Positions 1-64,000 of a stretch of DNA of 64,000 nucleotides are shown one piece after another. The stretch is taken from contig NZ_CP019914.1 of the NCBI RefSeq assembly GCF_002214805.1, forward strand, positions 248,001 to 312,000, in the 5' to 3' direction. Origin of the DNA: Brachyspira hampsonii (lineage in GTDB: Bacteria; Spirochaetota; Brachyspiria; Brachyspirales; Brachyspiraceae). The position numbers and the translations under genes were made by a program. How positions within the stretch are numbered: position 1 is the first letter of the stretch; each line of letters begins with the position of its first letter. The notes below the pieces were generated by a model. The model did no database searches, was not told where the DNA came from, and saw nothing but the letters and a program-made list of their open reading frames with translations.

Positions 1-788
1 TGGCTTAAACGCTTTATTGAAGGTATTGCACTTACATCAAATGTATTTCTAGTATAAGTTTCAAATGTTCTTATACCTCTCTCACATAACACAACATTTT
101 CATTGCCTTGATTGAGTATGTACTCAGCACTCATAAGCCATTCTTCTATAGTATTTGATAAACCTCTTTTTAAGAGTATAGGCTTTTTTAATTTTCCTAC
201 TTCTTTTAAAAGTTCAAAGTTCTGCATGTTTCTTGCCCCAATCTGAATCATATCCACTGTATTATCAAAATCTTCTAAATGCCTTATAGATACAATCTCA
301 CTTACAATAGGTATGCCAACCTCTTCTTTTGCAAGCTTTAATATTTTAAGTCCGTCCAAAGCTAAACCCTGAAATGCATAAGGAGAAGTTCTAGGCTTAA
401 ATGCTCCGCCTCTAAGTATAGAAGCTCCAGAAGACTTTACACTTTTAGCTATATTAATAACCTGCTCTTCACTTTCAACAGAACAAGGTCCTGCAATAAT
501 TACAGGCTTACCTTCTCCTATTTTTACACCGCTTACATCAACTACAGTATCTTCTTTTTTGAACGCCCTATTTGCTCTTTTAAATGGTTCCTGCACTTTT
601 AATACTTTAGATACTCCGGGTAAAGATGAAATTAAATCTCTATCTATCTTTGAAGTATCCCCAACCATACCTATTACTGTGTAGTCTACTCCTACACTTT
701 TATTTATGCCAAGACCTGCATTTTTAAGTCTTTCTATAATGTTATTAATATGTTCTTCTTTGGCATTCGGTTTCATTACCACTATCAT
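1..788 (-). CDS. aroF: DAHP synthase, type I-beta (3' end cut by window)
   Basis: 3-Deoxy-7-phosphoheptulonate synthase condenses phosphoenolpyruvate and erythrose 4-phosphate, the first step of the shikimate pathway. About 262 codons are visible and the C-terminus lies beyond base 1. Residues 1-70 look like the ferredoxin-like regulatory domain of the Thermotoga-type enzyme, which in that family gives feedback control by aromatic amino acids. The barrel starts near residue 95 with GPCSVES (100-106) and LRGGAFKPRTSPY (125-137), both diagnostic. The ATG at 788 follows a good AAGGAG site. Upstream lies a short Tyr/Phe-rich leader reading frame and a hairpin, which suggests regulation by aromatic amino acid supply. 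The name aroF is by family; aroA(G)-type naming would be equally valid. Confidence 0.93.
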   Translation of the reverse strand, partial: MIVVMKPNAKEEHINNIIERLKNAGLGINKSVGVDYTVIGMVGDTSKIDRDLISSLPGVSKVLKVQEPFKRANRAFKKEDTVVDVSGVKIGEGKPVIIAGPCSVESEEQVINIAKSVKSSGASILRGGAFKPRTSPYAFQGLALDGLKILKLAKEEVGIPIVSEIVSIRHLEDFDNTVDMIQIGARNMQNFELLKEVGKLKKPILLKRGLSNTIEEWLMSAEYILNQGNENVVLCERGIRTFETYTRNTFDVSAIPSIKRLS

Positions 789-906
789 AATAAATTCTCC
801 TTAAAAAAATAGTTAATTAAAAATTGATAAACTTAAATATAAAAATTAAGTATTAATAAAAAAGTTTAAATATATAAATTTGTTTTGATTAGAAAAATAG
901 ATACTC

Positions 907-923
907 TGGCGTCTTAAACGCCA
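907..923 (-). promoter_or_regulatory. Leader hairpin, possible attenuator
   Basis: TGGCGT-CTTAA-ACGCCA forms a perfect 6-bp stem with a 5-base loop that contains the leader peptide stop codon. On the aroF transcript it is followed eight bases later by a short U run (complement of 893-897). An alternative pairing exists between ACGCU (complement of 942-946) and GGCGU (complement of 918-922). The gap before the U run makes it a weak intrinsic terminator by the usual rules. Confidence 0.5.
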
Positions 924-985
924 TAATAGAAGAAGTAATAAGCGTAGATGCTTTTGAAATTAATTGAAAATAAATTACCTTTCAT
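914..985 (-). CDS. Aromatic-rich leader peptide upstream of DAHP synthase
   Basis: A 23-codon reading frame (ATG at 985, TAA at 914-916) lies 125 bases upstream of aroF on the same strand. Nine of its 23 residues are Phe or Tyr. Residues 14-21 read YAYYFFYY, seven aromatics in eight positions. The stop codon lies in the loop of a GC-rich hairpin (907-923). The promoter -10 hexamer ends 8 bases before the ATG, so the transcript probably begins at or next to the start codon and carries no Shine-Dalgarno site. The layout resembles amino-acid leader peptides such as pheL or trpL. The match between codon content and the function of the next gene is the main evidence. Confidence 0.72.
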   Translation of the reverse strand: MKGNLFSINFKSIYAYYFFYYGV

Positions 986-993
986 AGTAATAA

Positions 994-1021
994 ATTATAT
1001 ACAAAAAATATAAAAAGTCAA
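994..1021 (-). promoter_or_regulatory. Sigma-70-type promoter of the aroF leader
   Basis: On the minus strand TTGACT (1016-1021) and TATAAT (994-999) are separated by 16 bases. The expected transcription start (about 985-988) coincides with the leader ATG at 985. Confidence 0.65.
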
Positions 1022-1053
1022 GCCTTTATAATTTTTTTACTTTTAATATATAA

Positions 1054-1079
1054 AAGCATCCGCAAAAATACAGATGCTT
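1054..1079 (-). terminator. Terminator after deoD
   Basis: Stem AAGCATC/GATGCTT (1054-1060 and 1073-1079) with a 12-base loop, followed on the minus strand by a T-rich run. It lies 11 bases past the deoD stop codon. Confidence 0.55.
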
Positions 1080-1090
1080 ATTAATTTAAT

Positions 1091-1789
1091 TTATGCCAAA
1101 GATAAAGCAACTTCCATCATATTTGTAAAAGTTTTCTCCCTCTGTTCAGCAGTTGTAGCCTCACCTGTAACAAGAGAATCCGAAATAGTAACCATACAAA
1201 GTGCATTAACCCCAGCATAAGCAGCATTCATATATAAAGCAGCAGCCTCCATCTCAACAGCCAATACTCCCATTTTAGCCCATTTTGGCGTTGCATTATT
1301 AGCTCCGTAAAATACATCAGATGATACTATATTGCCGACATGATAATTAATTTTCATTTCATCAGCTTTTTTTACAGCATTCTTTAAAAGCTCATAACTA
1401 GCTATAGGAGCAAAAGTTCCAGGAAGTTCATACTGAGAAGCATAATTAGAATCAGTACATGCCCCCATTCCTATAACCAAATCGCCTATATGAAGTTTAT
1501 CAGATAAAGCCCCTGCTGTACCAATACGAATCAAATTCTTACAGCCGTAAAAATGAATAAGCTCATAAGAATATATACTGCAGGAAGGCATTCCCATACC
1601 TGTGCCTTGAACAGAAACTTTTTTGCCTTTATAAGTACCAGTAAACCCAAACATATTTCTTATAGAGTTATACTGAACAGCATTTTCTAAAAAATTTTCA
1701 GCTATAAATTTTGCTCTTAGAGGATCTCCCGGTAAAAGTATAGTTTCAGCAATATCGCCTTTATTTGCTCCTATATGAGGTGTAGCCAT
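1091..1789 (-). CDS. deoD: Purine nucleoside phosphorylase, DeoD type
   Basis: Hexameric-type purine nucleoside phosphorylase, 232 residues (E. coli DeoD has 239). It cleaves purine (deoxy)nucleosides with phosphate in the cytosol for purine salvage. Visible family features are H5, the phosphate loop GDP (21-23) with R25 and R44, GTGMGMPS (62-69), R88, the nucleoside-binding VEMEA near 179-182, and the catalytic Asp in TISD (205). The ATG at 1789 follows an AAAGGAG site. It appears monocistronic, with its own terminator just past the stop. The assignment is secure; only the preference for adenosine or guanosine substrates cannot be read. Confidence 0.95.
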
Positions 1790-1940
1790 AATATTTTACT
1801 CCTTTATTTTTATATTATTTATTTTTATTATAAATATTAATCTTTTTTATATCAAGCAAATAAATTAAATAATGTTACAACTATAATTTTATTTATTTTT
1901 TTGCAATTATTTTTACATCAGCTTTTTATTAATTTCAAAA

Positions 1941-1969
1941 TTGACTTATAATTTGTTTTATAATATTAT
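1941..1969 (+). promoter_or_regulatory. Putative promoter for the acetyltransferase-msrB pair
   Basis: TTGACT (1941-1946), a 17-base spacer and TATTAT (1964-1969). The position fits the gene starting at 2032. Confidence 0.5.
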
Positions 1970-2031
1970 TTTTATACAATGAAAATAATACAATATAAAA
2001 AATATATGTATAGGAGCTGTTGAATTAATAT

Positions 2032-2604
2032 ATGAAAATAAGGTTAGCAAATATTGAAGATGCTTCTCAAATTCTTTCAATATATTCTCAGTATATTGAT
2101 ACAAATATAACATTTGAATATAAACTACCAACTTTAGAAGAGTTTAAAAATCGTATAAAAAATATTATAGAAAAATATCCTTATTTAGTATGCGAAGACC
2201 ACAGTAAAAAAATAATCGGATATTGTTATGCAAATAAATTTCTTGAAAGAGAAGCATATAATTGGAGCTGTGAACTATCTATATATTTAGATAAAAATAA
2301 TATCAGCAGAGGAATAGGCAAAAAATTATGTTCTATCATTATTGAAATTCTTAAATATCAGGGAATAAAAAATATTTATTCAAAGGTTACAGTGCCGAAT
2401 ACAAAAAGTGATAAACTACATTATTCATTAGGTTTTAATCTGATAGGAAATTATAACAATATAGGATATAAAAATGGCAAATGGCATAGTGTAAGCATAT
2501 TTGAAAAAGAACTTATTTTTGATTATGATAATCCAAAAGATATAATACCAATAAAAGAAATAAATGAAGAAAAAATAATTTCATTTATAGAAAATTACAA
2601 ATAA
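2032..2604 (+). CDS. GNAT N-acetyltransferase, phosphinothricin-acetyltransferase-like
   Basis: Cytosolic GNAT-fold acetyltransferase of 190 residues. The first 165 match the Pat/YwnH group: the FEYKLP stretch near residue 29, the acetyl-CoA loop SRGIGKKL (about 92-99), and a C-terminal LHYSLGF...GKWHSVSIFEK segment. These enzymes acetylate small amines such as methionine sulfoximine or phosphinothricin; the true substrate is unknown. Residues 165-190 are an extra charged tail. The AGGAG site lies about 15 bases from the ATG, longer than usual. msrB follows after 34 bases. A methionine-derivative acetylase next to a methionine sulfoxide reductase is suggestive, but this is inference. Confidence 0.85.
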   Translation: MKIRLANIEDASQILSIYSQYIDTNITFEYKLPTLEEFKNRIKNIIEKYPYLVCEDHSKKIIGYCYANKFLEREAYNWSCELSIYLDKNNISRGIGKKLCSIIIEILKYQGIKNIYSKVTVPNTKSDKLHYSLGFNLIGNYNNIGYKNGKWHSVSIFEKELIFDYDNPKDIIPIKEINEEKIISFIENYK

Positions 2605-2638
2605 ATAATAATACATATAATAATAAGGAGATAGTAGA

Positions 2639-3001
2639 ATGGATAAAAGAGAATTAAATGAAGAAGAAAGAAATGTAATAATTTTTAAAGGTACAGAATA
2701 TCCTTTTACAGGTGAATACAATGACTTTTTTGAGGAAGGTATTTATTGCTGCAAACAATGCGGTGCAGAATTATACCGCTCTAAAGATAAATTTAAATCT
2801 CATTGCGGTTGGCCTAGCTTTGATGATGAAATAGAAGGAGCCGTTAGAAGAACATTAGATGCAGACGGATACAGAATAGAAATAACATGCAATAATTGCG
2901 GAGGACATTTAGGTCATGTATTTACAGGAGAGCATCTTACAGAAAAAAATACAAGACATTGCGTAAATTCTATTTCTCTGATATTCAAACCAAAAAAATA
3001 A
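2639..3001 (+). CDS. msrB: Peptide-methionine (R)-S-oxide reductase
   Basis: MsrB repairs the R epimer of methionine sulfoxide in proteins using thioredoxin. The 120 residues carry the full family set: zinc-binding pairs C38-x2-C41 and C84-x2-C87, the CGWPSF block (56-61), GGHLGHVF (88-95) and the catalytic cysteine in RHCVNS (C108). C56 could serve as recycling cysteine. It is a single-domain form, not fused to MsrA. AAGGAG sits 8 bases before the ATG. It probably shares a transcript with the acetyltransferase and is followed by a clear terminator. Confidence 0.96.
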   Translation: MDKRELNEEERNVIIFKGTEYPFTGEYNDFFEEGIYCCKQCGAELYRSKDKFKSHCGWPSFDDEIEGAVRRTLDADGYRIEITCNNCGGHLGHVFTGEHLTEKNTRHCVNSISLIFKPKK

Positions 3002-3017
3002 TTATTAATTTTAAATA

Positions 3018-3055
3018 AAAAGGACTTATATATTTTTATATAAGCCCTTTTATTA
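3018..3055. terminator. Bidirectional terminator between msrB and the symporter gene
   Basis: Stem 3018-3032 with 3037-3051 (AAAAGG-x-CTTATATA pairing with TATATAAG-x-CCTTTT), flanked by A and T runs on both sides. Confidence 0.75.
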
Positions 3056-3066
3056 TTATTGCTAAT

Positions 3067-3123
3067 AAAAATTGTTCGCTAAAAATGTATAGCAAATGAC
3101 TTTACTATACGCTCACAATTTTT
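3067..3123 (-). terminator. Large imperfect hairpin past the symporter gene
   Basis: Nested inverted repeats AAAAATTGT/ACAATTTTT (3067-3075, 3115-3123) and GTATAG/CTATAC (3087-3092, 3105-3110) lie within 75 bases of the symporter stop. On the minus strand the outer arm ends in a T run. Confidence 0.45.
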
Positions 3124-3139
3124 ATATATTTAAAAATTA

Positions 3140-4543
3140 TTATTTTTTCTTCATAATATTATTGTAATCTTTAAATAATGAAGAAACAACACCGCCTAAA
3201 GCCAAAAGTCCTAAAAGGTTAGGTATAACCATAAGCCCATTAAAAGTATCTGCTAATGACCATACCAAATCAACTTTTAATGCAGAACCTAAAAGTACAA
3301 ATCCAACAACCAATACAGCATAGACTTTTTTAGCTTTTACTCCAAATAAATATTTTATATTCTGCTCCCCAAAAAAATACCAGCCTATTATAGTAGTAAA
3401 TGCAAAGAAAAATAAACATACAGCAACAAATATAACACCGAAATAACCGAATCCCAATCTGAATGCTTCCTGAGGCAGACCTACCCCTTTTAAAATTTCT
3501 GGTATATCAGCTGCAGATGTTAAAGGATATATTTGAGTTTGTAATATATTTGAAGTAAGTATAACCAAAGCAGTTAAAGTTACAACGATAAAAGTATCAA
3601 AGAATACACCTATCATAGCAACCACACCTTGTTCACATGGATGTTTAACTTTAGCTAAAGCATGGGCATGAGGTGTAGAACCCATACCAGCCTCATTAGA
3701 AAATAATCCTCTAGCTACTCCAAAACGCATAGCCTGCTGAACTCCTATTCCTAATCCTCCTCCTATAACTGCCTGAGGATTAAAAGCAGCTGTAAATATT
3801 AATGCTATAGAGCTAGGAAGATTTTTTATATTCATCATAATTATTATTAAAGAACCTATTATATAGAATAAAGCCATTATAGGAACTATTTTTTCAGCAA
3901 ATGATGCTATTCTTCTAAGTCCGCCTATAAATATAAATGCTGCTATTAAAGCACAAAATATACCTACATATATAGGCTTAATTTGAGGAAAAGCATTAAC
4001 AAAAGCTCCGCTTATAGAGTTAGACTGCACCATATTTCCCATAAAACCCAAAGCTAGTATTATAAATATAGCAAACAAAATAGATAAAAATTTACCGAAA
4101 ACTCCTTTATAAGCAGCCTGTATATAATATGCAGGTCCACCTATAATATGACCGTCATCAGTTGTAGTTTTATATTTCTGACCTAAAGAAGCCTCTACAA
4201 ATATAGTAGCCATTCCTAAAAAAGCTGATACCCACATCCAAAATATAGCACCGGGTCCTCCTGATATTAAAGCTGTAGCAGCACCAGCTAAATTACCTGT
4301 ACCAACCTGAGCTGCAATTGCTGTAGCAAGAGACTGAAAAGAACTCATTCCCTCTTTGTCAGCAGCTTTTCCGGCTAAAGAAAGACTTCCGAATGTTCTA
4401 TCCCATCCGTCTTTAAATTTTAAAATCTGCACGAATTTAAATCTTATAGTGAAATAAATTCCGCTTCCGCATAACAAAATTATTAATAAATAATCCCATA
4501 AAAAACTGTTAACCTTCGCTACTATAGATGACACCGTATCCAT
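3140..4543 (-). CDS. Alanine/glycine:cation symporter (AGCS family)
   Basis: Integral membrane transporter of 467 residues with about ten hydrophobic segments, importing alanine or glycine with sodium. Family hallmarks are GTGNLAGAATAL (about 87-98), the GPGAIFWMWVSAFLGM block, the GGGLGIGVQQAMRFGVARG stretch and SNEAGMGSTPHAHA. AGGAG precedes the ATG at 4543. It is transcribed alone. No glycine-riboswitch-like structure is visible upstream. The family is certain; alanine versus glycine preference is not. Confidence 0.93.
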   Translation of the reverse strand: MDTVSSIVAKVNSFLWDYLLIILLCGSGIYFTIRFKFVQILKFKDGWDRTFGSLSLAGKAADKEGMSSFQSLATAIAAQVGTGNLAGAATALISGGPGAIFWMWVSAFLGMATIFVEASLGQKYKTTTDDGHIIGGPAYYIQAAYKGVFGKFLSILFAIFIILALGFMGNMVQSNSISGAFVNAFPQIKPIYVGIFCALIAAFIFIGGLRRIASFAEKIVPIMALFYIIGSLIIIMMNIKNLPSSIALIFTAAFNPQAVIGGGLGIGVQQAMRFGVARGLFSNEAGMGSTPHAHALAKVKHPCEQGVVAMIGVFFDTFIVVTLTALVILTSNILQTQIYPLTSAADIPEILKGVGLPQEAFRLGFGYFGVIFVAVCLFFFAFTTIIGWYFFGEQNIKYLFGVKAKKVYAVLVVGFVLLGSALKVDLVWSLADTFNGLMVIPNLLGLLALGGVVSSLFKDYNNIMKKK

Positions 4544-5247
4544 AATAAACTCCTAAAATTTTATTAATTAAAAATACAAACATATATTATTTAATTTGAT
4601 TACTACAAAAGAACATTATCTTTAATAGTAATTAGTAAAATATTATATCATAAATACTATTTTTTTGATATAGTAAAATTCATATTATAGTTATTAAAAA
4701 ACAATTTTGATAATTATTTATATTAATTCTTAAATACATTCTTTATTATTTTATAATAAGGTTTTCATATTAAGTACATATAAAGTTTACAAATCATGTT
4801 CTTAATGCTGACTATTTTTATTAAGAAAAAACATGGCAAGAGTTTATTAAATTTAGAAATTTGTTTTAACTCCCGCCCATTAAGGTTTTAAATTTTATTC
4901 TGAAATAAATATTTTATTGATTCTCATTACTTCATTAAGAAAAAGCACGCCCGCCCAAGCGTTTATTAAATTTATGACTTTAACAGCACGCGGTGAATAG
5001 ATTTAAGTTTGTTTATAGAAGAATTCTAATTATTGACCGTATTTATTTTTATAGCAAGTTTAACGCGTGTAGAAAATACTAATTGAAAAAAAATATTTAT
5101 AATGTAATATGGATATATGTTTGATTTATTATTAAATAATTTGCTTAAGGTTTCAAGTTCGTTATATGAGTATCAAGCATCAAAAAAAAATTGCCTAAAA
5201 TTTTTTAGTAATAATAATTTTATCTATATCAGTAATAGGATTGTATT
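4544..5247. other. Gene-free stretch with degenerate GC-rich repeats
   Basis: This 700-base region has no credible gene. It holds a degenerate direct repeat: 4820-4855 and 4934-4975 both start ATTAAGAAAAA and end GTTTATTAAATTTA, with different centres. Short GC-rich islands, exceptional for this genome, lie at 4872-4878 (CCCGCCC), 4950-4956 (CCCGCCC) and 4986-4998 (GCACGCGGTGAAT). Promoter elements for the lipoprotein gene lie near its right end. It may be the remains of a dispersed intergenic repeat. Confidence 0.45.
5083..5110 (+). promoter_or_regulatory. Putative promoter of lipoprotein 1
   Basis: TTGAAA (5083-5088), a 16-base spacer and TAATAT (5105-5110), giving a 5' leader of about 130 bases. 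Confidence 0.4.
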
Positions 5248-7023
5248 ATGAAAAAGAATTTTATTAATAAGAAAATGTATTTTTTACTTCTTTTATTGAT
5301 TTTAGTAATAGTATTGATAATGTCATGTAAGAAGGTCAATTTATTAAGCCCCACATATATACCTCCCCCAACAGCATTTCCAAGTAAAGATAATAATAAA
5401 CCAGTAATACCATACTACCCAAATCCAACTCCTGTTCCAACGCCTCCTGAAGAAACAGAAGAGAAGGCAATAGAAATAAAACCCGAAGTAGTGGCAAACG
5501 ATACAGTATTCGGCGGATATGGAAGAAGGTTTAAGTTTAAAAATGACTGGTATGTGTTAGCTACTAATGAATACCAATACAACCACAACACAAAAACACT
5601 TAACCCCACAGGTAAAGGTGCTGTATTAAGAATAGAAAAAGACGGAAAAACAATAACCAAAATACACAGCCTTTCATCAGGCAGCGATTTAGAACAAACA
5701 GAGTATTGGACTAATCTAAATTCAAAAAAATTAATAATAGAAGCGAATAGTGTATCAATACTATCAAAAGCTGAACAAAAATCATATGGCGGTAGTCACT
5801 ATGAACCAAAACTTGCTCAACTAAATTTTGATGGTTTAGTACCTACTAAATATCATTTTGATGTCTATTCAAATTTTACTATAGATTTTACCAGAAGAGA
5901 ATCAGACAGTCTTATAAATTGGGCATACTCAGCAAATATAGAAAAGAAAACTTATAATATTCCGCAGCCTAATAAAGATAATCCTACTGTACAGGGAAGA
6001 TATGGTTTAACAGAGTTTATTTATACGTCACTATTTTATCTTAATGGCAGATTATTTATTTTTGCTGAAGAAACCACTGTGGATATAAATCCTGGAGCGT
6101 ACAGAGATCCTTCAGCCCCTAAATTTAGTCCTGGAATTAGATATTATAGTGTTGATGTAAATAAAGATACTTCAGATAATAATAATTGGGTAAAACATGA
6201 ACTTCCTATGCGCGAAGGAAGAGAACACGTTACATTTCTTCGGTATGATAAAAACAAATTATATTTACAGGAAAATGCCTATACTAATTATTATGAGTAT
6301 AATAAAAATGATAAACGTTGGGAATTTGGTGTCGGAAAGGCTGCAGATGCCGCAAAAATATGGTCAACAGAAGACGGTATAAATTGGAAAGAAGAAAATG
6401 AAGTGCCAGATACAATAATCAATATATATAACTCAATATATTATACAATTCCTACATTATCATACGGATATCCTGACGGTACGCCTTTTGAGCCTTCTTA
6501 TACTGAGTTAAACGGCAAATATTACAGAACCTTTAACAGCACTTATCCTATGCCGCCAATAAAAGAAATTATGGAGACAGTAAACAGATTTGAAACTAAC
6601 TTTACCGTTACAGAAGAGCATATTAAAAAGTCTGGTTATTATCAATTACAAGTCTCTTCAATTCCTCCAGACAAAGCACAGGAATCCGACTGGGTTAATA
6701 TTATGCCTAATAATCAATTAACTTCCGCTATAGGCTGGGAAAGCGGCGGTGCTGATTTATTTACTTTCAATAACAAAATAGTTCGTTTAGTGGATTATGA
6801 TAGGGAATTTAAATTAAACACTCAATATGAAACTGCTTTGAATCTAGCAGAGAAATATTACAGCTTACTTTTAAACTCTGCTATATCAGACTTCAAAAAT
6901 TATAATTATTATTTCTTATATTATAAAGCTATGGCTGATATGTTAAAAATAATTAAAGACAAGGGCAGCGATTATTTCCGTCCTGATGATGCAGTTACGC
7001 ATTATACTTTTGAGATTAATTGA
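5248..7023 (+). CDS. Lipoprotein of unknown function, paralogue 1, beta-propeller-like
   Basis: 591 residues. A long hydrophobic signal ends in the lipobox LIMSC (C27), so it is probably a membrane-anchored lipoprotein. A proline-rich tether (about 37-70) follows, then a large domain with repeated motifs such as SDSLINWA and STEDGINW. These resemble the Asp-box and S-x-D-L-x-x-W signatures of sialidase or GH43-type beta-propellers. The C-terminal 190 residues are the best conserved part with the next gene. A weak AGGAT ribosome site precedes the ATG. A terminator follows, so it is transcribed apart from its paralogue. I do not recognise a named family; the propeller fold is inference. Confidence 0.75.
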   Translation: MKKNFINKKMYFLLLLLILVIVLIMSCKKVNLLSPTYIPPPTAFPSKDNNKPVIPYYPNPTPVPTPPEETEEKAIEIKPEVVANDTVFGGYGRRFKFKNDWYVLATNEYQYNHNTKTLNPTGKGAVLRIEKDGKTITKIHSLSSGSDLEQTEYWTNLNSKKLIIEANSVSILSKAEQKSYGGSHYEPKLAQLNFDGLVPTKYHFDVYSNFTIDFTRRESDSLINWAYSANIEKKTYNIPQPNKDNPTVQGRYGLTEFIYTSLFYLNGRLFIFAEETTVDINPGAYRDPSAPKFSPGIRYYSVDVNKDTSDNNNWVKHELPMREGREHVTFLRYDKNKLYLQENAYTNYYEYNKNDKRWEFGVGKAADAAKIWSTEDGINWKEENEVPDTIINIYNSIYYTIPTLSYGYPDGTPFEPSYTELNGKYYRTFNSTYPMPPIKEIMETVNRFETNFTVTEEHIKKSGYYQLQVSSIPPDKAQESDWVNIMPNNQLTSAIGWESGGADLFTFNNKIVRLVDYDREFKLNTQYETALNLAEKYYSLLLNSAISDFKNYNYYFLYYKAMADMLKIIKDKGSDYFRPDDAVTHYTFEIN

Positions 7024-7034
7024 TATTATAAAAA

Positions 7035-7088
7035 TAAGGCTTCTCTCTTCTATAATAAAACTATAAAAGAGAAAAGTCTTAATTTTTT
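7035..7088 (+). terminator. Terminator between the two lipoprotein genes
   Basis: Long stem pairing AAGGCTT and TCTCTT (from 7036) with AAGAGA and AAGTCTT (to 7080), followed by six T residues (7083-7088). Confidence 0.75.
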
Positions 7089-7105
7089 ATAGTAATATTT
7101 TTTTA

Positions 7106-7133
7106 TTGAAATATATTATTTATATTGTACAAT
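7106..7133 (+). promoter_or_regulatory. Putative promoter of lipoprotein 2
   Basis: TTGAAA (7106-7111), a 16-base spacer and TACAAT (7128-7133), just past the preceding terminator. Confidence 0.5.
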
Positions 7134-7189
7134 ATTAATATAAATATTTAACTATCTGTTGTTATATATTTATATTAAGGATTTTTATT

Positions 7190-8929
7190 TTGAAAAAAAC
7201 ATTTTACATTATATTATTATCAGTTTTATTTTTTACTCTATCATGCAAAAAAGTTAATTTGTTAAGTCCGTCAATAATACCTCCTCCAACTGAATTTCCA
7301 AATAACGGACAAATACCTCAATATCCAATACCAAGCCCAGCATTGCCGATACCTCCTGATAAAATAGAAGAAAAATACATAGTAGTAACCCCTGAAATAG
7401 TACAAAACGGAACAGTATTCGGAGGCTATAGCAGAAGATTTAAATTCAATAATGAATGGCATATACTTGCAACTAATGAATACCAATATGATCCTAATAC
7501 TAAAAGACTAAGCCCTACAGGTAAAGGAGCCGTATTAAAAATAGATAATAATGGAAAAACTATAACAAAAGTATATGGTCTTTCATTAGGTGATGATTTA
7601 GAAAAAAAAGAGTATTGGACTAATCTTAATTCAAAAAAAGTAATAATGGAGCCTAATAGAGTAACAATTCCCACAGCAGGTACTTATGGAATGACAATTG
7701 CATATCAAGAAAAGAAATATGAATATAAAAATGTAAAATTCTATAATGATAGGTTTAGGTATATACCAGAAATTTATCTTAATGTAAAGGGGAAAGCCAC
7801 TTCAGATTTAATAAATTGGGCTGACTCTCCTGATTTTCATAAAAAGGTATATAAATTACCAGAATTAAATTTTGATAATCCTAATTTTCAAGGAAGAATA
7901 GGTACAGCCAATAGTGATTTGGTACTCTTATATTTTAAAGGTAAATTTTTATTATTTATACACCCTACAATATATGATTATTATAAAGATGGTTTTATTC
8001 CTCCGTCTAATGAAGATCTTTATTTAGATTCTAAGTATTATTATACATTAGATTTAGGAAAAGATTCATCAGACCCTAAAAATTGGGTAACCAATGAAGC
8101 ACCTTGGGGAAAAAGATATCTTGTTACCTATTTTCGTTATGACGGTTACAAAATGTATGCATCAGGAGGAAATACATCTAAATATGTATATGATTCTTCT
8201 GACGGATATTGGTATCTTACAATAGAAGACTCTTATGCTCCAGACGCTTGGGATGGAATATGGGGAACAAAAGACGGTATCAATTGGGAAAGGGAAATGA
8301 GTTCGGCACCTTTTAAAAATGCCCAAGATATTGCATATTTCTTTAAAGAAAACCCTTTAATTACATATAAAGCATCAGATGACGGTACTCCTTTTGAACC
8401 TGAATATACAGAACTTAACGGTATATATTATAGAACTTTTAATACTACATATCCAATACCACCTGTAAAAGAAATTATGCAGACAGCTGAAAGATTTGAA
8501 ACTAATTTCACTATAACAGAAGAGCATATTAAAAACTCTGGTATTTATCAAATTCAAATGTCTTATGTGCCCCCTAATAATGCTAAAGAATCAGATTGGA
8601 TTACAATAGTACCTAACAATCAAATAACTTCATCCACAGCTTGGGAAAGCGGAGGTGCGGCTTTATTTACTTTTAATGGAAAATTACTTCGCTTAGTAGA
8701 CTATGATAGAGAGTTTAAATTAAATACTCAATATCAAGAAGCATTGAATTTGTCTAAACAATATTATAATTTACTTGAAACCTGCCCAGTCTCAGAGTAT
8801 AAAAATAATTGTTATTATTTTCTATATTATAAAGCTATGGCTGATATGATTAAAATAATTAAAGATAAAAGCAATGATTATTTTAAACCTGATAAGGCTT
8901 TTACACATTATACTTTTGAAATTAATTAA
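7190..8929 (+). CDS. Lipoprotein of unknown function, paralogue 2, beta-propeller-like
   Basis: 579 residues, a tandem duplicate of the preceding gene. It starts with TTG at 7190; no in-frame ATG precedes the signal peptide. The lipobox is FFTLSC (C19), followed by the same KKVNLLSP segment as paralogue 1 and a proline-rich tether. Shared blocks include TVFGGYSRRFKF, ATNEYQYDPNT, LSPTGKGAVLKI, TKDGINWE and a C-terminal LVDYDREFKLNTQY region. The middle (about 165-330) diverges strongly while both ends are conserved. This could mean that the middle is the variable ligand-contact or surface-exposed part. Function unknown. Confidence 0.75.
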   Translation: MKKTFYIILLSVLFFTLSCKKVNLLSPSIIPPPTEFPNNGQIPQYPIPSPALPIPPDKIEEKYIVVTPEIVQNGTVFGGYSRRFKFNNEWHILATNEYQYDPNTKRLSPTGKGAVLKIDNNGKTITKVYGLSLGDDLEKKEYWTNLNSKKVIMEPNRVTIPTAGTYGMTIAYQEKKYEYKNVKFYNDRFRYIPEIYLNVKGKATSDLINWADSPDFHKKVYKLPELNFDNPNFQGRIGTANSDLVLLYFKGKFLLFIHPTIYDYYKDGFIPPSNEDLYLDSKYYYTLDLGKDSSDPKNWVTNEAPWGKRYLVTYFRYDGYKMYASGGNTSKYVYDSSDGYWYLTIEDSYAPDAWDGIWGTKDGINWEREMSSAPFKNAQDIAYFFKENPLITYKASDDGTPFEPEYTELNGIYYRTFNTTYPIPPVKEIMQTAERFETNFTITEEHIKNSGIYQIQMSYVPPNNAKESDWITIVPNNQITSSTAWESGGAALFTFNGKLLRLVDYDREFKLNTQYQEALNLSKQYYNLLETCPVSEYKNNCYYFLYYKAMADMIKIIKDKSNDYFKPDKAFTHYTFEIN

Positions 8930-9118
8930 AAGACAATTAGTATAAAAATAATTAGTTTTAATGCTATATCAATATAGAATATATATTTATAGTATTATTT
9001 TTATACATAAATTATATTTTGATATATAAAAATAATACAATCATAATATATAGCTGTATAAGATATTATTTTTAATATAATATAATTGTACAAAAATAAA
9101 ACATTTCAAACTTATTAA

Positions 9119-9135
9119 TTGGCATGTTTTTTGCA
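9119..9135 (+). promoter_or_regulatory. Sigma-54 (-24/-12) promoter of clpB
   Basis: TTGGCATGTTTTTTGCA matches the consensus TGGCACG-N4-TTGCA at all but one fixed position. GG (9121-9122) and GC (9133-9134) are separated by exactly 10 bases, the spacing RpoN requires. The predicted start is near 9146, giving a leader of about 100 bases before the clpB ATG. Confidence 0.72.
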
Positions 9136-9205
9136 TATATAATAGTGTTCAGTAATTAAATGCTGAAACAAAATTATTTAATCAAAACTTAAATAATTAA
9201 TTTAT

Positions 9206-9237
9206 AAAGGAGTGAGGCGGTATTAAAAAAGCCGTCT
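9206..9237 (+). promoter_or_regulatory. Distant ribosome site and hairpin in the clpB leader
   Basis: AAAGGAG (9206-9212) is the only strong ribosome site but ends 36 bases before the ATG at 9249. Between them AGGCGG (9215-9220) pairs with CCGTCT (9232-9237), with one G-U pair. Folding would shorten the gap. An in-frame TAA upstream rules out a longer ClpB. Confidence 0.5.
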
Positions 9238-9248
9238 ATTAATTAGAT

Positions 9249-11828
9249 ATGGATTATAATAAATATACAATAAAAGCCCAAGAAGCTATAAATGAAGCTG
9301 CAAATATAGCTAACGGTGAAGATCATAATGAAATAAAAAGTGAACATTTACTTCTAGCATTATTAAAACAAGAAGACGGACTTATTCAGCCTTTAGTAGA
9401 GAGAATAGGTGTTCCTATAAATACATTAATAGATAAAACTCAGAGATTAGTTGATGAAAATGTAAAAGTAACAGGAGAAAATGTTCAGCTGCATTTATCT
9501 ACTAATGCAGGTAAAATTCTAGCTAAAGCAGAAAAAGAAGCCAATGCTTTAAAAGATCAGTATGTATCTACAGAACATATATTCTTAGCACTTGTTGAAG
9601 CTGACAATAAAGCAGGAGACATGCTAAGAAAAAGCGGAATAGCAAAAAAAGAAGTTTTGAGTGCATTAAAAGCATTAAGAAACGGTCAAAGAGTTAATAG
9701 CCAAGACCCAGAAGCAAAAATGCAGGCACTAGATAAATACTGCCGTGATTTAACAGAATTAGCTAAAAATGAAAAGATAGATCCCGTTATAGGAAGAGAT
9801 GAAGAGATAAGAAGAGTTATGCAGGTATTATCAAGAAGAACAAAGAATAATCCTGTACTCATAGGTGAGCCCGGAGTTGGTAAAACAGCTATTGTTGAAG
9901 GACTTGCAAGAAGAATAGTTTCTCAAGATGTACCTGAAGGACTTAAAGATAAAAGATTATTAGCTTTGGATTTGGGAGCATTAGTAGCTGGTGCTAAATT
10001 CAGAGGAGAGTTTGAAGAGAGATTAAAAGCTGTTATCACTGAAATAGAAAAATCAGAAGGCAATATAATATTATTTATAGATGAGCTTCATACTTTGGTA
10101 GGAGCAGGTGCCACTGAAGGAGCAATGGACGCTTCTAATTTATTAAAACCTGCATTGGCAAGAGGTGAATTAAGAGCAATAGGTGCTACTACTTTAGATG
10201 AATACAGAAAATACATAGAAAAAGATAAAGCACTTGAAAGAAGATTCCAACAGGTTTACTGTAAAGAGCCTAGCGTTGAAGATACTATTTCAATACTTAG
10301 AGGCTTAAAAGATAAATACGAAGTTCATCATGGTGTAAGAATAAAAGATGATGCTTTAGTTGCTGCTGCTGTATTGTCAAACAGATACATAACTAACAGA
10401 TTCTTACCAGACAAAGCTATTGACTTGGTAGATGAAGCTGCAAGCCAATTAAAAATAGAAATAGACAGTCAGCCTACTGAACTTGATAAATTGGAAAGAA
10501 AAATATTACAGCTTAATATAGAAAAACAAGCTCTTTCAAAAGAAAATGATCCTGCTTCTAAAGAAAGATTAGAAAAACTAGAAAAAGAATTATCCGAACT
10601 TTCTGAAGAACGCAATGCTATGAAACTTCAATGGGATAATGAAAAAGGAAGAATTGAAGAGACTAGAAAATTAAAAGAAGAACTTGAAGAGCTTAATATA
10701 AAAGAAACTCAGTATACAAGAGAAGGAAATTTAGCAAAAGCTGCAGAAATAAAATACGGTAAAATTCCAGAACTTCAGAAAAAACTTGATGAGGCTTCTA
10801 AAGCAATGGAAGATGCTAAAAACTCAGATAAAAAAAGACTATTAAGAGAAGAGATTTCTGAAGATGATATAGCAAGAGTTATATCCGTATGGACAGGAAT
10901 ACCTGTAAGCAAAATGCTTGCTAGTGAAAAACAAAAATACTTGCAGCTTGAAGAAGTATTACATAAGAGAGTTGTGGGACAGGATGAGGCTATAACTTCT
11001 GTTGCTGATGCTATTAGAAGAAACAGAGCAGGACTTTCTGATGAAAATAAACCGCTTGGAAGTTTCTTATTTATAGGACCTACAGGAGTTGGTAAAACTG
11101 AGCTTGCTAAAACTCTTGCGGATTTCTTGTTTAGTGATGAACATGCTTTGACAAGAATAGATATGAGCGAGTATATGGAAAAATTTTCTGTTACTAGACT
11201 TATAGGAGCTCCTCCGGGATATGTTGGCTATGATGAAGGCGGACAATTAACAGAGGCTGTAAGAAGAAGACCTTATTCTGTTATACTATTTGATGAGATA
11301 GAAAAAGCTCACCCTGATGTATTTAATGTACTTCTTCAGGTATTAGATGACGGAAGACTTACAGACGGACAAGGAAGAGTGGTAGATTTTAAAAATGCTA
11401 TTATAATAATGACTAGTAATTTGGGTTCTGATTTAATTCTTGAAGCTGATAATACTAATGATATAAAAGAAAAGATTCAGGAACTACTTAAAATGTCATT
11501 TAGACCAGAGTTCTTAAACAGAATAGATGAGATAATAACATTTACTAGACTTGACAAAAAATACATTGCTGAGATAGTAAGAAATCAAATAAATAGAGTT
11601 GCTAACAGACTTAAAGATAGAAGAATAACTTTAGATGTAAGCGATGAAGCTATAGATTATATTGCTGATATTGGTTATGATCCTCAATTTGGAGCAAGAC
11701 CATTAAAAAGAGCTATACAAAACTATATAGAAAATCCTCTAGCAAAAGAAATGCTGGCTGGTAAATACTTAGAAGGAGATACTATAAAAGTAAAAAAATC
11801 TGGAGATACTTTAGTTTTTGAAAAATAA
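9249..11828 (+). CDS. clpB: ATP-dependent disaggregase ClpB
   Basis: Hsp100 disaggregase of 859 residues (E. coli 857) that threads aggregated protein through a hexameric ring together with DnaK. In order: the double-repeat N domain (1-150), NBD1 with Walker A GEPGVGKT (206-213), the long coiled-coil middle domain (about 395-525) that distinguishes ClpB from ClpA and ClpC, and NBD2 with Walker A GPTGVGKT (610-617) and FDEIEKAH. The C-terminal D2 region includes [10 protein letters not shown]. It is monocistronic, with a sigma-54-type promoter and an unusual leader, and ends at a strong terminator shared with dnaE. No CIRCE element is seen. Confidence 0.97.
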
Positions 11829-11865
11829 TATTTAATAAACTCAATAATTAATTCCATAAAAATAA

Positions 11866-11900
11866 AAGGCTTACTGTTAATTTCAGTAAGCCTTATTTTT
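11866..11900. terminator. Bidirectional terminator between clpB and dnaE
   Basis: A perfect 11-bp stem AAGGCTTACTG/CAGTAAGCCTT (11866-11876, 11884-11894) with a 7-base loop. A runs on one side and T runs on the other serve both converging genes. Confidence 0.88.
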
Positions 11901-11916
11901 TAATAATTAAATTATT

Positions 11917-14900
11917 TTAAGCATATTCAATTTCTATTAATGATCTCAATGCACTTTTTGCTTCATTTAAAAATCTAGGATTAGGATCAACTTTGTAATT
12001 CTCACCTATTTTAAATACTTCCATACCGCTTTCAGATTTCAATTTTAAGAATATAGTATAGTCTCCCGGATTTGAAGATATAGCATTTTGCAAACATAAT
12101 AAATCCATATCATCAAATATATTTTTATTCATATATAATGCTAATTGCTTCTTACCGCTGTTATTATGTTTTATTCCTATACTATTATTAGGTCTGCTTG
12201 TAAACGCTTCATTAGAAACAACATTATCAGATCTTTTAATATCATTTTCTTTATTAGAAGTATTTTTAAATGGAGCATCATTTTTACTTACAGAAACCCT
12301 TTTATTTTCAGATTTCATTTCAGAAGATTCTTCTCTCTTTATATTATCTCTTTTTACTTCTTTAAGTTTAAGATTTTTATCTTTTAAGAAAGAATCTAAT
12401 AATTTTATATCAACTATATTATTATATATTTTTTCTGAGAATCTATTTTTATCTCTTCGTCCTTTTATTAATATTCCTGTCTGTTCTTCTAGTATATCTT
12501 TGAATTTTTCTATCTGACTATTAGCTGTAATATAAAATACATATTCAGTAAATATATCCATAATCTTTAATGTAATCATAGGAGTGTTTTTCTTTGTAGT
12601 TGTTTCAATAGCTGACATAACAACACAAGGAAGTAAAAACTCATCTTTATCTTTAAGATTATCAATATCCAAAGTATTATGGAAATATTTATAATCAATT
12701 TGAGAAACATATCTTGCAAAAGGATGGTATCTTAATGAAAACCCTAAAACTTCTCTTTCATTTTCCATTAAAATATTAGAAGCATATTCCACTTGTTTTT
12801 CTATAACTAAAGAAGCACTTCCGCTGTCATCTTCAGACATAGAATCAAAAAGCATAGTCTGACCTGATAAAGTTTCTTTCTGATAATTAGAAGCATGAGC
12901 GAGTATTGCATCAAGAGAACCAAGCAATGCACTTTCAGTATGTCCGAATCCTGAAAAAGCACCGCATTTAATTAATGTTTCATATACTTTTCTATTAACC
13001 AAATGAACATCAACTCTTTTTACAAAATCTTCTAAGTTTTTGAATTGTCCGTTTTTTTCTCTTTCTTCTTGAATAGCTAAAGCAGCATGAAGACCTACAC
13101 CTTTAACCGCATGTAAAGCATAAACTATTTTACCATCTTTTTGAGAAAATAAAGCATCGCTTTCAAAAACGCTTGCTGTCACTATTTCTATGTTTTTCTG
13201 TTTAATTTCATTAAGATATAAAGCTATTTTATCAGTATCAGCTATAACTGTATTAAGAAGTGCAACATAATATTCCATAGGATAATGAGCTTTAATATAT
13301 GCTTCCTGATATGCAATTAAAGCATAGCAAACAGAGTGCGATTTATTGAAGCCATATTCAGCAAAACCTTTCATAGTATCAAATAAATAAGTTAATAACT
13401 CTTTATCATAACCTCTCTCAAGTCCACCCTTAATAAATTTCTCTTCCATAGAGTTCATTTTCTCTACGATCTTTTTACCCATAGCCTTTCTTAAATCATC
13501 AGCTTCAGCAGCAGTAAATCCGCCTATAACTCGGCTTATAGCCATAATCTGCTCTTGATATATTAATACTCCCTGACTCTCTTTAAGTATAGGCTCTAAA
13601 TCAGGATGCTTGTATACTATTTCTTTTCTTTTATTTTTTCTGTCAGCATAATCTTTATCCATTCCGGAATTTAAAGGTCCAGGACGAAATAATGCTACGC
13701 TTGATACTAAGTCATCAAATCCTGTAGGTCTGATATTTATAAGCATCTGACGCATACCGGCACTTTCAAATTGGAAAATACCGCCTGTATCAGCTTTTCT
13801 AAATATTTCATAAACAGCTTCATCATCTAAAGGAAGTTTATCTATATCTATTTCAACACCATATCTTTCTTTTATATCTTTTATAGCATCCTTTATAAGT
13901 CTTAAGTTTTTAATACCCAAAAAGTCCATTTTTATAAGACCAGCACTTTCAACATAAGTCATTTCATACTGACAAGCCCTAGTACCTGTTTTAGAATCCT
14001 GATAAACCGGTGCTAAATCCATTATAGGATGCGATGATATAATAACTCCAGCTGCATGTAAGCCTACATTTCTAACTAATCCGTCAAGTCTTGTAGATAT
14101 TTCATACATATTTTTTAATTCTCTGCTGCTTTCTATCTCTTTAACCAAAGCAGCACAATCAGGATGATCATATATATCTACAACCCTTTTAATATCATCA
14201 GGTATACTTTTAGCAAGTCTGTCGGCAGTAGCTAAATCTATATTCATAACACGGCAAACATCTCTTATAACAGATCGTCCTCCCAAAGCTCCGAAAGTAG
14301 CTATTTGAGATACATTGTCCTTGCCATATTTATTTGTTACATAATCTATTACAACTTCTCTCTTATCATCTTGAAAGTCAACATCTATATCTGGCATGCT
14401 CTTTCTTTCAGGGTTTAAAAATCTTTCAAAAAGCAAATTATAATCAAGAGGATTAACTTTAGTAATTCCTGAAGCAAATGCAACTATTGAACCAGCCGCA
14501 CTTCCTCTGCCCGGACCTACAGCTACATCATTATTTCTTGCATAGTTAATAAAATCCTGAACTACAAGGAAATATCCTTCAAAACCCATCTTAGCTATGA
14601 CACCCAATTCCATATCAAGTCTTTCCATAGCTTCTTTTGGTATATCATTATTATAATGTTTATTAAGACCTTCTATACACATCTTCCTTAATGCTGTAGT
14701 TTCTGTCTCACCATTGGCAAGCTCATAATTAGGCATATAATAAGTCTTAGTCATTATATTTAAATCTTTGCATTGCTCTGCTATCTTAACTGTATTTTCA
14801 AATGCTTTAGGAAGTTTAGCAAATGACTTCATCATCTCTTCTTCTGTTTTTAGATGAAATTCATTGCTTGGAAATTTATATCTTCTTGGCGAATCTAAGG

Positions 14901-15627
14901 TAGCTTTAGTCTGTATAGCTAAAAGTATCTCATGAGCTTTAGCATCTTCTTTTGATACATAATGAACATCATTTGTAACAACTAATTCTATATTATGATG
15001 CTTAGCTAATTGGTATAATGCACTATTTAAAGATTTTTCTTCTGGCATATTATGATCCTGAAGCTCTATATAAAAATCATTTCCAAAAATAGATTTATAA
15101 TATTCAGCTAATTTTGAAGCCTGCTTATAATCTTTTTTTCTTATAGCAATAGGAATTTCTCCTCCCATACATGCTGATAAACAAATCAAGCCTTTATTAT
15201 ATTTTTCTATTAATTCATGGTCCACTCTCGGTCTATAATAAAAACCTTCAGTATATCCGAATGTTACCAATTTACATAAATTATTATATCCTTCTTTATC
15301 TTTAGCAAGAAGAATTAAATGCATAGCACTTTTTTCTTCGGAGTTCTCTATCTTTTTATCAAATCTTGTTTTAGGAGCAACATATACTTCACAGCCTATA
15401 ATAGGAATAATACCTTTATCTTTAGCTTCAGAGAAAAATTCCATAGCCCCGAACATATTTCCATGATCAGTCATAGCTATTCCCGGCATACCTAATTCCT
15501 TAGCTCTGTCTATTAAACCCGGTATAAGCCTTTTAGTTTTATCCTTCTTAGAATATAATGACTTAATACGAGCAGCCCCATCAAGTATTGAATATTGTGT
15601 ATGTACATGCAAATGAACAAATGACAT
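11917..15627 (-). CDS. dnaE: DNA polymerase III alpha subunit
   Basis: Replicative polymerase, 1236 residues (E. coli 1160). The PHP domain opens with HLHVHTQYSILDG (5-17) and keeps TDHGNM. The palm carries PDIDVDF (412-418) with catalytic Asp413 and Asp415, and a third Asp in the MDFLGIKNL stretch. A helix-hairpin-helix region and an OB-like region follow. Near the C-terminus a charged, low-complexity insert of roughly 80 residues (rich in Lys, Ser, Asn and Glu) separates the OB region from the last 75 residues and accounts for much of the extra length. AGGGG precedes the ATG. It is a DnaE-type alpha with no proofreading domain. Confidence 0.97.
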   Translation of the reverse strand: MSFVHLHVHTQYSILDGAARIKSLYSKKDKTKRLIPGLIDRAKELGMPGIAMTDHGNMFGAMEFFSEAKDKGIIPIIGCEVYVAPKTRFDKKIENSEEKSAMHLILLAKDKEGYNNLCKLVTFGYTEGFYYRPRVDHELIEKYNKGLICLSACMGGEIPIAIRKKDYKQASKLAEYYKSIFGNDFYIELQDHNMPEEKSLNSALYQLAKHHNIELVVTNDVHYVSKEDAKAHEILLAIQTKATLDSPRRYKFPSNEFHLKTEEEMMKSFAKLPKAFENTVKIAEQCKDLNIMTKTYYMPNYELANGETETTALRKMCIEGLNKHYNNDIPKEAMERLDMELGVIAKMGFEGYFLVVQDFINYARNNDVAVGPGRGSAAGSIVAFASGITKVNPLDYNLLFERFLNPERKSMPDIDVDFQDDKREVVIDYVTNKYGKDNVSQIATFGALGGRSVIRDVCRVMNIDLATADRLAKSIPDDIKRVVDIYDHPDCAALVKEIESSRELKNMYEISTRLDGLVRNVGLHAAGVIISSHPIMDLAPVYQDSKTGTRACQYEMTYVESAGLIKMDFLGIKNLRLIKDAIKDIKERYGVEIDIDKLPLDDEAVYEIFRKADTGGIFQFESAGMRQMLINIRPTGFDDLVSSVALFRPGPLNSGMDKDYADRKNKRKEIVYKHPDLEPILKESQGVLIYQEQIMAISRVIGGFTAAEADDLRKAMGKKIVEKMNSMEEKFIKGGLERGYDKELLTYLFDTMKGFAEYGFNKSHSVCYALIAYQEAYIKAHYPMEYYVALLNTVIADTDKIALYLNEIKQKNIEIVTASVFESDALFSQKDGKIVYALHAVKGVGLHAALAIQEEREKNGQFKNLEDFVKRVDVHLVNRKVYETLIKCGAFSGFGHTESALLGSLDAILAHASNYQKETLSGQTMLFDSMSEDDSGSASLVIEKQVEYASNILMENEREVLGFSLRYHPFARYVSQIDYKYFHNTLDIDNLKDKDEFLLPCVVMSAIETTTKKNTPMITLKIMDIFTEYVFYITANSQIEKFKDILEEQTGILIKGRRDKNRFSEKIYNNIVDIKLLDSFLKDKNLKLKEVKRDNIKREESSEMKSENKRVSVSKNDAPFKNTSNKENDIKRSDNVVSNEAFTSRPNNSIGIKHNNSGKKQLALYMNKNIFDDMDLLCLQNAISSNPGDYTIFLKLKSESGMEVFKIGENYKVDPNPRFLNEAKSALRSLIEIEYA

Positions 15628-15651
15628 ATTAAACCCCTATTTGATGCTATT

Positions 15652-15679
15652 ATTTTATATCATTTAAGTTAAATATCAA
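15652..15679 (-). promoter_or_regulatory. Putative dnaE promoter
   Basis: On the minus strand TTGATA (15674-15679), a 16-base spacer and TAAAAT (15652-15657), about 25 bases before the ATG. Confidence 0.5.
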
Positions 15680-15798
15680 GTTAAATTTACTAAAATATAT
15701 AAATAGTTTTTATTTATTTACTATAAATATTTACGGTATTTAATTTATAAAATTAATATACACTATATGAAAAAATAAATAATTTTTTATTTTTAAAT

Positions 15799-15826
15799 TT
15801 GACAATTTCTCTTTTAATACTATAAT
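15799..15826 (+). promoter_or_regulatory. Sigma-70-type promoter of the cheX operon
   Basis: TTGACA (15799-15804), a 16-base spacer and TATAAT (15821-15826). Both hexamers are perfect consensus. The leader is about 80 bases long. Confidence 0.75.
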
Positions 15827-15911
15827 TTCAATTAGATTTATTTTTTAATTGAAATAATACTCAATTATGTTATAATTAAAATATAAAAATAAAATTTAAA
15901 AGGAAATATAC

Positions 15912-16412
15912 ATGGCTACAACACCTATAAAATTTATGGACGTTAGATTCATTAATCCATTTATTGTATCTTTAGTATCAATATTTAAAGAGATGGCTGG
16001 TCTTACTATGGAAAAAGGTACCTTAGTTAAAGGACAAGGCCGTAAACTCTTCTCAGGATACGGTGTTGCTATAGGAATTGTCGGCGATGTTAATGGTCAA
16101 GTGCTTTATGAATTTCCTGAAAATTTCTCTCAGCTTCTTACTGAAAATCTTACAGATAAAAAACGCGGAGAATATGATTCTGAAGATGATTTTGAAGATA
16201 TGATGAGAAGCGTTATTAATGAAATGGGAAACACTATAAGCGGTCTTGCTATTACTAAATTAGCTGAAGAAGGTATTAGCTGCGATATCACTCCTCCTAT
16301 ACTTTACTTTGGAAAAGAAATACAAATTATACCTAAAAATTTGCAAACTATAATTATTCCTTTCCAATCTTCTCTTGGATTTGTCAGCGTTAATATTGCT
16401 ATGGATGCATAA
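15912..16412 (+). CDS. cheX: Chemotaxis phosphatase CheX
   Basis: 166-residue CheC/CheX/FliY-family protein that dephosphorylates CheY-P in spirochaete chemotaxis. The catalytic signature E-x-x-N is present at E104-N107 within INEMGNTISG. Only one such helix is seen, as expected for CheX; CheC has two. AAGGAA precedes the ATG. It is the first gene of a close-packed run (gaps 9, 24, 39 and 48 bases) whose other members concern the cell envelope. The usual chemotaxis partners are not in this window. Confidence 0.88.
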   Translation: MATTPIKFMDVRFINPFIVSLVSIFKEMAGLTMEKGTLVKGQGRKLFSGYGVAIGIVGDVNGQVLYEFPENFSQLLTENLTDKKRGEYDSEDDFEDMMRSVINEMGNTISGLAITKLAEEGISCDITPPILYFGKEIQIIPKNLQTIIIPFQSSLGFVSVNIAMDA

Positions 16413-16421
16413 TAATATTAA

Positions 16422-17096
16422 ATGATAAAAAACATTATATATATATCAGTTATAATATTTTTATTATTATCATGCAGCAACACTGTAAATAATAATATTA
16501 CACATACTAATGATGTAGTTATAAAACCCTATATAAATGATAAATATAGAATAACTCCTAATGCTCTTAGATTAAAATTATTATCTGAATATACAGAAAC
16601 TCATTATGGCAGTAAACTAATATATTTAGATAATCCCCAAATAATAGTAGTACATTCAACAGAAACACCAAATCTCGCTATAGCTGTAAATATATTTAAA
16701 AATGATATTTTAACAGGAAGACCTGATATAGAGGCAGGCGGTGAAGTAAATGTAGGAACTCATTTCTTAGTTGATTTTGACGGTACTATATACGAAAATA
16801 CTCCTATTGAATATATAGCAAGGCATACTGTAGGATTTAATTATACTTCTATAAGCATAGAGAATATAGGATATGCCGATAAGTTGACTAAAGAACAATT
16901 AGAAGCTAATGTAAAATTGATAAAATATATAAAAAGCAAATATAAAAGTATAAAATATATAATAGCACATTATGAATATAAAGATAAAACTATGCCTCAT
17001 TATTCTTTATATAAAGAATTAAATACAAAATACATAAATCCCGGCAAAAGAGATCCCGGCACCAATTTTATGAAAGAATTAAGAAAAAGAATTTAA
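16422..17096 (+). CDS. N-acetylmuramoyl-L-alanine amidase lipoprotein (Amidase_2)
   Basis: 224 residues with lipobox LLLSC (C18). The fold is the AmpD/PGRP type, cutting the bond between MurNAc and L-Ala in peptidoglycan. Probable zinc ligands are H78 (VVHSTE), H183 (IIAHYEY) and D211 (KRDPG), with the catalytic glutamate at E147 (SISIENIG). This matches AmpD His34, His154, Asp164 and Glu116. About 15 extra residues lie between the second and third ligands. Its start is 9 bases after cheX, with no clear ribosome site, so translational coupling is likely. As a lipoprotein it would act in the periplasm, as AmiD does. Confidence 0.87.
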   Translation: MIKNIIYISVIIFLLLSCSNTVNNNITHTNDVVIKPYINDKYRITPNALRLKLLSEYTETHYGSKLIYLDNPQIIVVHSTETPNLAIAVNIFKNDILTGRPDIEAGGEVNVGTHFLVDFDGTIYENTPIEYIARHTVGFNYTSISIENIGYADKLTKEQLEANVKLIKYIKSKYKSIKYIIAHYEYKDKTMPHYSLYKELNTKYINPGKRDPGTNFMKELRKRI

Positions 17097-17120
17097 ATAA
17101 AAATATAAGGTTTATTATTT

Positions 17121-18509
17121 ATGGAAATACTATTAGTTTATTTATTTGAAATATTTATAATTATTATTCTTATTATGCTCTCTGCTTTATTTTCAGGCAG
17201 CGAAACTGCATATACTTCTATTGATGATGTTACTTTGATGCGTTTAGTAAGAGAGAAAAAAATAAAGGAAGAAGATAAAAAGTATTGGGAAAAATCAAGT
17301 TCTATGATACCTACCCTATTAGTTGGCAACAACATAGTAAATATTTCTGCAAGTTCAATCATAACTGTATTTGCTGTAAGGCTTGCTGATATTCTGCCGC
17401 ATATATCAACAAATATAATGGTTACAATATCAACCGCTACAATAACAATACTAATTATAATATTCGGAGAAATACTTCCTAAAGTAATTATGAGAGTTAA
17501 TGCTGAAAAAATGATGCCTTATCTTCTATATTTCATGAAGTTCTGTCATTTAATATTCAAGCCTATAACTTTTTTAATGGATAAAATAACTACTTTTATA
17601 ATGAATTATTTCGTACCTAAAAGATTAAGAGATGCTGAAAAAAGAAGTGCATTATCAAGCATGGACGATATAACAACTATAATACATTTGGGACATAAAG
17701 AAGGAATAATCAAAGAGTATACTCATGAAATGCTTACAGGTGTAATAGATTTCAGAAATAAAACTGTAGAAGAAATAATGACTCCGCGAGTTGATATGGT
17801 ATGCATTGAAGCTGAAACAGATGTAAATGAAATAGTAAGACTTACAGTAGAGACTGGGCTTTCTAGATTTCCTGTTTATGAGGAAACAGTTGACCATATA
17901 ATAGGAATTTTTCATACTAGAGCTTTATTTAAAGAATATGTTAAAGGCGGCGGAAAATTAAATAAAATAAAAAAGAAAGCTATTGATTATATAATGCTTC
18001 CATACTTTGTACCTGAAACTAAGACTATAAGCAGTTTATTTAATGATATGCAAAAGAAAAAACTTCAGATGGTAATTACTATTGACGAATACGGCGGAAC
18101 TGCAGGACTTGTTACTATGGAGGATATAATAGAGGAAATAATGGGAGATATAGAAGATGAAAGCGATAAAAAGGAAGCTGATGTAATAAGATTTAAAGGT
18201 AAAAGAATTATAATTAATGGAAATGCTCCTATAGAAGATGTTAATAAAACTTTAAAGCTTCAATTAGAACATGAAGAATATCAAACTATAGCAGGATATG
18301 TAATTGATATGTTGGATCATATTCCTGAAATCAATGAGCGTTTTATACTTAAAGGCTACAGGGTAAGAATAATGAAAGTTGAAGACAGAAGAATAGTTGA
18401 AATGGAATTCACCCCTCTAAAATATACAAGAACAAATGAAAATGAGAATACTGATACACAAGAAACATCTGATTTAGAAAAAAATGATTTAGAAATTTTA
18501 AATGAATAA
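17121..18509 (+). CDS. CNNM/CorC-family membrane protein with CBS pair
   Basis: 462 residues. An N-terminal DUF21/CNNM domain has three or four membrane segments and the signature FSGSETAYTS (about 25-34). Two CBS domains follow (IMTPRVDMV near 217; IMLPYFVPETKTI through DEYGGTAGLVTMEDIIEEIMGD), then a C-terminal CorC_HlyC domain. Members are often labelled hemolysin or TlyC, but the better supported role of the family is magnesium or cobalt efflux. A haemolytic function should not be assumed. It follows the amidase gene by 24 bases in the same run. Confidence 0.9.
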   Translation: MEILLVYLFEIFIIIILIMLSALFSGSETAYTSIDDVTLMRLVREKKIKEEDKKYWEKSSSMIPTLLVGNNIVNISASSIITVFAVRLADILPHISTNIMVTISTATITILIIIFGEILPKVIMRVNAEKMMPYLLYFMKFCHLIFKPITFLMDKITTFIMNYFVPKRLRDAEKRSALSSMDDITTIIHLGHKEGIIKEYTHEMLTGVIDFRNKTVEEIMTPRVDMVCIEAETDVNEIVRLTVETGLSRFPVYEETVDHIIGIFHTRALFKEYVKGGGKLNKIKKKAIDYIMLPYFVPETKTISSLFNDMQKKKLQMVITIDEYGGTAGLVTMEDIIEEIMGDIEDESDKKEADVIRFKGKRIIINGNAPIEDVNKTLKLQLEHEEYQTIAGYVIDMLDHIPEINERFILKGYRVRIMKVEDRRIVEMEFTPLKYTRTNENENTDTQETSDLEKNDLEILNE

Positions 18510-18548
18510 GATAATTATAAAAAATAATTACTAATTAGGAAAATAATT

Positions 18549-19718
18549 ATGATAAAAAAAATAATCGCCATTTTATTTTTAATATTATTATATTCATGTT
18601 CTGATAATAAACAGGAAAAGGAAAAAAAAGCAGAACCTCCTAAAAGCATTAAATTAGTATTTACAGGGGATATAATGACACACCCTACTATTGTAAATGC
18701 TTTTGAAAGTAATGATGTCTTAATAGATTTGAAAGATTATTTTCAAGGGGACATTGTATTTGCAAATTTAGAATTTGTTGTCAATACGAATAAACCTCCA
18801 ATGCCTTATCCTGAATTTAATGGCTCACTAGATTATTTACAATATTTCTTTAATTATTTTAATACTTTTTCAATAGCAAATAATCATGCTTATGATCAGG
18901 GAGCACAGGCAGAAGCTGAAACTGTAGCAGAACTTCATAGAAACAATAAATTAACTTTAGGAGGCTCAACTAATTCTCCTAGTATAAGCCCTATTATAAC
19001 TAATATTAATGGTATACCTTTATTTATATCTGCATATACTATGCTTGATAACGGAATAAGTCATAAAACAAATAAAAACGGACATTTCTATTTTATGAAT
19101 TTCTTCCCAAAACAAGAAGATTTAGTAGAAAAAGTAAAATCTGATTTAGCACTCGCTACAAACAATGAAATAAAAATAATATCTCTTCATTTCGGATTAG
19201 AATATACTACTGCTCCTGAAGAAAAAACAATGGAGACTGCAAGAGATTTAATAGAAAATGGAGTTGACATAATAGTAGGTCATCATCCTCATGTACCAAG
19301 ACCTGTGGAAATTTATGAAGGAACTAATCATAGCGGAATAATAATATATTCATTGGGTAATTTCATTGCAAATCATAAGGGAAGATATCCTCATCTCGAT
19401 ATAGGTACAGTTGTATCATTAGAAATCAATGAAAATAAAGAGATTAATTTTTCTTATGTACCAACTTATTATGCTTTCTTTAAGCAAAATGGATTTGAGG
19501 TAATAATGAAGCCTATAAAAGAAGATCCTAATATTAATATGCCTACTCTAGCAAGCAATTATGTATACAGTACTTATGATACTAATGCCATAAAAAAAGG
19601 TTATGAACTTATACATGATTTTTATTCGCCTCTTACAAATGAGAGTGTAAAAACCATGTTTGCTGATAATATAACTAACATAAGTATTATATCTAACAAT
19701 AGTTTAGCACATAATTAA
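18549..19718 (+). CDS. CapA-family metallophosphoesterase-like lipoprotein
   Basis: 389 residues with lipobox LLYSC (C17). The domain matches CapA/PgsA proteins linked to poly-gamma-glutamate capsule: TGDIM, FANLEFVV, ANNHAYDQG, SLHFGLEYT, GHHPHVPRP and YSLGNF appear in the usual order and can form a dinuclear metal site. No pgsB or pgsC synthase genes are nearby, so a capsule role cannot be inferred. It may instead act on another cell-wall or phosphate ester. It sits 39 bases after the CNNM gene and 48 before the NADAR gene. Confidence 0.87.
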   Translation: MIKKIIAILFLILLYSCSDNKQEKEKKAEPPKSIKLVFTGDIMTHPTIVNAFESNDVLIDLKDYFQGDIVFANLEFVVNTNKPPMPYPEFNGSLDYLQYFFNYFNTFSIANNHAYDQGAQAEAETVAELHRNNKLTLGGSTNSPSISPIITNINGIPLFISAYTMLDNGISHKTNKNGHFYFMNFFPKQEDLVEKVKSDLALATNNEIKIISLHFGLEYTTAPEEKTMETARDLIENGVDIIVGHHPHVPRPVEIYEGTNHSGIIIYSLGNFIANHKGRYPHLDIGTVVSLEINENKEINFSYVPTYYAFFKQNGFEVIMKPIKEDPNINMPTLASNYVYSTYDTNAIKKGYELIHDFYSPLTNESVKTMFADNITNISIISNNSLAHN

Positions 19719-19766
19719 TATTTATAAATATTTTGTTTATTTCTTATAAACTTGTAAGGATTTTTT

Positions 19767-20573
19767 ATGCAAAATATAATGCCTCCAATATGGTTTGTAA
19801 ATAATAGTTCTTATAATAAAATATTTCATAATTATTTTAATAAACTTTCAAATGATGATAAAGAAGAATATAAAAAACTTTTTGAAGAGCCTATAATATT
19901 TAAAGGTTTTTATGACGGTAATATAATTAATGATTATAAAACACTATATTATAACAATATAGAACTAAATCAAAAATATTCTTTATTAAAACTTCGAAAA
20001 GATTTTAATTCTGGTAAGAAGATTGATTTTTTATTTTTTTACGGACATACTAATGATAAAAAAGAAATTAATAAGTCATCATTAAGTCAGTGGTATATTA
20101 AAGATTTTAAAGAGAATGATTTAATATTTAACTGCATGGAAAAATATATGATGTACAATAAAGCATTATTATTTGATGACAAAGATATAGCTAATGAAAT
20201 TTTGAATAATAATCAGTCAAAAGCAATAAAAGAACTTGGAAGAAAAGTTAAAAATTTCAATGATAAAGTGTGGGATAAAATGAAATACAAAATAGTATTT
20301 ACAGGCAATTATTATAAATTCTCTAAAAACACTGAATTAAGAAATTTTTTATTAAGCACAAAAAACAAAGTATTAGCTGAGGCAAGTCCCTATGATAAAG
20401 TATGGGGAATAAAAATGAAGTATGATGATGAAAATATAGAAAATCCTTTTTGCTGGAAAGGAGAAAATTTATTGGGATTTGCTCTAATGCAAGTAAGAGA
20501 TGAAATAAAAAGAGTATATAAAAATTATAATTTGATAGATTGTAGTAAATTCATAAATTATAAAGACATATAA
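19767..20573 (+). CDS. NADAR-family protein (YbiA-like)
   Basis: 268 residues. Residues from about 88 to the end match the NADAR/DUF1768 domain: FLFFYGHT, a central NCMEKYMMYNKALLF helix, the ASPYDKVWGIKM block and WKGENLLGFALMQVRDEI. Members hydrolyse N-glycosidic bonds. YbiA acts on riboflavin-pathway intermediates and other members remove ADP-ribose from nucleic-acid bases. The first 85 residues are an extension also seen in some longer family members. No DarT-like toxin is adjacent. AAGGA precedes the ATG. It is the last gene of the run that starts at cheX and converges on an Rpn gene with 22 bases between. Confidence 0.82.
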   Translation: MQNIMPPIWFVNNSSYNKIFHNYFNKLSNDDKEEYKKLFEEPIIFKGFYDGNIINDYKTLYYNNIELNQKYSLLKLRKDFNSGKKIDFLFFYGHTNDKKEINKSSLSQWYIKDFKENDLIFNCMEKYMMYNKALLFDDKDIANEILNNNQSKAIKELGRKVKNFNDKVWDKMKYKIVFTGNYYKFSKNTELRNFLLSTKNKVLAEASPYDKVWGIKMKYDDENIENPFCWKGENLLGFALMQVRDEIKRVYKNYNLIDCSKFINYKDI

Positions 20574-20595
20574 CTTATATTAAATATAATTTTTA

Positions 20596-21480
20596 TTATA
20601 ATTTTTCCACTTCTTCTATACTCAAGCCTGTTAATTCGCTAATAAGATTAATATCCATATTTTTATTTTTCATATTTTTAGCCGTTAATATTTGATTTTC
20701 TCTTATACCTTTCTCTATACCTTTTTCTATACCTTCTTTTATACCTTCTTCTCTTTCTCTCTTAAGCATTAAAGTCTGCCCGTATAAAAAAGCATCTCTG
20801 GCATTATAAACTTCCATTTCTTCTTTACTTGATATAAATCTCTCATATTTATCTATTACTTTAGGCATAATACCATTAACCTCCTTTAATTTATCTTTTA
20901 CTTCTTCTAAATCTTTAACTGTAAAAAACTCTATCCAAGATAATATTTTATTTTTCTTAATATCATCTGTATTTGAATTATTTAATATTTTTATAAATCT
21001 TGGTATTTCTATAATATGCATTTGAATAATATCCAATGACACATTATGATTTTGAGTATCTATGAGCTTAAAACATCTATGAGCTTTACCTTCATCATAA
21101 AAATCCATATTAAAATTTACAAAATTAATACTTATAACCTGGCTAATAATATCATAAGATTCATTTTCATTAAGTTCGCTTACTATATTTTTTGATATAT
21201 AATAGTATATTCTCTTTACAAAATCAATATTTCCAGAAAGCTGTATTTCTATAATAATTTTTTTATTGTCTTTAGTAATTGCTTTAACATCAAGAACAGA
21301 CTCTTTAAGATTAATATTTTCAGGCAGATTGTGCGGATTTATTATTTCTAAATTATAAACTTCTTCAAAACCTGAATCTCTAAGTACACAATTAACTATA
21401 TTCTCAAGTATATCTTCATTACCTACAGAGCCTAAAAGATAACGCACAAAGTAGTCATTCATTCTATTTATATTTCTCAT
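20596..21480 (-). CDS. Rpn-family PD-(D/E)XK nuclease, copy 1
   Basis: 294 residues of the Rpn/putative-transposase group. The PD-(D/E)XK core is visible as D64 (VLDVKA) and E78-I-Q80 (IIIEIQ). The C-terminal part has tandem tetrapeptides of the KGIE type followed by a 35-residue helix-turn-helix-like tail (ENQILTAKN...SIEEVEKL). Members promote RecA-independent recombination or act in defence; none is a proven transposase. No inverted ends or target duplications are seen. The promoter -10 hexamer ends 6 bases before the ATG, so the mRNA is probably leaderless. A close paralogue lies at 22889-23782. Confidence 0.85.
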   Translation of the reverse strand: MRNINRMNDYFVRYLLGSVGNEDILENIVNCVLRDSGFEEVYNLEIINPHNLPENINLKESVLDVKAITKDNKKIIIEIQLSGNIDFVKRIYYYISKNIVSELNENESYDIISQVISINFVNFNMDFYDEGKAHRCFKLIDTQNHNVSLDIIQMHIIEIPRFIKILNNSNTDDIKKNKILSWIEFFTVKDLEEVKDKLKEVNGIMPKVIDKYERFISSKEEMEVYNARDAFLYGQTLMLKREREEGIKEGIEKGIEKGIRENQILTAKNMKNKNMDINLISELTGLSIEEVEKL

Positions 21481-21486
21481 AGGTAG

Positions 21487-21515
21487 ATTATAACAAAAAA
21501 TAAAACAAAAGTAAA
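21487..21515 (-). promoter_or_regulatory. Promoter of Rpn copy 1 (leaderless)
   Basis: TTTACT (21510-21515), a 17-base spacer and TATAAT (21487-21492), then 6 bases to the ATG at 21480. The same arrangement precedes Rpn copy 2. Confidence 0.68.
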
Positions 21516-21521
21516 TATTTT

Positions 21522-22616
21522 TTATTTTGTAAGGAGTTTTATTATCTCTTCATTTTTTCCGTATTCTCTTGCATAATACAAGGCATCATAATTACCATTT
21601 TTTATATTTTTATCGGCACCAGCATCTAAAAGCATTTTTGTCATTTCTAAATTTCCGCTACGACAAGCCCACATTAATGCAGTCTTACCATTATTTTGAA
21701 CATTAACATCGGCATTATTTTTAAGAAGCACTTTTACAGCATTAATATTATTATAAGAAGCCGCTTCTATCAATGCAGTTTTGCAATCATAAGTTTTATA
21801 ATTTATATCTGCATAGTTATCAATTATCTTCTGTAAAAAAACTTCATTAGTGGAATGTTCTGCTGCATTTATTAATGGAACATTACCGCTAAGCAAAGTT
21901 GATTGATTAAGACTAGAGACTTTCAAACTTTTATCCAAAGAATCAGAACCATTTTGAAGTAAAATATCTGCTATATCATCATGTCCAAACATATAAGCAT
22001 AAATCAAAGCATTTGCATTATTTCTATTTCTTTTATTTATATCGGCTTTATTTTCAATTAATATTTTTATAGTTTCTTTATAGCCTTTCATAGCAGCATA
22101 CATTAAAGGTGTTTCTTCGTTTTCATTATCTCCGTCATAAGATATATTAACATCTGCTTTATTTTTTATTAAGAGTTTTACCATTTCAATATTTTCTTTT
22201 CTATCATATTCTAAAGCAGAAAATAATGCCGTTCTTCCTCTAAAGCCTTGATAATCAATATCAGAACCATAACTTAAAAGTAGTTTAACCATTTCTATAT
22301 TATTATTATCAACAGCAAGTATCAATGCAGTATCGCCATCATATACTACAGTATTAACATCTGCCTTATATTTCAAAAGAAGTTCAGCCATTTCTATATT
22401 ATCATCCATAACTGCATGTGATAATAGTGTAAAATCTTCATAATCAAGATTATTAATATTGACATTATATTTCTTAAGAATATTCTCAGATTCTTTAACA
22501 TTACCTTCATTCACATATTCTCTTAATTGTTCATAAGCTTTACTTTTATTATCTGTTTGACTGTATAAGTACAGACTAAATAAAAACATACTAAATAATA
22601 TAATAATCTTTTTCAT
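21522..22616 (-). CDS. Secreted ankyrin-repeat protein
   Basis: 364 residues. A signal peptide (about 1-19, MKKIIILFS... ending LYLYSQ) without lipobox cysteine suggests export to the periplasm or beyond. From about residue 55 there are roughly nine 33-residue ankyrin repeats, with cores such as TALILAVDNNNIEMVKLLL and TPLMYAAMKGYKETIKILI. The last repeats are the most canonical (TALMWACRSGNLEMTKMLLDAGAD). These bind protein partners. GGGGA lies 7 bases before the ATG. It sits between two Rpn nuclease genes on the same strand. The target is unknown. Confidence 0.87.
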   Translation of the reverse strand: MKKIIILFSMFLFSLYLYSQTDNKSKAYEQLREYVNEGNVKESENILKKYNVNINNLDYEDFTLLSHAVMDDNIEMAELLLKYKADVNTVVYDGDTALILAVDNNNIEMVKLLLSYGSDIDYQGFRGRTALFSALEYDRKENIEMVKLLIKNKADVNISYDGDNENEETPLMYAAMKGYKETIKILIENKADINKRNRNNANALIYAYMFGHDDIADILLQNGSDSLDKSLKVSSLNQSTLLSGNVPLINAAEHSTNEVFLQKIIDNYADINYKTYDCKTALIEAASYNNINAVKVLLKNNADVNVQNNGKTALMWACRSGNLEMTKMLLDAGADKNIKNGNYDALYYAREYGKNEEIIKLLTK

Positions 22617-22808
22617 ATAGTCCCCATATGTATTGTGGCTTTGTATAATAAATTAAAATGACTAAAATTGCAATATATTAATAAAAAAGTGCATACAAAT
22701 GCATACATTTTTCATTATAACTTTTATATATTATATATTTTTTATTTATATTTATAAAAAATTACTCATTTTTGAGTATTTTATAACTTTGGCAAACTTA
22801 AAATATTG

Positions 22809-22834
22809 ATCATAATTTTTCTATTTCTTCCATA
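22809..22834 (-). pseudogene. Remnant of the 3' end of another Rpn gene
   Basis: On the minus strand this stretch encodes MEEIEKL followed by a stop, like the VEKL and IKNL ends of the two Rpn genes. About 22 of 25 bases match the end of copy 1 (20599-20625). No upstream homology remains, so it looks like a decayed copy or a recombination scar. Confidence 0.4.
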
Positions 22835-22840
22835 GTTTAT

Positions 22841-22901
22841 AAAAAACTTGTTCACTAACAATATCTATTAAGTAAACTTGATGGATGTTCACAAGTTTTT
22901 T
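22841..22901 (-). terminator. Terminator overlapping the end of Rpn copy 2
   Basis: AAAAAACTTGT (22841-22851) and ACAAGTTTTTT (22891-22901) form an 11-bp stem with a long loop. The upstream arm includes the last codons of the gene and the downstream arm ends in six T residues on the minus strand. Confidence 0.55.
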
Positions 22902-23782
22902 ATTTCTTCTATACTTAATCCTGTTAATTCGCTTATGAGATTAATATCCATATTTTTATTTTTCATGTTTTTAGCAGTTAATATTTGATTTTCTTTAATG
23001 CCTTCTTTAATACCTTCTAGTCTTCCTTCTTTCCTTCCTTCCTCTCTTTCATATTCAAGCATAACTGCTTGTCCATAGAGAAAAGTATCCCTTTCATTAT
23101 AGGCTGACATTTCTTTTTCATCGGCTACAAATCTTTTATATTTATCTATAACCTTATTCATAATTTTATTTCCTCCTATAAGTTTATTAATATCTTTTTC
23201 TAAATCTTTAGTCGTAAAAAAATCAATCCAAGACAAAAGTTTATTTTTATTATAATCATCTTTATTTATGCTTTTTAATATATCTACAAACCTTTTTATT
23301 TCTATAAAATGTACTTGAACCATATCTAATTTTATATTAGGATTATTTATTTCAGCAAAGGTAAAACATTTATGTTCTTTTTTTATATCATATTCAGTTC
23401 CTATATTCAAATTAAAATTTATAAAACTAATACTTATCATTTGGCTAACATTAATATAAGCATCATTTTCTCTTAATTCTGACACAATATTTTTTGCTAT
23501 GTAATAGAATATTCTTTTCACAAAATTATTATTTCCTACCAACTGTATTTCAATAATTATTTTTTTACCATCTTTAGTTTTTGCTTTAACATCAAGTATT
23601 GATTCTTTTAAATTTTCATTTTCAGGTAAATTGTAAGGATTGATAATTTCGAGATTGCATACAGACTCAAAACCAGCGTTATTTAAAACAGAATTCACAA
23701 TATTTTCTAATATATCCTCATCACCTTCAGTACCAATTAGATATCGTACAAATAAATCATTAAGTCTGTTAATTTCTTTCAT
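22889..23782 (-). CDS. Rpn-family PD-(D/E)XK nuclease, copy 2
   Basis: 297 residues from the ATG at 23782. That start aligns exactly with copy 1 and puts the active-site residues at the same positions (D64, E78, Q80). The TTG at 23797 is rejected. The core is clearly homologous to copy 1, and the last 35 residues (ENQILTAKNMKNKNMDINL...) are almost identical. The preceding EGRKEGRLEGIKEGIKEN repeats differ in number and type. It has its own promoter with -10 six bases from the ATG and its own terminator. Likely role: DNA endonuclease linked to recombination or defence. Confidence 0.85.
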   Translation of the reverse strand: MKEINRLNDLFVRYLIGTEGDEDILENIVNSVLNNAGFESVCNLEIINPYNLPENENLKESILDVKAKTKDGKKIIIEIQLVGNNNFVKRIFYYIAKNIVSELRENDAYINVSQMISISFINFNLNIGTEYDIKKEHKCFTFAEINNPNIKLDMVQVHFIEIKRFVDILKSINKDDYNKNKLLSWIDFFTTKDLEKDINKLIGGNKIMNKVIDKYKRFVADEKEMSAYNERDTFLYGQAVMLEYEREEGRKEGRLEGIKEGIKENQILTAKNMKNKNMDINLISELTGLSIEEIKNL

Positions 23783-23788
23783 AATATT

Positions 23789-23817
23789 ATTATACAAAAA
23801 ATCATTATAAAAGTAAA
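23789..23817 (-). promoter_or_regulatory. Promoter of Rpn copy 2 (leaderless)
   Basis: TTTACT (23812-23817), a 17-base spacer and TATAAT (23789-23794), then 6 bases to the ATG at 23782. Transcription would start on or beside the A of the ATG. Confidence 0.68.
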
Positions 23818-23839
23818 GTTTATAGAATTTATATATTTT

Positions 23840-25033
23840 TTATAAAAATTGAGCTATTATAGGAGCTATAAAAGAAAAAATAAAAGAGTAAATACCATAA
23901 ATATAAATGAAGTTATATATTTTATTATTTCCAATAACAGCATCATTTATATTGATATTGTTTTTTAATATTTTTATTATAGAACTTATATTTTGTACTA
24001 TTATGTATATTAAATTAACAGCTGTTATTGTATTAAGAACAGTAATAGAAATGTAATTTATTTTAACTTCAGAAATAGTTACTCTGTATATGCTCGAACT
24101 TAATACTAATATATTAAATAAAAATGCTAGTATTGGAAATATTATATACATTGCCTTTGTTATAATCCCAGCCTTATAGTCCGCTCTTATGAAGTATAAA
24201 CTTAAAACAGATAAAATTAATAATGCATTATAAATTATAAAAGACTTGGTATTGTAAAAAGGTCTTATAGGTTCATATAGTAATGCAAAAAATGAAACAA
24301 ATATTAAAAATGAATATAAAAATAATAATGCTCTTGAAATATATATTGATAAAACAGTTTTAAATCTCTTTTGTACAAAGAAAAATATAAAAGGTATTAG
24401 AGAAAGAACGAATACAATAGACATAAAAATAAGTTTTTCTATTAACGGTTCTAAATCACTTAATATATCAGCTCTAAAAATAAATTTATCATATAAAAAA
24501 ACAATAAATACCCAAAATACAAATGCAATAATTGCTGCTATTGTAGAAAAGAAAATTATATCTCCTATCTTAGTAAAACTATTATATGTATTATTTTTAA
24601 AATTGTTATCAGCTAAAAGTATTATAATAAAAAACATTATATAAGATAATATGCTTTTATTAATCATTATATTAGACATAAAAAAATCAAGCATATTAGG
24701 TATTTCATCTTTTAAAGGAGAAGAAGTAAATATGCTAAGCAAAAATACAAGTAAAAATGACAAAAATGTTATTAGTATTGTCTTTTTATTAACATTTTCA
24801 AAATTGCTGTTTACACTAAATAAAAATGAATAGCAGAAAAAGTAAAACACTTGAAAATAAAAACTATTAAAAATCATATTGTAAATTAATTTTTCAGCAT
24901 CGTATGCGTATGTAGTATCAACGAATAATATATATACATTCGCAGGAATAGAAGAAATTATCATTAATATAAATACTAATACAAAATATATTATTTTTTT
25001 ACTGCTTAAATTCATTAACTTATTTTCAGACAT
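23840..25033 (-). CDS. Polytopic membrane protein, unknown
   Basis: 397 residues with roughly ten hydrophobic segments spread over the whole length and few charged loops. The N-terminus is short and cytoplasmic-like. I do not recognise the family. It vaguely resembles DUF4153/DUF4173-type membrane proteins, but no diagnostic motif is visible. AAAGG precedes the ATG. The promoter upstream (25077-25104) suggests separate transcription from the helicase gene. Rpn copy 2 starts 58 bases downstream with its own promoter. Confidence 0.7.
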   Translation of the reverse strand: MSENKLMNLSSKKIIYFVLVFILMIISSIPANVYILFVDTTYAYDAEKLIYNMIFNSFYFQVFYFFCYSFLFSVNSNFENVNKKTILITFLSFLLVFLLSIFTSSPLKDEIPNMLDFFMSNIMINKSILSYIMFFIIILLADNNFKNNTYNSFTKIGDIIFFSTIAAIIAFVFWVFIVFLYDKFIFRADILSDLEPLIEKLIFMSIVFVLSLIPFIFFFVQKRFKTVLSIYISRALLFLYSFLIFVSFFALLYEPIRPFYNTKSFIIYNALLILSVLSLYFIRADYKAGIITKAMYIIFPILAFLFNILVLSSSIYRVTISEVKINYISITVLNTITAVNLIYIIVQNISSIIKILKNNININDAVIGNNKIYNFIYIYGIYSFIFSFIAPIIAQFL

Positions 25034-25076
25034 TTTTCATAACCTTTATTATTTTTTTATTAATAATTGACAATTG

Positions 25077-25104
25077 ATTATAATCTATAATTATAAATTG
25101 TAAA
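25077..25104 (-). promoter_or_regulatory. Putative promoter of the membrane protein gene
   Basis: TTTACA (25099-25104), a 16-base spacer and TATAAT (25077-25082) on the minus strand. Confidence 0.5.
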
Positions 25105-25150
25105 GTATTTATGTGCTTGACATTGTTGAATATAGATAATATATTAAAAT

Positions 25151-27691
25151 TTAATAATCAAAAAAATTATTCATATCATTGAAAATTTCTCTCATACTTC
25201 CTCTTAAAATTTTAGCATTAGGAAGTGATTGAATAAATTGAGTACCGTAAGTTTTTGTGTAAAGTCTTTTATCAAGAACAAATACAACACCTATGTCATC
25301 TTTGCTTCTTATAAGGCGTCCGAATCCCTGTTTGAACTTTATAACAGCAAAAGGCAAAGCATAATCTAAAAATGCATTTCCTCCATTTTCTTCAATATAT
25401 CTGTATCTTCCTTCGCTTATAGGATCAGTAGGTACAGCAAAAGGAAGTTTTGGTATAATAACTACTTCTAAATTTTTACCTGCTACATCAACTCCCTCCC
25501 AGAAAGAATCTACTCCGTATAGTACATTATTGGAAGATGCTTTAAACATATCAAGTAAAGTATGTCTATGTACAGAAGCAGTCTGAGCCAAAGCATTTAT
25601 ATTTTTAGATTTTAATTTTTCAGCTGTGTTTTCATATACATTTACAAGAGAGGCAAAAGATGTGAATAATATAAAAGCCCTTCCTCCTGTGATATTACAT
25701 ACATCTAATAATACCTTTGAGGTGAAATCATTAAAAGTATCAGAAGCCACATCAGGCATATCAGTTGCAATATATAGTCTTGCATTATCTTCATAATTGA
25801 ATGGAGATTCTAAATATATTTCTATTTTTTTATTTTTTTCTATATAATCAAAACCCAATCTGTTTGAAAAGAAATTAAAACTCTTAGAAACAGTTAAAGT
25901 AGCTGAGTACATTGCCACAGTATCAAATCTTGAATATAGAAAATCATTTAAATTCTTTGCTACTGTTACAGGTGTTAAATGCCAATTAAGAATAAGATTT
26001 CCTTTTTTTGTGAGCCTTGTTTCTACCCATCTTATATATTCATCTTTTTTATAATCTATTACAGAGTTTAATGATACTAATTGTCTTTTAAGTCTCTCCA
26101 AATAAGCATTAGACATTTGAGCAATTTCTTCATAATCAAAATCTTTTTCAATAGCAATATCAAAAAACTTTTTATATAATTTATCACATATGTTCACAAG
26201 TGAAGTCATTGAAAGCACCATTTCTCTAAGAGGCTTTAATCCGTCATTTTTCCAATGATTAGTGCTTACAAGCTCTGGGCTTATTCTGAATTTATATCCT
26301 AACCCCTCTTTCGTCTGTATATTTTTATGACAGTAATTTATAAACTCTTTTGATTTATCTTCAACAACATTCCTAACCCTTGAAGTTAAATCATGTGCTT
26401 TATTTATTAAATCAAGTATTTCATCATATTCATGCTTTTCAATTAATGATTTTTTTTCATTGAGCATATTGTTAATACTTTCTATAACCCCAAGTCTTTT
26501 ATTTTTCTTTATCCTTGAAATATAGAAAAGTGCTTTTAATATTCCGTTTTTACTTCCTTCATCACCGAAGTAACTTGAAGCTGAGTTTTCAAAATTATGT
26601 GCTTCATCGATTAAAACTTTTGTATATCTTGGAAGAAGACTATATCGTCCTGCAGTTTCAGCGTATAAAGATAAATCTGCACAAAGTATATGATGATTAA
26701 CTATCAGTAACTGAGCTGCATTTAACTGCTTACGCATTTTATAGAAGTAGCAGTCTTCTAAATATTCGCATTTTCTATGAGTGCAAGTATCAGTATCGCA
26801 GCAAACCATTTCCCATAATTCGCCTTTAGGTTTATATCCTAAATCTGTTATAGAACCGTCTTTAGTTATATTAAGCCAATGATCTATATCTTCAAAGAAA
26901 TTTATCTGCTCTTCAAAATCTAGTTTATCAGTATCATTCAAAGCATCTTTTACTTTTTTGATGCATACATAATTATTTCGGCCCTTAACCAAAGCATATT
27001 TCACATTCGGAGCAATTCCCCCTATAATAGAAGGTATATCCTTTGAAATAATCTGCTCCTGTAAATTTATAGTGTTTGTAGAAATAACTATTCTTGTTTT
27101 ATTTTCTTTTAGCCATAGTAAAGCAGGTATTAAATATGCAAAAGATTTTCCTATTCCAGTACCAGCTTCCGATATTAAATGTTTATTATTATTAAATGCC
27201 TCTATAGTAGCTTCAACTAATTCAGTCTGTTCCTGTCTGTATTCGTACTTTTTTAATAATTGACTTAAAAGCCCATTTTCTGTAAACATATATAAAGCAT
27301 CAGGAACATCTATAGTTTTAACATTTTCTGCTTTTATAGGCTTTACAACTTCATAATAGTCTTCAACATCATTATTAACTATATAAAAACCTACACCTGC
27401 ATTATTTCCAAGTTCGCTTGCTATTGCTAAATCCGCTCTTGATGGAGTAAGCTGTCCTGAAGGATGATTATGAATTACTGCATCAAACTCCAATGACAAT
27501 GATATTATAGCAGGTACAGAGTCTTTATTTCCCCTTGCCATAACTTCTATATAATCAAGTATTCCATAAGCATTAAAATTTATTCCAAAATATACTTCAT
27601 TACCATAGGCATCTACTATTGCCTTTCTCATATAATTAATTGCATCTATGGAAAATACATTATCTATTTCTTTTGCATAATTATTATTCAT
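25151..27691 (-). CDS. DinG/XPD-type helicase with N-terminal RadC-like JAB domain
   Basis: 846 residues. Residues 1-120 form a JAB/MPN domain with the RadC-type metal motif H74-N-H76-P-S-G ... S84-x2-D87. From about 150 comes an XPD/DinG superfamily 2 helicase: Q-like YRQEQTELVE, Walker A GTGIGKS (177-183) and DEAH in LIDEAHNFE. A cysteine-rich insert (VCIKK; CCDTDTCTHRKCEYLEDC) probably binds a 4Fe-4S cluster. Motifs V and VI are in the C-terminus (FWEGVDV; QGFGRLIRS). Bacillus-type DinG carries a DnaQ-like exonuclease at this N-terminal position; here a JAB domain replaces it. A consensus promoter ends about 11 bases before the ATG, with no ribosome site. It is divergent from gyrB. DNA repair is inferred. 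Confidence 0.88.
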   Translation of the reverse strand: MNNNYAKEIDNVFSIDAINYMRKAIVDAYGNEVYFGINFNAYGILDYIEVMARGNKDSVPAIISLSLEFDAVIHNHPSGQLTPSRADLAIASELGNNAGVGFYIVNNDVEDYYEVVKPIKAENVKTIDVPDALYMFTENGLLSQLLKKYEYRQEQTELVEATIEAFNNNKHLISEAGTGIGKSFAYLIPALLWLKENKTRIVISTNTINLQEQIISKDIPSIIGGIAPNVKYALVKGRNNYVCIKKVKDALNDTDKLDFEEQINFFEDIDHWLNITKDGSITDLGYKPKGELWEMVCCDTDTCTHRKCEYLEDCYFYKMRKQLNAAQLLIVNHHILCADLSLYAETAGRYSLLPRYTKVLIDEAHNFENSASSYFGDEGSKNGILKALFYISRIKKNKRLGVIESINNMLNEKKSLIEKHEYDEILDLINKAHDLTSRVRNVVEDKSKEFINYCHKNIQTKEGLGYKFRISPELVSTNHWKNDGLKPLREMVLSMTSLVNICDKLYKKFFDIAIEKDFDYEEIAQMSNAYLERLKRQLVSLNSVIDYKKDEYIRWVETRLTKKGNLILNWHLTPVTVAKNLNDFLYSRFDTVAMYSATLTVSKSFNFFSNRLGFDYIEKNKKIEIYLESPFNYEDNARLYIATDMPDVASDTFNDFTSKVLLDVCNITGGRAFILFTSFASLVNVYENTAEKLKSKNINALAQTASVHRHTLLDMFKASSNNVLYGVDSFWEGVDVAGKNLEVVIIPKLPFAVPTDPISEGRYRYIEENGGNAFLDYALPFAVIKFKQGFGRLIRSKDDIGVVFVLDKRLYTKTYGTQFIQSLPNAKILRGSMREIFNDMNNFFDY

Positions 27692-27702
27692 ATTAGTATA
27701 AT

Positions 27703-27731
27703 AATATAGTATATATCGAAATCTTTGTCAA
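27703..27731 (-). promoter_or_regulatory. Promoter of the JAB-helicase gene
   Basis: TTGACA (27726-27731), a 17-base spacer and TATATT (27703-27708). The expected start leaves only about 2-6 untranslated bases. Confidence 0.7.
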
Positions 27732-27766
27732 TTATTAATTTTATATTTAAAATCACAAATAAAAAA

Positions 27767-27780
27767 TTAGAATATTCTAA
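27767..27780. promoter_or_regulatory. Perfect palindrome between helicase and gyrB
   Basis: TTAGAATATTCTAA is a 14-base perfect palindrome between the two divergent promoters, about 30 bases from each -35 element. It could be an operator; no known regulator motif is matched. Confidence 0.35.
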
Positions 27781-27809
27781 CTTTTTTACAAAAACACTGT
27801 AATTTTGAT

Positions 27810-29795
<1,986 letters not shown>

Positions 29796-29862
29796 TTACA
29801 TATTTGTAAATATCTCTGTTTCAAATGTATTTTAATTATATATTTAAAAAAAGGAGAAAATT

Positions 29863-30828
29863 ATGGATAATAAATATGACTTAATTATAGTAGGAGGCGG
29901 TCCGGGAGGAATTGCTGCTTCTGTTGAGGCTTCTATATTAGAAATAAAAAAAGTTCTTTTAATAGAAAAAGGAGATAATCACTCCACAACTATCAGAAAA
30001 TTTTATAAAGATGATAAAAGAGTTGATAAAGATTATAAGGGTGAGGCTTTAGATTTAAAGGGAAACATAAAATTTGAAACTGCAACCAAAGGCGATGTAT
30101 TGGACTTATTCAGCGAATGTTTATTCGGAAACTATATAGAGGCTATGTTTAATACTGAAGTTGAATCTATAGAGAAAAATGGAGAATATTTAGATGTAAA
30201 CACTTCTGATAATAAAAAATATACAGCAAAATATGTTGTGGCTTCTATTGGTAAAATGGGAAGACCTAATAAACCAGATTATCCTATACCGGCTAGTCTT
30301 AATGCTGTAGTAAATTTCAATATTTATAAATGCAAAGAAAATGAAAAAGTTTTGGTTGTAGGCGGAGGAAATTCAGCTGTTGAATATGCTTATTTGTTAG
30401 GAAAAGACAATGATGTTACAATTAACTATAGAAAAGCTGAATTCACAAGACCAAATGAAAAGAATTTGGAAACTATTAAAGAAGATATAGCAAGCGGAAA
30501 GGTAAAAGCAAAACTTGGAATTGATATAACTTCAATAGAAGATAAAGAGGGAAAAGTATTAGTACATTATACTGATGGTACAGAAGATACTTATGACAGA
30601 GTAATATATGCATTAGGAGGTGTTGCTCCTGTAGACTTCTTAAAAAGATGCAATATAGAATTAGATGAGTTTGGAGTACCTAAAGTTAATGAAAATCATG
30701 AAAGCTCAGTTAAAAATTTATTTATAGCAGGAGATATACTATATAAATCAGGCGGATCTATTGCTAAAGCATTAAATGCAGGATTTGATATAGTTAAATA
30801 TATACATGAATTAGTAAAGAATTCTTAA
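29863..30828 (+). CDS. FAD/NAD(P)-dependent oxidoreductase, thioredoxin-reductase fold without CxxC
   Basis: 321 residues with two dinucleotide-binding motifs: GGGPGGIAAS near the N-terminus (FAD) and GGGNSAVEYA in the middle (NAD(P)H). Near the C-terminus is FIAGDILYKSGG, the FAD-binding GD motif of thioredoxin reductase-like enzymes. The redox CxxC of true thioredoxin reductases is absent. That places it closer to YpdA (bacillithiol disulfide reductase) or ferredoxin-NADP reductases; the electron acceptor is unknown. AAGGAGA precedes the ATG. A PTS IIB gene begins 16 bases after its stop, an odd operon partner. Confidence 0.8.
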   Translation: MDNKYDLIIVGGGPGGIAASVEASILEIKKVLLIEKGDNHSTTIRKFYKDDKRVDKDYKGEALDLKGNIKFETATKGDVLDLFSECLFGNYIEAMFNTEVESIEKNGEYLDVNTSDNKKYTAKYVVASIGKMGRPNKPDYPIPASLNAVVNFNIYKCKENEKVLVVGGGNSAVEYAYLLGKDNDVTINYRKAEFTRPNEKNLETIKEDIASGKVKAKLGIDITSIEDKEGKVLVHYTDGTEDTYDRVIYALGGVAPVDFLKRCNIELDEFGVPKVNENHESSVKNLFIAGDILYKSGGSIAKALNAGFDIVKYIHELVKNS

Positions 30829-30844
30829 TAATCGGGAGTTAATT

Positions 30845-31147
30845 ATGTTAAAAGTATTGGTAGTTTGTGCAAATGGAACAGGCACTAGTTTAATGATGAA
30901 AGAAAAAGCTCAAATGGCTTTGATAAAATTAGGAGTAGAAAATTTATCAATTGACCATTGCGATATGAATCATTGTAAAACAGGCGATTATGATTTAATT
31001 TTCTGCCCTAATAGCTTTATTGATGATTTCAAACATACCGAACAAAACGGTACTAAAGTAATAGGGATAACAAATATATTATCTGAAGAAGAGTTTAAAC
31101 AAAAACTTGAGGCTTCAGAATATTTAGATGAATTAAAACATAAATAA
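30845..31147 (+). CDS. Orphan PTS IIB protein, ascorbate/SgaB type
   Basis: 100 residues of the lactate/ascorbate-type IIB fold. The N-terminal strand leads into the phosphocysteine loop VVCANGTGTSLMM with the predicted active Cys at residue 8. In full PTS systems this protein passes phosphate from IIA to a sugar during import, but no IIA or IIC of this class is in the window. GGGAG precedes the ATG. It is transcribed with the upstream oxidoreductase and ends at a strong bidirectional terminator. Three further cysteines (two in HCDMNHC, one in FCPN) are unusual for so short a protein. Confidence 0.8.
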   Translation: MLKVLVVCANGTGTSLMMKEKAQMALIKLGVENLSIDHCDMNHCKTGDYDLIFCPNSFIDDFKHTEQNGTKVIGITNILSEEEFKQKLEASEYLDELKHK

Positions 31148-31155
31148 TTATAATA

Positions 31156-31190
31156 TGCTGCATAATTCAAAATAATTGTATTATGCAGCA
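31156..31190. terminator. Bidirectional terminator
   Basis: A perfect 11-bp stem TGCTGCATAAT/ATTATGCAGCA (31156-31166, 31180-31190) between converging genes, with T-rich flanks. Confidence 0.8.
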
Positions 31191-31195
31191 ATATA

Positions 31196-32095
31196 TTATT
31201 TTTCTATATAATAGAATTCATTTGAAGGTATTCTATTTCCTATTAATTTCTTATCAAAATTGTATAAAAAATTATAATAACTGTTCAAAGCAAATTTCAT
31301 TTTTTCACCGCTATAAAAAGTAAGTCCCATTCTATTCATACCATAAACAGCAGCTTTAGCATTAATTATCATAGATGAATCTTTTATCAGAGTTTCTATT
31401 TCATTTTTATTATTTATTATATAATCAGTAGATTTTTTATATTCTTGAAGCACTTCATTAACTAATGCCCTATTATGATTAATAAAACTATTTTTCGCAA
31501 TAAGAACTGCTACAGGATACTTCTCAATATATTTAGACATTTCAACAACTATATGCACATCTTTATTTTCAAGCATAGCAGAAGATACAAAAGGTTCAGG
31601 CAATATTGCAATATCTGCATTTTTTGATGCAACTGCTTTTGCTAAATCAGGATTACTTAAAGAATAATTAATATTAACTTTAGGCAAATTTTCTTTTGAT
31701 ATTAAATACTGAAGCATCAAATCTGGTGCTGCCAATTTAGTACCGCAGTATACAGTTTTATTTTTTATATCATTTATAGTTTGTATTTTTTCATTTGCTG
31801 ATACTATAAAAAGCTGAGTTTCTGATATTACAGCAATAACTTTATAATCTAATTGTCTGTTAAAAATTATAGCCGCCATATTAGCAGGAATTGCCGCTAT
31901 ATCAGCCTCCCCTTTAACTATTAATGAAAGCATATTATTAGGAGCATTTACAAAATGAATATTTACTCCCTTATAATCTTTAAGCATTTTTAATCCCCCT
32001 ATTCCTGTAGGGCCGCTAAGAAGATACATTTCCTGAGTATAAAGACTGCCTATAAAAATAAAAAGTATTATAAATATTAACTTTATTTTTTTCAT
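31196..32095 (-). CDS. ABC transporter substrate-binding protein (SsuA/THI5-like), orphan
   Basis: 299 residues. A signal peptide (about 1-20, ending SLYTQ) lacks a lipobox cysteine, so the protein is likely periplasmic. The mature part is a type 2 periplasmic-binding fold of the NMT1/SsuA/TauA kind: GPTGIGGLKML, GEADIAAIPANMAA, NDIKNKTVYCGT and NADIAILPEPFVSSAML. Such proteins bind thiamine precursors, sulfonates or similar small molecules. No permease or ATPase gene adjoins it, so partners must be elsewhere. nadD lies 22 bases upstream on the same strand. Confidence 0.78.
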   Translation of the reverse strand: MKKIKLIFIILFIFIGSLYTQEMYLLSGPTGIGGLKMLKDYKGVNIHFVNAPNNMLSLIVKGEADIAAIPANMAAIIFNRQLDYKVIAVISETQLFIVSANEKIQTINDIKNKTVYCGTKLAAPDLMLQYLISKENLPKVNINYSLSNPDLAKAVASKNADIAILPEPFVSSAMLENKDVHIVVEMSKYIEKYPVAVLIAKNSFINHNRALVNEVLQEYKKSTDYIINNKNEIETLIKDSSMIINAKAAVYGMNRMGLTFYSGEKMKFALNSYYNFLYNFDKKLIGNRIPSNEFYYIEK

Positions 32096-32117
32096 TTTAT
32101 TTTCCCATTTCTAAATT

Positions 32118-32699
32118 TTATAAATATAATTTCTTTGATACTATATAATCATAAACTTTTTCTGTTATAAAATATCTGAATCCTTTTTTTTCTTTTATTC
32201 TATTTCTAATAAGACTTGATGATATATCTACACGAGGTGCCATTATAACTTTAATATTATATTTATCAATATTTTCTTTATATAGATTTTTATCATCTTC
32301 CCTATTTACAACAGTTATATCTGATATCTCAGCAATTCTTTCAGGCTCTCTCCATTTATCAAAATCTTTTACCAAGTCAGCACCTATTATAAGTCCGATT
32401 TTTCCATCAATATCATAATTTTTATGCAGATAATTCAATGTATTTATAGTATATGAAACTCCTTCATTACGAAGTTCATATTCATCTAATAAAAATCTTT
32501 CATCATTTTCTATAGAAAATTTAAGCATATTAAGTCTGTCTTCATTTGACACCTCGCCGCTTATATTTTTATGGGGAGGAATTTTTGCCGGTATAAAAAT
32601 TACTTTATCATAATTGCAGTTAGTTATAACAGTATCAGCCAATATTAAATGCCCTAAATGAGGAGGATCAAAAGTACCGCCTAGAATAGCTATTTTCAT
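32118..32699 (-). CDS. nadD: Nicotinate-nucleotide adenylyltransferase
   Basis: 193-residue nucleotidyltransferase that makes deamido-NAD from nicotinate mononucleotide and ATP. The family motif GGTFDPPHLGH is at residues 7-17, and the C-terminal ISSSLIRNRI loop is the second nucleotide-binding signature. No HD phosphatase domain (YqeK) is fused or adjacent. The ATG at 32699 starts the motif-bearing strand directly. Confidence is high. Confidence 0.95.
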   Translation of the reverse strand: MKIAILGGTFDPPHLGHLILADTVITNCNYDKVIFIPAKIPPHKNISGEVSNEDRLNMLKFSIENDERFLLDEYELRNEGVSYTINTLNYLHKNYDIDGKIGLIIGADLVKDFDKWREPERIAEISDITVVNREDDKNLYKENIDKYNIKVIMAPRVDISSSLIRNRIKEKKGFRYFITEKVYDYIVSKKLYL

Positions 32700-32835
32700 A
32701 ATTTATAAAACCTATATTTAATTTTGTCATACATTTTAATATTTAGCTTAATAATTTGCAATAATAATTTATGATAGATTAATAATTATTAAAATAGGCT
32801 TAATTTATATATTGCAGTTAAATATTTATTTAATA

Positions 32836-34683
32836 TTAATTATCAGGATATAAAAGTTTATAATCTTTTTTCTTTCCAGCCTGAACATAATCTTCAGGAA
32901 TTACTTTCCAATTATTAAGTTTTTCAACTGTAATGGCTCCATTTTGTTCTTCAAACCAATTTATTATATAGTACCTTAAATCTTTATCTGTAGATTTTAA
33001 TACCAAATCCATATTCTGTAATGTTTTTAAATCTATTGCCGCACCTTGAGTAAGATGTCCGCCGCCGCCGCTTCCTCTATAAGAGTTAATAGCAACTTTA
33101 TATTCTTTATCTAACTCAAAAGGTCTTCCGTCAGAAAAAGATTCTATAATAACTTTCTCACCATTAGGTCTAGTTACATCAACAGTATAATTTAACCCTG
33201 CAGCACTCTCATAGTTATATGAAGGTGTTATTGTATCATAAGAATTATATCTGTTATTAAATATTAATTGCCCATTGGAATCTTTCTTGAAAGCTATTAA
33301 ATGATCATTAATATCATTCATAGTATTAAACCATCTTCCATAAGAATATTCCATAATATCTTTAATCTGCTTTCCTGTCAATTTCATAACATAGAAGAAA
33401 TTCTCATAAGGATACAAACTAAACATATCTTTTACTTTTATTATACCATTATTCAAAACGGCATCTTTACTTAAAGGAGCCGCAAAAGATATATCGGCCT
33501 TTTCTCCAAGTTCTTTTTCAGCTATTTTAAACTGCAATTGATGTATTAGGCTTAAGAAATAGCTGTCTCCAAATATAGCCTCATCTGAAACTAATTTAGT
33601 ATTTAAATTACCTATATCTCTGCTTACCCATTCTTCTATATTGGCCCTTGCATCAGCAAACTTTTCTAAAAATTCCTTATCTGCTTCAAACTGAGAAGGA
33701 TCTAATAAATCACCATTAAACTTTATATCCCAAGTTTTATTATCTTTATTATAAATCATAGAAACATCAATAGAAGCTATATATCTAGCCGAATTAACTC
33801 CTCCGTATATCGGCACTATCTTTCCGCTAGGACTTCTGACCTCTTTAGTTTTTTGCTTTGAAGTTTCATCATAACCTAATCCAGACCAGCCTTGATGATC
33901 ATGTCCCACAAGTATAATATCAAAACCATCAACCTGCTCAGCTACTAATTGACTAGCATTTTCATTTTTGTAAGTCTCTTTATCATCTGTATGATTGGCT
34001 CCTGCATGAAAAAGCCCTATAATCATATCCGGATTTTCTTTGTCTTTTATAATTTTAATCCACTTTTTAGCAGATTCTACCATATCCTCAGTAGCTAATC
34101 CTTCATATAAAACTTTTGGTAACTGTCTATCTATTGCAGGCTCCATAAGTCCAAGTACTGCTATTTTTACACCATTTTTTTCTACTATAGTGTAAGGTTT
34201 AAAATAAGGCTCTTTACTATTTTCATCTATTAGGTTAGCAGCTACCAAAGGAGCTTTTAATTCCTTTACAAGTTTATCATAAACACTATGCCCAGCCTCA
34301 ACATCATGATTTCCAACTCCTATAACATCATAATTCATATAATTTAAAACTTCCGACCATATATGCGGTTCATTAGTAGCTACGAAATTATAATAATAAA
34401 CTGTTGGCTGACCTTGTAAGGAATCCCCATTTTCTAACAATAAAATAGTTCTGCCTTCATTTTTTAACTGTTTCAAATATGAAGATATATGAGCCATAGA
34501 AGTAGTTTCTTCTTCATCGGTAATAAAATTATATGGAAAAATCATTCCATGAATATCTGTTGTCTCAACTATAGTAAAATTTACTTCACCTTCAGGATAA
34601 ACTCTATCTTTATTATTATTACATGATATAGACGCAAGTAATGTTGATAAAAAAATACTCATTATTATATAGCCCCTTCTCAT
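32836..34683 (-). CDS. 5'-nucleotidase / 2',3'-cyclic phosphodiesterase lipoprotein
   Basis: 615 residues from the ATG at 34683, which has GGGG 6 bases upstream; a TTG 12 bases further out is less likely. The lipobox is LASISC (C21), so it is membrane-anchored outside the cytoplasm. The calcineurin-like domain shows TTDIHGM, ENGDSLQGQP, GVGNHDVEAG, GLFHAGAN and VGHDHQGW. A C-terminal 5'-nucleotidase domain carries FSLYPYENFFYVMKLTGKQIKDIMEYS and YRGSGGGGHLTQG. It resembles CpdB more than UshA. Likely role: scavenging nucleotides from outside the cell, which fits the deoD and nadD salvage genes nearby. Confidence 0.9.
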   Translation of the reverse strand: MRRGYIIMSIFLSTLLASISCNNNKDRVYPEGEVNFTIVETTDIHGMIFPYNFITDEEETTSMAHISSYLKQLKNEGRTILLLENGDSLQGQPTVYYYNFVATNEPHIWSEVLNYMNYDVIGVGNHDVEAGHSVYDKLVKELKAPLVAANLIDENSKEPYFKPYTIVEKNGVKIAVLGLMEPAIDRQLPKVLYEGLATEDMVESAKKWIKIIKDKENPDMIIGLFHAGANHTDDKETYKNENASQLVAEQVDGFDIILVGHDHQGWSGLGYDETSKQKTKEVRSPSGKIVPIYGGVNSARYIASIDVSMIYNKDNKTWDIKFNGDLLDPSQFEADKEFLEKFADARANIEEWVSRDIGNLNTKLVSDEAIFGDSYFLSLIHQLQFKIAEKELGEKADISFAAPLSKDAVLNNGIIKVKDMFSLYPYENFFYVMKLTGKQIKDIMEYSYGRWFNTMNDINDHLIAFKKDSNGQLIFNNRYNSYDTITPSYNYESAAGLNYTVDVTRPNGEKVIIESFSDGRPFELDKEYKVAINSYRGSGGGGHLTQGAAIDLKTLQNMDLVLKSTDKDLRYYIINWFEEQNGAITVEKLNNWKVIPEDYVQAGKKKDYKLLYPDN

Positions 34684-34745
34684 ATATTTCCCCAATATTT
34701 AATTTATTTATTAATTATAACATATATAAAATAAAATATATATAA

Positions 34746-35102
34746 TTATTCAATTTTTAAAACTTTTTTTACTACATCAATATTAGCTATTATGAAATTA
34801 ATAGAGTTAAATATATAATATAATGTAAATATTATTAGAACTATTAAAAAACTTCTTTTAAATATTGTTCTTCCTCTGCTGTCTTTATCTTCAGTCCAAA
34901 ATAAATCTATAATATCTTTCTTTTTCTTTTTATTTGAGGATTTATTTTTCTTATTATCTTTACTTTTTTCTTCTTGTTTTTTAGGAAGCAGTCTAAAAAT
35001 TAAATGTATTATAATATATATAATACATGCAAATATAACGAAATTGAATATCAAATAAAAAGTCATTATTTGTTCTATATCATTCAAATTTAAATTTTCC
35101 AT
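34746..35102 (-). CDS. Small membrane protein with two transmembrane segments, unknown
   Basis: 118 residues. Two hydrophobic helices (about 10-38 and 83-108) are separated by a lysine-rich, probably cytoplasmic loop (KKQEEKSKDNKKNKSSNKK). No family is recognised. An AGAGGTA-type site precedes the ATG. It lies 28 bases downstream of another small unknown gene and may share its transcript. Confidence 0.6.
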   Translation of the reverse strand: MENLNLNDIEQIMTFYLIFNFVIFACIIYIIIHLIFRLLPKKQEEKSKDNKKNKSSNKKKKKDIIDLFWTEDKDSRGRTIFKRSFLIVLIIFTLYYIFNSINFIIANIDVVKKVLKIE

Positions 35103-35130
35103 TTTTACCTCTTTAATTTTGTATTATTAT

Positions 35131-35457
35131 TTAAAAATAACAAGCTAAAGTCTGCTTATTTAGTAAATCTGTATATTCTTCCTTCCAATAATACGGATCA
35201 TTAATTTCTGTATATCTTACAGTATATATTTCTATTTTTGAAGTAAAAGGCTTATCTAATAAAATAAACAAATGATCTTCATCTCCAAAGCCTCCAACTG
35301 ATATTTCTCTTATTTTATTTCCTGATTTTAACTCACTATATAATATTTTTTCTAATTCATTATTTAATTTAGATAGTTTGTTATTTTCTATAATTTTATT
35401 TAATTCTTTAATTTGCTCTTTAGCTGTTTTTTCATTAAAAATAATATACTGCCTCAA
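35131..35457 (-). CDS. Small hypothetical protein
   Basis: 108 residues from a TTG at 35457. No in-frame ATG exists near the start and the AGGAG site is about 17 bases away, so the true start is uncertain. The first 45 residues look like a coiled coil (Lys/Glu/Asn-rich); the rest is a mixed alpha/beta stretch (EISVGGFGDEDHLFILLD). It is cytosolic, with no recognisable family. Confidence 0.5.
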   Translation of the reverse strand: MRQYIIFNEKTAKEQIKELNKIIENNKLSKLNNELEKILYSELKSGNKIREISVGGFGDEDHLFILLDKPFTSKIEIYTVRYTEINDPYYWKEEYTDLLNKQTLACYF

Positions 35458-35586
35458 AATAATTATTTTATACTCTCCTATTATATAATTATTTTTTATT
35501 TTGTAAAATATAATATTATGTTATAATTTACAAATATTGATTATATATGTTTTTATATAAAATAATTATTAAGGAGAAAATATTAT

Positions 35587-37407
35587 ATGAGTAATGAAAA
35601 TAAATCAAATACTTTAACAGAAAGAAAAGATGTAAAAATAGAAGATACTTGGGATTTGACTTTATTATATAAAAATGATGATGAGTTTGAAAAAGATTTT
35701 AAAGCAATGGAAGATTTTTCAAAAGAAGCTGTAAAGTTCAAAGGAAATCTTTCAAAATCAGCCGCTGAATTAAAAAATATATTAGACTCTATAATGAATG
35801 CTTCTATTATATTAGATAAACTAGGCTCTTATGCTTTTTTAAAACAAACAGAAGATTTAACAAATAATGATTCTAATGTGAAAGTGGCTAGATTTGCAAA
35901 ACTCTCTTCAGAGATTTCCGCCAATTTAAGTTACTTTGATCCTGAATTAATGAGTATAGATGATGAAAAGATGAATAGCTTTTTGAAAGATGAAGTATTA
36001 AAAGATTATTTAATATACTTAAGAAATATACTAAAATATAAGCCTCATACATTATCAGAAAAAGAGGAAAGAATACTAGCATTACAAGGCGAATTAGCTT
36101 CAACAGCTTCAAATGTTTTTGATACTTTAAATGATGCTGATTTGAATTTCGGTGAATTAGAATATAATGGAGAAAAAACGCCATTAACACATGCAACATT
36201 CTCTAGTTTCCAAGAAAGCCAAGACAGAGAAATAAGAAAAAACAGTTATAATCAATTTTATAAAGAATATGATAAACATAAAAATACTTTGGCAGAGCTT
36301 TATGCAAGCCAAATCAAACAGGATATATTTGATGCCAAAATAAGAAACTATAACAGTGTTCGTGAAATGGAATTATTTGCTGATGATATACCTGTAAGCG
36401 TTTATGATAGTTTAATTGAAAGTGTGCATAATGCTTTGCCTGCTGTACATAGCTATTATGAATACTGTGCTGATAAATTAGGAATTAATGATTTCAGACA
36501 GTATGATAAATATGCCCCTGTTGTTAAAGATGTTAAAATACATCATACATTTGATGATGCTATAGAAGTTTTAAGTAAAGCATTATCTCCTTTAGGCGAA
36601 GAATATGTATCAACTCTTACAAAAGGACTCAATTCAAGATGGGTTGATAAATACGAAAATAAAGGTAAAACAAGCGGTGCATTCTCTGCAGGATGCTATA
36701 CATCAGAGCCTTATATATTAATGAACTTCAGAGATGAAAGTATTGAATCAGTATTTACATTGGCACATGAAGCAGGACATAGTATGCATAGTTACTACAG
36801 CAGAAAAAATAATCCTTTTCAGCATCATGACTACAGTATATTTGAGGCAGAAGTTGCATCCACTTTTAATGAAAAACTTTTATTTAATTATTTTATGCAA
36901 AATGAAAGCAAAAAAGAAGTTAAGGCATTCTTACTTAATAAAGATATAAACGGATTTGTTGCTACAGTATTCAGACAGACTATGTTTGCAGAGTTTGAGC
37001 ATATTATTCATAAAGAAGCTGAAGAAGGCAATCCAACAACATTAGAGCTTATAAGAACAGTCTATAAAGATTTGCTTAAAAAATATTTCGGAGAAAAAGC
37101 TGTACTTGAAGAAACAAGCGATTTAGAGGCTTTGAGAATACCTCATTTCTACCGCTCATTCTATGTTTATAAATATGCTACAGGTATGTCTGCTGCTGTT
37201 GCTTTATCTAACGGAGTGCTTGAAGGAAATGCTAAGAATGATTATACAAACAGAGATAATTACTTAAAATTCTTAAAAAGCGGAGGAAGCAGAACTCCTA
37301 TAGAGAATTTAAAAGTTGCCGGTGTAGATATGACTAAACCTAAAGTAGTAGAAAGTGCTTTGAAATTATTTGCTAAAGAGGTTGAGGAATTGAAGGCATT
37401 AAATTGA
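35587..37407 (+). CDS. pepF: Oligoendopeptidase F (M3B)
   Basis: 606-residue cytosolic zinc endopeptidase that degrades short peptides. The gluzincin site HEAGH is at 394-398, followed by the downstream metal-binding glutamate region FEAEVASTFNE. The N-terminal helical domain and the YKYATGMSAAVALSNGVL segment near the C-terminus are typical of PepF. GGAGAAAA precedes the ATG. It is monocistronic, with a good terminator. Confidence 0.95.
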   Translation: MSNENKSNTLTERKDVKIEDTWDLTLLYKNDDEFEKDFKAMEDFSKEAVKFKGNLSKSAAELKNILDSIMNASIILDKLGSYAFLKQTEDLTNNDSNVKVARFAKLSSEISANLSYFDPELMSIDDEKMNSFLKDEVLKDYLIYLRNILKYKPHTLSEKEERILALQGELASTASNVFDTLNDADLNFGELEYNGEKTPLTHATFSSFQESQDREIRKNSYNQFYKEYDKHKNTLAELYASQIKQDIFDAKIRNYNSVREMELFADDIPVSVYDSLIESVHNALPAVHSYYEYCADKLGINDFRQYDKYAPVVKDVKIHHTFDDAIEVLSKALSPLGEEYVSTLTKGLNSRWVDKYENKGKTSGAFSAGCYTSEPYILMNFRDESIESVFTLAHEAGHSMHSYYSRKNNPFQHHDYSIFEAEVASTFNEKLLFNYFMQNESKKEVKAFLLNKDINGFVATVFRQTMFAEFEHIIHKEAEEGNPTTLELIRTVYKDLLKKYFGEKAVLEETSDLEALRIPHFYRSFYVYKYATGMSAAVALSNGVLEGNAKNDYTNRDNYLKFLKSGGSRTPIENLKVAGVDMTKPKVVESALKLFAKEVEELKALN

Positions 37408-37437
37408 TTTAATTAATTATTAGTTTTTGATTTTAAG

Positions 37438-37467
37438 GCTGGCATTTTTTATATGTCAGCTTTTTTT
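37438..37467 (+). terminator. pepF terminator
   Basis: Stem GCTGGCA/TGTCAGC (37438-37444, 37454-37460; one G-U pair) followed by seven T residues. Confidence 0.82.
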
Positions 37468-37543
37468 ATTATACAATATAATACTTCTATTTTTTATAAT
37501 TTAATATATAATTATAAATGTAAATAAATTTTAAGGAGACATT

Positions 37544-37747
37544 ATGGAAGTTTCAGATAGAAGCTGGGTTGTTACTTTGCTTTTTGCAATATTTCTTCCT
37601 GTTCACAGATTCTATGTTGGAAAAATAGGAACAGGCATATTATATTGGCTTACTGCAGGAGGATTTGGTATATGGTACATTATAGATATTGTAATGATAC
37701 TATTAGATCAATTTACTGATAAAGAAGGAAGAAAATTAAGAAAATAA
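37544..37747 (+). CDS. TM2-domain protein
   Basis: 67 residues forming a complete TM2 domain: DRSWVVTLLFAIFLPVHRFYVGK gives the first helix and the HRFYVGK turn, and GGFGIWYIIDIVMIL the second helix with its conserved Asp. Such proteins are small inner-membrane proteins of unclear function. The start is fixed by AAGGAG 6 bases before the ATG. It is flanked by terminators on both sides, so it is its own transcription unit. Confidence 0.88.
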   Translation: MEVSDRSWVVTLLFAIFLPVHRFYVGKIGTGILYWLTAGGFGIWYIIDIVMILLDQFTDKEGRKLRK

Positions 37748-37756
37748 TTAATAAAT

Positions 37757-37790
37757 AAAGGTTAGTATTTTAATATACTAACCTTTTATT
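37757..37790. terminator. Bidirectional terminator
   Basis: A 12-bp stem AAAGGTTAGTAT/ATACTAACCTTT (37757-37768, 37775-37786) with flanking A and T runs, serving the TM2 gene and thrB. Confidence 0.85.
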
Positions 37791-37804
37791 AAATAATTAA
37801 AAAT

Positions 37805-38749
37805 CTATTTTATTATAACACCTTTTTGAGGTATATTCAAAACTTTTATTTCACAGTTTATTTTCTTTTTATTAAAGCTGCTTTTCATAGCTTCAGAAAC
37901 TTTTTTAATTATATTTTCATCATTTTTTACAAGTGAAAGTACAGAAGAACCAGCTCCGCTTATTGTAACAGAATATGCTCCTGCAGTTTTAGTATTCTTA
38001 AATAAATCTTTTAAGCCCGGTATAAATTTAGCTCTGTAATCCTGATGCAGTTTATCATCTGTAGCAACTTCAAGTAAATCAAATCTATTTGTAAATAACG
38101 CAGAAGTGAGAAGTGCTGCTCTAGAAATATTAAATATAGCATCTTTGAAAGTTATTTCTTTAGGAAGTGCATTTCTAGCAGTTTCTGTGCTCAAATAAAA
38201 ATCAGGAATAGCAATCACAGCTTTTAAACCTTTAGGCGGTTTTATTTTTACATATTTAAAATCCTCATCTTTACGAACTACGCCAGATATAATACCTCCT
38301 AATATAGCAGGCGATACATTATCAGGATGTCCTTCAAGCTGAACTGACATATTTAATATATCATTTTCAATAGAAAGTTTATTTCCAAGTATATAATTAG
38401 CAGAAAGAAGTCCTCCTATGATAGCGGCAGAACTGCTTCCAAGCCCTCTTGAAAGCGGTATTCTATTTATGCATTTTATTATATATCCTTTATCCGGCTT
38501 TAACTTTAATCTTTTATATACCAATTTCATAGCATCAAGTATCATATTATTGTCTTTTGATATCTCGTTTTGACCTTCTCCGCTTATTTCAAATTCTATT
38601 TTTTTTGAATTATCATTTGAGTATATATGTATTTCATTATATAAATCTAAAGCAAGACCTACACTATCGAATCCGGAACCAATATTTGCAGATGTAGCAG
38701 GTATTTTAAAAGTTACAAGTTTCTTATTGTCAGATTTATTCATTATCAT
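37805..38749 (-). CDS. thrB: Homoserine kinase
   Basis: 314-residue GHMP kinase that phosphorylates homoserine for threonine synthesis. The ATP loop [13 protein letters not shown] spans about 98-110. The N-terminal [19 protein letters not shown] and the C-terminal [17 protein letters not shown] are family hallmarks. Its ATG overlaps the thrC stop codon by four bases (ATGA), so translation is coupled. A second ATG two codons later is an equally good start. Homoserine dehydrogenase is not adjacent. Confidence 0.95.
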
Positions 38750-39801
38750 ATTCCTATGGCTTTCCTTATTTCTTCTATATTGTTATCAACTCTTATAGGC
38801 TCATTACAGATTTTAATTGCATTGTCAGGATCTTTAAGTCCGTTTCCTGTTAATACAGAAACAACAGTATCTCCTTTCTTTATTTTTCCATCTTTACGGC
38901 TTTTTATTACACCAGCAAGCGAAGCAGCAGAAGCAGGTTCTGCAAATACACCTTCTTCTATTGTAAGCATTTTATAGGCCTCTAATATCTCATCATCAGT
39001 AACGGAATTAATAAATCCTTTAGATTCTTTAGAAGCTTTAACAGCAAGTTTCCAACTGGCAGGATTTCCTATTTTTATTGCAGTAGCTAATGTTTGAGGA
39101 TTCTCTATTATTTTATTTTGTACTATAGCAGCACAGCCTTCAGCCTCAAAACCTATCATCTTTGGAAGATTAGATATTTTTCCATTTTCTTTATATTCTT
39201 TAAAACCCATCCAATATGCCGATATGTTTCCAGCATTTCCAACAGGTACAGCTAAATAATCAGGAGCTTTTCCTAAAACATCGCAAATTTCAAATGCTGA
39301 AGTCTTTTGTCCCTGAAGTCTGAAAGGATTAATAGAGTTTACTAATGTAATAGGATATTTATTCGTAATATCAACAACAGCCTTTAGAGCCTCATCAAAA
39401 TTTCCTTTAATAGCTATAACTTTAGCACCATACATCAAAGCCTGAGCTAATTTACCCAAAGCAATATTTCCGTCAGGTATAACAACTATACAATCTATAC
39501 CGCTTCTAGCAGCATACGCAGCAGCAGATGCAGATGTGTTTCCTGTAGAAGCACACATTATAGCTTTAGTATCTCTGCCTTCAAGTGCTTTAGCAACAGC
39601 CATTACCATACCTCTGTCTTTAAAAGAACCTGTAGGATTAAGTCCGTCATATTTTAAATATAATTCTATATCTAAATCCCTTCCTATCCTTTCAGCTTTT
39701 ATCAAAGGGGTATTTCCTTCATGCAAGGTTATTAATGGGGTTTTATTTGTTACAGGTAAATATTTTCTGTATTCTCTCAAGAGTCCTTTCCATGATTTCA
39801 T
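38746..39801 (-). CDS. thrC: Threonine synthase
   Basis: 351-residue PLP enzyme converting O-phosphohomoserine to threonine. The PLP lysine is K61 in [10 protein letters not shown] and the phosphate-binding loop [12 protein letters not shown] is in the middle. Length and motifs match the short Bacillus-type ThrC, not the longer E. coli form. It is the first gene of a thrC-thrB operon. A possible promoter lies at 39855-39883. The leader between them shows no Thr/Ile-rich peptide. Confidence 0.95.
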
Positions 39802-39854
39802 AATTTTATCCTTTTTTGATTTAATTAAAAAATTACACTCGATAGTATTTAATA

Positions 39855-39883
39855 AGCATATAATATAAATAATAATTTTTCAA
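39855..39883 (-). promoter_or_regulatory. Putative thrC promoter
   Basis: TTGAAA (39878-39883), a 17-base spacer and TATGCT (39855-39860), about 54 bases before the ATG. Confidence 0.45.
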
Positions 39884-39910
39884 GTTCTTAATTAAGATAA
39901 TAATAAATTT

Positions 39911-39956
39911 ATTAAAAAACAAGAGAATTAATTATTTTTTAATTCTCCTGTTTTTA
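39911..39956 (-). terminator. ftsK terminator
   Basis: A 16-bp stem with one G-U pair (39915-39930 with 39939-39955) and a short AT loop, followed on the minus strand by six or more T residues. Confidence 0.82.
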
Positions 39957-40019
39957 AGATAGGTATAAACATGTATATAAATATTTGATAGCTTCTAATT
40001 AATTTTATAATTATTAATA

Positions 40020-43000
40020 TTATTCATCTAAAGTAATTAATACCTCTCTAGGCTTGCTTCCATTTTCAGGTCCTACTATACCCTGACGCTCCATTATCTC
40101 CACTATTCTTGCAGCTCTGTTATATCCTATTTTTAAGCGTCTTTGAAGAAATGAAGCACTAGCCTTACCTGTTCTTGCAACCAACTGAACTGCATCCTCC
40201 CAAAGCTCCTCATCAAGTATATCTTCTTCATCAGTATTTTTATCATCGGCATCGCTTCCCTCTAAGGCAGCAATCAAGCTCTCATCAAACATAGGAGACA
40301 TCTGTCCGGATAAATAATCAACAACCTTCTTAACTTCATTATCAGATACAAAAGCACCCTGTATCCTATCAGGCATTTGACTTCCGGAAGCACAAAATAA
40401 AGCATCTCCTTTACCCAATAACTGTTCAGCACCTGACATGTCAATTATGATTCTTGAATTGGTTTTGTTAGGTACTTGGAATGCTATTCTAGTTGGAAGA
40501 TTAGCTTTTATAACTCCTGTAACAACATCAGCAGAAGGTCTTTGTGTAGCTATAATTAAATGTATGCCGACTGCCCTACTCATTCCAGCCAAACGAGATA
40601 TTAAATCCTCAACTTCTTTTGAAGCTACAACCATTAAGTTATGAAGCTCATCTATAACCAAAACTATATATGGAAATAATTCTAAAGGCTCTCCGTTAAA
40701 TTCTGTTTCGCCTTCTTTAAGTAATTGTCTGACCTTTTCATTATAAGTTTTAACATTTCTTACGAAAAATCTTTCCATTCTCTCGTATCTCTTTTCCATT
40801 ATATCTACAATGTATCTCAATACTATAGTAGCTTTTTTCTCATCAGAAACTACAGGCGACATCAAATGCGGTATTCCGTTATATATAGAAAGCTCTACTC
40901 TCTTTTTATCTACAAATATAAATTTAAGTTCATCTGGTCTAAACTTATATAAAAGTGAAAGTATTATAGTAGAAAGACAAACACTTTTACCAGAACCAGT
41001 AGTACCTGCAACTAACAAGTGAGGAGCTTCTGACATATCTGATACAACATTATTTCCATATATCCCCTTTCCTAATACAAATGGTATGTCTAATTTAGAT
41101 TGTCTAAAATCTGTGCTTTCAAGTACATCTCTTAAGAAAACGGCATTTCTCACTTTATTAGGTATCTCTATTCCTATAACAGATCGTCCGGGTATGGGTG
41201 CTATTATCCTTACACTTTCAGATGCCAAAGCCAATGCTATATTATCTGTAAGGTTGGATATTTTTGACACTCTTATTCCGGATGCAATCTCTAATTCATA
41301 TCTAGTAATAACAGGACCTCTTGATACTCCTGTAACTTTTGCTTCTATATTGAAATCTAATAAAGTATGTTCAAGCTGCATGGCAGTCTGTTTAATAGAT
41401 TCCATCATAGCTCCGTCATTTACAGGTATAGATCTATTTAATAAATCAAAAGGCGGATGCTTATAATGCTTATCAACATATTTAGTATCAAAATTTGACT
41501 GTATACGATCTCTGTCAAAATTTTTAATTGATTTAGTACCTATAACAGATTTCATAGGCTTTAATGTATCAACTGTTTTTTGAGATTCTATATTTATAAA
41601 TCCTGCTTCTTCCTGACGAGCATTATTTATATGAGCGGCATTATTATCTTTTTCATTATCAGTTTCATTTATTTCTTCTGATTCTTTTAATATAGGACTA
41701 TCAATTATATTATTATTCTCTATATTTTCATTTATACTATTATCTAAATTATTATTAGATTCTGATAAGTTTTCATCATTATTTATATTATCTGTAGTAT
41801 TTACAATTCTAGTTTTTAATCGTATATCTTCTATATTAGAATCTGCATTATAAAGTTCTTCTTCATCCAAATCAAATTCATCTATTTTATTGTCAGAATA
41901 ATTATTATGATGATTATTATAATTTGGTATATGATCTGCTCTGTTATACACTCTTTTTGATGCATATCCCATAGCAAATTCAAATGCTTCTTTTTTATTG
42001 CTGCTGCTGTTTACACTTCTTCCGACATTATTTGAAGTTAAAACATATTCTTTTTTATCTTCTTCTTTTTTAGTTTCTGCAATATTGTCAATATTATTAT
42101 GCACTTCATATACTTCATTCAATTCATTTTCTTTATTTTTTTTATTCTCTTCAACTAGTCTCTGCAGTTTTTCAAAACTATCCTCTGCCTCAATATTTTC
42201 ATTAATATTTGATTCTTCTATATCAGAATAATCATATATATAATTTTCATAACTTTCTGAATTGCTGTTAGCTCTTATATATTGATCTTCAACATTATAT
42301 TTTGAATAATTATCAACTGAATCATCATAAGCAGCCCTTTTAAAATCTGATTTTTTTAAATAATTGATATTGTAATCAAGCCCTTCAAATTCCTTATAAT
42401 CATTATTTTCTGTTTCTTTTAATTCTTCATTTTTTTTTTTATTTATGAAGTCATTATAATAACTTCTATAAAAATCATCTTCCATTTCCATACTGCTGTT
42501 ATGTATAGGATTATTTCTATTAGCTTTTTCTTTTCCAAAAACAACTTCTGCCAAAGTAAGCCCTAAATCTTCTTCTCTATTTTCTAATGCATTTACATTT
42601 ATCCCGCCATTAAAATGCATGTTTTTTAATTCATTTGTAATATTCTCAGCTTCTTTGCTGAATGAATTAGAGGCACTGAAAAAACTATCCTCAGATTTAT
42701 TTCTTCTCAATAATGTTTCTCTGTATTTCTTTTCATCAAAATTATAATTATTATTTTCTACCTTCTCTATAAATGGCACAGTTTTAAACTCTAATTCTGA
42801 AATTTCTTTAGTATAGAATAAAGGAACATAATCTCTGGAATATATTTTTTCTTTATCATCAGTCTGATGAGCAGTTTCAGTATTTTTCATTGATTTTATT
42901 TCTAAATCTTTTATGCCATTAACCACTTTCTGTTCTATATCTTTGATTTTCTCAAAATCAACATTTCTAACCATATTTCTGAAATAATTAACCAAATCCA

Positions 43001-43580
43001 TTATAGAAACTTTAGCAAATACAATAGCAGTTATTACAAGTCCTGAAATTACTATCATGATAGCACCAGTATTTCCAAATATTGATACTAAAGAACCTCC
43101 TATAAACTCACCTAGCATTCCACCTTTATTATAAAAATCTAAACTTCCTAAAAATATATTTAATAATATACTAAGAAGTATCATCAATATGGAAGATGAT
43201 AATGCTGATATTAATATTCTATCAGTAGAATTTCTTAATATAATATTTACTCCTGCATATATAAAAAATGCCGGTATAATATAAGATGCAAAACCAAATG
43301 CTAAAAATGAATAGCTTGATATATAAGCACCAAATATACCTAATAAATTTTTAATTTCATTATTTGAATTTAAATCTTCCATATTCATACTAAAATATGA
43401 AAGAAGAAGTATGCCAGCAAATAAAAGACATAAAAAGCCCACTATATCAAAAAAAGGATTTCTATTTTCATATTCTTCCTGAATATAATCATCAAATTTT
43501 TCATTCTCTGATTTCTGTTCAAACTTTTTTTGTTCTGCTCTTTTTTGTATTGTTAATTTTCTTTTAAATAATCCCATCAT
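40020..43580 (-). CDS. ftsK: DNA translocase FtsK/SpoIIIE with long acidic linker
   Basis: 1186 residues. Four membrane helices lie in the first 200 residues. A very long linker of about 450 residues, rich in Asn, Glu, Asp and Ser, leads to the motor domain. The motor has Walker A GTTGSGKS (859-866), Walker B-like FIFVDKKRVEL and VLVIDELHNLMV, and ATQRPSADVVTG. A C-terminal winged-helix gamma domain (ASFLQRRLKIGYNRAARIVEIME) reads polar DNA sequences. Role: pumping the chromosome terminus at the division septum. GGAG precedes the ATG. uppP ends 24 bases upstream, so the two probably form one operon. Confidence 0.95.
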   Translation of the reverse strand: MMGLFKRKLTIQKRAEQKKFEQKSENEKFDDYIQEEYENRNPFFDIVGFLCLLFAGILLLSYFSMNMEDLNSNNEIKNLLGIFGAYISSYSFLAFGFASYIIPAFFIYAGVNIILRNSTDRILISALSSSILMILLSILLNIFLGSLDFYNKGGMLGEFIGGSLVSIFGNTGAIMIVISGLVITAIVFAKVSIMDLVNYFRNMVRNVDFEKIKDIEQKVVNGIKDLEIKSMKNTETAHQTDDKEKIYSRDYVPLFYTKEISELEFKTVPFIEKVENNNYNFDEKKYRETLLRRNKSEDSFFSASNSFSKEAENITNELKNMHFNGGINVNALENREEDLGLTLAEVVFGKEKANRNNPIHNSSMEMEDDFYRSYYNDFINKKKNEELKETENNDYKEFEGLDYNINYLKKSDFKRAAYDDSVDNYSKYNVEDQYIRANSNSESYENYIYDYSDIEESNINENIEAEDSFEKLQRLVEENKKNKENELNEVYEVHNNIDNIAETKKEEDKKEYVLTSNNVGRSVNSSSNKKEAFEFAMGYASKRVYNRADHIPNYNNHHNNYSDNKIDEFDLDEEELYNADSNIEDIRLKTRIVNTTDNINNDENLSESNNNLDNSINENIENNNIIDSPILKESEEINETDNEKDNNAAHINNARQEEAGFINIESQKTVDTLKPMKSVIGTKSIKNFDRDRIQSNFDTKYVDKHYKHPPFDLLNRSIPVNDGAMMESIKQTAMQLEHTLLDFNIEAKVTGVSRGPVITRYELEIASGIRVSKISNLTDNIALALASESVRIIAPIPGRSVIGIEIPNKVRNAVFLRDVLESTDFRQSKLDIPFVLGKGIYGNNVVSDMSEAPHLLVAGTTGSGKSVCLSTIILSLLYKFRPDELKFIFVDKKRVELSIYNGIPHLMSPVVSDEKKATIVLRYIVDIMEKRYERMERFFVRNVKTYNEKVRQLLKEGETEFNGEPLELFPYIVLVIDELHNLMVVASKEVEDLISRLAGMSRAVGIHLIIATQRPSADVVTGVIKANLPTRIAFQVPNKTNSRIIIDMSGAEQLLGKGDALFCASGSQMPDRIQGAFVSDNEVKKVVDYLSGQMSPMFDESLIAALEGSDADDKNTDEEDILDEELWEDAVQLVARTGKASASFLQRRLKIGYNRAARIVEIMERQGIVGPENGSKPREVLITLDE

Positions 43581-43604
43581 AATAAAACTCCAATACTTAA
43601 AAAA

Positions 43605-44414
43605 TCATACCTGAAAAAAATAGAAAAAAACTGCCATTCCGGCTATAAGACAATAGAATCCGAAATAGAAAAGTTTACCCTTCTTCAAAAAAGAAAGAAG
43701 GAATTTTAAAGCTATAATACCAAATACAAATGCTGTAAAAAATCCTACCAAAGCATAAGTAATATCAAAGTCAGCAATATCTTTTATTGATAATAATAAA
43801 GCTCCAAATATGGCAGGTAATGATATTAAGAAAGAAAATCTTCCTGCTAAATCTCTATTTAAGCCCAAAAATAAAGCGGCACTTATAGTCATGCCGGATC
43901 TTGATATACCCGGAAATATTGCAATCGACTGTGCTAAACCTATTATAAATGCATTCCTATAAGTCATAGTAAATACATCTTTTAAATCATCGCTGTAAGT
44001 ATTTTTATCTAATTTTCTAGTAAGAAGAAGTATAGAACCTGTTATAATAAGGTTAAGTCCTATTCTTTGTAAATCTAAATTGCTTAAATATTTTTCTAAT
44101 AATAGTCCTACTATAGCAACAGGTATAGAAGCTATTATCACCATTAAAGATATTCTGAAGCCTTCACTATTTTTACTGGCATTTTTAACATCTTTAAGTC
44201 CTGAGAAAAAACCTGTGATAGCATTTATTATATCTTTACGGAATATTAAGCATGTAGCCAAAAATGTACCGAAATGAAGTGCTACTTCAAATGATAGTAT
44301 GTTTTCTGCATGAAAATTTAAAAAGTATTCTGTTATTCTTAAATGACCGGAACTTGAAACCGGCAGAAATTCCGTTATGGCCTGAACAAAACCAAGTATT
44401 ACAGCCTTAATCAT
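43605..44414 (-). CDS. uppP: Undecaprenyl-diphosphatase
   Basis: 269 residues from the ATG at 44414, preceded by GGGG. An upstream in-frame ATG at 44474 would add 20 atypical residues and is rejected. The polytopic membrane protein recycles undecaprenyl pyrophosphate for peptidoglycan and other envelope polymers. Motifs are QAITEFLPVSSSGH near the N-terminus and PGISRSGMTIS in the middle, as in BacA/UppP. It is the first gene of the uppP-ftsK pair, linking cell-wall lipid recycling and division. Confidence 0.94.
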   Translation of the reverse strand: MIKAVILGFVQAITEFLPVSSSGHLRITEYFLNFHAENILSFEVALHFGTFLATCLIFRKDIINAITGFFSGLKDVKNASKNSEGFRISLMVIIASIPVAIVGLLLEKYLSNLDLQRIGLNLIITGSILLLTRKLDKNTYSDDLKDVFTMTYRNAFIIGLAQSIAIFPGISRSGMTISAALFLGLNRDLAGRFSFLISLPAIFGALLLSIKDIADFDITYALVGFFTAFVFGIIALKFLLSFLKKGKLFYFGFYCLIAGMAVFFYFFQV

Positions 44415-44535
44415 TAAACTACCCCATTGTTTACATAATATCTGTATGATTTTCGGATAGTTTAAAAAAAGCAATAGTAAAAAATTATGTCAACTATATT
44501 ATGATAATATATAATAATGGATTATAAGTAAATCT

Positions 44536-45165
44536 CTATTCTAAAATAGTTTCAACTACAACATTATACTCATTAGAACTGTAGCTTTCTTCCAATATAT
44601 AAGCATCATTTGTCAACTTTACAGCTATATTAACATCTATCTCATTACTTCTAAGTACATTAAATAATGATTCATAAGCTCTTTTTAAAGCATTTTGGGT
44701 GAGCATTTGTCTTGTATAAGCATTAAGATTTGCAGTTTCCGGCATTTGTATAGAAGCATTGGCTCTGAAAAATTTATCTTCCACACTACCCTCTTTTTTT
44801 AATTTATTTAATATTTCCAAAGTTTTATTATATACGCTGCTGTCTTTAACACTTATTTCTACATAAAAATTATCATCTTTTTTATATTCTCTTATATTAG
44901 CTATATCCTTATTATCAAAATCTATTAAATTATTATCCTTTAAAGATACGGCTACTATATTAAAATCAGTCCTATTTATTATTGATGAAGTTTCCTTAGC
45001 TATATAATAGTATATAGAATCTATTGCTTTGGATTTGCTAGCTTCAAAACTTACATCTGTGTGAACTTTTGAATAGAAATTACCTTTTTCAATATTATTT
45101 CCTGAACATGCCATTAAATAAAATAATAAGAAAATAATGATAAAATACAGCTTGTTTTTTTCCAT
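44536..45165 (-). CDS. Lipoprotein, unknown
   Basis: 209 residues with lipobox YLMAC (C20). The mature region has a helix with SKSKAIDSIYYYIAKETSSI and a later helix QMLTQNALKRAYESLF, flanked by beta strands ending in YNVVVETIL. This resembles LPP20- or SIMPL-like small envelope lipoproteins, but I cannot assign a family. It lies back to back with another lipoprotein gene at 45254; the 88 bases between must hold both promoters. Confidence 0.65.
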   Translation of the reverse strand: MEKNKLYFIIIFLLFYLMACSGNNIEKGNFYSKVHTDVSFEASKSKAIDSIYYYIAKETSSIINRTDFNIVAVSLKDNNLIDFDNKDIANIREYKKDDNFYVEISVKDSSVYNKTLEILNKLKKEGSVEDKFFRANASIQMPETANLNAYTRQMLTQNALKRAYESLFNVLRSNEIDVNIAVKLTNDAYILEESYSSNEYNVVVETILE

Positions 45166-45253
45166 AATTTATAATAAATTATCCTTTTGTAATATTAATT
45201 ATTTTAACTTTATTATATTAGTAATTGTAAAATAAATATATGGAGATTTCATA

Positions 45254-45997
45254 TTGAATATAAAGATATTTATATTGTTATTAAGTGTTATTATACTTTC
45301 ATCATGTCAGAAAAAAGAGGATAATTTTTTAGAAGATATGGCTTCTTTGGATAAATCATATATGGATACATTATTAATAATCAGAGATGTTAATAATCCA
45401 AATAGAAAAGAAGCAATAGAAAAATTTATAGTTATATGGAATGATTTTAAAAAAAAGTATTATAATTCAAATACAGAGGATCCGCAATGGAAGGCTGATT
45501 TTGATTCTTTGCAGGATATACTTATAAGATCTCATTATTATATATCAAGCGGAGAAGATGAAAGTGCCGGATATTCTATACTGCATGATATTAAATATGT
45601 ACTTTCAGATTTAAGAAAAAGAAATAATGTTAATTGGTTTTTTGATAATTTAAACTCTATATATAAAATAGCATACAGAGTGGGAGAACTTTCAAAAATA
45701 TATGCAGGTTCCAATACTACGCTTACACCAGAAGAAGAAGAAAAATTGATAGTGGTATATTATCTTCTTGATGCCGCTGTAAAAACTACTATATCGGAAT
45801 TTGACAGAAGTAATATTCACCTGCTTCATCTATCTCAGCAGCAGCTTGGTACTTTAAAGCATAATATAGAAACTATAGATGATTTAGTTAAATCAATAGG
45901 AAATGATTTGTTTTCAAAAAAATACAGTAATCTTTCTAATATATCAGAAAACATTTTAAATATATATTTTAACTCGCTTCAGATAATAAGAGGATAA
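45254..45997 (+). CDS. Lipoprotein, helical, unknown
   Basis: 247 residues from a TTG at 45254 (TGGAGA 7 bases upstream). The lipobox is ILSSC (C18). The mature protein is almost entirely helical and charged, with no cysteine after the lipid anchor. It resembles periplasmic helical-bundle proteins, but no family is recognised. truB begins with GTG 9 bases after its stop, so the genes are probably co-transcribed. Confidence 0.65.
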   Translation: MNIKIFILLLSVIILSSCQKKEDNFLEDMASLDKSYMDTLLIIRDVNNPNRKEAIEKFIVIWNDFKKKYYNSNTEDPQWKADFDSLQDILIRSHYYISSGEDESAGYSILHDIKYVLSDLRKRNNVNWFFDNLNSIYKIAYRVGELSKIYAGSNTTLTPEEEEKLIVVYYLLDAAVKTTISEFDRSNIHLLHLSQQQLGTLKHNIETIDDLVKSIGNDLFSKKYSNLSNISENILNIYFNSLQIIRG

Positions 45998-46006
45998 TTA
46001 AGTATA

Positions 46007-46894
46007 GTGAAAGGATTTTGTATTTTAAATAAACCAAAAGGCATAACCTCTTTTGATGCAATAAAAAAAACAAAAATAATATTAAAGCAAAAAGAAAATA
46101 TATTAGAAAAAAGAGTAGGACATGCAGGTACATTGGATCCTTTTGCTGACGGAGTATTAATACTAGCATTTGGAAGATATACTAAATTATTTTTCTTATT
46201 CGATGATTTAAATAAAGAATATATAGCATCAGGAGTATTCGGAGAAAGCAGAGATACTGATGATATAGAAGGAAATACAATTAAAATATCAAACAATATT
46301 AATAAATTGAGTTTTGAAGAATTAGAAAATATTATAAAAACAAATTTCAAAGGAAATATAACACAAAAACCTCCCATATATAGTGCCAAAAAAATAAATG
46401 GTAAAAGAGCTTATGATTTAGCTAGGGATAATAAAAGTTTTGAATTAAAAGATATAAATGTTTTTATAGAAAAAATAGAATTATTAGAATACGATTATCC
46501 ATATTTCAAAATAAAAACTTCTGTAAGCAAAGGAACTTATATAAGATCCATAATAAGAGATATAGGAGAAATAACAGGAAACTTTGCATATACAAAAGAA
46601 TTAAAAAGAGTTTCAATAGGAAATTATAATATTAATATGTCTTGTGATATTGAAGATATAAGTAAAAATAAAATATTATCATTCTTTGATATGTTTAAAA
46701 ATTTCGATAAAACAATAATAGAAAATACATCAGATATAAAACAAATATTATGCGGCAATACAAAAACAATAGAAAATATAAAAATAAACAATAAATACAT
46801 GGCATTAACAGATAATAAAAATAAGCTTCTTGCAATAATAGAAAAAAATAACAATGATAAAAATAATAAATATGCTTTTATAAATATTGAATAA
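46007..46894 (+). CDS. truB: tRNA pseudouridine-55 synthase
   Basis: 295-residue enzyme making pseudouridine 55 in the T loop of tRNAs. The N-terminal NKPKGITSFD and catalytic GHAGTLDPFADG (38-49, with nucleophile D44) are unmistakable; RGTYIRSI appears as KGTYIRSIIRDIGE. The start is GTG at 46007; no ATG lies upstream in frame before the lipoprotein stop. The C-terminal 70 residues are Asn/Lys-rich and poorly conserved. It follows the lipoprotein gene by 9 bases; rbfA and infB are not adjacent. Confidence 0.94.
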   Translation: MKGFCILNKPKGITSFDAIKKTKIILKQKENILEKRVGHAGTLDPFADGVLILAFGRYTKLFFLFDDLNKEYIASGVFGESRDTDDIEGNTIKISNNINKLSFEELENIIKTNFKGNITQKPPIYSAKKINGKRAYDLARDNKSFELKDINVFIEKIELLEYDYPYFKIKTSVSKGTYIRSIIRDIGEITGNFAYTKELKRVSIGNYNINMSCDIEDISKNKILSFFDMFKNFDKTIIENTSDIKQILCGNTKTIENIKINNKYMALTDNKNKLLAIIEKNNNDKNNKYAFINIE

Positions 46895-47017
46895 ATTTAT
46901 ATATTCCAATAATTTAAAACAAATTAACATAATATAAAATCAATATTTGATTTTTTTTGTAATAGGTATATTATATTATTTAATAAAATTCTATAATAAA
47001 GGTTGCTATTATATACT

Positions 47018-47461
47018 ATGAATATATTAGTTATAAACGGTCCTAATACAAATATGTTCGGTGCAGCTCAGACTAAAATTTTTGGAAATATTACATTAGG
47101 AGATATTGAAAATAAGATTAAAGAAGCAGCATCAGGCAATGCAAAAGTATCGTTCTTTCAGTCAAATCATGAAGGAGCTATTATAGACAGAATACATAGA
47201 GCCTATGATGAAAATATAGAATACATAATAATAAATGCAGGTGCTTATGCCCATACATCTATAGCTATAAGAGATGCTTTTTTAGCGACTAATATACCAT
47301 TTATAGAAGTTCGTATGAGTAATGTATATGCAAGAGAAGATTTTAGAAGTAAAAGCTATTTATCAGATATAGCATTGGGAGTAATTACAGGTTTTGGTGA
47401 TAATAGTTATATACTAGCCCTAGCTCATTTATTATCAATAGAAAAAAGAAATAATAATTAA
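47018..47461 (+). CDS. Type II 3-dehydroquinate dehydratase-like protein with altered active site
   Basis: 147 residues from the ATG at 47018; a TTG at 47003 sits directly on the ribosome site and is rejected. The fold is clearly AroQ: NGPNTNMFG (7-15), FQSNHEGAIID (47-57), INAGAYAHTS (72-81), SNVYAREDFR (101-110). Key residues differ. The mobile loop normally reads LG-x-REP-x-x-YG; here it is FGAAQTKIFG, which loses the catalytic Arg (A17) and Tyr (F22). The histidine of EVHLSN is Arg (R99). Asn73 and the later Arg residues remain. It may have low or different activity. An unaltered second copy may exist elsewhere. An M24 peptidase gene follows by 20 bases. Confidence 0.82.
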   Translation: MNILVINGPNTNMFGAAQTKIFGNITLGDIENKIKEAASGNAKVSFFQSNHEGAIIDRIHRAYDENIEYIIINAGAYAHTSIAIRDAFLATNIPFIEVRMSNVYAREDFRSKSYLSDIALGVITGFGDNSYILALAHLLSIEKRNNN

Positions 47462-47481
47462 ATATATCATGGAGTTTGAAT

Positions 47482-48597
47482 ATGTGTAAATTAACTTTAA
47501 CTGAAAGCGGAGAAAATAAAAAATTTAATTATGATGCAAGATTAGAAAGATTATTAAAATTAACAAATGAAAATATTCTTATCACCAAAAATGAAAATAT
47601 ATTCTATCTTACAGGTTTTAAAGGAAGTGCCGGATGGCTTCTCATAAGCAATGGCAAAAAATATCTATTTGTAGACTCAAGATATTCTGAGCATGCTTCC
47701 AAAGTTACACATAAAACTACTGTTATACTTGTAGCAGTAACTTATCAAGATGCTGTAGCTGAATTCTGTAAAGAAAATAACATTAAAGAAATACATGTCG
47801 CTAAAAACGGACTTTATCTTTCTGATTATGAAAGTATAGTTGCTTCTATGGTTAACAATTCGATAAAAATAGCTATAAGTAAGGCTGATATAGACTCCAT
47901 AAGAAATGTAAAAGAAAAAGAAGAAATAAAAATAATAAAAGATAATCTTAACAGAGCAGAAAAAGCAATGACTAAAATGCTAGCATTTGTAAAAGAGGGA
48001 GTAACAGAACAGGAATTAGCAGCAGAATTAGAATATCAAATGCGTAAAGAAGGCGGAGATAAAACTGCATTTGATACTATACTTCTTTTTGGCGAAAGGA
48101 CTTCTCTTCCTCATGGAGTACCTTCTGAAAGAAGATTAAAATTAGGCGACAATATACTTATGGACTTCGGATTATCAAGGGACGGATATAAAAGCGATAT
48201 AACAAGAACTTTCTTCTTCGGCAAAGGAAATAACTTTGAAGAGATGAGTAAAATATATAATATAGTAAGAGAAGCACATCATAAAGGAATAGAAGCTATA
48301 CATTCCGGAGTATCAGGAAAAGAAGTTGATAATGCGGCAAGAGAAATAATAAAAAATAATGGATACAGTCAGTATTTCGGACATGGATTAGGACATAGTG
48401 TAGGACTTGAAATACATGAATCTCCTAGACTTTCGCCTCTTGTTGATCATATTTTAGAAGGCGGATGCGTGGTTACAGTTGAGCCGGGCATATATGTGCC
48501 AAATTTAGGCGGAGTAAGAATAGAAAACATGGCAATAGTAACTAAAAACGGAGGCGTTTCTATAAATGATACTCCTACAGATTTAATAGTTTTATAA
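47482..48597 (+). CDS. Xaa-Pro aminopeptidase-like M24 metallopeptidase
   Basis: 371 residues from the ATG at 47482, 7 bases after GGAG. An N-terminal creatinase-like domain (to about 140) precedes the pita-bread catalytic domain. The five dinuclear metal ligands are visible: D228 (MDFG), D239 (KSDITRT), H305 (GHGLGHSVGL), E334 (VEPG) and E348 (RIENM). It removes N-terminal residues before proline or acts as a dipeptidase (PepP/PepQ type). A strong terminator follows. Confidence 0.92.
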   Translation: MCKLTLTESGENKKFNYDARLERLLKLTNENILITKNENIFYLTGFKGSAGWLLISNGKKYLFVDSRYSEHASKVTHKTTVILVAVTYQDAVAEFCKENNIKEIHVAKNGLYLSDYESIVASMVNNSIKIAISKADIDSIRNVKEKEEIKIIKDNLNRAEKAMTKMLAFVKEGVTEQELAAELEYQMRKEGGDKTAFDTILLFGERTSLPHGVPSERRLKLGDNILMDFGLSRDGYKSDITRTFFFGKGNNFEEMSKIYNIVREAHHKGIEAIHSGVSGKEVDNAAREIIKNNGYSQYFGHGLGHSVGLEIHESPRLSPLVDHILEGGCVVTVEPGIYVPNLGGVRIENMAIVTKNGGVSINDTPTDLIVL

Positions 48598-48616
48598 AAA
48601 TTAGATTTCAATAAAT

Positions 48617-48650
48617 AAAATGCATGTAGTTTTCTACATGCATTTTTTAT
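48617..48650 (+). terminator. Terminator after the M24 peptidase gene
   Basis: A perfect 13-bp stem AAAATGCATGTAG/CTACATGCATTTT (48617-48629, 48634-48646) with loop TTTT and a T tail. Confidence 0.88.
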
Positions 48651-48844
48651 TAAATTTTTTTTAATTAAAATAAATATTATACTTGTTTCAAAAGTCATTT
48701 GAATATTATAATTACATATTAAATCTAATATCAAAAATCTAGTCTATAACTTTTATAAATAATTTCATTGCTATAGTTAATAAATTACAACCATTTAACA
48801 CATAATCCTGTCAAGTACTTTTGAAAAAGTCTATTAAAATAAAT
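48647..48844. other. Intergenic stretch without recognisable features
   Basis: About 200 AT-rich bases lie between two terminators of converging genes. I see no reading frame, repeat or RNA structure worth reporting. Confidence 0.5.
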
Positions 48845-48885
48845 AAAAAATAAGTTCCTGCTGTAATAACAAGAACTTATTTTTA
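48845..48885 (-). terminator. Terminator of the ABC importer operon
   Basis: AAAAATAAGTTC and GAACTTATTTTT (about 48846-48857 and 48873-48884) form a 12-bp stem ending in a T run on the minus strand. Confidence 0.8.
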
Positions 48886-48903
48886 TATTATTTATTTATT
48901 TTG

Positions 48904-50019
48904 TTACTGTTCTATTAAAATATTTTTTTGTGTATCTTTATCAAATATATGAAGTTTATTTAAATCAAAATGCATAAATGCACGCTGATCTCTTTCATAA
49001 TCATCACTTGTATTGATCCTTATTGTAACTTGCAAATCTCCGAAATTCATATACAAATAACTTTCAGAACCTATCATCTCAATAACATCAATAATAGCTT
49101 CTATTATATTATTTGAATCAGTTTCTGATTTATCTTTATATAGAGTAATATTTTCAGGTCTTATTCCCAAGATAACATCTTTTTCATTATAAGAATCATC
49201 TATTTTAGAAATTCTTTCATTATCTAATTCAATTTCATATCTGTCAAAACCAGCATACCATTTTCCATTTTTTTTAGAAAGTTTTGCATTTATAAAATTC
49301 ATTTGAGGTGCTCCAATGAATCCCGCAACAAATAAATTTTTAGGGCTGTTATAAAGAGTTTTAGCATCGTCAACTTGCATAATATCTCCGTCTTTCATAA
49401 CAACAATTCTAGTACCCATAGTCATAGCTTCTACTTGGTCATGTGTAACATATACAAAAGTTGTTTGAAGCTGTTTATGAAGTTTAATCAATTCAGTACG
49501 CATCTGAACTCTTAATTTAGCATCAAGGTTTGATAAAGGTTCATCTAATAAAAATACAGACGGATTTCTTACCATAGCTCTTCCTAAAGCAACTCTTTGA
49601 CGCTGACCGCCTGATAATGCTTTAGGTTTTCTGTCAAGTAAATGTGCTATATCAAGAACTTTTGCAGCCCATTCAACTCTTTTTTTAATTTCATCTTTAG
49701 GTGTTTTTCTAAGTTCTAGACCAAAAGCCATATTTTTAAATACTGACATATGAGGATATAAAGCATAATTCTGAAATACCATAGCTATATCCCTGTCTTT
49801 TGGTGCTACATCATTAACTAATCTATCACCAATATAGAGTTTACCGTCTGTTATCTCTTCAAGACCTGCTATCATACGAAGAGTTGTAGACTTTCCGCAT
49901 CCAGATGGTCCAACAAGAATTACAAATTCTTTATCAGCTATATCCAAACTGAAATCTTTAACAACTTCTACATTATTATCATATACTTTTCTTATGTGTT
50001 CAAATTTAATACTAGACAT
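48904..50019 (-). CDS. Carbohydrate ABC importer ATP-binding protein (MalK/UgpC/MsmK type)
   Basis: 371 residues. The ATPase domain has Walker A GPSGCGKST (37-45), a Q-loop (MVFQNYALYPHMSV), signature ALSGGQRQRVALGRA and Walker B VFLLDEPLSNLDAKLR. The C-terminal OB-like domain (LGIRPENI) is typical of sugar importers of the MalK class and is often shared among several permeases. It is the last gene of the operon, after the DUF5107 gene (44-base gap). Confidence 0.93.
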   Translation of the reverse strand: MSSIKFEHIRKVYDNNVEVVKDFSLDIADKEFVILVGPSGCGKSTTLRMIAGLEEITDGKLYIGDRLVNDVAPKDRDIAMVFQNYALYPHMSVFKNMAFGLELRKTPKDEIKKRVEWAAKVLDIAHLLDRKPKALSGGQRQRVALGRAMVRNPSVFLLDEPLSNLDAKLRVQMRTELIKLHKQLQTTFVYVTHDQVEAMTMGTRIVVMKDGDIMQVDDAKTLYNSPKNLFVAGFIGAPQMNFINAKLSKKNGKWYAGFDRYEIELDNERISKIDDSYNEKDVILGIRPENITLYKDKSETDSNNIIEAIIDVIEMIGSESYLYMNFGDLQVTIRINTSDDYERDQRAFMHFDLNKLHIFDKDTQKNILIEQ

Positions 50020-50063
50020 AATTCCCTTCCTTTTTTATTTGTTATTAATATTATAGAATTATT

Positions 50064-52088
50064 TTAAATTTTTACCATTCTAAAATCTAAATTTTCGGGT
50101 GCTTCAACCTCCTTTCTTAATTTTTTTATAAGCTCATTATTAAATTCAATACCCTCTCTTTCAGATTTTAATTTTGCAATATATTCAAAATAAACATCTA
50201 ATATATAATTTTCACCTTCTCTTATTGTTATCTGCTCCATATTAAATATCTTTTTAAGCTTTTCATACTCTTTTAAAGCCAGATAAGAACGAGCAGCATA
50301 TACAGCAGTTTTCTCACAATATCCATATTTTTCGTATAATTGAATTATTTTGTTATATTTTTTTAATAAATCTAATAAATAAAAATATTCAACTATAAAA
50401 GCCTCATCTGCTTCTTTATTTCCAAATACATCAATAGATTTTTCCATATAATACAATGCTTTCTCATAATCTTTTTTATCTTTATAATATGTAGATATGT
50501 TTCTATATGCTATAGCAGTAGGTTTTATATCTATAGACTTTAACCATAATTCCAAAGCCTTATCTTCCATAAAGTTTTCATAATAAATAATACCTAAATG
50601 AACAAGTACAGCAGCATTCTTATTCTCACAGGATTCTAATAAATCTTTAAAATCCAACATATATGAAATAGGAGTATCTTCACTATCTAATTCATCTAAA
50701 TATCCATTTTCCAAAAGATTAATCCACATCATACAATCTTCTTTTAATGAATCTTTAGGGAATTTTAAAGATTTAGGGGATTTATTTAAATTATACTTTT
50801 CTCTCCTTATATCCTCTAATGCTCCCCAACCTTTTCCGTAAGATAATATATTACTTATTGGCAAATCAGATTCTTCTGAATATTTTTTAATAAGATTATT
50901 CAAATGATTTTCATCCATATTTCTATTAACTATAGATTCAACTTTTTCTCTGGCTTTAGCATAATCTTCAGCAAATATGATATCATAATCATCTTTTAAA
51001 TAATCAAAACTAAATGCCTGAACAAATTCTATTATACTGTTGGCATCCATATCAAAACCATTAACCTGAGTAGGCATTATACCCGCCTGAAGCTCAATAT
51101 ATTCTCCTTCATTTCCTCTTGATAAAAAGCTCTCCCATTTTCTTCCGCCCCTAAGATTACCCCAACAGAACATTTTTCTATATCTCAATTTATTAGTAGA
51201 TCTTTCAAAGAATAGAAATCCATCATTATAAACAGCAGCCTCCCAAGGACTTATAGTTTTTTTACTAGTTTGAAAAAAATACTCACTTGAATATTCAAAG
51301 TTTAAAGGATAACTTCCGTCTTTAACAAAAGGAGTTTTAGGAAGTTTAGAAGCCCCAAATTTTTTAATAGAGTTTTCTGTAGAACCTACACTATCAGGAT
51401 AAATATAAACTATATCATCTGTTGCAGAAAATACTCGGATATTTTTTTCTTCTCTAACCGCTATATTAGTCCACCAATACATAGGTTTTTTATAATTATC
51501 ATCATTAATTATCTTTACATAAAGATATAAATTTTTATCCCCATCAATTAGTCTGAAATCCATTTGATAATATATTCTTTTAGTTCTTTCAAATTCATAA
51601 ACTCTAAGAAATTCTTTATCATCTTTATCTTTAACTATAGCAAAAAATAAAGGCTCGCAAGTTTGTAAAGAATGCCCAAATTGAGAAACATTCCATTCTA
51701 TTCCTCCAGAAAACCATGCATTCCTAGTGGCTAGATTGGCAGTTTGGAAAACAGGATTTTTAAATAGAATATCTTTTCCTGTTTCTTTATCTTCCATAGA
51801 ATATAGTCTTGCCCCGTATCCGCATAAGAATACAGCTTTAATTTTATCATTTTCTATTACAACAGTATTTAATTTTATATTAGTTTTATTTCTATCATAT
51901 CTATCCTGAAATTTATAAGGAAGCAATCTAAGCCCTATTTCATAACCAATATTTTCAATACTCTCTTCGGTTAAAGTTCCATCACTAATAATATGCTTAT
52001 CTTTTTGTCTATCTCTGAATATGGGAAGCGGATTTTCCCCTTTTAATAAACTGCCTTCAATATCCAAATCAGAAGCATATATTTGCAT
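50064..52088 (-). CDS. DUF5107 and TPR-repeat protein, probably carbohydrate-related
   Basis: 674 residues, no signal peptide, so cytosolic. Residues about 60-370 match DUF5107, a domain with galactose-mutarotase-like strands: GYGARLYSMEDKETGKDILF, FQTANLATRNAWFSGGIEWN, WWTNIAV and RKMFCWGN. The C-terminal third has TPR-like repeats (AAVLVHLGIIYYENFMEDKALELWLKSI; AYRNISTYYKDKKDYEKALYYME). It lies inside the ABC importer operon between a permease and the ATPase gene. A role in binding or processing the imported sugar is inferred; no catalytic residues are evident to me. Confidence 0.78.
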   Translation of the reverse strand: MQIYASDLDIEGSLLKGENPLPIFRDRQKDKHIISDGTLTEESIENIGYEIGLRLLPYKFQDRYDRNKTNIKLNTVVIENDKIKAVFLCGYGARLYSMEDKETGKDILFKNPVFQTANLATRNAWFSGGIEWNVSQFGHSLQTCEPLFFAIVKDKDDKEFLRVYEFERTKRIYYQMDFRLIDGDKNLYLYVKIINDDNYKKPMYWWTNIAVREEKNIRVFSATDDIVYIYPDSVGSTENSIKKFGASKLPKTPFVKDGSYPLNFEYSSEYFFQTSKKTISPWEAAVYNDGFLFFERSTNKLRYRKMFCWGNLRGGRKWESFLSRGNEGEYIELQAGIMPTQVNGFDMDANSIIEFVQAFSFDYLKDDYDIIFAEDYAKAREKVESIVNRNMDENHLNNLIKKYSEESDLPISNILSYGKGWGALEDIRREKYNLNKSPKSLKFPKDSLKEDCMMWINLLENGYLDELDSEDTPISYMLDFKDLLESCENKNAAVLVHLGIIYYENFMEDKALELWLKSIDIKPTAIAYRNISTYYKDKKDYEKALYYMEKSIDVFGNKEADEAFIVEYFYLLDLLKKYNKIIQLYEKYGYCEKTAVYAARSYLALKEYEKLKKIFNMEQITIREGENYILDVYFEYIAKLKSEREGIEFNNELIKKLRKEVEAPENLDFRMVKI

Positions 52089-52108
52089 TAAAATATCCTT
52101 TATATATA

Positions 52109-52945
52109 TTAACCTTTTATTGCTCCACCTGTAACATTAGCGATAATTTTTTCAGAAAGTATTATATACAATATAAATGTAGGCAAAAATACTATAACAA
52201 CAGCAGCAAACATACCAGCCCAATCCCCTGTATATCTCATAGACTGAATCATAGAGAATAAACCAACAGCAAGAGGTCTCATATTACTGCTATTAGCAAA
52301 TATTAATGCCATAAAATATTCATTCCAAACAGTAATGAAATTAAATATTGTAACTGTTATTATTCCAGGCTGAGCTAAAGGAAGCATTATTATCCAAAAA
52401 GTTTTCATAGGACTGCATCCGTCTATAGCGGCAGCCTCCTCAAATGTAAAGGACAAACTCTTAAAAAATGTTATAAGAAAGAATACTGTAAATGGTATAT
52501 TAATTCCTATATATAGAAATATTAATACCAATCTTGAGTTAGTCATTTTAAGAGATGTAACTATACCAAAAAGAGGCATAATAATCATAATAGCAGGTAT
52601 TCCTAAAGCCATTACAAATATCTTTTGTATAGCACCATTAAATTTGAATGGAAATCTAGCTAATATATAAGCAGCAGGTGCCGACACAATTATTATACCA
52701 ACACATGAAATTATAGTATAGATAAGAGAATTCAAAAAATATTTGGCTACATTATGAGTAACTAAGGCTTTAACATAATTTTCCGGGTGAAGTCCGTCTT
52801 TAAATAAAGTATTTTGGAATATATTAGGAGTAGTAGAAAAAGAAGCTAATATTATCCATCCTATAACCAAAAATGTAAAAGCACACCAAATAGATACTAA
52901 TAAATATCCGGGCAGCAATCTAATTTGTTTATGTTTATCTTTCAT
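52109..52945 (-). CDS. Carbohydrate ABC importer permease, MalG type
   Basis: 278 residues with six membrane helices. The cytoplasmic EAA loop reads EEAAAIDGCSPMKTFWIIMLPLAQPG, the contact for the ATPase. The C-terminus (GGAIKG) is typical of MalG-like subunits. It follows the MalF-type gene by 18 bases and precedes the DUF5107 gene by 20. Confidence 0.93.
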   Translation of the reverse strand: MKDKHKQIRLLPGYLLVSIWCAFTFLVIGWIILASFSTTPNIFQNTLFKDGLHPENYVKALVTHNVAKYFLNSLIYTIISCVGIIIVSAPAAYILARFPFKFNGAIQKIFVMALGIPAIMIIMPLFGIVTSLKMTNSRLVLIFLYIGINIPFTVFFLITFFKSLSFTFEEAAAIDGCSPMKTFWIIMLPLAQPGIITVTIFNFITVWNEYFMALIFANSSNMRPLAVGLFSMIQSMRYTGDWAGMFAAVVIVFLPTFILYIILSEKIIANVTGGAIKG

Positions 52946-52963
52946 AAAATAAATCCTTCAAAA

Positions 52964-53878
52964 TTAAAACTCTAATTTCTTATCTTTAAATACTATATTA
53001 GTAACAGCAAAAGATATAACAATAATTAAAGTAAGTACAACTCCTACAGCAGCACCATTTCCTACATTTCTATCTATAATTACATTATTATTTGCCCCAA
53101 ACACCTCTTGATACATATAAACCATAGGAGTAACAGTACCAGGCTCAGGAATTAAAGGCGAGAATAATTGAGACCATACAAAGAAACCAACTGCATTAAT
53201 AGTCCATAAAACAACATTAGTTCTGATAACATCAGAAAGAAGAGGCAAAGTTATTTGGAAAAATTGCTGAAATGCATTTGCTCCGTCTATAGTAGCAGCC
53301 TCATAAAAGTCTGAAGGAATTCTTTCTATACCAGCCATAAATATAAGCATAAAGTAGCCAACCATACCAAAAGAATAAGCTATAACCAAAGCCATAAAAA
53401 CATTCTCTGGGGAAGTCCATTGAAATTCAGCCAATTTTTCTATATGTAAAAAGCTGAATATATTTCTTAAAAGTCCGTATCTTGAATTATAAACATAGTG
53501 TATCCACATAGTAGCCATAGCAACAGCAGACACAACATTAGGCAAATATATAATAGACCTATAAAATGATTTAAATTTTACTCCTGAAGTAAGAATTACA
53601 GCAAAAAGAATGGCAAAGAAAAATATAATAATACCTCCTATAAGCCATATAAAAAATACATTTTTTAAAGATTGCATAAATACTTGACTATTCAAAAGGT
53701 TGCCGTAATTTCCTAAACCAACAAACTCCCATTCTGCAATTTTTGCAGATATAGAATCCATCTTAAAAAAACTCATTATAACAGTTTTTATAATAGGATA
53801 AAAAAAGATTAACAGATAAAGTAAAACTGCTGGAGCTAAAAACAGTATTATCATTGGTAATCTAGTTTTTTTTAGCAT
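52964..53878 (-). CDS. Carbohydrate ABC importer permease, MalF type
   Basis: 304 residues with six membrane helices. The EAA loop is YEAATIDGANAFQQFFQITLPLL. The short periplasmic segments are like MsmF or UgpA, not the large-loop E. coli MalF. It is the second gene of the operon, 88 bases after the binding-protein gene; that gap may allow reduced downstream expression. Confidence 0.93.
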   Translation of the reverse strand: MLKKTRLPMIILFLAPAVLLYLLIFFYPIIKTVIMSFFKMDSISAKIAEWEFVGLGNYGNLLNSQVFMQSLKNVFFIWLIGGIIIFFFAILFAVILTSGVKFKSFYRSIIYLPNVVSAVAMATMWIHYVYNSRYGLLRNIFSFLHIEKLAEFQWTSPENVFMALVIAYSFGMVGYFMLIFMAGIERIPSDFYEAATIDGANAFQQFFQITLPLLSDVIRTNVVLWTINAVGFFVWSQLFSPLIPEPGTVTPMVYMYQEVFGANNNVIIDRNVGNGAAVGVVLTLIIVISFAVTNIVFKDKKLEF

Positions 53879-53966
53879 ACTACACTCCTAAAAACCTTAA
53901 AATTATGATGTACCTCTAAACAGAAAATATTTAGAAGCACATCATATATATATACAAATTGAAATA

Positions 53967-55217
53967 TTATTTTTTTACCTCTGCTATAAATTGTTCAGCA
54001 GTATTTTTACCTGTAAGAACGCCTGTAAATGCTGCTGTTATAATCGGAGTTTTATCAGGATTAAATTCTATACCGCCGGCCCAAGGATAGCAAGAACCTA
54101 ATTTAGAGAATACTTCTTTAGCATCTGTTAATTGTTTAGGCCAATCTGTAGTATTAGCCATAGGAACACCGTAAGTTTTCTCTGCTAATTGTTTATCCCA
54201 TTCCCCTGTAGTAAGATGAACTATTAATTGGAATACTTCTTCAGGATATTGAGTATTCTTATTAACTTGAAAAGATTGTCCGCCGTAATTCAAATCATAA
54301 AGACCGGATACTCCATTAGGAACTGTAGGATAAGCGAATTGTCCCCAAGGGAAATCAGGACCTGTTGTAGGCATAATTTCATTTACTAACCAAGTACCAT
54401 TCAAGTACATAGATACTTCGCCGTTTGCTATTTCCTGCTGACCTTGAGGATATTTATTACCAGCAACATTAGGAGATATATAACCTAATTTATACATTTC
54501 TTCCCAATCTTTAGCAGCTTGTAAAACTGCCGGATCATCCCATAATCCCTCTTGTACTAATTTTTTTACCCAATCAGATCCTTTATATCTTGCAATTTGA
54601 TAACCAATTATTACATCAACATAAGCATCATCTACAGTTATAGGTATAAATTCTGCTGCTTTTAATTTAGCACAAGCATCTTTAAACTCTGCCCAAGTTT
54701 CAGGAACTTTTGTAATACCTGCTTTAGCAAAATGGTCTTTATTATACATAATTAAAAAAGTAAATGGCTGATATGGTACAGCATAAAGTTTGCCGTCATC
54801 TGAAAAAGTTTTTCCTAAATCTAAAAGTGATTTTATTACAACATCTTGATATGCTTTTCCGTCAGTACCTTCATAACTTTTAGCAATATAATCATCTAAA
54901 GGCAATGCATATTTACCCCAAGTTCTTATAGTTCTTTCTAAATCTTCATCCCATATATCTATTGTTTGATTATTATCCAATGCCGGCTGTAAAGTTTTTC
55001 TAATTTCTCTACCGTTCCAGTTAACTTCAACAGTAATATCCGGATGTTTTTTCATAAAATCTTCTATAGCCGCTTTGATAACTTGTCCTTGCGGTTCTAC
55101 CTCATTCCACATTGACCAGTATACTATTTTTTTCTTATTTGGATCATCTGCTTTACCGCAGGCAAATAATATAAACAATAAAAATACACTAGCCCCTAAT
55201 AAAAATAACTTCTTCAT
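53967..55217 (-). CDS. Carbohydrate ABC importer solute-binding lipoprotein (family 1)
   Basis: 416 residues with lipobox LFILFAC (C20), anchored outside the cytoplasmic membrane. The mature domain is an MalE/UgpB-like binding protein: KIVYWSMWNEVEPQG at the start, YAVPYQPFTFLIMYNKDHF, ADIFPEW-type hinge segments and NGEVSMYLNGTWLVNEIMP. The ligand is a mono- or oligosaccharide but cannot be read. It is the first gene of the operon, with an upstream promoter at 55267-55294 and AAGGAG before the ATG. Confidence 0.92.
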   Translation of the reverse strand: MKKLFLLGASVFLLFILFACGKADDPNKKKIVYWSMWNEVEPQGQVIKAAIEDFMKKHPDITVEVNWNGREIRKTLQPALDNNQTIDIWDEDLERTIRTWGKYALPLDDYIAKSYEGTDGKAYQDVVIKSLLDLGKTFSDDGKLYAVPYQPFTFLIMYNKDHFAKAGITKVPETWAEFKDACAKLKAAEFIPITVDDAYVDVIIGYQIARYKGSDWVKKLVQEGLWDDPAVLQAAKDWEEMYKLGYISPNVAGNKYPQGQQEIANGEVSMYLNGTWLVNEIMPTTGPDFPWGQFAYPTVPNGVSGLYDLNYGGQSFQVNKNTQYPEEVFQLIVHLTTGEWDKQLAEKTYGVPMANTTDWPKQLTDAKEVFSKLGSCYPWAGGIEFNPDKTPIITAAFTGVLTGKNTAEQFIAEVKK

Positions 55218-55266
55218 TTTAGTCTCCTTAAATATATTAAAAACATAAAATGTTATATAATTTAGT

Positions 55267-55294
55267 AGTATAGTTAATATTTACCCATTGTCAA
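55267..55294 (-). promoter_or_regulatory. Promoter of the ABC importer operon
   Basis: TTGACA (55289-55294), a 16-base spacer and TATACT (55267-55272) on the minus strand, about 50 bases before the ATG. Confidence 0.68.
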
Positions 55295-55354
55295 GTTTTT
55301 GTATTCTTATTTTTATATTAACTAATTTTTTATAATTATATTTCACATTTAGCA

Positions 55355-55382
55355 TTGACAATAATACAATAAAGTTTAAACT
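55355..55382 (+). promoter_or_regulatory. Promoter of the sugar-catabolic operon
   Basis: TTGACA (55355-55360), a 16-base spacer and TAAACT (55377-55382). It is divergent from the importer promoter, with 60 bases between the two -35 elements that could bind a shared regulator. Confidence 0.6.
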
Positions 55383-55417
55383 ATTTTATATATAAATATT
55401 AATTACGGAGGATTTAT

Positions 55418-56275
55418 ATGTTAAAAAAAGGTATAAATGTTTGGGCTTTTCCTGGAGGAACTCCTTATAAAGATATGTTCACAATTGCAAAAGATGCAGG
55501 TTTTGAAGGAATCGAATTAAGTCTTACAGAAGATGGACCTTTAGGATTAAAGAGTTCAGAAAAAGATATATTAGAAGTAAAAAAAATGGCTAATGATATG
55601 GGACTTCAAATTCATAGTTTTGCTTCTGATTTAGCTTGGGGCAATCCTCTTACATCTGAAAATGAAAAAATTAGAGAAAATGGCGTTAATAATATAAAAA
55701 GACAAATAGAAGTAGCTTCTATACTTGGTGCTGATACTATTCTTTTGGTACCCGGTTATGTAGGAGTTGATTTCATACCGGACAGCGAAGTTATTTATTA
55801 TGAAGATGCTTATAAAAGAGCTAAAGAATGCATTTCTAAAACTGTAGAAACTGCTGAAAAATTTAAAGTTGCTATAGGGATAGAAAATGTTTGGAATAAA
55901 TTCTTAATTTCTGCTATGGAAATGAAAAACTTTATAGATGAATTCAAAAGCGATTATGTAGGTTCATATTTTGATGTAGGTAATGTAATTTATATGGGTT
56001 ATCCTGAACAATGGATAAAAGTTCTTGGAAAAAGAATTAAAAAAGTACATTTCAAAGATTATAGAAGAGCTGTAGGCACTTTAGACGGATTTGTTGATTT
56101 ACTTGCAGGAGATGTTAACTATCCTGATGTTGTTGCTGCTTTAAATGAAATTGGATATGACAGTTTCTGTACTGCTGAAATGATTCCGCCTTATAAATAT
56201 TACCCATATCAGATAATATACAATACTTCTGCTTCTATGGATGCTATTCTTGGAAGAAAGAAATTCCCTTGCTGA
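55418..56275 (+). CDS. Sugar phosphate isomerase/epimerase (AP endonuclease 2 family)
   Basis: 285-residue TIM-barrel protein of the IolE/IolI/hexulose-epimerase group. Metal and substrate positions are visible in GFEGIELSLTEDGP, GIENVWNKFL, GSYFDVGNVIYMGYP and KVHFKDYRR, with a late CTAEMIPP strand that supplies the last glutamate. GGAGG precedes the ATG. It is the first gene of a three-gene unit with two Gfo/Idh/MocA dehydrogenases, divergent from the importer. Together they suggest oxidation and epimerisation of an imported sugar or cyclitol. Confidence 0.87.
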   Translation: MLKKGINVWAFPGGTPYKDMFTIAKDAGFEGIELSLTEDGPLGLKSSEKDILEVKKMANDMGLQIHSFASDLAWGNPLTSENEKIRENGVNNIKRQIEVASILGADTILLVPGYVGVDFIPDSEVIYYEDAYKRAKECISKTVETAEKFKVAIGIENVWNKFLISAMEMKNFIDEFKSDYVGSYFDVGNVIYMGYPEQWIKVLGKRIKKVHFKDYRRAVGTLDGFVDLLAGDVNYPDVVAALNEIGYDSFCTAEMIPPYKYYPYQIIYNTSASMDAILGRKKFPC

Positions 56276-56306
56276 TTGTTTTAATTATAAAAATTAGGAG
56301 AAGTTC

Positions 56307-57296
56307 ATGGTAGCTATAATTGGCGGAGGATTTATAAGTAATATACATGCTCAATGTTATAAAAATCTAGATGTACAAATAGAGGCTATTGCTGATATAA
56401 GCGAAGAAGTAAGAAACAATTTTGCATCTAAATTTAACTGTAAAGCTTATGAATCTGCTGAAAAAATGCTTGAAGAAATATCTGATAAAATAGAAATAGT
56501 AGATATATGTGCACCAACTTTTTTACATGAAGAAATGATTGAACTTGCATATAAATATAACAAACATATTATATGCGAAAAACCTCTATCTATTCATTTA
56601 AATAAAGTTGATGAGATAATATCTAAATTTAAAAATTCTGACAAATATTTAATGACAGCACAGGTAATAAGGTTTTGGCCTGAATATGTAAAAATTAAAG
56701 AATGGATAGATAATGGAACATTAGGAAATATAAAATTAGTATCTGCCAAAAGATTAGCTCAGCATCCGAAAAGTAAATGGTTTTATGATCCTTCTAAAAG
56801 CGGAGGCGGTATATTTGAGCTTCATATACATGATACAGATTTTTTATGCTATTTATTTGGAGATGTAAAAGAAGTATATGCCAACGGATCTCAAGATGAA
56901 AATAAATCTTGGGATTTTATAAACAGTTCTATAAAATTCAAAAACGGTGTGAGTGCGGTTTCGCAAGGAGCTTTCGGAATTACTGAAAATTATCCATTCA
57001 CTGCTAATTTTAAAGTAATAGGAGATAAAGGAACTGCTGAATTCAATCTTTCTGCCGGCGTTAATCTTGACAGCGGAAGTACAAACAGTTTGACACTCTA
57101 TAGAAATGGACATGAACCTATTGTAGAAAATGTCGGAAATAGAGATGCTTATGAAATAGAATTAGAATATTTTATTAACTGTGTGAAAAATAAAACTTAT
57201 CCTGATACTGTTAATTTGGATTCTATTAGAAAATCTATAGAAACGACTATTAATCTAATAAAATCTTTAGAAACTGGAAATGTTATAAAATATTGA
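56307..57296 (+). CDS. Gfo/Idh/MocA-family NAD(P)-dependent dehydrogenase 1
   Basis: 329 residues. The Rossmann domain has IGGGFISNIHAQCY near the N-terminus and the hallmark ICEKPLSIH at about 93-101, whose lysine is catalytic. The substrate domain carries SGGGIFELHIHDTDFLCYLFG, with the conserved H-x-x-D pair. It oxidises or reduces a sugar or inositol. It is clearly paralogous to the next gene; the two probably act in sequence or as a mixed oligomer. AGGAG precedes the ATG, 31 bases after the isomerase gene. Confidence 0.9.
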   Translation: MVAIIGGGFISNIHAQCYKNLDVQIEAIADISEEVRNNFASKFNCKAYESAEKMLEEISDKIEIVDICAPTFLHEEMIELAYKYNKHIICEKPLSIHLNKVDEIISKFKNSDKYLMTAQVIRFWPEYVKIKEWIDNGTLGNIKLVSAKRLAQHPKSKWFYDPSKSGGGIFELHIHDTDFLCYLFGDVKEVYANGSQDENKSWDFINSSIKFKNGVSAVSQGAFGITENYPFTANFKVIGDKGTAEFNLSAGVNLDSGSTNSLTLYRNGHEPIVENVGNRDAYEIELEYFINCVKNKTYPDTVNLDSIRKSIETTINLIKSLETGNVIKY

Positions 57297-57319
57297 TAAT
57301 CTTTATTAAGGAGTAAAAA

Positions 57320-58321
57320 ATGGTAAAAGTGGCAATAGTAGGCGGCGGTTTTATGGGTACAACTCATGCCAAAGGATATAAAAATATTGGTGTAGAAATT
57401 GTTGCTATTGCTGATATAGATAAAAAAGCAAAAGAAGACTTTATGAAAACTTATAATTGTAAAGGATTCGATACTGCTCAAAGTATGATGGAAGCAATAC
57501 ATTCTGAAATAGATTTTCTAGATGTATGCATACCAACTTATCAGCATGAAGAAATGGTTTTACTTGCAGCTAAATATAATAAGCATGTATTAAGTGAAAA
57601 GCCATTTGCTTTGACTTTAGAAGCTATAGACAATATGCTTGACGCTGCTCAAAAAGCTAACAGCATATTTATGATAGGACAGGTACTGCATTTCTGGCCT
57701 GAATATGCTAAAATTAAAGAATGGGTTGATCAAGGCATATTCGGAGAAATTAAATTAGCTACTGCGGTAAGACTTGGTCAGCACCCTGTAAGCGAATGGT
57801 ATGGAGATCCGAAAAAAAGCGGAGGCGGTATATATGACTTGCATGTACATGATATAGATTTCTTATGCTATTTATTTGGAGATGTAAAAGAAGTATATGC
57901 TACAGGAAAAAAAGCTAGAAAAGATTCTTGGAATTTTGTTGACAGTACATTGAGATTCAAAAATGGTGTAAATGCAACTGCTCAGGCGGCTTTCGGTATT
58001 ACTGATAATTATCCTTTCTCTATGAATTTAAGAATAGTAGGAGAAAAAGCTACAGCTGAATTTTCATTCTCAGCAGGATTTAATTTAGAAGATATAGCTT
58101 CTGCAAGAAATTCTTTAATTTTATATAGAAACGGAGAACAGCCTCATCAGGAACCACCAAGCACAAGAGACCCTTATGAAATAGAAGTAGAATATTTTGC
58201 AAATTGCGTTAAAGAAGGCAAGCAGCCTGAAATTGTAAAACCTAAAGAAGTAAAAAAATCTATACAAGCTATTTTAGCTTTGATTAAATCATTAGAAACA
58301 GGTCAGGTAGTTAAAATATAA
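57320..58321 (+). CDS. Gfo/Idh/MocA-family NAD(P)-dependent dehydrogenase 2
   Basis: 333 residues, a tandem paralogue of the preceding protein. VGGGFMGTTHAKGY binds the dinucleotide, LSEKPFALT holds the catalytic lysine, and SGGGIYDLHVHDIDFLCYLFGDVKEVYA is nearly identical to its neighbour. AAGGAG precedes the ATG, 23 bases after dehydrogenase 1. A strong bidirectional terminator follows. The substrate cannot be deduced. Confidence 0.9.
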   Translation: MVKVAIVGGGFMGTTHAKGYKNIGVEIVAIADIDKKAKEDFMKTYNCKGFDTAQSMMEAIHSEIDFLDVCIPTYQHEEMVLLAAKYNKHVLSEKPFALTLEAIDNMLDAAQKANSIFMIGQVLHFWPEYAKIKEWVDQGIFGEIKLATAVRLGQHPVSEWYGDPKKSGGGIYDLHVHDIDFLCYLFGDVKEVYATGKKARKDSWNFVDSTLRFKNGVNATAQAAFGITDNYPFSMNLRIVGEKATAEFSFSAGFNLEDIASARNSLILYRNGEQPHQEPPSTRDPYEIEVEYFANCVKEGKQPEIVKPKEVKKSIQAILALIKSLETGQVVKI

Positions 58322-58337
58322 TATCTGATTTTAATAA

Positions 58338-58372
58338 AAAATAGGGGCTTTACAATAAAGTCCCTATTTTAT
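58338..58372. terminator. Bidirectional terminator
   Basis: A stem of about 14 bp (58338-58351 with 58357-58370, one G-U pair) between dehydrogenase 2 and the four-IIB gene, with T runs in both directions. Confidence 0.87.
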
Positions 58373-58379
58373 TTTTTAT

Positions 58380-59381
58380 TTATATTACAAATTTTTTAAA
58401 TTCATTTGCAAGTTCATTAGCATTAGTGCCAACAACTATATGAATCTCATTATCATTTATCTTTTCAACAGCCGGAAAATATTTCTTTATACTTTCAATA
58501 TCAACTTTATTAATATCTTTTATTTCTAGTCTTAATCTAGTGGCACAATTACTTACTTTAGTTATATTTTCTATTCCGCCGACTAATGGAAGAAGCAATG
58601 CTGTTTTTACACTTTGGCTTTCTAATAGTTTTTCTAAATCCTTAGCAAGCTCGCTTACAGAAGTTCCGACTATTATATGCAATTCTGTATCACTTATCTT
58701 TTGCACAGCAGGATAATATTTTTTTATCTCTTCAATATTTGCTTTATTAACATCTTTTAAAGTAAGCCTTAATCTAGTAGCACAATTATTAACTTTTAAT
58801 ATATTATCTATTCCTCCAAGCAAAGGAATAAGCATTAATGCATCATTAGCATAAGTCATATTTTGATTATTAGTTTCATAAGAAGTAAGCAACTTTTCTA
58901 AATCCTCAGCAAGATCCCTTACAGAAGTTCCGACTATTATATGCACTTCTTTATCGCTTATCTTTTGTACTGCAGGATAATATTTTTTTATCTCCTCAGC
59001 ATTAACCTTATCAGCATCTTTAACCTCAAGTCTTAATCTAGTAGCACAATTATTTACTTTCACTATATTTTCTCTGCCTCCAATCAAAGGAAGAAGAGTC
59101 ATAGCCATATTAGAAGGATCATCATCAAAAGCTAATATTCTCTCTAAAGATTCAGCTAGTTCGCTGGCATTTGTACCAACTATAATATGTACTTCTGTAT
59201 TACTTATTTTCTGCACTGCAGGATAATATTTTTTTATATCTTCAGCATTTACTTTATCAGCATCTTTAACCTCAAGTCTTAATCTAGTAGCACAATTATT
59301 TACTTTTACTATATTTTCTCTTCCGCCAAGTAAATTCATAGGAAGTATAAACTTTATATCTTTTTTATTTGAATGCATCAT
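58380..59381 (-). CDS. Stand-alone protein of four tandem PTS IIB domains (glucose family)
   Basis: 333 residues composed almost only of four IIB (EIIB-Glc/NagE type) domains of about 75 residues. Each has a phosphocysteine in N-x-C-ATRLRL: C30, C112, C200 and C279. Each also keeps the downstream KKY[YF]PAV[QE]KI and HI[IV]VGT strands. Units 1 and 2 are almost identical over 55 residues (a recent duplication); units 3 and 4 are more diverged. There is no IIC, IIA or membrane segment, so it is cytosolic. Each unit could accept phosphate from the nearby IIA. It lies downstream of the NagE-like permease gene but behind a terminator, so it has its own transcript. AGAGG precedes the ATG. I know no named family with this architecture. 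Confidence 0.9.
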   Translation of the reverse strand: MMHSNKKDIKFILPMNLLGGRENIVKVNNCATRLRLEVKDADKVNAEDIKKYYPAVQKISNTEVHIIVGTNASELAESLERILAFDDDPSNMAMTLLPLIGGRENIVKVNNCATRLRLEVKDADKVNAEEIKKYYPAVQKISDKEVHIIVGTSVRDLAEDLEKLLTSYETNNQNMTYANDALMLIPLLGGIDNILKVNNCATRLRLTLKDVNKANIEEIKKYYPAVQKISDTELHIIVGTSVSELAKDLEKLLESQSVKTALLLPLVGGIENITKVSNCATRLRLEIKDINKVDIESIKKYFPAVEKINDNEIHIVVGTNANELANEFKKFVI

Positions 59382-59440
59382 TAAACCTCTATAATTATAA
59401 TATATAATACTAACACAATATTTATTTTATTTCTAGTAAT

Positions 59441-59474
59441 AAAAAAGGCCTGCAATAATAAAATACTGCAAGCC
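59441..59474 (-). terminator. Terminator of the IIC-IIB permease gene
   Basis: Stem AGGCTTGCA/TGCAGGCCT on the minus strand (59466-59474 with 59446-59454, one G-U pair) followed by six T residues. It separates the permease gene from the four-IIB gene. Confidence 0.82.
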
Positions 59475-59496
59475 TCATATCAATCAATAAATTAAA

Positions 59497-60957
59497 TTAT
59501 TTATTAACTAATTTTTTAAACTCATCTGCCAAGAATTGAACATCAGTACCTACTATAACCTGCACAGAAGTTTTTCCCGGTTTTAATACTCCAGGGAAAG
59601 ATTTCTTAATTTCAGCATCTTTTATTATACTATTATCTTTTACTTCTAATCTCAATCTTGTAGCACAGTTATCAACATTAACTATATTCTCAACACCGCC
59701 TAATAGAGGAAGCAAAAGAATAGCTTTATCAGCATAAGATTTATTAGAAACACCTAAACTTACACCAGCATCAGAATCATCATCTTCTCTTCCAGGAGTT
59801 TTCAAATCAAATTTTCTAATAGCAAAATCGAATATAACAAAATATAATACAAAGAATACTAAACCTTGTACTACCAACATATACCAATTAACAGCTAACG
59901 GATTTCTAGTAGAAAGAACTAAATCTATAAAACCAGCAGAGAATCCGAAACCAGCCATCCATTTCATACTAGCAGCAATAATCAATGATATACAAGTTAA
60001 TGCAGCATGTACTAAATATAAAACAGGAGCAACAAACATAAATGAGAATTCTATAGGTTCTGTAACACCTGTAAAAAAGCTGGCAAAAGCAGCTGCTAAC
60101 ATTATAGATCTGATATTAGCTCTGTTTTCAGGCTTAGCATTTTTAATGAATGCCAAACAAGCACCTACTAATCCGAACATCATAATAGGGAAGAATCCTG
60201 CCTGATACATACCTGTTTGTCCTATAATAGCTTTTCCTGCATCTATAGAAGCCTGACCGCCTAAGAAATTAGGTATATCATTAATACCGGCAACATCAAA
60301 CCAGAATACAGAGTTAAGAGCATGGTGCAAACCAACAGGGATTAATAATCTATTAAAGAAACCATAAATACCTGCTCCTATAGGACCAAGACCTATTATA
60401 GCTTCACCAAATCCTACTAAAGCTCCGTAAACAACAGGCCAAATAAGCATTAAAATAAAAGAAACAACCATCATAACTACAGAAGTTACTATAGGTACAA
60501 ATCTTCTTCCGCTGAAGAATGCTAAAAATTTAGGAAGTTCTACATTCCAGAATTTATTATATAAAGCACCCGCAATAACTCCGCAAAGTATACCTATAAA
60601 TTGGTTATTGATTTTAGCAAAACCAGGAGCTACATCAGCAACATCTTTACTTTGAATCATAGCTACTGTTGCAGGAGCTAAAAGAGTTGTAACAACGAGG
60701 AAAGCAACCAAACCAGCTAGAGCAGCAGCACCATTTCTATCATTAGACATACCGAACGCAACACCAATAGCAAAAAGTATAGGCATATTGTCTATAATAG
60801 AGCCGCCTGCTTTAATGAAAAATGCTGCAACAGGGCTTTGAGCACCCCAGCCATTTGGGTCAATCCAATAACCTATTCCCAAAAGAATAGCTGCAGCTGG
60901 TAATACAGCAACCGGAACCATTAGGGACTTACCTATTCTTTGTAGATAATTAAACAT
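59497..60957 (-). CDS. PTS IIC-IIB permease, glucose superfamily, NagE-like
   Basis: 486 residues. The IIC membrane domain (about 1-385) has NRLLIPVGLHHALNSVFWF, GFFPIMMFGLVGACLAF and TGVTEPIEFSFMFVAPVLYLVHA, and ends in KFDLKTPGRED, the NagE junction sequence. An acidic linker leads to one IIB domain with phosphocysteine C431 (VDNCATRLRL). It imports and phosphorylates a hexose, best guess N-acetylglucosamine. The IIA domain is not fused but encoded divergently at 61185. A consensus-like promoter (61005-61033) and GGAGG precede the ATG. Confidence 0.9.
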   Translation of the reverse strand: MFNYLQRIGKSLMVPVAVLPAAAILLGIGYWIDPNGWGAQSPVAAFFIKAGGSIIDNMPILFAIGVAFGMSNDRNGAAALAGLVAFLVVTTLLAPATVAMIQSKDVADVAPGFAKINNQFIGILCGVIAGALYNKFWNVELPKFLAFFSGRRFVPIVTSVVMMVVSFILMLIWPVVYGALVGFGEAIIGLGPIGAGIYGFFNRLLIPVGLHHALNSVFWFDVAGINDIPNFLGGQASIDAGKAIIGQTGMYQAGFFPIMMFGLVGACLAFIKNAKPENRANIRSIMLAAAFASFFTGVTEPIEFSFMFVAPVLYLVHAALTCISLIIAASMKWMAGFGFSAGFIDLVLSTRNPLAVNWYMLVVQGLVFFVLYFVIFDFAIRKFDLKTPGREDDDSDAGVSLGVSNKSYADKAILLLPLLGGVENIVNVDNCATRLRLEVKDNSIIKDAEIKKSFPGVLKPGKTSVQVIVGTDVQFLADEFKKLVNK

Positions 60958-61004
60958 ATATCCTCCATAAAAATTAAAAAAAAATTATTTTACATATATT
61001 ACAT

Positions 61005-61033
61005 AGTATAATACTTATTTATGATATTATCAA
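61005..61033 (-). promoter_or_regulatory. Promoter of the IIC-IIB permease gene
   Basis: TTGATA (61028-61033), a 17-base spacer and TATACT (61005-61010) on the minus strand. Confidence 0.6.
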
Positions 61034-61114
61034 GTATAACACAATTTATTCATTATCTTTTTACAAGTTTTTGATGCTATGAAGATAAAAATAACCATTA
61101 CAATATTTTTTAGC

Positions 61115-61168
61115 ATAAAGTTATTTACTTTATACTCATTTGTGATAAAATAAAAATAAAGTTATTTA
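61115..61168 (+). promoter_or_regulatory. Promoter and repeated operator-like sites before the IIA gene
   Basis: ATAAAGT-TATTT-ACTTTAT (61115-61133) is a perfect 7-bp inverted repeat overlapping the -35 hexamer TTTACT (61124-61129). The -10 hexamer TAAAAT is at 61146-61151. The 13-base ATAAAGTTATTTA recurs at 61156-61168, across the expected start site. This looks like a repressor-operator arrangement. Confidence 0.5.
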
Positions 61169-61169
61169 G

Positions 61170-61649
<480 letters not shown>

Positions 61650-61673
61650 AAAAATCATATTTAAGTTATTACT

Positions 61674-61701
61674 AGAGGAGTAATAAAAAACTCCTCTTTT
61701 T
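61674..61701. terminator. Bidirectional terminator
   Basis: Stem AGAGGAGT/ACTCCTCT (61674-61681, 61690-61697) with an 8-base loop and flanking A and T runs, between crr and the response-regulator gene. Confidence 0.85.
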
Positions 61702-63049
61702 ATTCTTTATTATCTTTAACATTTTCTTTTAATTTTCTATAAAGAGTGGCTCTTTCAATTCCAAGTATTTTCGCAACTTGAGCCTTATTAAAATTATTAT
61801 TGCTAAGCAAATGATTAATATACATTCTTTCAAGTTCATCTAATGTAACATCATTTTCAACTACAAAATTGCTGCTGCTATTTTTCAAAGCCCAATCCGG
61901 TATATTGCTCTCATCAATTTTTCCGTCTTTACACATAACAACCATAGTTTCTATTGTGTTTCTAAGCTCTCTTACATTTCCTTCCCATTGCAATGAAGAT
62001 AATATTTTATAAACTTTCTTATCAACTGATTTTATTTCTATAGAATGTACCTTTGAAAACTCTTTTATAAAATTATCTATCAAAAGCGGTATATCTTCCC
62101 TTCTCTCTCTAAGAGGAGGCATTTCTATTTTTATAACATTAAGTCTGTAATATAAATCCTCTCTAAACTTACCCTCTTTTATCTCCTCTGATAATTTTTT
62201 ATTTGTAGCAGCAATTACTCTAATATCAACTTCAATAGGAGTATTAGAACCTACCCTTTCTATAACTCTTTCCTCTAATACCCTCAATAATTTAACTTGT
62301 ACAATCTGATTAATCTCACCTATTTCATCTAAAAATATAGTGCCTTTATTAGCCGCTTCAAATCTACCGATTTTTCTGTCAATAGCCCCTGTAAAAGAAC
62401 CCTTTTCATGTCCGAATAATTCGCTTTCCAAAACACCCTCTGAAAGTGCCGCACAGTTTACGGTTATATAAGGCTGTTTAGCTCTGTCTGATATTTTATG
62501 AATTGCATTAGCAACTAATTCCTTACCTGTTCCGCTCTCGCCTTCTATCAATACAGTAGCTTTAGTTCTTGCCACCTGCTTTACTGCCTCATAAACTTTT
62601 AATATCTTAGGACTATGCCCTATCATACCGTAAAAACTTTCATGATAATCCACTCTGCTTTCAAGAGTTTCATTAGTTTTCTTAATATTTTTACTTTCTA
62701 AAGCCCTAGCTATGATAAGAAGCATTTTATCAAGATTAAAAGGCTTTGTCATAAAATCATAAGCACCAAGCCTCATCATCTCAACTGCGGTTTCAACATT
62801 TCCATGCCCCGTTAATACTATAACAGGTATATGCTTATCAAAATCTAAAATATCTTTTAAAAATTCTTCTCCTGTTTTTTCAGGCATTTTTAAATCAGTT
62901 ATAACTAAATCTATACCGCCCTTATAAACAATTTCTATACCCTTCTCACCGTTTTCAGCTGTTACAACTTCATAACCTTCAAATTCTAATGATTTTTTAA
63001 TACCATCTCTTATATTTTTCTCATCATCTATTACTAATATCTTAGGCAT
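61700..63049 (-). CDS. NtrC-family sigma-54-dependent response regulator
   Basis: 449 residues: a receiver domain (D52 phosphorylation site in VITDLKMPEKT; DDE near residue 9), an AAA+ domain with Walker A GESGTGKE, a sigma-54-contact loop reading GSFTGA (usual form GAFTGA), and Walker B GTIFLDEIGE. A Fis-type helix-turn-helix at the C-terminus contains NNFNKAQVAKILGIERATLYRKLKE. It activates RpoN promoters when phosphorylated. The kinase gene is 3 bases upstream. The signal is not known. Targets could include the sigma-54 promoter before clpB in this window, but that link is untested. Confidence 0.94.
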   Translation of the reverse strand: MPKILVIDDEKNIRDGIKKSLEFEGYEVVTAENGEKGIEIVYKGGIDLVITDLKMPEKTGEEFLKDILDFDKHIPVIVLTGHGNVETAVEMMRLGAYDFMTKPFNLDKMLLIIARALESKNIKKTNETLESRVDYHESFYGMIGHSPKILKVYEAVKQVARTKATVLIEGESGTGKELVANAIHKISDRAKQPYITVNCAALSEGVLESELFGHEKGSFTGAIDRKIGRFEAANKGTIFLDEIGEINQIVQVKLLRVLEERVIERVGSNTPIEVDIRVIAATNKKLSEEIKEGKFREDLYYRLNVIKIEMPPLRERREDIPLLIDNFIKEFSKVHSIEIKSVDKKVYKILSSLQWEGNVRELRNTIETMVVMCKDGKIDESNIPDWALKNSSSNFVVENDVTLDELERMYINHLLSNNNFNKAQVAKILGIERATLYRKLKENVKDNKE

Positions 63050-63052
63050 AAT

Positions 63053-64000
63053 TTATAAATCCGTTTTTAAAAATTTTTGATTTTCCTGCTGTAAAGGCAG
63101 CTTTATAATAAACTCACTCCCCTTCCCATATTCGCTTTCTATAGTTACATTTCCATTATGTGCTTCTATTATGCGAACTACATTTGTAAGTCCGAGTCCT
63201 GTACCATGTCTTTTAGTGGTAAAATAAGGCTCAAATATTTTTCCAAGATCTTCTTCTTTTATTCCAATACCAGTGTCTTTTATGCTTATTACCGCATAAT
63301 TATCAATAGTTTTAAGCTTTATAAAAATCTCTTTTTTCTTATCATCTGCATTATCACCCATAGCATCTATAGCATTTTGTATTATGTTAATTAAAGACTG
63401 CTTTATGTATTTCTCATCTAATTTTAATATGAGATTATCTTTATCAAATTTTATATCAATATTAACATTATTTTTTTCTATTTCATACTTTAAAAAAGCA
63501 ACTGTAGATAAAATAACTTCATTAATATTCACATCCTCAATATTAATCTCCAATTTTCGTACAGAAAACAAAAATGAATTAATAGTCTCTTCAAGTCTGC
63601 CTATCTCTTCTTTAATAATATCAGAATACTCTTTAAAATCCTTATAGCATTGGCATTCATTATCCATATTCTTTTTTATTATCTTATCTATAAGCTGTAC
63701 ATATATAGAAATAGAACCAAGAGGATTTTTTATTTCATGAGCAACTCCTGCGGCAAGTGTTGTAAGAGAAGCTAATTGTTCTGCTCTTTTAAGTTTCTGC
63801 GTACTCTCATAAGTTTTAGTTATATCCGATGCTTTTATAAGAGTACCTATAATTCTTCCGCTGTCTCCTATAGGAAGTATATCAATTTGAAGTATTCTTT
63901 CATTATCATTATCTTTTAATAATTTAGTTTCGCTGTCATTATTATTGATAAGCTCAAATATAGTTTTTAATATATCATTAGAATTAATATATTTTGAAAT
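63053..64000 (-). CDS. Sensor histidine kinase, NtrB/AtoS-like (N-terminus cut by window)
   Basis: The gene runs off the right edge; 315 residues are visible and remain open to base 64000. The visible part begins in a PAS-like domain (RILQIDILPIGDSGRIIGTLI). It continues with the DHp helix carrying the phospho-acceptor His (AAGVAHEIKNPLGSISIYV, at about 63760-63710) and the ATPase domain with its N box (NIIQNAIDAMGD), G1 box DTGIGIKEEDLGKIFEPY and G2 GTGLGL. An apparent ATG at 63667 is internal. It is translated just before its NtrC-type partner. Confidence 0.93.
   Translation of the reverse strand: MSKYINSNDILKTIFELINNNDSETKLLKDNDNERILQIDILPIGDSGRIIGTLIKASDITKTYESTQKLKRAEQLASLTTLAAGVAHEIKNPLGSISIYVQLIDKIIKKNMDNECQCYKDFKEYSDIIKEEIGRLEETINSFLFSVRKLEINIEDVNINEVILSTVAFLKYEIEKNNVNIDIKFDKDNLILKLDEKYIKQSLINIIQNAIDAMGDNADDKKKEIFIKLKTIDNYAVISIKDTGIGIKEEDLGKIFEPYFTTKRHGTGLGLTNVVRIIEAHNGNVTIESEYGKGSEFIIKLPLQQENQKFLKTDL

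Follow-up and report, generated by a model that had tools for sequence, protein, structure and literature searches.

Proteins made of tandem glucose-family IIB domains in Brachyspira: a candidate phosphate-accepting layer of the phosphotransferase system

In well-studied bacteria, control of the glucose-family phosphotransferase system (PTS) depends on whether IIA and the membrane-bound IIB are phosphorylated. In E. coli, membrane IIB-Glc also binds Mlc, by a mechanism that needs membrane tethering, and in the actinomycete Streptomyces, NagF is a stand-alone single glucose-family IIB that serves IIC proteins lacking a IIB. In Bacillus subtilis, glucose-family IIAs are interchangeable, each serving several IIBs (PMC6148471). 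The E. coli FruA protein has a duplicated IIB (IIB') which is proposed to function in protein-protein interaction and regulation and reportedly takes no part in phosphoryl transfer (Charbit 1996; PMC2405797, PMC6872149); both of its IIB copies are described there as required for full activity (PMC2405797). The B. hyodysenteriae genome paper treats the PTS in general terms only (PMC2650404). We found no paper describing tandem glucose-family IIBs in a search that left out most subscription journals and is therefore weak evidence of absence.

The gene that we describe lies in a window of 64,000 nucleotides (the whole stretch of DNA that was analyzed) from a 3.19-Mb, Brachyspira-type genome. It encodes four such domains in a row, placed by profile, alignment, and model, and we refer to it as the tandem-IIB gene. 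The features of the locus are as follows.

58380 to 59381, minus strand: tandem-IIB gene, 333 amino acids, ATG start (open reading frame list, PF00367 profile, AlphaFold model)
59136 to 59342, minus strand: IIB domain 1, residues 14 to 82, with Cys30 and His65
58890 to 59096, minus strand: IIB domain 2, residues 96 to 164, with Cys112 and His147
58626 to 58832, minus strand: IIB domain 3, residues 184 to 252, with Cys200 and His235
58389 to 58595, minus strand: IIB domain 4, residues 263 to 331, with Cys279 and His314
59382 to 59444, minus strand: upstream region with a promoter-like block and an AGAGG ribosome-binding site (conservation)
about 59445 to 59476, minus strand: intrinsic terminator of nagE, a 13-bp stem followed by a T run (terminator scan)
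59497 to 60957, minus strand: nagE-type IIC-IIB permease, 486 amino acids, IIB with the canonical Gln (TIGR01998, 638 bits, above the cutoff of 553)
61185 to 61649, plus strand: free glucose-family (IIA-Glc-type) IIA, the likely phosphate donor (PF00358, 157 bits)

On the other side of the gene, two successive GFO/IDH/MocA-type oxidoreductase genes, an apparent tandem duplicate, converge on it (window positions 56307 to 58321).

The tandem-IIB protein matches the Pfam family PF00367 four times, with a total of 187 bits against a cutoff of 27 (E value, 2.8e-56), and matches TIGR00826 with 132.6 bits (cutoff, 45.75). The profile search gave no IIC or IIA family match, and the other families listed fall below their curated cutoffs. 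The NagE-type permease family TIGR01998 reaches 189 bits, short of its cutoff of 553, and only the IIB part is aligned, with no PF02378 match. Each of the four cysteines (30, 112, 200, and 279) is followed directly by A-T-R-L-R. The AlphaFold model (mean pLDDT of 80.7) contains four alike units of the beta1-beta2-helix-beta3-beta4-helix type, and its top Foldseek matches are EIIB-Glc 3bp8_C (TM score of 0.82 by target length), 1o2f_B, and 3bp3_A, which are solved E. coli EIIB-Glc structures, 3bp8 being IIB-Glc in its complex with Mlc. The original prediction, which was made from the letters of the DNA, had described four glucose-family IIB domains with no IIC or IIA, intact phosphocysteines and T-R-L-R at these four positions, and a NagE-like IIC-IIB and a free IIA as neighbors, and all of these points hold.

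A genus-wide PF00367 search, a profile search of 393 spirochete genomes, and the loci retrieved from them were used to follow the spread of the gene. It is present in 18 of 26 Brachyspira genomes, including its own (17 with the four-domain form and 1 with a three-domain form), and absent from the other 8. Two of the carrier genomes have a second tandem-IIB gene of two or three domains; in one (L063) a four-domain gene and a two-domain gene are consecutive, and in the other a four-domain gene and a three-domain gene are on separate contigs (L055 and L056). The number of domains per gene or genome is thus 2, 3, 4, 4+2, or 4+3. In one genome (G007) the gene is divided between two contig ends. Orthologs in 18 genomes, 17 of them with the same four-domain layout, rule out the misassembly of a single-domain gene that the original prediction had named as one way to refute it. 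The search for this architecture across spirochetes that it had called for finds the gene genus-wide in Brachyspira, but the profile search found no free multi-IIB protein in about 370 non-Brachyspira spirochete genomes. The sole relative among these other genomes is in a distant spirochete, G316, whose NagE is a 685-amino-acid IIC-IIB-IIB protein (L101:2966-5023). In that genome, the nagE gene is followed by a gene for an 852-amino-acid IIA-HPr-EI fusion protein (the pair spans L101:2966-7590). Spread on mobile elements was also considered and rejected: plasmid and phage matches cover 200 to 550 bases, a length that corresponds to one or two IIBs from common permeases matching each of the four repeats in turn, and the best plasmid match, on inspection, is a malX-type permease.

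In most carriers the tandem-IIB gene is immediately downstream of nagE, and in most the free IIA gene also adjoins. In three carriers (L053, L054, and L057) it is away from both nagE and the IIA gene and is flanked by a large open reading frame of 1,160 to 1,190 amino acids and an ABC ATPase gene. The free IIA is found in nearly all Brachyspira members, including genomes without the tandem-IIB gene, which rules out an obligate pairing of the two. One carrier, G006, has a nagE gene with a single in-frame stop at codon 125 and the remainder open (L050:4381-5841), upstream of an intact tandem-IIB gene; this single case could stem from the strain or from sequencing.

The active sites are intact throughout this family. 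In the alignment, the C, A, T, and both R residues of C-A-T-R-x-R are kept in 74/74 tandem domains, and C-x-T-R-x-R is likewise invariant in 19 NagE IIBs and in the 5 other IIBs of the genome. By pairwise Nei-Gojobori comparison, the median dN/dS values for domains 1 to 4 are 0.13, 0.28, 0.29, and 0.18, while those of the linkers are 0.54 (linker 1-2), 0.89 (linker 2-3), and 0.31 (the short linker 3-4); linker 2-3 also differs in length among orthologs. Each domain is under purifying selection, and two of the three linkers drift. Because the domains have lower dN/dS than linkers 1-2 and 2-3, it is mainly the IIB units that are conserved, and the protein looks like a string of beads on which every bead has been maintained in a functional state. 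The earlier expectation that none of the four domains is dead agrees with this, and the intact sites in 74/74 domains together with dN/dS values of 0.13 to 0.29, well below 1 for each domain, exclude dead domains.

The tandem domains do, however, differ consistently from canonical IIBs in strand beta4, where His is present in 74/74 tandem domains and Gln in 44/44 canonical IIBs checked in the alignment (19 NagE IIBs, 5 others from the same genome, and 20 from other spirochetes). This Gln, which by our own count corresponds to Q456 of E. coli PtsG, is a regularity seen in this comparison and is no part of any published IIB definition; in literature searched mostly without subscription journals, we found no paper on the role of Gln456. 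At nearby positions, the tandem domains also differ near-invariantly from the NagE IIB by Lys, Tyr, Tyr, Ile, and Glu. In the IIC-IIB-IIB NagE of G316, the extra IIB has His and the second IIB retains Gln. The His of the tandem domains and the beta4 Gln rule are new observations that the original prediction did not contain. The universality of the change suggests that tandem domains act differently from canonical IIBs, and since every extra domain has exchanged the beta4 Gln for His, we infer that they may be specialized away from the canonical hand-over of phosphate to sugar on IIC and that Gln456 may be important for that donation.

In sequence trees, the tandem domains and the nagE IIBs form one group (UFBoot of 98 in IQ-TREE), inside which a clade of tandem domains has support of 70 in IQ-TREE and 0.74 in FastTree. 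The four domains of the protein described here are 51 to 57% identical to the NagE IIB of the same genome. As judged from these sequence comparisons, the tandem-IIB gene descends from the IIB of nagE or of something closely related to it; the simplest source is a duplicated 3' end of nagE. A single origin of the tandem clade is likely, but it is not firm, because the clade has a bootstrap of 70 and because the extra IIB of G316 is placed differently by the two programs, beside the tandem clade by IQ-TREE and with its own partner domain by FastTree. The His shared by that domain and the tandem domains may therefore reflect either common descent or convergence. Within the tandem-IIB gene, the members of the pairs 1-2 and 2-3 (81% and 84% DNA identity, respectively) are more similar to one another than to domain 4. 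These identities, along with the intermixing of domains 2 and 3 in the domain trees, suggest occasional exchange between repeats.

The region upstream of the tandem-IIB gene also holds a conserved element. The promoter-like block TAGAAATAAAATAAATATTGTGTTAGTAT consists of TAGAAA, a spacing of 17 nucleotides, and TAGTAT preceded by TG. The block TAGAAATAAAATAAATATTRTGTTAGTAT and then the ribosome-binding site are kept, with small variations, upstream of 19/19 aligned tandem-IIB genes, including those not beside nagE and both genes of a two-gene genome. Because a consensus promoter scan did not list this block, its role is deduced from conservation, and we regard it as a putative promoter with an extended -10 element. 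Separate transcription of the gene, which had been predicted from the terminator, looks borne out by the nagE terminator together with the promoter-like block upstream of 19 tandem-IIB genes.

In order to consider what the protein might do, the other PTS components of the genome have to be taken into account. There are three IIA-Glc-type domains, one of which is the free protein at 61185, five HPr-type matches, and three matches to PEP-utilizing enzymes, two of which are of EI length. The five glucose-family IICs are an IICBA, NagE, an alpha-glucoside IICB, a sucrose-type IIBC, and a beta-glucoside-type IIBCA, and none of these five lacks a IIB. The two IIB-less IICs in the genome belong to the lactose/cellobiose family (TIGR00410) and have an adjoining PF02302 IIB gene. 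At positions 2473756 to 2476422 (L081:5757-8423), two cellobiose-family IIC genes of 440 to 441 amino acids lie in tandem with one IIB gene alongside. The last IIC of the genome is of the fructose type (IIABC). The genome also has a lone 85-amino-acid IIB of the sucrose/beta-glucoside type, with CATRLR and the canonical Gln (about 521588 to 521845, minus strand; L082:5589-5846), which has no IIC nearby and whose neighbors are repeat-containing and BspA-like in appearance. The earlier suggestion that the tandem-IIB protein is a shared donor for IICs lacking a IIB is not supported and is rejected for this genome: because all glucose-family IICs carry a IIB, there is no client for such a donor.

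We propose, tentatively and with a likelihood somewhat short of even, that the tandem-IIB protein is a soluble multivalent acceptor of IIA phosphate that acts as a buffer or a sensor. The IIB end of nagE, or of a close relative, would have been duplicated and then repeated in tandem, giving independently folded IIB domains on a soluble string that could take phosphate on Cys from a free IIA-Glc-type protein. When PEP is high and sugar is low, the tandem cysteines would become phosphorylated; when sugar drains phospho-IIA, the domains would either return phosphate or, once dephosphorylated, bind IIA or a regulator. Phosphorylation by IIA is suggested because the catalytic Cys and the Arg residues are conserved, and cross-phosphorylation by the free IIA is plausible because the glucose-family IIAs of B. 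subtilis serve several IIBs interchangeably. The adjoining IIA gene at 61185 to 61649 (plus strand) fits the earlier idea of a soluble acceptor beside a free IIA. Because the number of tandem domains varies freely, capacity rather than a fixed geometry may have been selected. Phosphorylation by the free IIA, its reversibility, the buffering role, and the loss of donation to IIC are all inferred from the sequences. A more specific form of this idea, in which His-type IIBs take IIA phosphate without passing it to sugar and domain count tunes capacity, seems to us less likely than not. Two findings count against a buffer or sensor: the free IIA occurs in noncarriers, and three carriers have the gene away from both nagE and IIA.

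A different account is that the four domains act in trans, feeding phosphate to the IIC of NagE or of other IIB-bearing glucose-family permeases for faster transport. The derivation of the domains from or near the nagE IIB and the position of the gene right after nagE in most carriers are consistent with this, as are the extra IIB fused to NagE itself in G316 and the finding, cited in PMC6148471, that in E. coli a cut in the linker leaves IIC and IIB able to work together. Nevertheless, we consider a trans-acting donor rather unlikely, given that every glucose-family IIC of this genome already has a IIB, that the Gln of 44/44 canonical IIBs is lost in every extra domain, that G006 keeps its tandem gene intact despite the stop in nagE, and that three carriers do not have the gene near nagE.

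It is also conceivable that dephosphorylated domains sequester a transcription factor, as membrane IIB-Glc does with Mlc in E. coli, with the soluble, multivalent protein as bait. The best fold match is the IIB-Glc of the Mlc complex 3bp8, multivalency would favor titration, and the genome encodes three ROK proteins of 384 to 418 codons, as is usual for Mlc/NagC-type regulators, and another of 319 codons. Yet the tandem-IIB gene has no linked regulator gene, the Mlc mechanism depends on membrane tethering, and conservation of the catalytic Cys and Arg would be expected for any IIB role, so that a regulator trap seems improbable to us. Near-neutral expansion of a nagE 3' fragment, retained by chance, could account for the variable copy number and for the eight Brachyspira members without the gene. 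The selection data make it very unlikely: sites are intact in 74/74 domains, dN/dS is 0.13 to 0.29 per domain, the promoter-like block is kept in 19/19 genes, and the domains share specific substitutions.

If the tandem domains indeed take IIA phosphate without passing it to sugar, a layer of phosphocarriers would stand between IIA and the permease, one that is undescribed for glucose-family systems in the literature searched. Conservation of a soluble protein with several IIBs and a promoter of its own would mean that some bacteria equip this PTS circuit with an adjustable capacity to accept phosphate. The carriers are intestinal spirochetes that probably use mucin sugars such as GlcNAc, and rapid shifts in sugar supply are likely in that setting. 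The Gln-to-His change offers a one-residue handle for separating sugar-donating from nondonating IIBs.

Compared with the IIB of NagE and PtsG (PF00367, TIGR00826), the tandem domains are alike in fold, in the Cys-x-T-R-L-R site, and in their length of about 75 to 80 residues, but they lack a IIC, occur four to a chain behind their own promoter-like block, and have the beta4 His. The tandem-IIB protein resembles Streptomyces NagF in being a soluble IIB apart from IIC; it differs in having four domains and in coming from a genome without a IIB-less glucose-family IIC. As in E. coli FruA, there are extra IIB copies within a PTS, but FruA is a membrane-bound protein of the fructose family with one extra domain, whereas the tandem-IIB protein keeps all of its active sites. 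The NagE of G316 shares with it an extra glucose-family IIB with the beta4 His, and differs in that its two IIBs are fused to IIC and one is still canonical. The statement that glucose-family systems use one IIB per permease thus stands as the rule and is not universal. The original prediction was sound on the domains and the intact sites and, as it seems, on separate transcription; its IIB-less donor idea is not supported, and it missed the genus-wide spread, the varying domain number, and the His change. What was known is the IIB fold and its phosphorylation site, and what appears new, in the literature searched, is a genus-wide family of soluble tandem-IIB proteins with a variable number of domains.
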